IMG/VR virus record: IMGVR_UViG_3300032284_001828
Span: 1-29,087 of that record
Direction: 5' to 3' (one strand)
From: a virus
Length of the DNA stretch: 29,087 nucleotides
The notes under the pieces are model-generated. The model was not told where the DNA came from. It worked only from the letters and a program-made list of their open reading frames with translations, and did not search any database. The first letter of the stretch is position 1. Each line of letters begins with the position of its first letter. The position numbers were made by a program, and so were the translations under genes. This document shows positions 1-29,087 of the stretch, one piece after another.

Positions 1-398
1 ACTTGAGCATTACCAAGTGTTTGATTGGTGTTATTTCTGGCACATTTACCACAGGACCTGTTTATCACGGTATCCTGCAAACTTCAGTTCCTACCATTGC
101 ATCTGTTGGTACAGCATACAACAACCTGGTCGGTGGTAAATCACCTGTAGCACGTTATGTAGCATCAGCTGGTGGTACTACACTAACTGGTGGCAGTGCT
201 CCTGTAACGTTCCGTACCATGAACTTGACATTCAGCGCCACTGCATTTGCCAGTGCCGCAGGTACCAGCACAATCGCAGATATTCCAGACGGTGACTTGA
301 TTCTACCTCCAGGTTATGGTTGGGTTCCATTGTGGACAGGTGCAGGCACTTCTGTATTGAACTCATACAGCGTGACCTGGGAAGAATTGCCAATCTAA
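1..398 (+). CDS. Virion-type protein, C-terminal part (5' end outside window)
   Basis: The open frame runs in from the left edge. The first visible TTG is not taken as a start, because the residues there (LSITKC) align with the interior of the next protein (LSLLRF). It ends PPGYGWVPLWTGAGTS...TWEELPI, and the downstream protein ends almost the same way, so the two are tandem paralogues. The sequence is rich in Gly, Ser, Thr and Ala with no membrane segment or enzyme motif, as in many phage surface, fibre or decoration proteins. The function is not recognised; a virion structural role is inferred from composition and from the neighbouring tail genes. The partner gene starts 21 bases downstream. 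Confidence 0.7.
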   Translation, partial: LSITKCLIGVISGTFTTGPVYHGILQTSVPTIASVGTAYNNLVGGKSPVARYVASAGGTTLTGGSAPVTFRTMNLTFSATAFASAAGTSTIADIPDGDLILPPGYGWVPLWTGAGTSVLNSYSVTWEELPI

Positions 399-419
399 TA
401 TAACACCGGAGAAACAACA

Positions 420-1088
420 ATGTTAATACAAGGACAAGTAGGACAAACCAATGCCGCAGATGGTACACAAACCAACCTGCGTCAAGGTCGCACCGGTGAA
501 TTGATTGCACAACAAGCACACGCACCGTACAACGAACAAACAGCAAGAGGTCAGGTGTTCACATTGAACGTCGCGACTTCTGCCACCACACTATCAGCAG
601 GCAATGCCCTCAACGCAGGTGCAGGCCCAGCATCAGGTGGTACAACACACATGGCACTATGGAACCCAATTGGCTCCGGTGTGAACCTGAGTCTGCTACG
701 TTTTGTTAGCACACCAATTTCAGGTACTCCAACAGCAGGTCCAATATTCCACACTGTGATGGCACTGGGTTTGCCGACACTCACTGCATCAGTTGGTCAA
801 GCATACAATAACTTGGTCGGTGGTAAATCACCTGTAGCACGTTATGTTGCTTCAGCCGCAGGTACTGCACTAACAGGTTCCAGCGTTCCGGTTGTGTTCC
901 GCACAGCCAACGTTACATATTCAGGCGCGGCATTTGCGGCCGCGGGTGGTGCAACAGCCACACTGATTGAAGACCTAGGCGGTGATGTTACCATTCCTCC
1001 GGGCTATGGCTGGGTACCTTGCTACACAGGTGTTGGATCAACATTCCTTTGCACATTTGGTATCACCTGGGAAGAAGTTCCTATCTAA
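420..1088 (+). CDS. Virion-type protein, full-length paralogue of the preceding gene
   Basis: 222 residues. The start is ATG at 420, preceded by CCGGAGAA as ribosome binding site. The N-terminal part (residues 1-55) contains GRTGELIAQQAHAPY, a pattern I associate with unassigned phage structural proteins. The C-terminal half (from about residue 120) matches the preceding gene: AYNNLVGGKSPVARYVAS, then PPGYGWVP, then TWEE[LV]PI. It is Gly/Ser/Thr/Ala-rich, has no signal peptide and only two Cys near the C-terminus. Probably a fibre, decoration or other surface protein of the particle, but no exact role can be assigned. The next gene begins 10 bases downstream, so the pair and the glycosyltransferase-like gene are probably cotranscribed. 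Confidence 0.7.
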   Translation: MLIQGQVGQTNAADGTQTNLRQGRTGELIAQQAHAPYNEQTARGQVFTLNVATSATTLSAGNALNAGAGPASGGTTHMALWNPIGSGVNLSLLRFVSTPISGTPTAGPIFHTVMALGLPTLTASVGQAYNNLVGGKSPVARYVASAAGTALTGSSVPVVFRTANVTYSGAAFAAAGGATATLIEDLGGDVTIPPGYGWVPCYTGVGSTFLCTFGITWEEVPI

Positions 1089-1098
1089 TGGACAGTAA

Positions 1099-1836
1099 AT
1101 GTTAACAATTAAACAGCTATACAGATCAAACTACGATGGTGAGCATATCCACACTCAGACCAAGTGGGAAAATAGCCAATGGAATTTAGATACTGAGTAT
1201 ATTCCTAATGCGATTAGTAATACACAAATTTCAAATCGTGCAGTAATCATTGGCAATGGTGAAAGCAGAAAACTATATCCAATTCAGTTGCTTAAAAACC
1301 ACCGTGGTGGATATCTAGGCGGCGGTGCTGTTCAGACCTATGGATGCAACGCACTCTATAGAGATTTCACTCCGCACTTTCTAGTAGCTACCGGAAAAGA
1401 AATCGTAGACGAGATCGCACAAACATCCTACGGTGAAGACAATATTGTTTATGCCAATGCCGAACACATACAAAATTACCCGGGCAAATTTTATCTGATC
1501 CCACAGGATCCGCATTACAATGCAGGATCGATCGCAACCTACATGGCCTGCTTTGATGGACATAAACAAATTTATCTGCTAGGGTTTGATGGAGAGGCCG
1601 GTGAAAACTACAATAACAATGTTTATGCCAACACCAATGGATATGCAGACAGCACAGTTGGTAATCCAGGCAAGTCATGGGAAATGATCATGCACGGAAT
1701 CATGAAGGTATATTCTAATGTGGAATTTATTCGTGTGATGCCAGGACGAACAGCACCGGTACCTGTTGCGTGGGATTCTTTACCCAATTTTAGACAAATA
1801 ATTTTTAAAGACTTTGTTACTGAAATTGATCTATAA
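1099..1836 (+). CDS. Glycosyltransferase-like protein (GT42/DUF115-type Rossmann fold)
   Basis: 245 residues. A nucleotide-binding-like turn, VIIGNGESR, lies at residues 49-57. It is followed by TYGCNALYRDF, a pattern like the FRCNQFY of family-42 sialyltransferases. Further on, GSIATYMACFDGHKQIYLLG precedes FDGE and resembles their GVYMCAVAIALG..EIYL.G.DFY segment. This order (GNG, CN.[FL]Y, GhxxxxhA, IYLhGhD) is what the call rests on. If active, it would transfer a sugar from a CMP- or UDP-sugar. The position directly after two Ser/Thr-rich virion-type proteins suggests a virion or host surface substrate, which is inference. The ATG at 1099 has only a weak GGACAG upstream. Its last 6 bases overlap the convergent NUDIX gene. 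A pterin-pyrophosphokinase-like DUF115 enzyme is the main alternative. Confidence 0.5.
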   Translation: MLTIKQLYRSNYDGEHIHTQTKWENSQWNLDTEYIPNAISNTQISNRAVIIGNGESRKLYPIQLLKNHRGGYLGGGAVQTYGCNALYRDFTPHFLVATGKEIVDEIAQTSYGEDNIVYANAEHIQNYPGKFYLIPQDPHYNAGSIATYMACFDGHKQIYLLGFDGEAGENYNNNVYANTNGYADSTVGNPGKSWEMIMHGIMKVYSNVEFIRVMPGRTAPVPVAWDSLPNFRQIIFKDFVTEIDL

Positions 1837-2259
1837 TACCTTTTCCAAGGTACGGATCTTTTTAATAACAGCATCAAATTTAAAAGTTCTCCACACTCCT
1901 GGGTGCAACGGTTTAGGATAATTATCCAATGGCACCCAACAGTATCCGCTGTGTTCGTGATTTAACATAGGGATAAATTCTTCTTCCACCGGTATTAAAA
2001 ATGTATGATAAACAAAGTGCGTATCGTCACTGGTGAATTGTTCAAGTGGAATAACTTTTGAACCGGTTAGGTCCATACCAAGTTCTTCGGTGATTTCTCT
2101 GCGCAGTCCGTCAACAACACTCTCGCCATCGTCGACTCCACCACCTACTAGTCCCCAGGAATTTTTATGTCTTTTTTGTGTGCGACACAAAAACAAATAT
2201 CTTCGTGTGGCTCGGCTGTAGATCAATGCACCACATCCTATTAGATTACTAACTCCCAT
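1831..2259 (-). CDS. NUDIX hydrolase
   Basis: 142 residues. A complete Nudix box is visible at residues 40-62: G40, five residues, E46, seven residues, then REITEELGM. This is the Mg2+-binding loop-helix that hydrolyses nucleoside diphosphate-linked compounds. The N-terminal strand (GCGALIYSRATRRYLFLCRT) and the central NSWGLVGGG lead-in are typical of MutT-like members. The substrate cannot be read from the sequence; a nucleotide, dNTP, ADP-ribose or mRNA-cap-like compound are all possible. The start at 2259 lies inside the end of gp15 (19-base overlap), so it is the last gene of the minus-strand gp14-gp15 operon and probably translationally coupled. No terminator is visible between it and the convergent gene. 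Confidence 0.9.
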   Translation of the reverse strand: MGVSNLIGCGALIYSRATRRYLFLCRTQKRHKNSWGLVGGGVDDGESVVDGLRREITEELGMDLTGSKVIPLEQFTSDDTHFVYHTFLIPVEEEFIPMLNHEHSGYCWVPLDNYPKPLHPGVWRTFKFDAVIKKIRTLEKVL

Positions 2260-3680
2260 GCACCCTCTCGATATAGACCTTCATAACTTCGAACCCAATT
2301 AGCACCGTCCCAGTAGTACTGAGATCCAGTTTTTAAATTTGTTACATATTGAGGCTTTTTATTGTTGACACTATCAAAACTAACAAACCAATTGTGACCA
2401 TTGTATTCGATAACATCGTTGGCGTTTGCAATCAGTGTGGTATTGTTTGGTGACCAAGCATCAGCCCAGGTTGTATTATTTACTGATCCTATAGGGTTCA
2501 AGATTAAAAATCTTGTACCGGGTTTTACAAGATAGTTACCGTTGCTGTCTACCAACAACTGTTCAACATTTACTTTTAATGGATCAATGATCGCAGTGAC
2601 TGGAGGAATAGTATTTCCTGGCAGAGTATCAACAAACGGCTGGAATATCAACAGCGTTGGATCAACAGGATGCACAGCAATAGTCCCGACTATTGTGTTA
2701 CCATTTTCTTGTTGTAGTCTAATTTCGCTGGTACCAGAACGTAATTTGCCATACTGGCTAATCAATCCTGGCCATTCGGATGGCGTTGATGTAGCAATCT
2801 CAAATCCTAGTACATCAGGATCTTTTGTGTTCACGGTGATGTCGCCGGTGCTGGCCTTTAGCAGTTTCAATGTGTTTCCGGTGTAGACAACTGAATAGCC
2901 TAGCACATTCAATGCACGTCTAGAGATGGCCTTGGACGGATCATTGATAGCATCCATGTAGGTATAGTCCCCTTCTTCCGTTGCACCTGTGCCGTCGTGT
3001 ATGTTGTTAAAGATGTTCTGTATAACACCAAGTACCTTGAGCTTGGCAGGAGATGCAATCCAAATTGGCAACTCAAAAGTCATAGTGGCGATGCTCAGTG
3101 GATCGTCCTGACCAATAGGCACAGTTCTGCTATCCCATCTTACTCCGGTAAGTTTGATAAAACTCAGGCTGGTCCAGTCAATGTAGTTGTCTGTGCTTTG
3201 TATTTCAAAGCTAGGATTAAACAGCGTAGCGATCTGTTCAATGATCTGTAATTTTTGTTCGGTGTTGCTGGTCCATATATCCAGGTTCAAGGTCAATCGA
3301 TATGGCACAGGCATCTGGCGTTCAACTGTATACGCATCACCGGGCTCGGAGGTAAGCATGCCAGTATCGGGGTCTGTTCTGCGTGTTCGCACCTTGATCT
3401 TGTCAATAAAGAAAGGATCTTGTATGCGATCCATGTCGAATTTTAGATCAGTTATATAGACTGCCATAGCAGGCACACTGGCCATGCTATTTTCACTGGT
3501 CTTGAGCATGTGACTGGCCTGACGGCTAGCATCACCATAGAACACAGGAATAGTCTGCAGAGCACGTTGGTTTGTGTTTGGATCAATGGTTCCGAACTCA
3601 ACCTGGAAGTTGCTCATGATACGTATAAATTGTAGCAAGAAGCGGCGTATCTGATTATCGTAGAAAAATTGAACGGCCAT
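2241..3680 (-). CDS. gp15: gp15-like tail sheath stabilizer and completion protein
   Basis: 479 residues. The opening FFYDNQIRRFLLQFIRIMSN parallels T4 gp15 (FGYFYNSSFRRY...MGDLFSNI). The segment QMPVPYRLTLNLDIWTSNTE with QIIEQIATLFNPSF matches T4's MIYELSIFTRYEDDMFQIVEQILPYFQPHF region. In T4, gp15 forms the hexameric ring that caps the finished tail and joins it to the neck. The gp15 core occupies about residues 1-235. The rest is a long extension absent from the 272-residue T4 protein and ends in a beta-rich YYWDGANWV segment. The ATG at 3680 directly follows the gp14 stop, with AAAGGCAG upstream as ribosome binding site. Confidence 0.88.
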   Translation of the reverse strand: MAVQFFYDNQIRRFLLQFIRIMSNFQVEFGTIDPNTNQRALQTIPVFYGDASRQASHMLKTSENSMASVPAMAVYITDLKFDMDRIQDPFFIDKIKVRTRRTDPDTGMLTSEPGDAYTVERQMPVPYRLTLNLDIWTSNTEQKLQIIEQIATLFNPSFEIQSTDNYIDWTSLSFIKLTGVRWDSRTVPIGQDDPLSIATMTFELPIWIASPAKLKVLGVIQNIFNNIHDGTGATEEGDYTYMDAINDPSKAISRRALNVLGYSVVYTGNTLKLLKASTGDITVNTKDPDVLGFEIATSTPSEWPGLISQYGKLRSGTSEIRLQQENGNTIVGTIAVHPVDPTLLIFQPFVDTLPGNTIPPVTAIIDPLKVNVEQLLVDSNGNYLVKPGTRFLILNPIGSVNNTTWADAWSPNNTTLIANANDVIEYNGHNWFVSFDSVNNKKPQYVTNLKTGSQYYWDGANWVRSYEGLYREGAWELVI

Positions 3681-5096
3681 TTAATTGTCTGCCTTTGGAT
3701 TAAGAATCTTACTAAGACTAACACGTTCTTCAACAAGTTGTCCTTCTGTATTGGTAAAGCTATGTTTGTTATTGACGAATCCACTGAGTTGTGTATGATT
3801 ATTTGATGCGCCTGGAGTCAGGCTACTGCGTACATCATCTTCAATTTTAACCCAGCGTCTTCCATCATATCGGAATAGCCTATTAGGAACATAGTCTAGT
3901 CGCAGGAAGAAGTCACCACTCTTGGCATTAGCAGGATATGAAATGCCCATGTTTACTTTTAATCCATTTGGTGCAGTACCGTCGCCGGACAAGTAGCCCT
4001 TCTTTTTATAAGTAGGAGAAGGAGTACCACTGTCAACAAATACTGATGCATTTCCATTAGTGCCAACGGTATATGTGGTACTCAGGGTTTCTGCAACACC
4101 AACACTGACCGGGTCGCTTAATAACAGTTCGTGACTATTGATAATATTGGTAATGGTGATATTGTCTGCCGCAGAAATGTTTGGACTAGTGATATTGGCA
4201 CCTACTATGGCCATGAATGTATTGGCCACAAAAACACTTCTTGTATTGGCTCCACTTTGTATGGTAACAAAGTGTGCGGTATATGTACCGTCGGCATTAA
4301 GGTTGCCAGTTATTGTGATTGGTGAAGGATTAGCAATATTAGCATTTGCAAGAGTACCATGCGGACTGTATGCCGGAACATAGAATATATCTGTGTTGTA
4401 CCCACTCTTGGGCAGTTCAATTTCGGCTTCTGCTATAACTTCCTCATTGATAGTAAGGTACTTGCTATAGGTACTAGACACACTACCAACATTGGCAACT
4501 GTAGCATTGGCCGTAAATGGATCAGTTGAGGCCGCAATATTATTAAGAATATCTTTGAATTCTTGACTGTCTACCAATGGCTGTAATTTTACTCGCCACA
4601 GGTGTGGCCACCAAGTGGCACTAAAACCTTCTGCCGCAAAAGCTACATCAGTGATAACATAGAATTTTCTAATTGCAAAAGGAATAGTTTGATCTAGGTT
4701 ATAAAAATCTCGCATGTGCATGAATTCAAGCACATCACCCGCAATTGGTTTGCGACCTATTAGCTCAACCACATCATTCAAGTGGAAGGTCATAAATGTA
4801 GTGCCTGCGGCCAAGAAAATGCCAAATTGACTTAGATCAAAATCTTGGTCCTGCTTCTGATAAATGCCTCGTAGACTGTACACACTTGAATCATATTTAC
4901 GATCGCGGTTTTCGATAAACAGCACATCCTGTAAGGTCGTTGGGCTAGGTGGAGCGGCATTTCCTGGTTGTTCGGTACCAAGGTATTTGTGTAATAGGAC
5001 ACCAGTTCCGCCAATGGTGAACATTTCACTGATTCGACGATCAATGAACTTGTAGTCGTTTGTTTTATTTTCACGCCATAGGCTTAAACGTGGCAT
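3681..5096 (-). CDS. gp14: gp14-like neck protein
   Basis: 471 residues from the preferred start, against 256 in T4. FGIFLAAGTTFMTFHLNDVV, then KPIAGDVLEFMHMRDFYNLD and IRKFYVITDV, match the gp14 neck family, where F..FG......TL.I..N.F and P.EGDLI.FP...LFEI occur in order. gp14 and gp13 form the collar between head and tail and are needed to join tails to filled heads. A frame extends to an ATG at 5162, but AAGGATCC sits just before the ATG at 5096 (MPRLSLW), so 5096 is preferred. Residues from about 210 onward form a beta-rich, Asn/Thr/Ser-rich insertion. A C-terminal segment contains FRYDGRRWVKIED, also echoed in gp15 and gp18. First gene of the minus-strand operon. Confidence 0.85.
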   Translation of the reverse strand: MPRLSLWRENKTNDYKFIDRRISEMFTIGGTGVLLHKYLGTEQPGNAAPPSPTTLQDVLFIENRDRKYDSSVYSLRGIYQKQDQDFDLSQFGIFLAAGTTFMTFHLNDVVELIGRKPIAGDVLEFMHMRDFYNLDQTIPFAIRKFYVITDVAFAAEGFSATWWPHLWRVKLQPLVDSQEFKDILNNIAASTDPFTANATVANVGSVSSTYSKYLTINEEVIAEAEIELPKSGYNTDIFYVPAYSPHGTLANANIANPSPITITGNLNADGTYTAHFVTIQSGANTRSVFVANTFMAIVGANITSPNISAADNITITNIINSHELLLSDPVSVGVAETLSTTYTVGTNGNASVFVDSGTPSPTYKKKGYLSGDGTAPNGLKVNMGISYPANAKSGDFFLRLDYVPNRLFRYDGRRWVKIEDDVRSSLTPGASNNHTQLSGFVNNKHSFTNTEGQLVEERVSLSKILNPKADN

Positions 5097-5114
5097 TTTT
5101 GGATCCTTATTTGT

Positions 5115-5123
5115 ATATTTAGC
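5115..5123 (-). promoter_or_regulatory. T4-type late promoter for gp14-gp15-NUDIX
   Basis: On the minus strand the sequence reads GCTAAATATA, matching the TAAATA core of the T4 late element TATAAATA. It is followed by AAGGATCC (ribosome binding site) and the gp14 ATG about 20 bases downstream. It lies back to back with the plus-strand TTGACA promoter at 5128. Confidence 0.6.
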
Positions 5124-5127
5124 GTGA

Positions 5128-5156
5128 TTGACAGCTAGCCCAAAAGGTGTTACACT
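5128..5156 (+). promoter_or_regulatory. Sigma70-type promoter upstream of the 89-residue ORF
   Basis: TTGACA at 5128-5133, a 17-base spacer, and TACACT at 5151-5156. The predicted transcription start, 6-7 bases after the -10 box, falls on or next to the ATG at 5163, so the message may be leaderless. The spacing and -35 are consensus; the -10 matches 4 of 6 positions. Confidence 0.5.
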
Positions 5157-5162
5157 AATCAA

Positions 5163-5432
5163 ATGCGTGTAAAAACAAGTTTAGATTGGGACACTGTAAA
5201 CGTGCCATTGCTGGCACAAATGCGTTCAGCACCGCAGGCCGCCCGCAAAGATCTAGCTCGTTTTTTAGGAACTGTTACTGGATTGGTACAAGATCTGGGC
5301 CGAGAAGAAGTTGAGATACGCCGTTGTAAAAGAACAACAAGTATACGCCAGCAAGAATTATTGTTGCAAATAGACGACGCCATAACTACATTTGAGCAGT
5401 ATCTGATGTGGGCCCATTTGAGCTATGCTTGA
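5163..5432 (+). CDS. Hypothetical small helical protein
   Basis: 89 residues, not recognised. It is rich in Arg, Lys, Glu, Gln and Leu and looks almost wholly alpha-helical (APQAARKDLARFLGTVTGL, then LGREEVEIRRCKRTTSIRQQ), with no membrane segment. This would suit a small nucleic-acid- or protein-binding early protein, but nothing specific can be assigned. The ATG at 5163 has no Shine-Dalgarno sequence and sits at the predicted start of transcription of the upstream promoter. An internal Met at residue 20 is the alternative start. Its stop codon overlaps the -35 box of the next gene's promoter. Both genes form an island running opposite to gp14/gp15. Confidence 0.55.
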   Translation: MRVKTSLDWDTVNVPLLAQMRSAPQAARKDLARFLGTVTGLVQDLGREEVEIRRCKRTTSIRQQELLLQIDDAITTFEQYLMWAHLSYA

Positions 5433-5457
5433 CACCCGGGCCCGTTTCGTTTATAAT
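5429..5457 (+). promoter_or_regulatory. Perfect-consensus sigma70 promoter
   Basis: TTGACA at 5429-5434, exactly 17 bases, then TATAAT at 5452-5457: a full match to the bacterial vegetative promoter. The spacer contains the palindrome CGGGCCCG (5437-5444), and another GGGCCC lies just upstream at 5410-5415; these could be operator half-sites, but that is speculation. It drives the 407-residue gene (ATG 5487, AGGAG at 5477-5481) and suggests expression by unmodified host polymerase. Confidence 0.85.
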
Positions 5458-5486
5458 TAATTTTTAAAACAAAAACAGGAGCAGGA

Positions 5487-6710
5487 ATGGCTACAGCAAC
5501 CAAAGCAAAACCAGCAACCAAAAAAGCCAACACTGGCAAAACAGTTGCGGGTGTTAAGATTGCTAAGAAAAAAGTTTCTGTGCGTAGAGCACACCTGGCA
5601 GATGAAAAGTACACAGGCGGCGAACCTCAATGGGACACTGAACGTGCTCTTGCAATGAGTGATGCTGATTTTGATCATCACCTGCGCCGTTGTTTCTACT
5701 ACTACAACTATCACTTCACGGTCAAGGATCTTAAACCTGACTTTATCAAGTGGTTGCAAGAACAAAAGCATTTTGTAGTAACCAAGAGCGATCTCAGCAA
5801 GTTTATCAAGAGCCGCTGGGTTCCTATCACTGCCTGTAGCCTGATTGCCGCACATGGACAGGGCATGCCTCTCAAGCCTCGTGCATTGCAGTATCTCGAA
5901 ACAGCGGTGCGTGATGTATGCGAAAAGTACATCGACGATGATAGCGATGCTGTACCCGAAACCAAGGCCGCTACCATAGCAATCAAGGCACCTACGATCC
6001 AAGACCGTCTGAGCGAAAAGACCAGCGAAATACTAGGCGAACTAGACGGACATTACGATGATGTATGTCTGGGCAAAACTGACTTCAAGCACTATGATTT
6101 CTTGGTTGCCAACAACGTGGTTCAAAGCCAGTTGGGCAAGTACGAGGATAGGTTCCTGCCAATCAAAGCAGAACTTGAAGAAGCCAAACTTGGTAAGGAC
6201 GAACAGCTGAAAGAAGGCTACAGTCACTACAAGGCCGCAGACTTCAAACGCATCATTGCCTGGATTGATCAGTTGCTACAGGCCGTGGATCAATATCGAG
6301 ATGTGAAAAAAGCAACCAAGAAGGCTCGTGTAAAACGTGCGCCAAGCAAGGAAAAATTGGTAGCAAAACTCAAGTATGCCAAAGAAGAAAAGACACTAAA
6401 ACTGGTAAGTGTCAACCCGGTTGATATCATTGGATCACAGGAACTTTGGGTGTACAACATCAAGACTCGCAAACTAGGACGCTACCTTGCGGCATCCTAC
6501 CAAGCACTGGCGCTCAAGGGCACGACCTTGGTAAACTTTGATGAGACCAAGAGCATAGCCAAGACCCTGCGCAAGCCCGAAGTACAGATTCCGGAATTCA
6601 TGAAGAGCACCAAGGTACAGTTGCGCAAGCATCTAGACACTATCAAGGCCACAGAAACGCTACTCACAGGACGTATCAATGAAGATACGGTGCTGTTAAA
6701 GGTAGCATAA
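5487..6710 (+). CDS. Conserved phage protein with histone-like basic N-terminus, probably early
   Basis: 407 residues, function unknown. Residues 1-32 are a Lys/Ala/Thr-rich tail (MATATKAKPATKKANTGKT...KIAKKK), resembling histone H1-like or nucleoid-protein tails, so nucleic-acid binding is plausible. The middle is helical and charged (about 165-310) with a second basic patch (KKATKKARVKRAPSKEKL). The C-terminal part (from about residue 320) contains LWVYNIKTRKLGRYLAASYQ, then DETKSIAKTLRKPEVQ and a final GRINEDTVLLKV; I recall this block from other T4-like phage hypothetical proteins. A strong AGGAG site and a perfect sigma70 promoter indicate high, probably early, expression. It sits between neck genes, which is unusual for an early gene. 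No catalytic motif is visible. Confidence 0.8.
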   Translation: MATATKAKPATKKANTGKTVAGVKIAKKKVSVRRAHLADEKYTGGEPQWDTERALAMSDADFDHHLRRCFYYYNYHFTVKDLKPDFIKWLQEQKHFVVTKSDLSKFIKSRWVPITACSLIAAHGQGMPLKPRALQYLETAVRDVCEKYIDDDSDAVPETKAATIAIKAPTIQDRLSEKTSEILGELDGHYDDVCLGKTDFKHYDFLVANNVVQSQLGKYEDRFLPIKAELEEAKLGKDEQLKEGYSHYKAADFKRIIAWIDQLLQAVDQYRDVKKATKKARVKRAPSKEKLVAKLKYAKEEKTLKLVSVNPVDIIGSQELWVYNIKTRKLGRYLAASYQALALKGTTLVNFDETKSIAKTLRKPEVQIPEFMKSTKVQLRKHLDTIKATETLLTGRINEDTVLLKVA

Positions 6711-6722
6711 TACAAGCCAAAC

Positions 6723-6759
6723 GGATCCTTGCTTGCATAAATACTTGCAACAAGGATCC
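6723..6759 (+). promoter_or_regulatory. Inverted repeat with late promoter in its loop, sequestering the gp13 RBS
   Basis: GGATCCTTG at 6723-6731 is the exact inverse of CAAGGATCC at 6751-6759. The pairing continues inward (CTTGCA with TGCAA, one bulged base) to a loop holding TAAATA at 6738-6743. The 3' arm contains AAGG, the ribosome binding site of gp13 (ATG 6765). A read-through transcript would fold and hide this site. A transcript starting from the late promoter would begin about 6749-6750, lose the 5' arm and leave the site free. Confidence 0.65.
6736..6743 (+). promoter_or_regulatory. T4-type late promoter for gp13
   Basis: CATAAATA, 7 of 8 matches to the T4 late element TATAAATA, 21 bases before the gp13 ATG and inside the loop of the inverted repeat described at 6723-6759. 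Confidence 0.65.
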
Positions 6760-6764
6760 ATTTA

Positions 6765-7919
6765 ATGGCTACACTAGATACAAAACTATCAGGAACACAA
6801 ACCGGCTCAATGGTAACAGAAAGCCTGGGCGCCCCGGGTCAAATTGCCTATGATGAGTCAGCATACCCTAGCACAGCAAACAAGCGCAAAGCAATTGAAG
6901 ACTATGTAAGATTGCGCCTTGGTGATGGGCTAGTAGATGTTGAACTAGATCCTATACACTACAAGGTGGCTATTGACCGTGCGCTGGGTCGTTATCGTCA
7001 ACGTGCTCAGCATGCAGAAGAAGAGAGCTTTGCATTCTTAGATCTTCTGCCCGAAACCCAAGAGTACATACTTCCACAAGAGATCATGACTGTACGTGCT
7101 ATATTCCGTCGAGGAATTGGTAGCGTAACAGGAACAACAGCCAGCCAATTTGAGCCTTTTGCATCAGGTTATCTAAACACCTACATGCTGGTAGCAGGCC
7201 GTGTTGGTGGTCTTACCAACTACGAACTGTTCACACAGTATCAGAAACTGGCCATGAACATGTTTGGTGGATTCATGAACTTTACATGGAATCCAGTTAC
7301 GAAAAAACTCACACTGGTTCGTAAAATACCCAACAGTGGATTCACATATCTACGCATGAGCAGTCTAAGCGCAAGCGGTATTAACGCAGGATCTACCATC
7401 ACCATTAACATGGATAATCCATGGGGTCCTCCGGCCTATAACGGTATTGTGGTCGGCGCACAGGTTGTTATTATCAACTGTAGCATAACCGGATACAACA
7501 ACAGCTATGTGGTACAGAGCGTTAGTGAAGATATGAAAACACTAACAGTAACAGCATTAACAGAACTTGGAGCAACCACAGTAACAGGCTCACAGTTGCA
7601 CCAGAGCAATATCTATAGCCCAACACCAAACGATGTAGCAGAAACTGTACTATTACAGATCTACAATACCAAACCAGACAGCATGTTGTTCAATGATATT
7701 CGTGTTTATACCTGGATACAAGATTACGCACTAGCGGTATGTAAAGACATGCTAGGCCAGGCACGTAGCAAGTTTGCACAAATAGCAGGACCACAAGGTG
7801 GAAGTAGTCTGAATGGTGCCGATCTTAAACAAGAAGCCAAGGCAGAAATGGATGCCCTAGAAGAAGAACTCAAGCGTTACTTTGATGGTAGCCAACCATT
7901 AACCTGGATTATGGGATAA
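6765..7919 (+). CDS. gp13: gp13-like neck protein
   Basis: 384 residues against 309 in T4. The N-terminal core (DYVRLRLGDGLVDVELDPIH, then IDRALGRYRQRAQHAEEESF) matches T4 gp13's [29 protein letters not shown]. The C-terminus (WIQDYALAVCKDMLGQARSK, then LKQEAKAEMDALEEEL and PLTWIMG) matches T4's WVKDYATALAKELNGQI...EEARLEKEALREEL. gp13 forms the neck ring with gp14 below the portal. Between about residues 205 and 290 there is a beta-rich insertion (ITINMDNPWGPPAYNGIVVG) not present in T4. The start follows AAGGATCC by a short spacing. It is the only neck gene on the plus strand here; gp14 and gp15 lie upstream on the minus strand. Confidence 0.88.
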   Translation: MATLDTKLSGTQTGSMVTESLGAPGQIAYDESAYPSTANKRKAIEDYVRLRLGDGLVDVELDPIHYKVAIDRALGRYRQRAQHAEEESFAFLDLLPETQEYILPQEIMTVRAIFRRGIGSVTGTTASQFEPFASGYLNTYMLVAGRVGGLTNYELFTQYQKLAMNMFGGFMNFTWNPVTKKLTLVRKIPNSGFTYLRMSSLSASGINAGSTITINMDNPWGPPAYNGIVVGAQVVIINCSITGYNNSYVVQSVSEDMKTLTVTALTELGATTVTGSQLHQSNIYSPTPNDVAETVLLQIYNTKPDSMLFNDIRVYTWIQDYALAVCKDMLGQARSKFAQIAGPQGGSSLNGADLKQEAKAEMDALEEELKRYFDGSQPLTWIMG

Positions 7920-7926
7920 GTACAAC

Positions 7927-8289
7927 ATGAAAATTATTGAAGTTATTAGTGAAGCAGGAAAACTACCCAAGAGTCATATCAGTGCAACTCCTGGCATGAA
8001 AAAACATCCTGGATTGGACAACAGCAGTCCTTACGCACCCTGGAGATTTGCCAGTATGTTTGTACCCAGCTCTCCCGACTTTGAACATGAGCCGCATAAA
8101 TTAGGTCCAAGTGGACAAGCACTGGTAACAGCGGCCTATAGCAAAGGTGACCATGAGATCATTGCCGCGGCAGAAAAAAGATTTGGCACCAAGAGTGTTA
8201 GCATGACTCCGGCTGGATCTAGCGAGCAAAGCGATACCAATAAAACAAGCCCAACAGCAAAACACAAAAAGAACAAATACGGTGTCTAA
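7927..8289 (+). CDS. Small putative head-associated protein with capsid-targeting-like N-terminus
   Basis: 120 residues. It opens MKIIEVISEAGK, which resembles the T4 capsid-targeting sequence (MKTYQEFIAEA) and contains ISE, fitting the gp21 prohead protease rule (Ile/Leu)-x-Glu. After that comes a Pro/Gly/His-rich segment (KSHISATPGMKKHPGLDNSS) and a short core (GQALVTAAYSKGDHEIIAAA), then a Lys/Ser/Thr-rich tail ending KHKKNKYGV. I recall similar small proteins next to gp13 in marine T4-like phages but no function. It starts 7 bases after gp13 and ends with TAAATA, so the stop codon overlaps a possible late promoter. Being packed in the head is inference from the N-terminus. Confidence 0.7.
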   Translation: MKIIEVISEAGKLPKSHISATPGMKKHPGLDNSSPYAPWRFASMFVPSSPDFEHEPHKLGPSGQALVTAAYSKGDHEIIAAAEKRFGTKSVSMTPAGSSEQSDTNKTSPTAKHKKNKYGV

Positions 8290-8321
8290 ATAATTGACAT
8301 TGTGTAATAATCGTGTAAAAA
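8287..8321 (+). promoter_or_regulatory. Possible overlapping late and sigma70 promoters for gp1
   Basis: TAAATA at 8287-8292 includes the stop codon of the upstream gene, so it may be chance. TTGACA at 8294-8299 is followed after 16 bases by TAAAAA at 8316-8321 (4 of 6 matches). Transcripts from the latter would start about 8328, inside the terminator stem, and so escape it. Confidence 0.4.
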
Positions 8322-8322
8322 T

Positions 8323-8348
8323 AGCTCCTATACACTAGGGGCTTTTTT
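8323..8348 (+). terminator. Intrinsic terminator abutting the gp1 start codon
   Basis: AGCTCCTA (8323-8330), loop TACAC, TAGGGGCT (8336-8343) gives an 8-bp stem with one G-U pair, followed by a six-T run that ends at the base before the gp1 ATG (8349). The 3' arm carries AGGGG, the likely ribosome binding site of gp1. The hairpin can therefore both end the gp13 transcript and hide the gp1 ribosome binding site. Confidence 0.8.
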
Positions 8349-9029
8349 ATGATCATTGGAATTTGCGGGTTGATTGGTAGCGGCAAAGACACAGCCGCAG
8401 ACTACTTGGTAGGGTTTCATGGCTTTAGACGAGACAGCTTTGCTGGCACACTAAAGGATGCAGTAAGTGCTGTATTTGGGTGGGACCGAGAACTGATTGA
8501 AGGGCGTACTCCTGAAGCTAGAGCCTGGCGAGAACAAGTGGACACCTGGTGGGCAGAGAGACTAAACATGCCTCATTTAACCCCACGCTGGATACTACAA
8601 TATTGGGGAACCGAAGTGTGTAGAGAGCACTTCCATGATGATATCTGGATTGCGGCATTGCAATCAAGACTAGCCCGGCGCAGTGATCATACAGTTATCA
8701 GTGATGTACGTTTTCCTAATGAGATCAAAGCAATCAAAGAACAAGGTGGACGTATTGTATGGATACAGCGCGGAGTTATTCCTCACTGGTATGATATTGC
8801 CTGCAAAGCAAACAAAGGTGATAGTGCCGCACAACGTTGGTTACAAGAAAATGCTATTCATGCAAGTGAAACATCCTGGGCAGGTGCAGACTTTGATTCG
8901 GTCATCAACAACAATGGGCGAATCGACGAACTATACAATGAGCTTAAAAATCTGGTACAACCGGAGCAGGTTTCCATTGCAATTTCTTCTTCCGCAGTAC
9001 CTGCTGACAATTTAAGCATACAGTTTTAA
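8349..9029 (+). CDS. gp1: gp1-like deoxynucleoside monophosphate kinase
   Basis: 226 residues; T4 gp1 has 241. The P-loop GLIGSGKDTAADYL at residues 7-20 binds ATP. DSFAGTLKDAVSAVFGWDRE and RWILQYWGTEVCREHFHDDI are the acceptor-dNMP segments typical of the T4 gp1 and phage dNMP kinase family. HTVISDVRFPNEIKAIKEQGG is the conserved DVRFxNE motif. The enzyme phosphorylates dNMPs (in T4 dTMP, dGMP and hydroxymethyl-dCMP) to diphosphates for phage DNA synthesis. The AGGGG ribosome binding site lies in the 3' arm of the upstream terminator. The last 86 bases overlap the antisense HNH-like gene; the final residues (about 200-226) look less family-like, suggesting a replaced C-terminus. Confidence 0.92.
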   Translation: MIIGICGLIGSGKDTAADYLVGFHGFRRDSFAGTLKDAVSAVFGWDRELIEGRTPEARAWREQVDTWWAERLNMPHLTPRWILQYWGTEVCREHFHDDIWIAALQSRLARRSDHTVISDVRFPNEIKAIKEQGGRIVWIQRGVIPHWYDIACKANKGDSAAQRWLQENAIHASETSWAGADFDSVINNNGRIDELYNELKNLVQPEQVSIAISSSAVPADNLSIQF

Positions 9030-9294
9030 GGTTGGAATTATCGGTGTTTCTTAAGTCACCATTGATATGAAACACCAGTAACTGACTATCAGGTAGTGCC
9101 GCTTCAAACCCGCACACTTCACAGGCAGATTTTTTACGATATCCTCTCCGGTACCAGGCAGGCGGAGTTGGTTTTACTTTTTTTCCTAATCGACTACAGG
9201 TATCGCAGGTCTTGCGATAATATGCTTTACCGTTCTTGTAGCAGTTTACAGCTACCAGCCGGTTAGCGTTACAGGTAGTGCAAATAGGTCTCAT
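8944..9294 (-). CDS. HNH-like zinc-binding protein, possibly degenerate endonuclease
   Basis: 116 residues. There are four CxxC pairs: C5/C8, C30/C33, C58/C61 and C93/C96. The second half has the HNH layout CEVCGFEA...VFHINGDLRNTDNSNLKT and CLNC, as in marine T4-like phage proteins of the form CxxCGF...DHIDGDxxNN...NLxxxCxxCH. Here the first acidic residue of DHI is Phe (FHI) and the terminal His is Gln (CLNCQQ), so nuclease activity may be lost and a zinc-binding DNA-binding role is possible. The N-terminal half is a second zinc ribbon with a basic linker. It is antisense to its neighbours and overlaps the end of gp1 by 86 bases, as expected for an invading element. Confidence 0.75.
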   Translation of the reverse strand: MRPICTTCNANRLVAVNCYKNGKAYYRKTCDTCSRLGKKVKPTPPAWYRRGYRKKSACEVCGFEAALPDSQLLVFHINGDLRNTDNSNLKTVCLNCQQVLRKKKLQWKPAPVVPDF

Positions 9295-9323
9295 ACTGTT
9301 ATTTATTCATTGACCTTAATTTA

Positions 9324-9348
9324 AGGGCAGGCTAACCGCCCATTTTTG
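9324..9348 (+). terminator. Possible intrinsic terminator upstream of the gp18 late promoter
   Basis: GGGC-A-GG, loop CTAA, CC-GCCC, followed by ATTTTTG: a short GC stem with one bulged A and a T-run. It would end plus-strand read-through from gp1 just before the gp18 promoter. It may also shield gp18 from antisense traffic. The stem is short, so confidence is moderate. Confidence 0.5.
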
Positions 9349-9357
9349 TCATTTACC

Positions 9358-9365
9358 GATAAATA
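9358..9365 (+). promoter_or_regulatory. T4-type late promoter for gp18
   Basis: GATAAATA, 7 of 8 matches to the T4 late element, 49 bases before the gp18 ATG. Transcription would begin near 9371, within the 5' arm of the leader hairpins. Confidence 0.7.
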
Positions 9366-9366
9366 T

Positions 9367-9404
9367 CTTTAACAAATAACACTTTGTTAAAAAAATTGTT
9401 AAAG
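9367..9404 (+). promoter_or_regulatory. gp18 leader with two alternative hairpins
   Basis: TTTAACAAA (9368-9376) can pair with TTTGTTAAA (9383-9391, loop of 6). Alternatively CTTTAACAA (9367-9375) can pair with TTGTTAAAG (9396-9404), whose end runs into the ribosome binding site AAAGGA (9401-9406). The two folds exclude each other; the second hides the ribosome binding site. Confidence 0.5.
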
Positions 9405-9414
9405 GAAAAATAAC

Positions 9415-12400
9415 ATGGCAAGCCTAGTATCCCCAGGTCTGAGTATAACAGTAACAGACGAAACACAATATGTATCAACCGGTTTAGGTACCGTACCATT
9501 AGTTTTTGTAGCAACCGCTCAAGACAAAATGGGACCATCTGGATCAGCCGCAACAGGTACATCAAAAGCCAAGGCCGGACATCTCCAGGCATTTGGTAGC
9601 CAACGTGATCTAATCACTGCGTTTGGATATCCAACGTTCCAGCAAGATGCAGGCGGTGGTCCAGTTAACGGCGGTGAACTAAACGAGTATGGACTACAAG
9701 CCGCTTACAGCGCACTTGGTCTTGGAAGTAATATTTATATTGTTCGTGCAGACATTGACATGAACGAATTGCATGCTACAGCAGTACGCCCAGTAGGGGC
9801 AGTAGCCAATGGTACAGAATGGTTAGATCTATCCAGTAGCAAATTTGGTATTTTTGTATGGAACGCATCCACTCAAGCATACTCTGCTCAGACTCCATTG
9901 ATCATCACCAGCACAAGCCAGTGTTCAGCACCAGGCGGCGGGACTCCAGTATACACTCCATTGAGCTCAGTCGGTTCAATTGGTCAGTTTGCAGTTGTTG
10001 TTGCTGATGCTAACAATCCAGTATTTTACAAAACACCAGATAACATGTGGGTTCCAATTGGAACTACAGAATATCAACAGGTATGGCCAACTGTACAATC
10101 ATCTCTTGTATATGCCGGATCACCTGTTCCTGTAGGTACTACGGTCACTATTAATGCAACCACAGTAACAATCACAGGTGCAGGATCAAATGCAACATTG
10201 ACCGAAGTTGTTACCAGCATCAACAGCGCATTTGGTGCTAGTTTTGGTGACGGTATCCAGGCTGGTACAGATTCAACAGGCACACGTCTGGTTATCTATG
10301 CAGACAGCACAGCAATGAGCGATGGTACACACACTGACGGCAAAATTAATATTGCAACCAGCGCAGGTGCAACATCACTTGGATTGACTGGTGGATCTTA
10401 TAATTCTCCACTACTCAGCTTTGGTACATACACACAAGTTCCAACATTCGCATCAAGCGATTCAACACCAGCACCAACAGGTAGCTTGTGGATTAAAACC
10501 ACTGCGATTGGCGGTGGCGCAACCTGGGCAGTAAACAAATACAACAGCACCACTGGTGCATTTGTAGCTCAATCAGCACCAATTTATTCTAGTCGTGCCG
10601 CGGCACTATTTGGTATTGATTACTTCAACGGTGGCACAGGTATCAGCGTTGGATCAGTTTTTGTTGACTATTCATCAATCGCAAACTACCCAGGTACATT
10701 TAAAATTTGGAATCGCTATAAGAGTGGCATGACACAGATCACTGGCGCGGCTCTTGCAAGTGCAACACCATTCACAATTGGTGATACATTTACATTGGCA
10801 GTGACACAACCTGGTACAGCAACAATTACAGCATACCCATTGACCATTGCTTCCACTACAGCAAGCGGATTTGTAACATTAATATTAGGCGCAAACATCC
10901 AAAACGTTTCCGCAAGTATTTCTAATTCAGGCGCTATTGTACTTCAGCATGAAGCAGGTGGCGATTTGTATCTGATCAACACAAGCGGTGGTGGTCATAA
11001 TCCAATACTTAACGCTGGATTCTCAAGCAGTACCTCAGGAATCTTAGTTGAACTAGACACAGTAACAGCATATACCACAACCGGAACTCCAGTTAGTTTG
11101 ACCGGCACATTGGTTGCAGGCAACTGGTCTCCATTGAGCTATACATACAGCGCAACACAACCATATGTTGCTCCTGCAAACGGCACACACTGGTACTATT
11201 CAGATGTTATCGAAGCCGACATCATGATTTGTACTGGTAGCGGTTGGCAAGGTTACGGCACAGTTACCGCTGATGCACGTGGCTACAACCTAACACAAAC
11301 AGATCCAAATGGTCCAATCTTTACAGCAGATGTTGCACCTACATTGCAAACCACAGGTAGCGCAGTTGTTGCTGGCGACCTATGGGTTGATACAGGCGAC
11401 CTAGAAAACTATCCTAAGATCTATCGTTACAACGGTAGCACCTGGGTAGCAATTAATAACACAGATAAAGTTACACAAAACGGTATCGTGTTTGCTGATG
11501 CACGTTGGGATGCAAGTCTTGACGGATATGGCAACAGCGTTGGTGGTATCATTGATCCAGTAGCTGGTTCAATTCCAGTTATCAGCACAATGAAAACAAG
11601 TAACTATGTTGACCTAGATGCTCCTGCATACCAATTGTATCCACGTGGTACATTGCTATGGAACACTCGTCGTAACGGCTTTAATGTTAAGCAATATGTT
11701 GGTAATGCTTTCACTAGCACAGCTTATCCAAACGCCGCAACAACCGGAACACACCAAACTGGTACAATTCCAACATACAGTGGAACATGGCAAACAGTTA
11801 GCGGTGAAAATGATGACGGTACACCAGCAATGGGTCATTATGCTCAACGTGCAATGGTTATCAAAGCCTTGCGTTCAGCGATTGATTCCAGCACACAAAT
11901 CCGTGAAGATCAATATTCATTCCAATTGATTGCAACTCCTGGTTATCCAGAAGCTCTTGCAAACATGACAGCATTGAACAATGATCGTGTTAACACAGCG
12001 TTCATCGTTGGTGACACACCATTTGATTTGAAGCCAAACACAATTGATATCACTGATTGGAGCAACAACGTTGAAACAACAGCAGATATCTACACAGCTA
12101 TCTACTACCCAGCAGGTCAATCAAATGACTTGTTAGGCAACACCATTGTTGTTCCACCAAGCCATATGGCATTGCGTACATTTATCCACAGTGACAACTT
12201 GAGCTACCCATGGTTTGCTCCAGCTGGCGCACGTCGTGGCCTAGTAGATAACGCAACATCAGTTGGCTATGTTGATTATACAACCGGCCTGTTTAACAAG
12301 ATTGGTGTACAACATAGTCTACGTGACACATTGTACCAACTGCGTATCAACCCAATTACAGTACAACCTAACCTAGGTTTATGTGTATGGGGTCAAAAGA

Positions 12401-12735
12401 CACGTAGCCCAGTTGCACAAAGTACTGACCGTGTTAACGTATCACGTTTGGTAAACTACATCCGTACTGTTCTAGCAACAGTTGGTAATGGATTTATGTT
12501 TGAACCAAATGACACTATTACACGTAACCAGATCAAGAATGTTATCGAAGGTGTGTTTAACGACCTAGTGGCCAAACGTGGTATCTATGACTACTCTGTG
12601 GTTTGCGATGACACCAATAACACTCCTGATCGTATTTCACGTAATGAGTTGTACGTAGACGTAGCGATTGCTCCAGTAAGAGCAGTTGAATTCATCTACA
12701 TTCCAATTCGTTTGGTTAACCCAGGTCAGAAGTAA
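9415..12735 (+). CDS. gp18: Tail sheath protein gp18, unusually large
   Basis: 1106 residues against 659 in T4. The N-terminus (ASLVSPGLSITVTDETQYVS, then GTVPLVFVATAQDK) and the C-terminal part from about residue 800 (HYAQRAMVIKALRSAID, then FAPAGARRGLV, CVWGQKTRS, RVNVSRLVNYIRTVL and a final EFIYIPIRLVNPGQK) are the conserved contractile-sheath blocks. The sheath wraps the tube and shortens to drive it through the envelope. The extra length lies in the middle (about residues 130-790), a Thr/Ser/Gly-rich beta region facing outward in sheath structures. It contains segments like GDLWVDTGD...IYRYNGSTWV. The start has AAAGGA upstream. Confidence 0.95.
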   Translation: MASLVSPGLSITVTDETQYVSTGLGTVPLVFVATAQDKMGPSGSAATGTSKAKAGHLQAFGSQRDLITAFGYPTFQQDAGGGPVNGGELNEYGLQAAYSALGLGSNIYIVRADIDMNELHATAVRPVGAVANGTEWLDLSSSKFGIFVWNASTQAYSAQTPLIITSTSQCSAPGGGTPVYTPLSSVGSIGQFAVVVADANNPVFYKTPDNMWVPIGTTEYQQVWPTVQSSLVYAGSPVPVGTTVTINATTVTITGAGSNATLTEVVTSINSAFGASFGDGIQAGTDSTGTRLVIYADSTAMSDGTHTDGKINIATSAGATSLGLTGGSYNSPLLSFGTYTQVPTFASSDSTPAPTGSLWIKTTAIGGGATWAVNKYNSTTGAFVAQSAPIYSSRAAALFGIDYFNGGTGISVGSVFVDYSSIANYPGTFKIWNRYKSGMTQITGAALASATPFTIGDTFTLAVTQPGTATITAYPLTIASTTASGFVTLILGANIQNVSASISNSGAIVLQHEAGGDLYLINTSGGGHNPILNAGFSSSTSGILVELDTVTAYTTTGTPVSLTGTLVAGNWSPLSYTYSATQPYVAPANGTHWYYSDVIEADIMICTGSGWQGYGTVTADARGYNLTQTDPNGPIFTADVAPTLQTTGSAVVAGDLWVDTGDLENYPKIYRYNGSTWVAINNTDKVTQNGIVFADARWDASLDGYGNSVGGIIDPVAGSIPVISTMKTSNYVDLDAPAYQLYPRGTLLWNTRRNGFNVKQYVGNAFTSTAYPNAATTGTHQTGTIPTYSGTWQTVSGENDDGTPAMGHYAQRAMVIKALRSAIDSSTQIREDQYSFQLIATPGYPEALANMTALNNDRVNTAFIVGDTPFDLKPNTIDITDWSNNVETTADIYTAIYYPAGQSNDLLGNTIVVPPSHMALRTFIHSDNLSYPWFAPAGARRGLVDNATSVGYVDYTTGLFNKIGVQHSLRDTLYQLRINPITVQPNLGLCVWGQKTRSPVAQSTDRVNVSRLVNYIRTVLATVGNGFMFEPNDTITRNQIKNVIEGVFNDLVAKRGIYDYSVVCDDTNNTPDRISRNELYVDVAIAPVRAVEFIYIPIRLVNPGQK

Positions 12736-12744
12736 TAGTAGTGG

Positions 12745-12772
12745 ATAATGGAGAGCAGGAGCTCTCCATTAT
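12745..12772 (+). other. Perfect hairpin after gp18 without T-run
   Basis: ATAATGGAGAGC (12745-12756), loop AGGA, GCTCTCCATTAT (12761-12772): a perfect 12-bp stem. No T-run follows, so it is not a classic terminator. It could protect the 3' end of gp18 mRNA, mark a processing site, or terminate with a factor. It lies 9 bases after the gp18 stop. Confidence 0.75.
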
Positions 12773-12785
12773 ACAAATAAAATAT

Positions 12786-12793
12786 GGTAAATA
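12786..12793 (+). promoter_or_regulatory. T4-type late promoter for gp19
   Basis: GGTAAATA, containing the invariant TAAATA core, 26 bases before the gp19 ATG. TAGGAGAA between them provides the ribosome binding site. Confidence 0.6.
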
Positions 12794-12819
12794 ACTATAA
12801 CAAGGATTAGGAGAATACA

Positions 12820-13458
12820 ATGTCCACAGCATCATTATCAAGATTTACAGTTCCAGTTGCAGGTGCAAACGATGCAAGCGCCGGCGCACAGGGCCTGTTG
12901 ATGCCAAAGTTAGCCTGGAGATTTCGTGTGACCTTTATTGGTCTCGGAGTTAGTCAGCCAACAACAGAAATGACCAAGCAAGTTATGGACATTACCCGTC
13001 CTACAGTTCAGTTTGGTGATATCGTAGTTGATGTCTACAACAGCAAGATTAAATTGCTAGGCAAACCAGAATGGCAAGACGTTACAGTTAACCTGCGCGA
13101 TGACGCAACAGGTGCATGTAGCAAACTTATCGGCGAACAACTACAGAAACAATTTGACTTTGCAGAACAATCATCTGCTAGTTCAGGCATTGATTATAAA
13201 TTTGTTACACAAATTGAAATGCTTGACGGCGGCAATGGTAACAATGCAGTCAATGTTCTTGAAACATGGCAAATGTATGGTTGCTACCTATCACAGGTCA
13301 ACTATGGTGAAGTTAATTATGCAAGTGGTACAGAAGTTGTTAAGATTGCTCTTACAATCAAGTACGACAATGCAGAACAAGTTCCTGAAGCAAGCACTGG
13401 TGTTGGTATTTCAGTGGCAAGTCAGGTACTACGTGGTACTGTATTGACAACTGGTTAA
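12820..13458 (+). CDS. gp19: Tail tube protein gp19
   Basis: 212 residues; T4 gp19 has 163. KLAWRFRVTFIGLGV near the N-terminus, VDVYNSKIKLLGKPEWQDVT with VNLRDDATGACSKLIGEQL in the middle, and ETWQMYGCYLSQVNYGEVNY with VVKIALTIKYDNAEQ at the end follow the gp19 pattern (F....G, R......GK..W.....T.RDD......W, W.L.GAF......G..D, I.....YD). The protein stacks in hexameric rings around the DNA channel inside the sheath. An N-terminal extension of roughly 25 residues (Ala/Gly-rich) accounts for part of the extra length. It is a separate transcription unit: its own late promoter and ribosome binding site, a hairpin before it and an intrinsic terminator after it. This suits the high copy number needed. 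Confidence 0.92.
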   Translation: MSTASLSRFTVPVAGANDASAGAQGLLMPKLAWRFRVTFIGLGVSQPTTEMTKQVMDITRPTVQFGDIVVDVYNSKIKLLGKPEWQDVTVNLRDDATGACSKLIGEQLQKQFDFAEQSSASSGIDYKFVTQIEMLDGGNGNNAVNVLETWQMYGCYLSQVNYGEVNYASGTEVVKIALTIKYDNAEQVPEASTGVGISVASQVLRGTVLTTG

Positions 13459-13484
13459 TCCCAGACAATATAGACGACCCCCTC

Positions 13485-13512
13485 AAAGCCCGGATTTATT
13501 CCGGGTTTTTTT
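13485..13512 (+). terminator. Intrinsic terminator after gp19
   Basis: AAGCCCGGA, loop TTTAT, TCCGGGTTT (one G-U pair) followed by a seven-T run. It lies 27 bases after the gp19 stop and just before the next late promoter. Strong stem and T-run make this the clearest terminator in the window. Confidence 0.92.
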
Positions 13513-13515
13513 ATG

Positions 13516-13523
13516 ACTAAATA
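13516..13523 (+). promoter_or_regulatory. T4-type late promoter for the baseplate/gp4 operon
   Basis: ACTAAATA directly after the gp19 terminator, 25 bases before the ATG at 13549. GAGGATCC lies between as ribosome binding site. Confidence 0.6.
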
Positions 13524-13548
13524 TTATATATTGAGGATCCCTTGACCA

Positions 13549-14622
13549 ATGAGTATTAACGCCCTACTACAGCCAATTCAGCCCGGCGACAACATGCATG
13601 ACTACAAGCATGCGGCCGCGGTGTTTGTTCCAAATGCGTTTGCGTTGCATCCTCATTTTGCCTTTAGCTTTTGGATTCGTTTTACCATGAACCCAGCATA
13701 CACAATGTTGCAAAGCGGAAACCAGCGAATCATTGGTTCCTTGGCAAAAACGGTTAATCTACCTAAATTCCAGATTGATACTAAAACACTGAATGCCTAC
13801 AATAGACCAAATCTGGTTCATACCAAAATCAAGTATGAGCCAGTGACAATCAAGTTCCACGATGATGGTGAAAATATAATTAGAAAACTATGGTACGATT
13901 ATTATAGTTTTTATTTCCGCGACAGCGATTATGAATCTACGATATACAATGCACCCCATAAGTATCAAGAACGACTAACCGACCAATGGGGATACACACT
14001 AAGACAAGGTGGTATTGGTGCTCAGACATTGTACAACTCTAACACACAGTTGATACAGAATGTTGAGATTTTTAGTTTCCATAAAAAGAAATTCAATAGT
14101 GTAAAATTGATCAATCCTGTGATTACCAGTTTCCAACATGGCGAGCATGACATGGCAGGCACACTCATGGAAAATCAGATGACACTAAGCTATGAGACAG
14201 TGACCTATGCCAGTGGTTATTTGCAGTCATCAAAATTCAGTGACATGCTGTTAAACTATGATACCAACACCAGTCCATTGAGCTCCATTGGTGCGATTGG
14301 AGTCAACAACCTGATCGACAATGGCGGAATACCTGGCTTGACCTCGGGCGCAGTCGGACAATGGACCAATGGACAAACCGATCAATCAAATCTTTCATTA
14401 ACAGGCAGATTTGGATTATTTGGTTCTCAAGGTTATAACACCAGCGGCGCCGCCAAGTACATTGGATTACTAGGTGGGCCAGTGGTTGGTGCAATCCAAC
14501 AGGCCATTGGCGGCGCTGGCTCGCAAGGTCCTATCAGTATCCCAAGCATTGGCTCCGTGATGCAGTCTGGACAACTACCTTCGTTGTCTGATGTGACAGC
14601 AAAAGTAAAATCATTTTTCTAA
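13549..14622 (+). CDS. Putative baseplate tail-tube initiator/cap (gp54/gp48-like)
   Basis: 357 residues. FSFWIRFTMNP, then LAKTVNLPKFQIDTKTLNAY and IKYEPVTIKFHDDGENIIRK followed by LWYDYYSFYFRD, form a tail-tube-like beta module. The pattern (strand, NLPKF, N.YNRP, K..Y.P.T..FHDD) resembles gp19-fold proteins and is known to me from baseplate or tail-associated proteins of marine T4-like phages. T4 gp54 and gp48 share the gp19 fold and start and cap the tube on the baseplate; lengths are 320 and 364. The C-terminal third (from about residue 240) is Gly/Ser/Ile-rich and low complexity. It heads an operon with two unassigned genes and gp4. The choice between gp54, gp48 or another tube-fold protein is not settled. 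Confidence 0.6.
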   Translation: MSINALLQPIQPGDNMHDYKHAAAVFVPNAFALHPHFAFSFWIRFTMNPAYTMLQSGNQRIIGSLAKTVNLPKFQIDTKTLNAYNRPNLVHTKIKYEPVTIKFHDDGENIIRKLWYDYYSFYFRDSDYESTIYNAPHKYQERLTDQWGYTLRQGGIGAQTLYNSNTQLIQNVEIFSFHKKKFNSVKLINPVITSFQHGEHDMAGTLMENQMTLSYETVTYASGYLQSSKFSDMLLNYDTNTSPLSSIGAIGVNNLIDNGGIPGLTSGAVGQWTNGQTDQSNLSLTGRFGLFGSQGYNTSGAAKYIGLLGGPVVGAIQQAIGGAGSQGPISIPSIGSVMQSGQLPSLSDVTAKVKSFF

Positions 14623-14635
14623 TTGGATTTAATAT

Positions 14636-15127
14636 ATGGGCATTCAAAACTTAAATTCATTGGTAAATCTTAAAGCAACCGGCGGAATTACAAATTCGGG
14701 ATTGCCAGTTTCTCAAGGCGGGTCCGGCCCAAATAAAATTGGTACAGCAGTTGTATCTATACGCAAGCAACAGATAGATGGAACATCTATTGCCCGAGGT
14801 GCAGGCGGCGGCATATTGACTAAACCAAGCAAACGTGTAACAACCAATGGTACCTTGGTCGCTAATCCAAGTAGTGATGCAATATTACCTGGATACCATG
14901 TTCCGTTCCCTCCAGTGAACAATGGAGGATTATATCAATCTCCTCCATATGATGGTAGCACATCAATCTTTAATGTTGCACCGCTGAAGTATACAATTGA
15001 TATATCGCAACAGCATGTATCTGCTACCACTCCGGCATCCTTGTCGGGTCAGAATTTAAATGCACTGGTACAGCCAGGTGTTATTCCTTCAATTGGCCAA
15101 GGACGCATCAACGGAGCAAAAAGATAA
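14636..15127 (+). CDS. Hypothetical Gly/Ser/Pro-rich structural protein
   Basis: 163 residues, not recognised. It is rich in Gly, Ser, Thr, Asn, Pro and Ile and largely low complexity (GGITNSGLPVSQGGSGPNK, then RGAGGGILTKPSKRVTTNG), with no Cys and no predicted membrane segment. A Pro-rich stretch (LPGYHVPFPPVNNGGLYQSP) may be an extended arm. Such features suit a linker or small baseplate component, supported only by its position in the operon between the tube-fold protein and gp4. Its stop and the next start overlap by one base (TAATG), so the two are probably translationally coupled. Confidence 0.65.
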   Translation: MGIQNLNSLVNLKATGGITNSGLPVSQGGSGPNKIGTAVVSIRKQQIDGTSIARGAGGGILTKPSKRVTTNGTLVANPSSDAILPGYHVPFPPVNNGGLYQSPPYDGSTSIFNVAPLKYTIDISQQHVSATTPASLSGQNLNALVQPGVIPSIGQGRINGAKR

Positions 15128-15504
15128 TGAGTATATATACAAATATTGGTCCAATAACAACTGATGGTACACAGATACCACAGAATATAAAATACTATAA
15201 CAACACAGGAATACCGCCTGTTACCGTTTCACAAAATATCAGTGATGCGGTGCTGGGATATTTTGAAACCGTAACCGGTGATGCATCCAGTGCGGCAACA
15301 CTAGCAAGTGCAGTTATCTACACCAGCATAATGCAACGAGTTGATCCAATGCGAACCATCGCCGAATTCAAGTCATTACCAACTGGCCAGCTGAATCAAT
15401 ACCTGGCCGTATTTTTAAATTTTAGCAGGATAGGCACCAGCTTTATTGGTGTGAATAACAAGACCCACGTGGATCAGTACCTAGCAAGAAGTATATTGGT
15501 GTAA
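15127..15504 (+). CDS. Conserved hypothetical protein, probable tail/baseplate component
   Basis: 125 residues. A conserved-looking core is SQNISDAVLGYFETVTGDAS, then ATLASAVIYTSIMQRVDPMR and a C-terminal LNQYLAVFLNFSRIGTSFIG with YLARSILV. I recall this pattern (gyFe.vTg...aA..LasavIyTa......dPm..i..f.......Ln.yl..fLN..R.gTS.lG) from T4-like phage hypothetical proteins, always in structural regions. There is no enzyme motif. It is mostly helical after the first 35 residues. It overlaps the preceding gene by one base, and gp4 starts 2 bases after its stop, so it is made as part of this late structural operon. Function unknown. Confidence 0.75.
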   Translation: MSIYTNIGPITTDGTQIPQNIKYYNNTGIPPVTVSQNISDAVLGYFETVTGDASSAATLASAVIYTSIMQRVDPMRTIAEFKSLPTGQLNQYLAVFLNFSRIGTSFIGVNNKTHVDQYLARSILV

Positions 15505-15505
15505 T

Positions 15506-15943
15506 ATGTCACGTAACTATGCTCAAGGTAAATTCCAATTAAAGAACCCAGCCAAGTATATTGGCAACAGACAACCTACATATCGATCAGGTTGGGAAAT
15601 GGTGTTTATGCAGTTCTGCGATAATAATCCTAGCATTGTTCAGTGGAGTAGTGAAAGCATACAGATACCCTACAGAAATCCTTTCACAGGAAAGCAGACA
15701 ATCTATATTCCAGATTTCCTAATCATATACATAGATAAGAATCAAAAAACGCATGGCGAAGTTATCGAAATCAAGCCAAGCACAGAGACCACAATGGAGA
15801 GTGCCAAGAGCACAAGAGATCAAGCCTATGTTGTACTCAACATGGCAAAATGGCAAGCCGCACAGGCCTGGTGCAAAAATCAAGGACTTAAATTCCGAGT
15901 AGTAACAGAGAACGAGATTTTTCACAAAGGTCAAAAGCGGTAA
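15506..15943 (+). CDS. gp4: gp4-like head completion nuclease
   Basis: 145 residues; T4 gp4 has 150. YAQGKFQLKNPAKYIGNR, then YRSGWEMVFMQFCDNNPSIV, YIPDFLIIY and GEVIEIKPSTET match the gp4 head-completion family. The residues E31, P69-D70 and E88-x-K90 form a complete PD-(D/E)xK nuclease signature in a TnsA-like arrangement. In T4, gp4 together with gp50/gp65 is needed to finish DNA-filled heads so that tails can attach; a trimming role for DNA ends is a reasonable reading of the motif. It is the last gene of the baseplate operon; its stop codon overlaps TAAATA just before gp16. Confidence 0.9.
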   Translation: MSRNYAQGKFQLKNPAKYIGNRQPTYRSGWEMVFMQFCDNNPSIVQWSSESIQIPYRNPFTGKQTIYIPDFLIIYIDKNQKTHGEVIEIKPSTETTMESAKSTRDQAYVVLNMAKWQAAQAWCKNQGLKFRVVTENEIFHKGQKR

Positions 15944-15946
15944 ATA
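15939..15946 (+). promoter_or_regulatory. Possible late promoter immediately before gp16
   Basis: GGTAAATA fits the late element but includes the gp4 stop codon and ends only 4 bases before the gp16 ATG. If used, the transcript would start within the start codon. It may be a chance match. Confidence 0.25.
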
Positions 15947-15950
15947 CTGC

Positions 15951-16445
15951 ATGACTAAAAAACTTGAACAACTGTTCGACCTACCCGAAGCACCCGACGA
16001 CGCCGATCCAATTGGTACTATCAATGATCGCAACGAAACCATCACCGAAATTAATCTGGCTATAGACAAGATTGATGCGGCATTGCCTGGTGTTCGCGAT
16101 CTTGAAGCCGCAGATGAAGAAATGGACAGCCTAGCCAAGCTGGCACAGGACAAGTTCAATGACCTAATGGATCTGGGTATGAATGTAGAACCACGCTATG
16201 CAGGCGTTATATTCCAGACCGCAGGTACATTGCTAGGACATGCCATTGTTGCCAAACAGGCCAAGCTGGACAAGAAATTAAGAATGGTTGATCTACAGCT
16301 TAAAAAAGCACGATTAGACCAGGTTAAAGCAAAGGAAACACCTCCTGGAGAAGCCGCAATCGAAGGGCAAGGCTTTGTACTAGATAGAAATGCACTATTG
16401 GCACAGATACTATCCAAGAGCTCAGATAACCAAAAAACAAAGTAA
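15951..16445 (+). CDS. gp16: gp16-like terminase small subunit
   Basis: 164 residues, the same length as T4 gp16. It begins MTKKLEQLFDLPEAP, similar to the gp16 opening of marine T4-like phages. It then has an acidic segment, followed by a long helical region with the conserved-looking EEMDSLAKLAQDKFNDLMDL and QTAGTLLGHAIVAKQAKLDK, followed by LRMVDLQLKKARLDQVKAKE. This is the coiled-coil core that oligomerises into a ring in gp16 proteins. The small subunit recognises concatemeric DNA and regulates the gp17 nuclease and ATPase. The ATG follows the gp4 stop by 7 bases and lacks a clear ribosome binding site. Its partner gp17 lies more than 7 kb away, unlike T4, where the two adjoin. Confidence 0.78.
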   Translation: MTKKLEQLFDLPEAPDDADPIGTINDRNETITEINLAIDKIDAALPGVRDLEAADEEMDSLAKLAQDKFNDLMDLGMNVEPRYAGVIFQTAGTLLGHAIVAKQAKLDKKLRMVDLQLKKARLDQVKAKETPPGEAAIEGQGFVLDRNALLAQILSKSSDNQKTK

Positions 16446-16446
16446 G

Positions 16447-16454
16447 CATAAATA
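16447..16454 (+). promoter_or_regulatory. T4-type late promoter for the internal-protein block
   Basis: CATAAATA, 7 of 8 matches, 19 bases before the ATG at 16474. ATAGGATCC lies between and supplies the ribosome binding site. Confidence 0.65.
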
Positions 16455-16473
16455 GATATTATAGGATCCTGGT

Positions 16474-17103
16474 ATGAAAACGTTTAAAGAATACTTAACA
16501 GAAAGCAAGAAAACCTTTGGTTTTCGGATTAAAATCGCTGATCATGAACTTGATGGCGAGACCTTGGACAAAATTGAACGCGGCCTCAGCGCATTTAATT
16601 TAAGCGATATAACCAAGACACAGAGTCAGCCAATCACTCGATATAGAGAGTTTGCTAAACTAGGTCCGGTTGGTTGCGAAATGTTCACCGTTACTACCAA
16701 CTATCCAGCCATTCCTCCACAGGTACAACAAGAGATCCATGTTGCTACAGGAATTCCACTAACACATATCTATGTTGCCAATGCTGATGCTCACGACGAT
16801 GCATCGGGCGACGAGCCAGTCAGCGACGAAAACGATGCACCACTACTGGATAATCCTGACATGAAAACAACTGTCAGTGGGCAAGAGCATGTGGGACTAA
16901 AGAAAGTAGAGAGCCTGCTTAAAGAACTAGGCAGAGAAAAAAACACCGGTACACAATACAAAGGTGTTAACGACAGTATCCTAGCCAAGAGTTCGCCAGA
17001 TAACGGCAAAGCAGAAACCACAGCAGATCTACCACAAGGCAAAATGAGCCCAGTGGGTTCAAGACAAAACAAAATTCCAAGCCCAGTAAGAGGAAAGAGA
17101 TAA
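16474..17103 (+). CDS. Putative internal head protein with capsid-targeting-like N-terminus
   Basis: 209 residues. The N-terminus MKTFKEYLTESKK closely parallels the T4 capsid-targeting sequence MKTYQEFIAEA, which sends internal proteins into the prohead and is cut by protease gp21 after (Ile/Leu)-x-Glu. Here LTE at residues 8-10 gives such a site. The folded part (about 14-108) has GFRIKIADHELDGETLDKIE, then YREFAKLGPVGCEMFTVTTN and YPAIPPQVQQEIHVATGIPL. The rest is acidic then Lys/Ser/Pro-rich and probably disordered (ending SPVRGKR). I recall the family from marine T4-like phages without a function. It heads the block that continues with the 1185-residue mosaic, starting one base after this stop codon. 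Packaging into heads is inferred. Confidence 0.72.
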   Translation: MKTFKEYLTESKKTFGFRIKIADHELDGETLDKIERGLSAFNLSDITKTQSQPITRYREFAKLGPVGCEMFTVTTNYPAIPPQVQQEIHVATGIPLTHIYVANADAHDDASGDEPVSDENDAPLLDNPDMKTTVSGQEHVGLKKVESLLKELGREKNTGTQYKGVNDSILAKSSPDNGKAETTADLPQGKMSPVGSRQNKIPSPVRGKR

Positions 17104-17104
17104 T

Positions 17105-20100
17105 ATGACCAACCACAACAACATTTATAACATTCTTGGCAAACTAGATGCCTTGAACCCTAAGGAAGAACCCAAAGGTAACCTCCTTAAAGAAATTCAG
17201 CATCCTGCTAAGAAAGATGTGGTTTCACAACTGAACGATCGTTATGCAACATTCAAGCAACGTTTGAATGAAAGCCAAGTCAATGAACTAAGTCCTGCGT
17301 TGATGCAACGAGCGGCAAAAAAAGCAGGTGCCATGGTTAACAAGAGTTACCAAGATCGCGATTATAATGCCACAACTGATTATGCAAATCAACAAGATAG
17401 AATACAGCATGGCATGGACAAGAGAGCAGGCAAGAGTTCTACGTTTACTAGAAGTAACGATTACCTAAAAAATGAACCAGGTGCTAACACAGCCAAAGGA
17501 TCTCGTATGCCTGTTGGCATGGAAGAAGAACAAGTCAACGAACTAAGTCCTAAGACACTAGGTAGCTATGCAAAGAAAGCCGCAGTAGATGCCAAGTTCC
17601 TGGGACACCAGGCCGGCGCACAGCAAGGTGATGCAATGGCACATGCCAAGCATCCGGGTGACGGTGTCGAAGCAGGCATGGAACTGGACGACAAGGCACA
17701 CAAGCGTTTGCGTGGTGTACACAAAGCAGTTAATAAGTTGTCTGGCATTCCAGTTAAAGAAAATAGAGTAGATAGTCCTGTGTCAAGTGCTATCACACGC
17801 CGAATCCTGAATCAGCGTCATGACCTACTGAAGTATGGCCCGCAGGCAGTAATGGATGCGATTGACCAAGTTGCTGACTGGGTCGATCTTGGACCTGATG
17901 ACGAGATTGGTTCAAGCGATGTTAGCGCATGGGTTAGCCAGGTAGAACGCTATCTAAGATCCAGTGCCGGAGAAGGCATACAGTTCAAAGGTATTGATGT
18001 GGCGGAAGGCTCATTAAACGAATTTGCAGTATCCGGAGACAGCGGCGGCGATGATGATGATGATGAGGATGAATTCCCGCAGATGTTTGAAGCGCCATTT
18101 ACTGCTGTTATCAACGGTAAAAAACAAAGTGGCACAGTGATAATTTATCCTGGAGAAGTTACCTCGGCAGAATGGCATACCAAAGATGCAATCTATATCA
18201 AAACTGGCATGGATAATGTACACAACACAAGTGACTTTATTACGCATGCGGCAGAATATATTCAAGAAATCATTCGATTGAATGGCCGAGGTCACAATTA
18301 TGTAAAGCATCTAAAGCGTCGAGGTGGAGGTGTGGCGGAAGGCGAAACTATTCATACCAAGACAGGACTGATCCACAAGGGCACCTATGGCAGTGACTAT
18401 GACGAACAAGGCAGTGACGACGACTATGACGAGCACGGCAATAAAAAAACCAAGGCCGCCGGACGTCCTAAGAAAGACAAAGCACCAGAGCGTGTGACCG
18501 GCAAGGCATGGAAACACAAAGACGGCCGCCAGACAACAGAAAGTTTTGACGATGAAGAGGAAGAAGATCCAATGAGCTTCACACACGGTGCTAATATAAA
18601 TGGCACTAGTTTAGTGGGTCATATCCAGGCATCGTACGATCAATTGGTACAGGTATTCGGTGAGCCAGATATTGGACCAGATGACCGCAACCAAGACAAA
18701 GTAACCTGTGTATGGGAACTACAATTTGGTGATGGTACAGTTGCCACTATCTATGACTGGAAAGAAGGTGAGACTCCGATGGGTCCATACCGTTGGCATA
18801 TCGGCGGTCGTAATACCAATGCAGAACATATGATTCATAGTGCATTTGAAATGATGCACGAAGGCGAAACTATTCCTACCAAGACAGGACTGATACACAA
18901 AGGCACCTATGGTAGCGATTGGGAAGATCCAGAAGGCAAAGAAGATAGCGCCAGCAATGAACCTAAAAAATCTGGGCGTCCTAAGAAGGATAAAGCACCC
19001 GAGCGTGTGACTGGTAAAGCATGGAAGCACAAAGATGGCCGTGTAGCAGAGTCATTTAAAATTGATTCAATTGTTGAAGATACCATGGCAGAACTAGACA
19101 GCATCCTGCTTGCAGAAAAGGCAGTTAGCCAACAGCAACAAAAATTCATGGGCATGGTACATGCCATGCAGACTGGCCACAAGGTAAAGGGTGCAAGCTC
19201 TGAGCTCAAGAAAGTTGCAAAAGACATGGGCAAGAAAGATGCCGAAGACTTTGCTAGTACCAAGCATGCTGGGCTTCCAAAGAAGGTAAATGAAAGCATG
19301 GCATTTGAGTGTGAAGACCCAGGCGTTAAAGCCATTTGCCATCGTTATGGTAAAGAAGTCAATGACTTTACACAATCAGGTAACCTAGATCCAGACCTGT
19401 ATCATGCGCTACATGATCACTACTATGACTCAATGCCATCTGGCGTCAAGCGTGGATCAAACACCCAAGAGTGGGTAGGACATAAATTTAGCCAAGACAT
19501 GGGCATGGGACAACCAGCAACAGTTGAAGCTGATAGAGGCGACATGGCCGCAGTCATGGACGAATCAGGAGCATTCTATCCTGGACGCACAGTCTACTGG
19601 CGCGGCAAAGCAGGACATGTTGACCGTGTGGAAGGCAACAAGTGCTTTGTACATCTAGCATCAGGTGATATGGATGTATGGCCAACACGTGAATGTGATA
19701 CAGAAAAACAAAGTTTCATGAGCACACTAGGCAAAGACATTAAAGATATAGGACATGGTATGAAAGGCTTTTTAACAGGTGGCCCAGAAGAGCGTAGCGA
19801 ACTAGACGAACTTGCTAGACTAGCAGGACTTGGCAAACACGGTCACGAAGTAGATGAATGCACATATACAGCAGAAGGCGAACATTGCCCTGTACACGGT
19901 ATGAATGAATGTGGTATGGGTATGTATGAAGCCAAAGAAAAGAAAGCTGACAAAGATTATGACGGTGACGGAAAAATCGAATCAGGCAAAGATGAATATT
20001 TGGGTAGCAAAATCCGTGCGGCAAAGAAAGCCACATTCAAGGAGAGCGCAGGATCGATTGATTTTGATAAAGTGTTAGCGGCTATTGCGGCATTGTACGG

Positions 20101-20662
20101 TGATGACATTTGGGATAACGATGCTATGCAGGATTTAGCTAACGATTTAGAACAAGCTGGACCAACTGACCGAGAGTTAGATTTTATTATTGCCAGGGGC
20201 AAGTTGCCAAAGAGATTGGCTGGTATACAATTCTCAGCAGGTGATGATGTTCGATTTAATGAATCTAAGCCAGACTTCTTAGATGTTGACAAAGATGGCA
20301 ATAAGAAAGAGCCATTCAAGAAAGCAGTTAAGGACAAAGAAGAAGATGACAAGTTAGATGAAGCAATGAGTGAACTGCGCCGCCTAAGCGGAATGTCAAA
20401 GTCAACTCGTGAACATGTTGCTCATGCTATTCCTAACATGTATGCGTTTGAGAAAACAGTTACTGAAGAGTTTGCCAACGAACCAGACGAACAGTATGTT
20501 GATACAGACACTATTGTTAACCAAGGCAACGATCTAAATCGCAAGAAGTCACAGTACAGCGGTAAACCACGTGCGGGCGATAACCCAATGACCGGCGATG
20601 ATATCCAGATGGAAGCTAGACTAGCTCGTCTGTACAACAGTATTAAAGTAGCCAACAAATGA
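17105..20662 (+). CDS. Giant modular putative internal head protein with AT-hook repeats
   Basis: 1185 residues with no single recognisable family; it is a chain of short modules joined by acidic or Lys-rich linkers. In order: two QVNELSP helical modules (about 58 and 143), a helical DSPVSSAITRRIL module (223-285), a beta module (about 330-405), a GETIHTKTGLIHKGTYGSD/AT-hook module (412-475), a GTSLVGHIQASYDQLVQVFG module (about 500-585), a second AT-hook module (586-646), a helical AICHRYGKEVNDF module, a PGRTVYWRGKAGHVDRV module, DxDxDG loops near 951 and 1060, and a C-terminal RLxG motif. GRPKK at about 453 and 624 are AT-hook cores that bind AT-rich minor groove. Several (Leu)-x-Glu sites (LLKE30, LNE56, LNE306) fit prohead protease cleavage. 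Virion packaging is inferred. Confidence 0.75.
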   Translation: MTNHNNIYNILGKLDALNPKEEPKGNLLKEIQHPAKKDVVSQLNDRYATFKQRLNESQVNELSPALMQRAAKKAGAMVNKSYQDRDYNATTDYANQQDRIQHGMDKRAGKSSTFTRSNDYLKNEPGANTAKGSRMPVGMEEEQVNELSPKTLGSYAKKAAVDAKFLGHQAGAQQGDAMAHAKHPGDGVEAGMELDDKAHKRLRGVHKAVNKLSGIPVKENRVDSPVSSAITRRILNQRHDLLKYGPQAVMDAIDQVADWVDLGPDDEIGSSDVSAWVSQVERYLRSSAGEGIQFKGIDVAEGSLNEFAVSGDSGGDDDDDEDEFPQMFEAPFTAVINGKKQSGTVIIYPGEVTSAEWHTKDAIYIKTGMDNVHNTSDFITHAAEYIQEIIRLNGRGHNYVKHLKRRGGGVAEGETIHTKTGLIHKGTYGSDYDEQGSDDDYDEHGNKKTKAAGRPKKDKAPERVTGKAWKHKDGRQTTESFDDEEEEDPMSFTHGANINGTSLVGHIQASYDQLVQVFGEPDIGPDDRNQDKVTCVWELQFGDGTVATIYDWKEGETPMGPYRWHIGGRNTNAEHMIHSAFEMMHEGETIPTKTGLIHKGTYGSDWEDPEGKEDSASNEPKKSGRPKKDKAPERVTGKAWKHKDGRVAESFKIDSIVEDTMAELDSILLAEKAVSQQQQKFMGMVHAMQTGHKVKGASSELKKVAKDMGKKDAEDFASTKHAGLPKKVNESMAFECEDPGVKAICHRYGKEVNDFTQSGNLDPDLYHALHDHYYDSMPSGVKRGSNTQEWVGHKFSQDMGMGQPATVEADRGDMAAVMDESGAFYPGRTVYWRGKAGHVDRVEGNKCFVHLASGDMDVWPTRECDTEKQSFMSTLGKDIKDIGHGMKGFLTGGPEERSELDELARLAGLGKHGHEVDECTYTAEGEHCPVHGMNECGMGMYEAKEKKADKDYDGDGKIESGKDEYLGSKIRAAKKATFKESAGSIDFDKVLAAIAALYGDDIWDNDAMQDLANDLEQAGPTDRELDFIIARGKLPKRLAGIQFSAGDDVRFNESKPDFLDVDKDGNKKEPFKKAVKDKEEDDKLDEAMSELRRLSGMSKSTREHVAHAIPNMYAFEKTVTEEFANEPDEQYVDTDTIVNQGNDLNRKKSQYSGKPRAGDNPMTGDDIQMEARLARLYNSIKVANK
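18338..18529 (+). repeat. AT-hook module, copy 1
   Basis: Encodes about 64 residues: GETIHTKTGLIHKGTYGSD, an acidic linker, AGRPKKDKAPERVTGKAWKH and KDGR. The ends are nearly identical to copy 2 at 18860-19042, while the acidic linker differs in length and sequence. Confidence 0.85.
18860..19042 (+). repeat. AT-hook module, copy 2
   Basis: Encodes about 61 residues: GETIPTKTGLIHKGTYGSD, an acidic linker, SGRPKKDKAPERVTGKAWKH and KDGR. Synonymous differences from copy 1 show the repeat is maintained at protein level and is not a very recent DNA duplication. Confidence 0.85.
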
Positions 20663-21348
20663 AACCTCTAAGAGAATATTTGGCACTAGCGGAATATGCC
20701 GCTGAGAATCCTGTGCCGGGTGATATCTTTGAAATAGCAGTAACCACAGATCAGTTGATTGAAACTGTGGTTACTGAACTGTCTCCAGATGGTAATGTGA
20801 TCATTGAATTGGATGAAACAGCTATCGCTATGATGGAGGCGGCCGGCATGTTGTTTGAAGAACCCGGCGCAAAAGCAAATGACTCAACTAGCCCTATACA
20901 CGGCAAAAATCAAATGTTACAGCATCCTGACGGTGAGTTCAGCCCTATAAATGGGTCAGCGTTTGCTCCTTATGATCGTAAGGCCGATCCACGTGAATGG
21001 TTTAGAAAAGACCTAGACGATGACGAAGACGACGGGAAAGAGGTTCATACACACAGCGTGGTAACTATGAGCGGAACCGGGTATGACGACAGGGATGGTG
21101 TAGCTGAAGCAAAGTATCATGGTAAAACAGTCAAGTTGGGCAAGCCCATGGCAGGCGATGTTAAAAAGAGCAAGGTCTATGTTAAAGATCCTAAAACAGG
21201 AAACGTCAAGAAAGTAAATTTTGGTGATCCTAACATGCGTATTAAAAAATCTAGCCCTACTCACAGAAAGAGTTTTAGAGCAAGACACCACTGTGAAAAC
21301 CCTGGCCCACGTACAAGTGCAAGATATTGGTCGTGCCGTGCTTGGTAA
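20659..21348 (+). CDS. Conserved putative virion protein (C-terminal RKSFRARHxC module)
   Basis: 229 residues. N-terminus MKPLREYLALAEYAAE is again capsid-targeting-like, with LAE as possible prohead protease site. Next is a short domain ending NVIIELDETAIAMMEAAGML, then a linker with an acidic run. The C-terminus has KYHGKTVKLGKPMAGDVKKS, then KTGNVKKVNFGDPNMRIKKS and RKSFRARHHCENPGP with SARYWSCRAW. This terminal module is widespread in marine phage virion-associated proteins; its role is unknown. The basic, aromatic end could bind nucleic acid. The ATG overlaps the stop of the giant protein (ATGA), so the two are translationally coupled and probably act together. Confidence 0.8.
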   Translation: MKPLREYLALAEYAAENPVPGDIFEIAVTTDQLIETVVTELSPDGNVIIELDETAIAMMEAAGMLFEEPGAKANDSTSPIHGKNQMLQHPDGEFSPINGSAFAPYDRKADPREWFRKDLDDDEDDGKEVHTHSVVTMSGTGYDDRDGVAEAKYHGKTVKLGKPMAGDVKKSKVYVKDPKTGNVKKVNFGDPNMRIKKSSPTHRKSFRARHHCENPGPRTSARYWSCRAW

Positions 21349-21376
21349 TCATAAGTAATTAACCAAGGAGATTTCG

Positions 21377-22201
21377 ATGAAAAAACTATTAGCAATACTT
21401 GCCCTAGCCGTACTAAGCACACAGGCCAGCGCATGGACACAAAGACCCCCAGCACCAGTAGCACAATGTCAAGTACACGCACCATATGGCTTGCCAAATG
21501 TACAAGGCAACATACAGCCAATTTGCCGTGAAGCATATCTAGTTGGATATGATGCTCCTGCAAAACTACCACGTTTTGTTATGTGGACACTGACACCAGG
21601 TCATGCACTAGGTTGCGTGGCACGTTCAAATGCTTTCGTAGCTGACCAAAGTGTACCAGGTGGTGCAGTACCCGGTGACTATGCAGGCACAGGCTACGAC
21701 AAAGGACACATGGCACCAGATGGTGATCAGTCATGGGATCAACAAGTTGAGTTTGAATCATTCCTGATGACCAACATGAGCCCACAAGCTGGTAGTCTAA
21801 ACCGCGGCATCTGGAAACTATTAGAAACATCAGTACGTGGATGGGCCGCACAAGGTGGTCATAACTTCAACATCGTATCAGGCGGCATCTACACAGCACA
21901 GGATAAGAAGATTGGCGCAGGTGTGATTGTCCCACATGCATTCTACAAGATCGTTATCGATCAAAACACCGGACAGTATGCAGGCTGGATGTTTCCACAT
22001 GTGGCACCATATCCTAATCTAGGCAATGATCTAACCAAGTTCCGCATGCCAGTATCTCAGATTCAGACACAAGCTGGTGTACAGTTCCAGATTCCCAAGG
22101 GTGCAGTTGAACTACAACCAGGCAAAGAATGGCCAGTAGACTTTGGAGCACTAACCAATGCTAAACGCAAACTCTGCGGTGCAAACGCAACAGTTGATTG
22201 A
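21377..22201 (+). CDS. Secreted DNA/RNA non-specific endonuclease (Serratia nuclease/NUC1 family)
   Basis: 274 residues. Residues 1-19 are a Sec signal peptide (MKKLLAILALAVLSTQASA, cleavage after ASA). The mature part carries the family signature: YDKGHMAPDGD, with D108-K-G-H111 corresponding to DRGH and H111 as the general base. It is followed by FLMTNMSPQAGSLNRGIWKL and E150, matching SNxxPQxxxLNxGxWxxLE, with N142 as the Mg2+ ligand. All catalytic residues are present. The enzyme should cut double- and single-stranded DNA and RNA in the periplasm or outside the cell. The ribosome binding site AAGGAG is perfect. It is followed by an intrinsic terminator at 22232. Its place among virion genes is unexpected; possible roles are nucleotide salvage, exclusion of competing phage DNA, or lysate thinning. 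Confidence 0.92.
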   Translation: MKKLLAILALAVLSTQASAWTQRPPAPVAQCQVHAPYGLPNVQGNIQPICREAYLVGYDAPAKLPRFVMWTLTPGHALGCVARSNAFVADQSVPGGAVPGDYAGTGYDKGHMAPDGDQSWDQQVEFESFLMTNMSPQAGSLNRGIWKLLETSVRGWAAQGGHNFNIVSGGIYTAQDKKIGAGVIVPHAFYKIVIDQNTGQYAGWMFPHVAPYPNLGNDLTKFRMPVSQIQTQAGVQFQIPKGAVELQPGKEWPVDFGALTNAKRKLCGANATVD

Positions 22202-22231
22202 TCCAGAAGATAGACCTTTGTATATCTGGTT

Positions 22232-22254
22232 AAAGGAGCCTGTGGCTCCTTTTT
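22232..22254 (+). terminator. Intrinsic terminator after the nuclease gene
   Basis: AAAGGAGCC (22232-22240), loop TGT, GGCTCCTTT (22244-22252) and a continuing T-run: a perfect 9-bp stem. It lies 30 bases after the nuclease stop. The 5' arm looks like a Shine-Dalgarno sequence, but no well-spaced ATG follows. Confidence 0.9.
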
Positions 22255-22263
22255 CCACAACAG

Positions 22264-22292
22264 TTGACACCAACCAGTATCTAGTGTATCCT
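22264..22292 (+). promoter_or_regulatory. Sigma70-type promoter upstream of the 142-residue gene
   Basis: TTGACA at 22264-22269, 17 bases, TATCCT at 22287-22292 (4 of 6). It lies just after the terminator and 48 bases before the ATG at 22340. A promoter directly after a terminator, with no TAAATA element in this gap, suggests separate, perhaps earlier, expression. Confidence 0.45.
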
Positions 22293-22339
22293 GCTGATGA
22301 CGGTACTGATCGTCCTCTCAACCCATATGGACACCACTA

Positions 22340-22768
22340 ATGAAAATTAACGAACTCTTAACTGAATCAATTTCTGATGACTGGTTTAAAGACGGAAGTT
22401 TTAAAGCATTCAAACGAGCCAAGCCTATCAACTATGAGCTAGCCGACAGGCCAGGCACAGTGGACACACTAGAAGGCCCTGTCAAACATGATGCTGGTTT
22501 CTATATCATCACAGGACCCAAAGGTGAACGCTATCCAGTGCCACCGGCAAAGTTTAAAGAACTGTATGATGACAACGGTGATGGTACTGCTACCCCTAAA
22601 AAGATTATTAAACTGGCCAAGGTTGCTGACCATGATGGTGCAGTGGATACCAGCTGGGGTGAGAAACTAAATTACACAGCAGGCAATGATGTTATTGTAA
22701 GACATGGTGCAAACGACTATGGCGCAGTAAAGAAAGACATCTTTGCACAAACATATGAAACAGTATAG
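22340..22768 (+). CDS. Conserved hypothetical protein with PGxxD/DYGxV motifs
   Basis: 142 residues. N-terminus MKINELLTESISDDW has a (Leu)-x-Glu site (LTE) like the other putative head proteins of this block. The body has DRPGTVDTLEGPVKHDAGFY, then IITGPKGERYPVPPAKFKEL, and ends YTAGNDVIVRHGANDYGAVK with KDIFAQTYE. This is the layout of a widespread unassigned family in which PGDxxV, a repeat GE.yPv....F...Y and a terminal DYGxV...iF..TYE occur. No catalytic residues can be named. The ATG overlaps a possible upstream frame (TAATG) and has no clear ribosome binding site. It overlaps the next gene by 14 bases. Confidence 0.72.
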   Translation: MKINELLTESISDDWFKDGSFKAFKRAKPINYELADRPGTVDTLEGPVKHDAGFYIITGPKGERYPVPPAKFKELYDDNGDGTATPKKIIKLAKVADHDGAVDTSWGEKLNYTAGNDVIVRHGANDYGAVKKDIFAQTYETV

Positions 22769-23000
22769 ATTCACATCAACCTACAACTCAGACAGTGCTA
22801 TTCCTGATGCACATATAGATCCTGCAGACCCTGCATTTGCAATCGCCAATGGCGCAATTCCTAGAACAAATTTCATGGAACTACCTGCCTGGCAAAAAGA
22901 AAATCCACAAAATGAAAAAGCCCGGATAATGCGCGAACAAGGCATTAAACCGGGCACACCCGCATGGTTTGCACTATGGGGCACAGGCGGAGCTCGCTAG
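22755..23000 (+). CDS. Small hypothetical protein
   Basis: 81 residues from ATG 22755 (MKQYRFTSTYNSD). A TTG 12 bases upstream is a weaker start. Unrecognised. It contains DAHIDPADPAFAIANGAIPR and ELPAWQKENPQNEKARIMRE, then QGIKPGTPAWFALWGTGGAR: a Pro/Ala/Trp-rich sequence without membrane segment or Cys. The EARIMREQGIKPGTPEWF-like end looks conserved. It starts inside the preceding gene (14-base overlap, coupled translation) and its end overlaps the antisense HNH gene by 4 bases. The context groups it with the putative head-protein block. Confidence 0.6.
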   Translation: MKQYRFTSTYNSDSAIPDAHIDPADPAFAIANGAIPRTNFMELPAWQKENPQNEKARIMREQGIKPGTPAWFALWGTGGAR

Positions 23001-23530
23001 CCCTGGGCCATGCGCCTGTCTTCTATTCCTAGATATTGATACCAGCTAGGATGCTCGATATGTATAGGACGGTTCTTCCACTTGGCCACTAGGTTGTAGT
23101 AGTCTGGCTTGTAGGGCATGCGCATGGGCTTCCACAGCTTGGTACCTTTTTTGTGGTTGCAAGGCTTGCAGGCAGTTACACTATTTTCCCATGTGGTTTT
23201 ACCACCGTTTGCACGAGGAATCATGTGGTCAATGGTCAGCTCGTCACCAGGAAAGGTGTCTCCGCAGTATTGGCATTGATACAAGTCACGTAGGTACAAG
23301 TGAGCACGACTAAAACGAACTCCACGTTTGTTGTTAAAGTAGTTTTTAGTTACGGCCACAGCAGGATAATGAATTGTCAAGTTGGCGCTACGGGCAACAT
23401 GGTCCTCGTGACTCTCCAGCACAGTGATACGATCCAAGAACATCAACTTGATAGCATGTTGCCAGTTGATGATACTCAGCGGAAGTATACTGATAGGCTC
23501 GTAATTAGAGTTTAGTAATAGACAATTCAT
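22997..23530 (-). CDS. HNH endonuclease
   Basis: 177 residues. The HNH core is intact: CQYCG (C86, C89), LTIDHMIPRANGGKTTWENS (D101-H102, N116) and CKPCNHKKG (C121, C124, H126). C86/C89/C121/C124 should bind structural zinc and H102 should be the general base. The N-terminal part (LLLNSNYEPISILPLSIINW and QHAIKLMFLDRITVL) is that of the large bacterial and phage HNH family common in cyanobacteria and phages. It faces gp17 head to head with no gap. HNH proteins next to terminase help packaging cuts in some phages (HK97), so a packaging role is possible; a selfish nuclease is the alternative. Confidence 0.92.
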   Translation of the reverse strand: MNCLLLNSNYEPISILPLSIINWQHAIKLMFLDRITVLESHEDHVARSANLTIHYPAVAVTKNYFNNKRGVRFSRAHLYLRDLYQCQYCGDTFPGDELTIDHMIPRANGGKTTWENSVTACKPCNHKKGTKLWKPMRMPYKPDYYNLVAKWKNRPIHIEHPSWYQYLGIEDRRMAQG

Positions 23531-23538
23531 GTTAAATA
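23531..23538 (+). promoter_or_regulatory. Possible late promoter for gp17
   Basis: GTTAAATA, 7 of 8 matches, directly between the divergent HNH and gp17 starts. A start 6 bases downstream would be near 23544, only about 3 bases before ATG 23547, giving a nearly leaderless message. No Shine-Dalgarno is visible before that ATG. Confidence 0.4.
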
Positions 23539-23546
23539 TATTTACT

Positions 23547-25115
23547 ATGTCAAAAAGTTTAGAAGCAGTAATTGTTAAAAAAGCGCATCAGGTAGAAACC
23601 TACACTGAGCAACAGGTGTTAGAGTTTGCAAAATGTGCGGATCCGGTCACGGGCCCAAACTACTTCATGAGCAACTACTTCTATATACAGCATCCTACCA
23701 AGGGTAGCATACAATATCATCCGTTTGAGTTCCAGGAACGACTACTCGATACATACCATAATTATAGGTTCTCTATTAGTCTAATGCCTAGACAAACGGG
23801 GAAATCTACCAGCGCCGCAGGGTATTTATTATGGTACGCAATGTTCATTCCTGATAGTACTATCCTGGTAGCCGCACACAAATACCTAGGCGCACAAGAG
23901 ATCATGCAACGTGTTCGCTATGCCTACGAAAATTGCCCTGACTTTATACGAGCAGGTGCAACCAACTACAACAAAGGTAGCATAGACTTTGACAACGGCA
24001 GTCGTATAGTTGCGCAGACCACAACAGAAAACACAGGTCGTGGTATGAGTATTTCATTATTATACTGTGATGAGTTTGCTTTCGTAAGACCCACTATCGC
24101 AGAACAGTTCTGGACTTCTATCACGCCAACACTATCCACTGGTGGTAAGTGTATTATTACTTCTACTCCTAACTCCGACGAAGACCAGTTTGCACTGATC
24201 TGGAAAGGTGCCAACAAGTGCGTGGATGAGTTTGGCAACGAAACAGAACTAGGTGTAAACGGATTCAAATCATTCCGCAGTTCTTGGCAAGAGCACCCAG
24301 ACCGTGACGAAAAGTGGGCCGCAGAAATGCGATCACAGCTAGGTGAAGAACGTTTCCGCCGTGAGATGGAATGTGAATTCATTATCTTTGACGAGACCTT
24401 GATCAGTGCTGTAACATTGTTTGAACTAGGCGGGATTGACCCAATAGAAAGACAAGGACAGGTACGTTGGTATAAAAAGCCCGAGAAAGGCTGTACATAC
24501 CTGGTTGCACTGGATCCTAGTCTGGGCACAGGTGGAGATCATGCGGCCATGCAGATATTTGAATTGCCTAAATTCAAACAGGTTGGAGAATGGCAACACA
24601 ACAAAACACCTATACAGAGGCAAGTGGCCATTCTTAAAGAAATTACCAGTTACCTGGTAGACACCGCAGGATCAACACAGGTATACTACAGCGTAGAGAA
24701 CAACACCTTAGGTGAAGCCGCATTGCAGGCCATTGCCGAAATTGGAGAAGAAAATATTCCGGGCATTTTCCTAAGCGAACCACATCGTGCAGGGTCAGCC
24801 AGGACCTATCGCAAAGGCTTCACCACACTGGCCAAGAGCAAACTGGCGGCCTGTTCCAAGTTCAAGAACCTAGTAGAAACCAAGCGATTAACAATAGCAA
24901 GCAAGAATCTGATCAGCGAGCTCAAGAACTTTGTTGCTGTAGGAACCAGCTTTAAAGCAAAAATAGGCGAAACAGATGATCTTGTTATGGCCACACTATT
25001 GATAGTTCGAATGGCGCAAATAATCAAGGAATATGACGCTCAAATGGACTCAGAATTGCGAAATACCCTGGAAGATTTCATCGAACCGATGCCATTTATT
25101 AGTTTGTTCTCTTAA
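23547..25115 (+). CDS. gp17: gp17-like terminase large subunit
   Basis: 522 residues from ATG 23547 (MSKSLEAVIVKKAHQVETYT); an in-frame ATG at 23529 would add six residues but lies upstream of the late promoter. The ATPase domain has Walker A PRQTGKST (81-88), Walker B LLYCDE (171-176) and coupling motif STPNS (206-210). The C-terminal RNase H-like nuclease has VALDPSLGTGGDHAA with D323 and the terminal GETDDLVMATLL with D477/D478. The enzyme cuts concatemers and pumps DNA into the prohead through the portal. T4 gp17 is longer (610), mainly at its ends. It is isolated from gp16 and has no visible ribosome binding site. Confidence 0.96.
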   Translation: MSKSLEAVIVKKAHQVETYTEQQVLEFAKCADPVTGPNYFMSNYFYIQHPTKGSIQYHPFEFQERLLDTYHNYRFSISLMPRQTGKSTSAAGYLLWYAMFIPDSTILVAAHKYLGAQEIMQRVRYAYENCPDFIRAGATNYNKGSIDFDNGSRIVAQTTTENTGRGMSISLLYCDEFAFVRPTIAEQFWTSITPTLSTGGKCIITSTPNSDEDQFALIWKGANKCVDEFGNETELGVNGFKSFRSSWQEHPDRDEKWAAEMRSQLGEERFRREMECEFIIFDETLISAVTLFELGGIDPIERQGQVRWYKKPEKGCTYLVALDPSLGTGGDHAAMQIFELPKFKQVGEWQHNKTPIQRQVAILKEITSYLVDTAGSTQVYYSVENNTLGEAALQAIAEIGEENIPGIFLSEPHRAGSARTYRKGFTTLAKSKLAACSKFKNLVETKRLTIASKNLISELKNFVAVGTSFKAKIGETDDLVMATLLIVRMAQIIKEYDAQMDSELRNTLEDFIEPMPFISLFS

Positions 25116-25123
25116 GCTAAATA
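25116..25123 (+). promoter_or_regulatory. T4-type late promoter for the 607-residue gene
   Basis: GCTAAATA, 21 bases before ATG 25145, in the 29-base gap after gp17. Confidence 0.6.
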
Positions 25124-25144
25124 CACATTATTGGAATAAACAAG

Positions 25145-26968
25145 ATGTCACGTGAAATAGAAAAAATCGCCGAAGACCTGTTCGAAAAAGTACGTAGTAG
25201 ATTTGAGAACATCAGACTGGGCGACGAAAATGCCAAAGCATGTAGCGACCCAGAAAAAGCTCGTTTTTTTAGTTTTAACTATTCTGTTGACGGCAACAAT
25301 TACGGCAATGTAACCATCAGTCTCATTGATGAAAACAGTCTCAAAGTTTACTTCAGCAAAAACATCAGCAACAAACTCGACGATTCGGAAAAAAAGCAAT
25401 GGTATGCTTTCCTTAAAGACCTACGTTTTTTTGCAAAACGAAACCTATTAACCTTTGACACAAGAGACATCACACGTAGTAATCTAAATATCAAGGACCT
25501 AAAACAGGTAGGAAAGTCTGATGCTACACTAGACACCAAGGACTTGACCATGAACGAAAGCCGCATGTATGGCACAACCAAACACAGTTTTGAAAATATC
25601 GGAACCGCACGTTTAAGAATAGTACACACCGAAAGTGTAAACCCAGAACTACGAGGCGCAAGAGCAAGACACATAAATGCAATCTATGTAGAAAACGCAC
25701 AAGGCGAAAGATTCAAATTAGAACATAATAAACTAAGTGGTGCCCGTGCAATGGCACGACATATCTCAGAAGGCGGTATCCCCTACGATGATGTTGGTCG
25801 TCATATCAACGGCATGATCCAGGAGATGAGTGAACTAGGAAGATTCGTACGTGTGATGAGTCGTCGCACGTTTGAAGACAGCACAGCAAGTACCATGGTC
25901 ACTGCGGCCTCAAACTATTATCATGGCATGAATAGACAGCTGAACCATCTTAAAGGCACACGGGCATATAAATTATTTGTAGAAAATTTTGAACCACAGG
26001 CAACGCAACTAGACGAAGTAGATGTAAACGAATTAAAAGAAAAATTTGTTAAGAAAATATTCGACGATCGCATGATGGCGGCTTTACCACACGTACACAA
26101 GGCCTATCAGCTACACGAGCAAGCACAGCAACGACAAGTTGACCTAGTCAGAGATGTAGTAGAAAACCGTGCTCCTCTTAAGCTACTTGCCAACGAGGGC
26201 ATGGACGAATATATACGGGCTCTTAATTTCAGCGATAAAAACGAACTAGTAGTAAAGGTACTCGAGGATATAGCTCAGCGAGCTATTGCAACTCCTGAAG
26301 TTGCAGAGTTTGCTAAACACTGGTCAACAAATTATAACAATGTAACAGAAGACAGCTCACAAGCAATCAGAGAAAACCAAGCACTGGCAGTTAAATTGGC
26401 AACACATTATCTCAAGGATCTACGCAATCTCAGAGAGGGATTGCGTATCCAGGCAAACGAAGTTGACTATATTGACTTTGATGATGGCAGTGAAATAATT
26501 GAAGAAGGCACCTGGTCACTTCCAAAAACATCACAGCAGATGCAGGACCTACAAACACTACTGGCAAATCCATTGCCAGTAGGAGTAGACGCTGAAAACG
26601 CAACTAGTGCCTTATATGATCTATTGGGCAACGATGATCTGTTTAATTCACTAAGTGATCTAGCAGAAATTTCCGGACCCAAGGCAGATGCTCGCGATGC
26701 GATCAAACAGTATATTAAAAACAACCTACCAGGATTGTATACCAAACTTGGACTAGATGATTCAACCATGGACCAAGATCCTACACAGCAACAGCAACCA
26801 GGCGAAACTCCACAAGCAGGCGCACCTGCAACAGCAGAGCCACAGGATCCAAATTCTGGCACAACAGGTGGAACTGGAATGGACAGCCCAGCTGGCGCCA
26901 ACACAGCACAAGAGAGTGTGGACCGACTGGTCCGACTAGCCGGAATCAAATCCATTCTTATAAAATAA
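25145..26968 (+). CDS. Conserved large hypothetical protein of T4-like marine phages
   Basis: 607 residues, function unknown. Recognisable blocks are QWYAFLKDLRFFAKRNLLTF (86-105) followed by DTRDITRSNLNIKDL, then RMYGTTKHSFENIGTARLRI, RHINAIYVENAQGERFKLEH, KLSGARAMARHISEGGIPYD and a mainly helical second half. I recall these blocks, in this order, in cyanophage and pelagiphage proteins annotated as hypothetical. A further module near residue 450-530 (LQTLLANPLPVGVDAENATS) is followed by a Gln/Pro/Gly/Thr-rich disordered linker. The last 20 residues (SVDRLVRLAGIKSILIK) share the RLxG motif with the giant mosaic protein. Virion association is inferred. An intrinsic terminator follows. Confidence 0.82.
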   Translation: MSREIEKIAEDLFEKVRSRFENIRLGDENAKACSDPEKARFFSFNYSVDGNNYGNVTISLIDENSLKVYFSKNISNKLDDSEKKQWYAFLKDLRFFAKRNLLTFDTRDITRSNLNIKDLKQVGKSDATLDTKDLTMNESRMYGTTKHSFENIGTARLRIVHTESVNPELRGARARHINAIYVENAQGERFKLEHNKLSGARAMARHISEGGIPYDDVGRHINGMIQEMSELGRFVRVMSRRTFEDSTASTMVTAASNYYHGMNRQLNHLKGTRAYKLFVENFEPQATQLDEVDVNELKEKFVKKIFDDRMMAALPHVHKAYQLHEQAQQRQVDLVRDVVENRAPLKLLANEGMDEYIRALNFSDKNELVVKVLEDIAQRAIATPEVAEFAKHWSTNYNNVTEDSSQAIRENQALAVKLATHYLKDLRNLREGLRIQANEVDYIDFDDGSEIIEEGTWSLPKTSQQMQDLQTLLANPLPVGVDAENATSALYDLLGNDDLFNSLSDLAEISGPKADARDAIKQYIKNNLPGLYTKLGLDDSTMDQDPTQQQQPGETPQAGAPATAEPQDPNSGTTGGTGMDSPAGANTAQESVDRLVRLAGIKSILIK

Positions 26969-26989
26969 TCAACCCAAACTGATATCACC

Positions 26990-27015
26990 AAAGGCGTAAA
27001 TTATTTGCGCCTTTT
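26990..27015 (+). terminator. Intrinsic terminator after the 607-residue gene
   Basis: AAAGGCGTAA pairs with TTGCGCCTTT around a short AT-rich loop, followed by TTCTCTT. The stem is 10 bp with one G-U pair. It lies 21 bases after the stop codon and directly before the gp32 promoter region. Confidence 0.85.
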
Positions 27016-27018
27016 CTC

Positions 27019-27048
27019 TTGCTATCATAAATATTATTGTTATATACT
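27019..27048 (+). promoter_or_regulatory. Overlapping sigma70-type and late promoters for gp32
   Basis: TTGCTA (27019-27024), 18 bases, TATACT (27043-27048) resembles a sigma70 promoter. CATAAATA (27026-27033) lies in its spacer and fits the late element. Two classes of promoter would let gp32 be made both early and late. Confidence 0.5.
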
Positions 27049-27062
27049 AGCAGGGTGCTAGT
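27046..27062 (+). other. Small hairpin in gp32 leader
   Basis: ACTAGCA, loop GGG, TGCTAGT: a 7-bp stem 50 bases upstream of the gp32 ATG. T4 gp32 represses its own translation by binding a structured leader; this could be a counterpart, though it does not cover the AAAGGA ribosome binding site. Confidence 0.45.
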
Positions 27063-27111
27063 TTATATCTAGGCACATAAAGACCATCTTAAACTATAAA
27101 GGAAAATTATC

Positions 27112-28110
27112 ATGGCTACATCTCTCGCAGAAATCCGCGCAAAACTACAAGCGCAAGAAAGCCGCACAGGCGGTAACTCAACAGGTGGCGACAACGCTAT
27201 CTACGCTCACTGGAACATTGCAGAAGGTTCCACAGCAAAAGTCCGTTTTCTTCCAGACGGCAATCCCAAAAACTCTTTCTTCTGGGTCGAACGTCTAATG
27301 ATCCGTTTGCCATTTGCTGGCATCAAAGGTCAAGCAGACAGCAAGCCTGTTATCGTACAAGTTCCATGCGTGGAAATGTATGGCGAAGCATGTCCTGTAC
27401 TTGCAGAAGTACGTGGCTGGTTCAAAGACAAGAGCCTGGAGGAAATGGGTCGTAAGTATTGGAAAAAGAAAAGCTACTTGTTCCAGGGCTTTGTACATGA
27501 CAACCCAATCAGTGATGACAAGACTCCGGAGAATCCAATCCGTCGTTTCATCATCAGTCCTCAGATCTTCAACCTTATCAAGAATGCGTTGATGGATCCT
27601 GAAATGGAAAATCTGCCAACTGACTACACCGGCGGTCTTGATTTCACTATCAAGAAAACTTCCAAAGGTGGATACGCTGACTACAGCACATCCAGCTGGG
27701 CACGTAAAGAGTCTGCGCTAACCAGTGCAGAACTTGAAGCGATCGACACACATGGTTTGTTCAATCTAGCAGACTTCTTGCCCAAAAAGCCTAGCGATGT
27801 TGAGCTCAAGGTTATCAAAGACATGTTTGAAGCTTCTGTTGATGGACAGGCATATGATCCAGATCGTTGGAGCCAGTACTACAAGCCAGCAGGCTTTGCA
27901 GGTGGTGATCGTCCAGCCGCATCCAGTGCGCCAGTTGCACATGACGATGCAGAAGACGATGTTCCAGTGGCCAAACCTGCCGCAGTGGCCAAACCTACCA
28001 TTGCTGAAGCAGAAGCACCTGAAGCAGAAGCACCAGTAGCGGCCAAGCCTGCATCTAGTGCCAGAGCCGAAGACATCCTAGCGATGATTCGTAACCGTCA
28101 AAAGCAGTAA
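27112..28110 (+). CDS. gp32: gp32-like single-stranded DNA-binding protein
   Basis: 332 residues; T4 gp32 has 301. The N-terminus MATSLAEIRAKLQAQESRTG is the basic cooperative-binding region. The core has YAHWNIAEGSTAKVRFLPDG, then SFFWVERLMIRLPF, DKSLEEMGRKYWKKKSYLFQ, NPIRRFIISPQIFNLIKNAL and TGGLDFTIKKTSKGGYADYS, as in cyanophage gp32. The protein coats ssDNA during replication, recombination and repair. The zinc site is altered: only C86 and C94 remain, and the T4 CPVC reads CPVL. The C-terminal tail is Ala/Pro/Glu-rich (about 265-315) and ends EDILAMIRNRQKQ, giving the acidic tail that contacts replication partners. It precedes UvsX, its recombination partner. Confidence 0.94.
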   Translation: MATSLAEIRAKLQAQESRTGGNSTGGDNAIYAHWNIAEGSTAKVRFLPDGNPKNSFFWVERLMIRLPFAGIKGQADSKPVIVQVPCVEMYGEACPVLAEVRGWFKDKSLEEMGRKYWKKKSYLFQGFVHDNPISDDKTPENPIRRFIISPQIFNLIKNALMDPEMENLPTDYTGGLDFTIKKTSKGGYADYSTSSWARKESALTSAELEAIDTHGLFNLADFLPKKPSDVELKVIKDMFEASVDGQAYDPDRWSQYYKPAGFAGGDRPAASSAPVAHDDAEDDVPVAKPAAVAKPTIAEAEAPEAEAPVAAKPASSARAEDILAMIRNRQKQ

Positions 28111-28118
28111 ACGGCTAC

Positions 28119-28144
28119 AGTGGGCGAGCATGATCTCGCCCACT
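28119..28144 (+). other. Perfect hairpin after gp32 without T-run
   Basis: AGTGGGCGAG (28119-28128), loop CATGAT, CTCGCCCACT (28135-28144): a perfect 10-bp GC-rich stem, 8 bases after the gp32 stop. No T-run follows. Like the hairpin after gp18, it could stabilise or process a highly expressed message, or lower read-through into uvsX. Confidence 0.8.
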
Positions 28145-28164
28145 AATTCAACTAGGAGAATAAT

Positions 28165-29087
28165 ATGGCTAAACCATTCGATCTGAGTAAATTCAGAAAA
28201 AGTATTACAAAAAGCATTGACGGTATTTCCGTAGGCTTCAATGATCCAGACACCTGGATCTCCACAGGCAACTACACACTAAACTATCTCATCTCCGGAG
28301 ACTTTAACAAAGGTATTCCAATGGGCAAGGTAACTGTGTTTGCAGGTGAATCAGGTGCAGGCAAATCATTTATCTGTTCAGGTAACTTGATTCGCAATGC
28401 ACAAGAGCAAGGTATCTATCCTATCTTGATCGACACAGAGAATGCGCTGGATGAAGACTGGCTCAAGGCACTAGGTGTAGATACAACAGAAGACAAACTG
28501 TTGAAACTTAACATGGCCATGATTGATGATGTGGCTAAAGTTATCAGTGACTTTGTGAAAGAGTACAAGACACTGCCAGAGGACCAACGTCCTAAGGTGC
28601 TGTTTATCATTGATAGTCTAGGCATGTTGCTCACCCCAACTGACGTTAATCAGTTTGAAGCAGGCGAGATGAAAGGCGATCTTGGTCGTAAACCCAAAGC
28701 ACTTACTGCTCTAGTAAGAAACTGTGTTAACATGTTTGGCGCACTAAACATTGGCCTGGTTGCTACCAACCATACCTATGCTAGCCAAGACATGTTTGAC
28801 CCGGATGACAAAATCAGTGGTGGACAAGGCTTTATCTACGCCAGTTCAATCGTTGTTGCCATGCGCAAACTCAAGCTCAAAGAAGACGAAGATGGCAACA
28901 AGATCAGCGAAGTAAAAGGTATCCGTGCGGCCTGCAAGGTTATGAAAACTCGCTATGCCAAACCTTTTGAAAGTGTTCAGGTCAAGATTCCGTACGAGCA
29001 GGGCATGAGCCCATACTCAGGCATGACAGACATGCTGGAGTCAAAAGGTTTATTACAGAAGGAAGGCAACAGTCTTAAATACACCCT
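28165..29087 (+). CDS. uvsX: UvsX RecA-like recombinase, 3' end outside window
   Basis: Starts at ATG 28165 after AGGAGAA; 307 residues are visible and the frame stays open to the window edge. Walker A GESGAGKS (61-68), catalytic-type Glu in LIDTENALDED (E92), Walker B KVLFIIDSLG (144-153) and a loop NQFEAGEMKGDLGRKPKALT with VATNHTYASQDMFDPDDKIS and GGQGFIYASS follow the T4 UvsX pattern. UvsX forms a presynaptic filament on ssDNA after displacing gp32 with the help of UvsY, and pairs homologous strands for repair and recombination-dependent replication. T4 UvsX has about 390 residues, so most of the protein is here. It is adjacent to gp32. Confidence 0.95.
   Translation, partial: MAKPFDLSKFRKSITKSIDGISVGFNDPDTWISTGNYTLNYLISGDFNKGIPMGKVTVFAGESGAGKSFICSGNLIRNAQEQGIYPILIDTENALDEDWLKALGVDTTEDKLLKLNMAMIDDVAKVISDFVKEYKTLPEDQRPKVLFIIDSLGMLLTPTDVNQFEAGEMKGDLGRKPKALTALVRNCVNMFGALNIGLVATNHTYASQDMFDPDDKISGGQGFIYASSIVVAMRKLKLKEDEDGNKISEVKGIRAACKVMKTRYAKPFESVQVKIPYEQGMSPYSGMTDMLESKGLLQKEGNSLKYT

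Follow-up and report, generated by a model that had tools for sequence, protein, structure and literature searches.

A modular phage polyprotein that may carry internal head cargo, with putative prohead-protease sites at its module joints

Introduction

The locus described here raises the question of what a phage would do with a protein of 1185 residues that is built as a string of short modules. A preliminary description of the DNA proposed that the protein is packaged in the head, cut by a gp21-type protease and used to condense DNA.

The polyprotein gene and its modules

The window, that is, the whole stretch of 29,087 nucleotides that was analysed, is the entire 29-kb record of a phage known from environmental DNA. 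The polyprotein ORF (17105-20662, plus strand) is intact, with an ATG start and a TGA stop, and encodes 1185 aa. A 209-aa ORF (16474-17103) ends one base ahead of it, and the overlap with the next ORF is an ATGA (20659-20662), which agrees with the coupling to one neighbor that had been described. The large terminase of the window matches that of PA5oct at 54%, the nearest named phages are jumbo phages, and the terminase of a 355-kb contig is 86% identical to it. No protease or capsid gene is present in the window, which is a fragment without head genes.

The features are as follows, all on the plus strand; residue numbers are those of the polyprotein and a slash marks a predicted cut.

17105-20662, +: modular polyprotein, 1185 aa (ORF; relatives with shuffled modules)
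17105-17272, +: N-terminal segment, residues 1-56, putative targeting, ends RLNE/S (conserved in L008/L009; relatives have amphipathic N-termini, then LxE)
17273-17761, +: residues 57-219, two stretches that each open with VNELSP, largely unfolded by prediction, ends VKE/N (DNA repeat D4; low pLDDT; fragment cut)
17762-18007, +: residues 220-301, helical module, ends VAE/G (in other proteins of L032, L043, L065 and L068)
18008-18340, +: residues 302-412, acidic stretch and beta/alpha module, internal MFE/A, ends VAE/G (in L002, L005 and L010)
18341-18562, +: residues 413-486, first copy of the GRPKK linker module, AT-hook-like core (repeat D1/D2)
18563-18862, +: residues 487-586, mixed alpha/beta domain, ends MHE/G (standalone gene in L103, MW202796 and other phages)
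18863-19051, +: residues 587-649, GRPKK linker module, copy 2, ends VAE/S (repeat D1/D2)
19052-19294, +: residues 650-730, DUF3008-like helical module (672-730) and leader, sites LLAE/K and VNE/S (phrog_30268, E=3e-15; DUF3008 below cut-off; S-SCSM1 ORF93)
19295-19564, +: residues 731-820, four-helix module, ends MDE/S (pLDDT up to 96; 17 non-redundant relatives)
19565-19930, +: residues 821-942, low-confidence, LDELARLAGLG (903-909), CPVHG Cys/His stretch, ends MYE/A (motif scan)
19931-20044, +: residues 943-980, DYDGDG loop module, ends FKE/S (L006)
20045-20263, +: residues 981-1053, helical module, ends FNE/S (63-91% identical, at other positions, in L018, L029, L021, L032, L035 and L059)
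20264-20362, +: residues 1054-1086, KPDFLDVDKDG module, ends LDE/A (21 non-redundant relatives; S-SCSM1 ORF92)
20363-20662, +: residues 1087-1185 and stop, SELRRLSGM motif (1091-1097), conserved C-terminus (phrog_15988 virion structural protein, E=7e-4; L008/L009)
16474-17103, +: upstream neighbor, T4-like capsid-targeting N-terminus (CTS) MKTFKEYLTE/S (orthologue of MS-detected PA5oct gp282)
20659-21348, +: downstream neighbor, ATGA-coupled, C-terminal phrog_7595 module (CTS-type N-terminus in orthologues)
25145-26968, +: 607-aa member of a virion structural family, VDRLVRLAGI near the C-terminus, a scaffold-like motif (phrog_13484; orthologues in L008, L009, L012 and others)

The mosaic of at least ten short modules, some of them repeated, that had been described turned out to have about 13-16 modules. 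Its two linker modules with AT-hook-like cores correspond to DNA repeat pairs of 73 nt at 85% and 68 nt at 87% identity. The AT-hook-like cores and DxDxDG loops were also located, two of each: GRPKK at residues 453 and 624, and the loops at residues 949 and 1060. A true AT-hook has basic residues on either side of a GRP core and binds in the minor groove of A/T-rich DNA. Acidic and Lys-rich linkers were likewise seen, and the polyprotein as a whole is net acidic.

The AlphaFold model of the whole polyprotein (mean pLDDT 47) has folded islands between low-confidence linkers. Neither this model nor any single module has a fold match in the PDB, none of the modules could be assigned an activity, and the model of module 487-586 (pLDDT 72) matches only viral proteins without known function. 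Residues 672-730 score 16.4 bits against DUF3008 (PF11450), for which the Pfam curated cut-off is 24; the related PHROG is the one listed above. The DUF3008-like module also has one match in a contig from an archaeal MAG, possibly phage DNA.

Module exchange among relatives

A scan of viral contigs gave 80 related loci and 59 non-redundant polyproteins, which usually lie in a head/tail block close to the large terminase. The search of relatives for module shuffling that had been suggested was made with these 59; 70 of the 251 pairs with at least two modules in common are non-collinear. For example, L002, L005 and L010 have the module at residues 302-412 at 84-90% identity and L003 carries it too, and the terminases on the contigs of L002, L003 and L010 are 67% identical to that of the window. 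The same module was not found in two contigs with terminases 84-86% identical to the window's. For the module at residues 981-1053, identity is 79-85% in L021, L032 and L035, on contigs with terminases 61-67% identical, and 91% in L018, on a contig that has no terminase. Since modules are of high identity in phages with distant terminases and were not found in others despite closer terminases, the sequences indicate that modules have been exchanged between phages.

Homologues of module 487-586 occur as standalone genes in non-structural gene blocks. The one in L103 is followed by a DUF932 gene and the one in MW202796 adjoins an ArdC-type (ArdC/zincin) anti-restriction gene. Pfam domains known from polyvalent proteins, such as MPTase, ART and ArdC-N, were not found in the polyprotein itself, and ArdC/MPTase occurs only beside the standalone homologue in MW202796. 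No relative of module 487-586 was found in the bacterial genomes searched, and the plasmids searched held no relatives. Two other candidates were rejected: the Atu_ph07 gene at the corresponding position encodes a different, fibre-like protein, and for Phosso genes 409/410 the resemblance does not clearly extend past a single motif.

Hydrophobic-x-Glu sites at module joints

The (Leu)-x-Glu sites that had been listed for the polyprotein are not enriched in their strict form, as the T4 consensus [LI]xE occurs 8 times versus 8.3 expected by chance; so the case for protease sites is made from a less strict pattern, from the family as a whole and from the positions of the joints. The broader [LIVFM]xE[SAG] is found 12 times versus 4.5 expected (p=0.0005), a pattern picked partly after viewing the polyprotein, for which the capsid-protein alignment and the Asp and Lys controls are the independent checks. 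Across the family, [LIVMF]xE[SAGNT] occurs 522 times versus 221±13, and the corresponding Asp control is depleted (153 versus 224).

Homology ends lie within 6 aa of [LIVMF]xE[SAGNT] in 442 of 1514 cases versus 237±13 when the sites are rotated as a null; the ends are mutually dependent, so that a z-score is no probability here, and the safer figures are the controls and a per-protein test, in which 53 of the 59 proteins are above their own null. Replacing Glu by Asp in the pattern gives 68 versus 70 at homology ends, replacing it by Lys gives 159 versus 209, and a frame-shifted control that has the hydrophobic residue adjacent to Glu gives a smaller excess (149 versus 98). Among the residues found two positions after a hydrophobic one, Glu is the only one with a clear enrichment near joints (1.56x); for Glu regardless of context the enrichment there is mild (1.26x). 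In the AlphaFold model, 10 of the 13 hydrophobic-x-Glu sites are in coil (p=0.07). When the polyprotein is cut in silico at such sites, the fragments mostly begin at modules found elsewhere, and protease consensus sites occur where cutting would fall, i.e., at the module joints.

A protease that might do the cutting is encoded by relatives. Nine of 23 related records encode an S77 (gp21-type) protease that scores above the Pfam cut-off, and one of the nine is the contig that carries the closest full-length relative. At the cleavage position of T4 gp23, which we take to be LTE65/A, the major capsid proteins of relatives read YLAE/S, HLME/T, YLAE/N, YLKE/N, YLGE/S and FLVE/N. This LxE/S/T/N site, derived by alignment without the polyprotein, fits the module joints. 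T4 gp21 cleaves after L/I-x-E and chops core proteins into several fragments (PMC9026906), and the protease of SPN3US prefers Ser after the cut (PMC10052503).

Targeting signals and virion proteins

Of the capsid-targeting-like N-termini that had been described around the polyprotein, those of the upstream neighbor and of the gene at 22340 are T4-like and that of the downstream neighbor is weaker. The upstream neighbor (16474) starts MKTFKEYLTES and the gene at 22340 starts MKINELLTES, both close to the MKTYQEFIAEA of T4 IPII/IPIII. The downstream neighbor (20659) starts MKPLREYLALAE, a weaker CTS here, and its orthologues have the CTS-type MKSLKEYIAES or MKNLRDYIVES. Both neighbors are CTS-headed in L037, L052, L054, L055, L057 and L058, and in L017, L036, L041 and L045 the DUF3008-like module is itself a separate CTS-headed gene.

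The polyprotein, which starts MTNHNNIYNILGKL, does not have the T4-type CTS (about 10 residues ending [LI]xE) found in the flanking families. It has one of a group of amphipathic N-termini that precede LxE, and an RLAG-like motif is present in some members of this group (L014, NNIYDILKKMAGL). The [L]xRLAG[L] motif is present in 65 copies in 39 of the 59 polyproteins versus 0.8 by chance, and in PA5oct and five relatives the gp22-like scaffold ends in the same motif. We infer that it may dock the polyproteins on the scaffold's own partner.

Proteins of other phages link the locus to virions. In PA5oct, gp281, which has the same gene position, and gp282 are annotated as detected by ESI-MS/MS and the scaffold gp330 is not, in a list that includes some cytosolic enzymes. 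PA5oct gp282 is the orthologue of the upstream neighbor (E=1e-8); gp281 is a counterpart of the polyprotein by position and motifs only (E=0.18). The N-terminal motif is weakly associated with MS detection in PA5oct (8/74 versus 2/100, p=0.02). CsCl-purified virions of S-SCSM1 contain ORF92 and ORF93, annotated virion proteins that share KPDFLD and DUF3008-like modules, respectively, with the polyprotein.

A possible role as internal cargo

The most likely reading, and from sequence comparison quite a probable one, is that the polyprotein is packaged and cut. These two parts of the original proposal have good though indirect support from the joint sites, the relatives' protease, the CTS-bearing neighbors, the scaffold motif and the MS-positive counterparts; the DNA-condensing part is not supported. 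Cleavage, head location, ejection and function can be inferred as follows. The N-terminal segment and the RLAG(L) motifs, copies of the C-terminus of a gp22-like scaffold, would bring the polyprotein into the prohead core, where a gp21-type S77 protease would cut C-terminal to the hydrophobic-x-Glu sites between modules and would cut the CTS-bearing flanking products as well. The small modules so freed (about 30-120 aa) would remain in the head among the DNA, be ejected with it and probably act early on host defences or functions, like T4 IPI and Alt. As every module would close with a cleavable joint, recombination could swap modules freely between phages.

If the polyprotein is packaged and cut, ejected cargo is probably a better description than assembly core because the domains are folded and exchangeable, one module has standalone non-structural homologues and T4 IPI and Alt offer an analogy. 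Taking everything together, we lean towards reading the protein as a cargo polyprotein inside the capsid of a phage that is T4-related and probably jumbo. A wider idea, which we put forward tentatively, is that large-genome T4-related phages may have a fast-recombining cargo train that is swapped at prohead-protease sites, is loaded by scaffold-C-terminus motifs rather than a T4-type CTS and supplies many early effectors per particle from one gene.

The main rival, which seems unlikely to us, is an assembly-core protein that helps a gp22-like scaffold to set core size and shape, as T4 gp67/gp68 do, and is shredded by the protease to empty the head, so that the modules would be only structural and most fragments would leave. 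The polyprotein is net acidic like T4 gp67, has several hydrophobic-x-Glu sites and shares the RLAG motif with the scaffold C-terminus, and in T4 the core proteins gp22, gp67 and gp68 are cleaved to several pieces. However, a filler needs no folded, highly conserved and exchanged modules, one of them standalone in non-structural blocks, and PA5oct gp281 was detected by MS, whereas its scaffold was not.

It is improbable that the product is an uncut virion protein, such as an accessory protein of the neck or tail whose modular body is flexible and in which the Glu sites are simply acidic linkers. The gene does lie between tail-tube/neck genes and the terminase, and the disordered linkers and the mild enrichment of Glu alone near joints would suit such a protein, but there is no enrichment of Asp, and the signal depends on a hydrophobic residue two positions ahead of Glu; in addition, the flanking genes have capsid-targeting N-termini and RLAG is a scaffold motif.

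An internal protein with fragments that bind and neutralise packaged DNA, as first proposed, is very improbable, and as the main role DNA condensation was rejected because of the charge. In its favor are the two AT-hook-like cores (AGRPKK and SGRPKK), the presence of RGRP in 12 of the 59 relatives versus 0.2 by chance and a few net-positive fragments, namely the DUF3008-like one (+6) and residues 57-219 (+5). Condensation is nevertheless unlikely because of the net charge of the polyprotein, -47 (K+R 159, D+E 206); 44 of the 59 relatives are also acidic and seven of the larger predicted fragments are negative. The standalone homologues of module 487-586 in non-structural blocks, one of them beside the ArdC-type gene, point to effector cargo over condensation. 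A cytoplasmic multi-module protein outside the virion is hardly credible, as the gene is in a late head/tail block and a flanking orthologue and module-sharing proteins were detected by MS in virions, although one module is a standalone non-structural gene in other phages.

Comparison with known systems

The closest concepts to cargo of this kind are the T4 internal proteins and the polyvalent proteins. The polyprotein may work in a similar way, and we place it in neither class because it is acidic without a T4-type CTS and has no known polyvalent domain. T4 IPI, IPII, IPIII and Alt are packaged via the prohead core, cut after Glu by the S77 protease gp21, variable between phages and ejected (PMC9026906, PMC3012670). 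They have the same type of N-terminus as the flanking genes here; however, the T4 IPs are small, basic, single-module proteins, each with its own CTS, whereas here many modules are in one acidic chain. T4 gp22, gp67 and gp68 are acidic and yield several fragments when cut, and RLAG is common to the polyproteins and the relatives' gp22-like scaffolds, but no such module exchange has been described for the T4 proteins and the modules here resemble small folded domains.

Polyvalent proteins (Iyer et al. 2017, PMC5512222), such as P1 DarA/DdrB and the N4 vRNAP, also combine many unrelated domains in one chain and are presumed to reach the cell along with the DNA and to undergo processing. Their domains are mostly large and enzymatic, often with a built-in zincin peptidase; none was detected here, and cutting would be in trans by the head protease. 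Head proteins of the giant phages SPN3US and phiKZ are cut several times after Glu by the phage's own prohead protease, with Ser preferred at P1' (PMC10052503), but the pieces are an N-terminal propeptide and one mature protein rather than a series of interchangeable modules. In a search of open-access literature we saw no report of a prohead protease that cuts a modular polyprotein.

If true, the cargo reading would describe a modular route by which phages load and trade groups of proteins that act early, one in which the protease site also serves as the joint for recombination, and the scaffold-tail RLAG motif would be a possible second capsid-loading signal. The small uncharacterised domains listed here would then all be candidates for anti-defence or host-takeover factors, and many proteins now called 'hypothetical' in cyanophages and jumbo phages would gain a frame through the modules they share. 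S-SCSM1 ORF92/93 and P-TIM40 gp113 have KPDFLD and/or DUF3008-like modules in common with the polyprotein, but they are without the RLAG motif and have no clear excess of hydrophobic-x-Glu sites. The P-TIM40 gene for gp113 sits between gp16 and gp17.

Neighboring Genes and Candidate Packaged Proteins

The gene immediately downstream of the polyprotein also encodes a mosaic protein, in which a VAE|A site (predicted to be cut by the prohead protease after Glu) links the N-terminus to the phrog_7595 module; this module has many basic and aromatic residues (RKSFRARHHCENPGPRTSARYWSCRAW). The PGDYG protein is a further candidate for packaging. The 120-aa protein likewise has an I-x-E|A site near its start, and no match to it was found among the PHROG and Pfam families.

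20659-21348, +, mosaic protein with a capsid-targeting-type N-terminus and a C-terminal phrog_7595 module
22340-22768, +, PGDYG-domain protein (PF14083, E = 6e-7) headed by the capsid-targeting-like MKINELLTES
7927-8289, +, 120-aa protein with N-terminus MKIIEVISEAGKL

The motif (I/L)KRLAG(L/I) forms the C-terminal end of gp22-like scaffolds at related loci on other viral contigs (L096, 10845-11945, and L087-L090) and of gp330 in the jumbo phage PA5oct, and it also lies close to the C-terminus of structural proteins of the type encoded at window 25145-26968 (607 aa). Possibly, it is a general docking tail.

Standalone homologues of the mixed alpha/beta module (polyprotein residues 487-586) occur at two related loci; at L093 the homologue adjoins an ArdC/MPTase-PolyVal gene, and at L103 its neighbor is a DUF932 gene.

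L093 (MW202796), 5135-6312, standalone homologue
L103, 4001-5061, standalone homologue

Nuclease-Like Genes

21377-22201, +, DNA/RNA non-specific endonuclease (PF01223, E = 6e-39)
15506-15943, +, ORF matching PF08722, the N-terminal domain of TnsA-like endonucleases (E = 2e-22)
22997-23530, -, HNH-like ORF, recognized by eye from CxxC and TIDHMIPRANGG

The non-specific endonuclease gene is two genes 3' of the polyprotein, and the N-terminus of its product looks like a signal peptide; a 277-aa ORF at the equivalent place in L008 and L009 has a similarly signal-like N-terminus. The PA5oct gene equivalent in place to the TnsA-like ORF is annotated as head closure. The HNH-like candidate lies directly before the terminase, on the opposite strand.

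What the first reader, a model, noticed from the sequence alone, without database searches (positions are those of the whole stretch)
21377..22201. Phage-encoded periplasmic or secreted DNA/RNA nuclease within the virion gene block
A full NUC1-family nuclease with intact catalytic residues and a clean signal peptide is unexpected in a T4-like phage. Exported before lysis, it could destroy DNA of superinfecting phages in the periplasm, supply nucleotides, or thin the lysate. A strong Shine-Dalgarno and its own terminator argue for high expression. The mix of signal peptide and neighbouring head proteins could also mean a rarely described anti-competitor system.
Basis: partly seen in the sequence, partly recalled or inferred. 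Interest (0 to 1): 0.7.

Follow-up and report, generated by a model that had tools for sequence, protein, structure and literature searches.

The report
Mobile late-expressed exported phage nuclease
This phage carries a gene for an exported DNA- and RNA-cutting enzyme that is shared, as a self-contained late-expressed unit, among many otherwise different large phages, probably to destroy stray or competing DNA outside the cell's inner membrane; phage enzymes of this type are already known, but I found no description of this mobile phage-only group in the papers I could search.

Summary
The ORF at 21377-22201 (274 aa) is a complete NUC1 / Endonuclease_NS protein (PF01223, E 6e-39). It has a Sec-type signal peptide, catalytic H111, N142 and E150, a strong Shine-Dalgarno and an intrinsic terminator, and sits among virion genes of a T4-like phage. 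The motif is DKGH, not the canonical DRGH.

"Unexpected" is only partly right: exported PF01223-type nucleases also occur in Klebsiella, Yersinia, Xanthomonas, Sinorhizobium, Flavobacterium and Campylobacter phages.

New here:
(1) It belongs to a phage-only clade with about 490 places in viral contigs; no cellular homologue above about 44% identity was found.
(2) It behaves as a moron: 40 distinct immediate gene contexts, contigs up to 367 kb, 67-77% identical between phages whose terminases are 28-36% identical, discordant with terminase phylogeny (AU p 6e-6), dN/dS about 0.06-0.11.
(3) 39 of 48 copies have a T4-type late-promoter motif just upstream (about 3 expected).

Best reading: a late, periplasmic nuclease that destroys incoming DNA of competitors, and debris at lysis. 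Family and signal peptide are well supported; the purpose is inferred, and barrier versus lysate clearing cannot be separated by sequence.

The parts
21350..21357 (+). T4-type late-promoter-like motif CATAAGTA (one-base variant of NATAAATA)
   Evidence: Motif NTAA[AG]TA at -45..-20 in 39 of 48 relatives, 3.1 expected from shuffles; the same motif precedes window virion genes 6765, 12820, 13549, 16474, 25145
21365..21370 (+). Shine-Dalgarno AAGGAG, 6 nt before the ATG
   Evidence: Sequence
21377..22201 (+). Exported NUC1 / Endonuclease_NS nuclease, 274 aa
   Evidence: PF01223 E 6.4e-39; PHROG 14168; fold Z 18-19.6
21377..21433 (+). Signal peptide, residues 1-19, predicted cleavage ASA|WTQR
   Evidence: AxA-type site before an invariant W in 60 of 61 relatives; 0 of 28 other window ORFs pass the signal-peptide rule
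21698..21709 (+). Catalytic motif D108-K109-G110-H111
   Evidence: H111 invariant; K in 58 and I in 3 of 61
21800..21826 (+). N142 (metal ligand) to E150 (catalytic)
   Evidence: Both invariant; spacing as in NucA
22232..22254 (+). Intrinsic terminator AAAGGAGCC-TGT-GGCTCCTTT-TT
   Evidence: -17.7 kcal/mol, z -4.7

Best explanation
A T4-like phage expresses, late in infection from its own late promoter, a Sec-exported NUC1-family nuclease that folds in the periplasm with disulfide bonds. There it accumulates away from the phage's own DNA and cuts DNA and RNA that reaches the periplasm, chiefly the DNA of later-arriving phages whose entry stalls, so that the infected cell is not shared. At lysis it is released and also degrades debris. 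The gene is a single-gene moron that phages pass to one another. Shown: family, catalytic residues, signal peptide by rule, late-promoter motif, terminator, mobility, purifying selection. Inferred: periplasmic location, enzymatic activity, disulfides, late transcription, and the anti-competitor purpose.
For: PF01223 match and fold. H/N/E invariant. Signal peptide in 60 of 61 relatives against 0 of 28 control ORFs. Four invariant cysteines in 61 of 61; the C31/C50 pair is kept in five of seven distant homologues from the phage collection. Late-promoter motif in 39 of 48 upstreams against 3.1 expected; a late gene fits neither host-DNA breakdown nor early nucleotide supply well. About 490 places in viral contigs, 40 immediate contexts, including orientation against its neighbours with the promoter motif kept. 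Nuclease 67-77% identical where terminase is 28-36%. At the same site in phages with 78-86% identical terminase the nuclease can be only 51-67% identical, and the concordant tree is rejected, p 6e-6. dN/dS 0.06-0.11. No partner or inhibitor gene recurs in all contexts. The PF01223-type nuclease of prophage CJIE4 is extracellular, degrades DNA, and such nucleases are reported to stop natural transformation (PMC4372405).
Against: T4-like phages carry their DNA through a tail tube, so a periplasmic nuclease reaches it only if entry stalls. Late expression leaves the first minutes unguarded. Release at lysis fits the same facts. The arginine of the motif is replaced by lysine (isoleucine in three relatives), which could alter activity. 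There are no experimental data on this clade. CJIE4 is a prophage and its nuclease is only about 25% identical.
Confidence: 0.45

Rival explanations
1. Lysate-clearing nuclease: made late, stored folded in the periplasm, and released at lysis to break down host DNA that would trap or bind progeny virions, or to loosen biofilm matrix.
For: Late-promoter motif. Signal peptide. In one context (L053, L054, L057) the gene directly follows a GH19 endolysin-like gene. The CJIE4 nuclease degrades extracellular DNA and biofilm (PMC4372405).
Against: Only one of the contexts examined is next to a lysis-like gene. Dilution in water would limit the benefit to the producer. It cannot be separated from the barrier role by sequence.
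Confidence: 0.25
2. Nutrient scavenging (auxiliary metabolic role): the exported nuclease degrades external nucleic acid to feed nucleotides or phosphate to phage replication.
For: In L002 and L022 the preceding gene is a 5'-deoxynucleotidase-like protein (NT5C).
Against: A late promoter is badly timed for supply. No uptake or phosphatase partner recurs.
Confidence: 0.12
3. It blocks natural transformation or plasmid entry into the infected cell, as reported for the CJIE4 nuclease.
For: Distant homologue with that phenotype (PMC4372405; PMC10893306).
Against: A lytic, late-stage cell gains little from this. CJIE4 is a prophage.
Confidence: 0.08
4. A virion-packaged or injected nuclease linked to the neighbouring head genes.
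For: Location in the window between head-related genes and terminase.
Against: It has a Sec signal peptide with an AxA|W site, and elsewhere the gene lies next to or near uvsX, DNA polymerase, glycosyltransferase-like and other genes.
Confidence: 0.05

Closest known systems
Klebsiella Alcyoneusvirus (RaK2, K64-1, Muenster) 'periplasmic DNA/RNA non-specific endonuclease'
   Same: Phage-encoded nuclease of this type with signal peptide, DKGH motif and the C31/C50 cysteine pair
   Different: About 33-35% identical over 59% of the length; lacks the C80/C267 pair; jumbo phages of Klebsiella
Yersinia phage GN1 / YerA41 DNA/RNA non-specific endonuclease
   Same: Exported nuclease of this type in a 145-kb phage; C31/C50 pair
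   Different: About 33-35% identical; near tail-fibre assembly genes; DRGH motif
Campylobacter prophage CJIE4 nuclease (CJE1441)
   Same: Phage-encoded exported non-specific nuclease; shown to degrade DNA, reported to stop natural transformation (PMC4372405)
   Different: About 25% identical; temperate element; groups elsewhere in the tree
Anabaena NucA and Serratia marcescens nuclease
   Same: Fold and His/Asn/Glu active site; exported enzymes (own knowledge)
   Different: Cellular enzymes, 20-22% identical in the structural alignment; Arg instead of Lys in the motif; NucA has an intracellular inhibitor NuiA, none is linked here

Membership tests
DNA/RNA non-specific endonuclease (PF01223, NUC1) | Profile match over the domain above the curated cut-off | tested here: met
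   134 bits against cut-off 23, profile positions 14-217 of 223
DNA/RNA non-specific endonuclease (PF01223, NUC1) | Fold of Serratia nuclease / EndoG | tested here: met
   Predicted model: VIA Z 18-19.6, rmsd 2.6-3.1 over 203-211 residues
DNA/RNA non-specific endonuclease (PF01223, NUC1) | Catalytic His, metal-binding Asn, catalytic Glu | tested here: met
   H111, N142, E150 invariant
DNA/RNA non-specific endonuclease (PF01223, NUC1) | Arginine in the D-R-G-H motif (common, not universal, so not treated as strictly defining) | tested here: not met
   K109 in 58 of 61, I in 3; phage-collection homologues have R, K or M
DNA/RNA non-specific endonuclease (PF01223, NUC1) | Metal-dependent, sequence-nonspecific nuclease activity | not testable with these tools
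   Needs purified protein
Sec-exported periplasmic nuclease | N-terminal signal peptide with AxA-type cleavage site | tested here: met
   Rule passed by 60 of 61 relatives, 0 of 28 control ORFs; SignalP not available
Sec-exported periplasmic nuclease | Location in periplasm or medium | not testable with these tools
   Needs fractionation
T4-type late gene | NTAAATA-type late promoter just upstream | tested here: met
   39 of 48 relatives with NTAA[AG]TA; the window has the one-base variant CATAAGTA
T4-type late gene | Late transcription during infection | not testable with these tools
   Needs an RNA time course
Phage moron | Accessory presence, own promoter and terminator, mobile between genomes | tested here: met
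   No match in 16 of 20 sampled records with related terminase, though these may be fragments; promoter motif and terminator; contexts and trees
Superinfection exclusion system | Infected cells exclude later phage DNA because of this gene | not testable with these tools
   Needs a superinfection assay with a catalytic mutant
Described anti-phage defence system (PADLOC) | Match to a described defence protein | tested here: not met
   No PADLOC model matched the nuclease

The most novel reading that the evidence does not exclude
The nuclease is a competition factor traded among unrelated large phages: a late periplasmic enzyme that destroys stalled superinfecting-phage DNA. By removing that DNA it may also cancel the periplasmic signal that is proposed to trigger lysis inhibition in T4-like phages, so that it both excludes rivals and sets lysis timing.
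Probability: 0.12. Interest if true: 0.8.

Novelty: new member of a known kind. Interest (0 to 1): 0.45.

Why it matters
Exported nucleases recur in large lytic phages but are usually just listed in annotations. Here one phage-only clade is shown to occur as a compact late-promoter / gene / terminator unit in phages whose terminases are hardly alike, under strong selection for function. That points to a shared benefit outside the cytoplasm and gives a specific, testable candidate for DNA-degrading superinfection exclusion or lysate clearing.

Tried and rejected
Host origin: the genome-contig scan found only bacterial relatives up to about 43% identity; a sample of 398 genomes of one phylum gave best hits of 35-37% over most of the protein, and 43% over one short stretch; a Geobacter genome gave 44% over 172 residues. 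Both are limited: the scan used two peptide patterns taken from the phage clade, and the second was a sample.

Linked inhibitor or partner: no neighbouring gene cluster recurs across all contexts. The small ORF 22158-22340 seemed to match widely, but its frame reads through the terminator sequence, which explains the matches.

Defence system: no PADLOC or NCBIfam hit for the nuclease.

Sigma-70 promoter scan: at chance level. The same scan missed the terminator, probably because of its short loop; folding shows it.

Literature searches for phage-exported nucleases and superinfection gave nothing direct. The classic finding that host endonuclease I degrades superinfecting T4 DNA in the periplasm is my own knowledge; I did not find it in the library.

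A short 46% match in L236 was not confirmed as an ORF.

Full report
WHAT IS THERE. The window ORF 21377-22201 (+) encodes 274 aa. Pfam PF01223 matches residues 44-238 at E 6.4e-39, PHROG 14168 'nuclease' matches at 7e-35, and solved relatives are NucA, EndoG, EXOG and Serratia nuclease. The AlphaFold2 model from 30 relatives has mean pLDDT 77.5 and pTM 0.81; the stretch just after the catalytic motif (residues 112-117) is one of its weak parts. It aligns with CPS-6/EndoG, Serratia nuclease and NucA at Z 18-19.6. The window is a 29,087-base virus record with T4-like genes: tail sheath, tail tube, terminase, a virion structural protein at the portal position, single-strand binding protein and UvsX.

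SEQUENCE FEATURES. The catalytic motif reads Y-D-K-G-H. H111, N142 and E150 are invariant in all 61 relatives and in 7 homologues from records of the phage collection, while position 109 is K (58) or I (3) in the clade and R, K or M in the others. The signal peptide is of Sec type with predicted cleavage A19|W20; 60 of 61 relatives pass a simple rule and 0 of 28 other window ORFs do. SignalP was not available. Cysteines 31, 50, 80 and 267 are invariant in the clade. The 31/50 pair is kept in five of the seven collection homologues; C80 is in none of them and C267 in one. Paired conservation is what disulfides of an exported protein would give; the bonds themselves are inferred. A Shine-Dalgarno and a terminator (22232-22254, z -4.7) frame the gene.

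LATE PROMOTER. Upstream regions of 48 distinct copies carry NTAA[AG]TA between -45 and -20 in 39 cases; shuffles give 3.1 (maximum 8), and the region -90 to -65 gives 3. The strict form NTAAATA is in 35 of 48 (1.7 expected). In the window the copy is CATAAGTA (21350-21357), a one-base variant, in the 28-base gap before the gene; window genes at 6765, 12820, 13549, 16474 and 25145 have the same motif at about the same distance. T4-type late promoters are TATAAATA (own knowledge). The motif is kept where the nuclease points against its neighbours (L032, L081). So the gene is most likely transcribed late, by its own promoter.

MOBILITY. A scan of viral contigs found 490 places that encode relatives (the best 80 were kept). 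In the first set of loci there are 40 distinct immediate contexts: near terminase, next to uvsX or near DNA polymerase, next to glycosyltransferase-like, GH19, 5'-nucleotidase-like and unknown genes. Contigs reach 367 kb. Among 16 contigs with a terminase, plus the window, terminase identity falls to 28% while the nuclease stays at 67% or more; for the 30 pairs with terminase under 40% the nuclease averages 72%. Conversely, at the window's own site, phages with terminase 78-86% identical can carry nucleases only 51-67% identical (L228, L233, L235, L239). Holding the window's terminase group together on the nuclease tree is rejected, p 6e-6 (the group was chosen after the identities were seen and is not itself a starred clade on the terminase tree, so this p is optimistic). 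Most terminase relatives show no nuclease at this site, and 16 of 20 sampled records had no match anywhere, though they may be fragments. dN/dS of 0.06-0.11 shows the gene is kept for function; the signal peptide changes faster than the mature part.

ORIGIN. The clade holds no bacterial sequence (one side of a branch, support 100). Bacterial relatives reach at most about 44%. The host is not known, and habitat was not verified.

HOW IT LIKELY WORKS. Shown: a nuclease of known fold with its active site, a signal peptide by rule, a late-promoter motif, and movement between phages. Inferred: it is exported by Sec and folds with disulfides outside the cytoplasm, so it would not harm phage DNA, which would explain why no inhibitor is linked. 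A late, exported nuclease could act on stalled DNA of superinfecting phages or on debris at lysis. I put the first ahead because the gene is traded between phages, as a competition gene would be, and because a distant phage-encoded relative, CJIE4 CJE1441, degrades external DNA and is tied to loss of DNA uptake (PMC4372405; PMC10893306). Neither point is decisive. Early nucleotide supply and host-DNA breakdown fit poorly with late timing and export. In T4, periplasmic DNA of superinfecting phage has been proposed as the signal for lysis inhibition (PMC6832632); a periplasmic nuclease could remove it. That is speculation, offered as the novel case.

KNOWN OR NEW. Exported nucleases of this type in phages are known and annotated. 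One phage-collection record (Acinetobacter phage MD-2021a) looks bacterial from its neighbours, kup and an aquaporin, and is not counted as a phage precedent. What I did not find described is the size and phage-only nature of this clade, its mobility and its late promoter. I file it as a new member of a known kind.

Noticed in passing
22997-23530 (-): An HNH endonuclease gene lies antisense just upstream of terminase and is kept (about 55-100% identical) in most terminase relatives; its HNH domain resembles those of IscB and PtuB, far below the IscB cut-off.
   Followed up: partly
22340-22768 (+): PGDYG-domain protein (PF14083) downstream of the nuclease; found in only one of the other nuclease loci.
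   Followed up: partly
17105-20662 (+): A 1185-aa protein in the head region with internally repeated stretches (for example KTGLIHKGTYGSD and RPKKDKAPERVTGKAWKHKDGR, each twice).
   Followed up: no
9415-12735 (+): Tail sheath of 1106 aa; a general sheath family (phrog_23) matches only from residue 668, so the N-terminal part looks like a large extension.
   Followed up: no
7927-8289 (+): A 120-aa protein without family match whose relatives occur in tandem copies upstream of the nuclease in several terminase-linked loci.
   Followed up: no
L250 (374-kb record, nuclease place outside the locus): A nuclease relative with one in-frame TAA within the matched stretch, possibly a decaying copy; only seen as a search row.
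   Followed up: no
L310:1-4489: The record named Acinetobacter phage MD-2021a has bacterial neighbours (kup, aqpZ, rhtB) around the nuclease and looks like host DNA.
   Followed up: no
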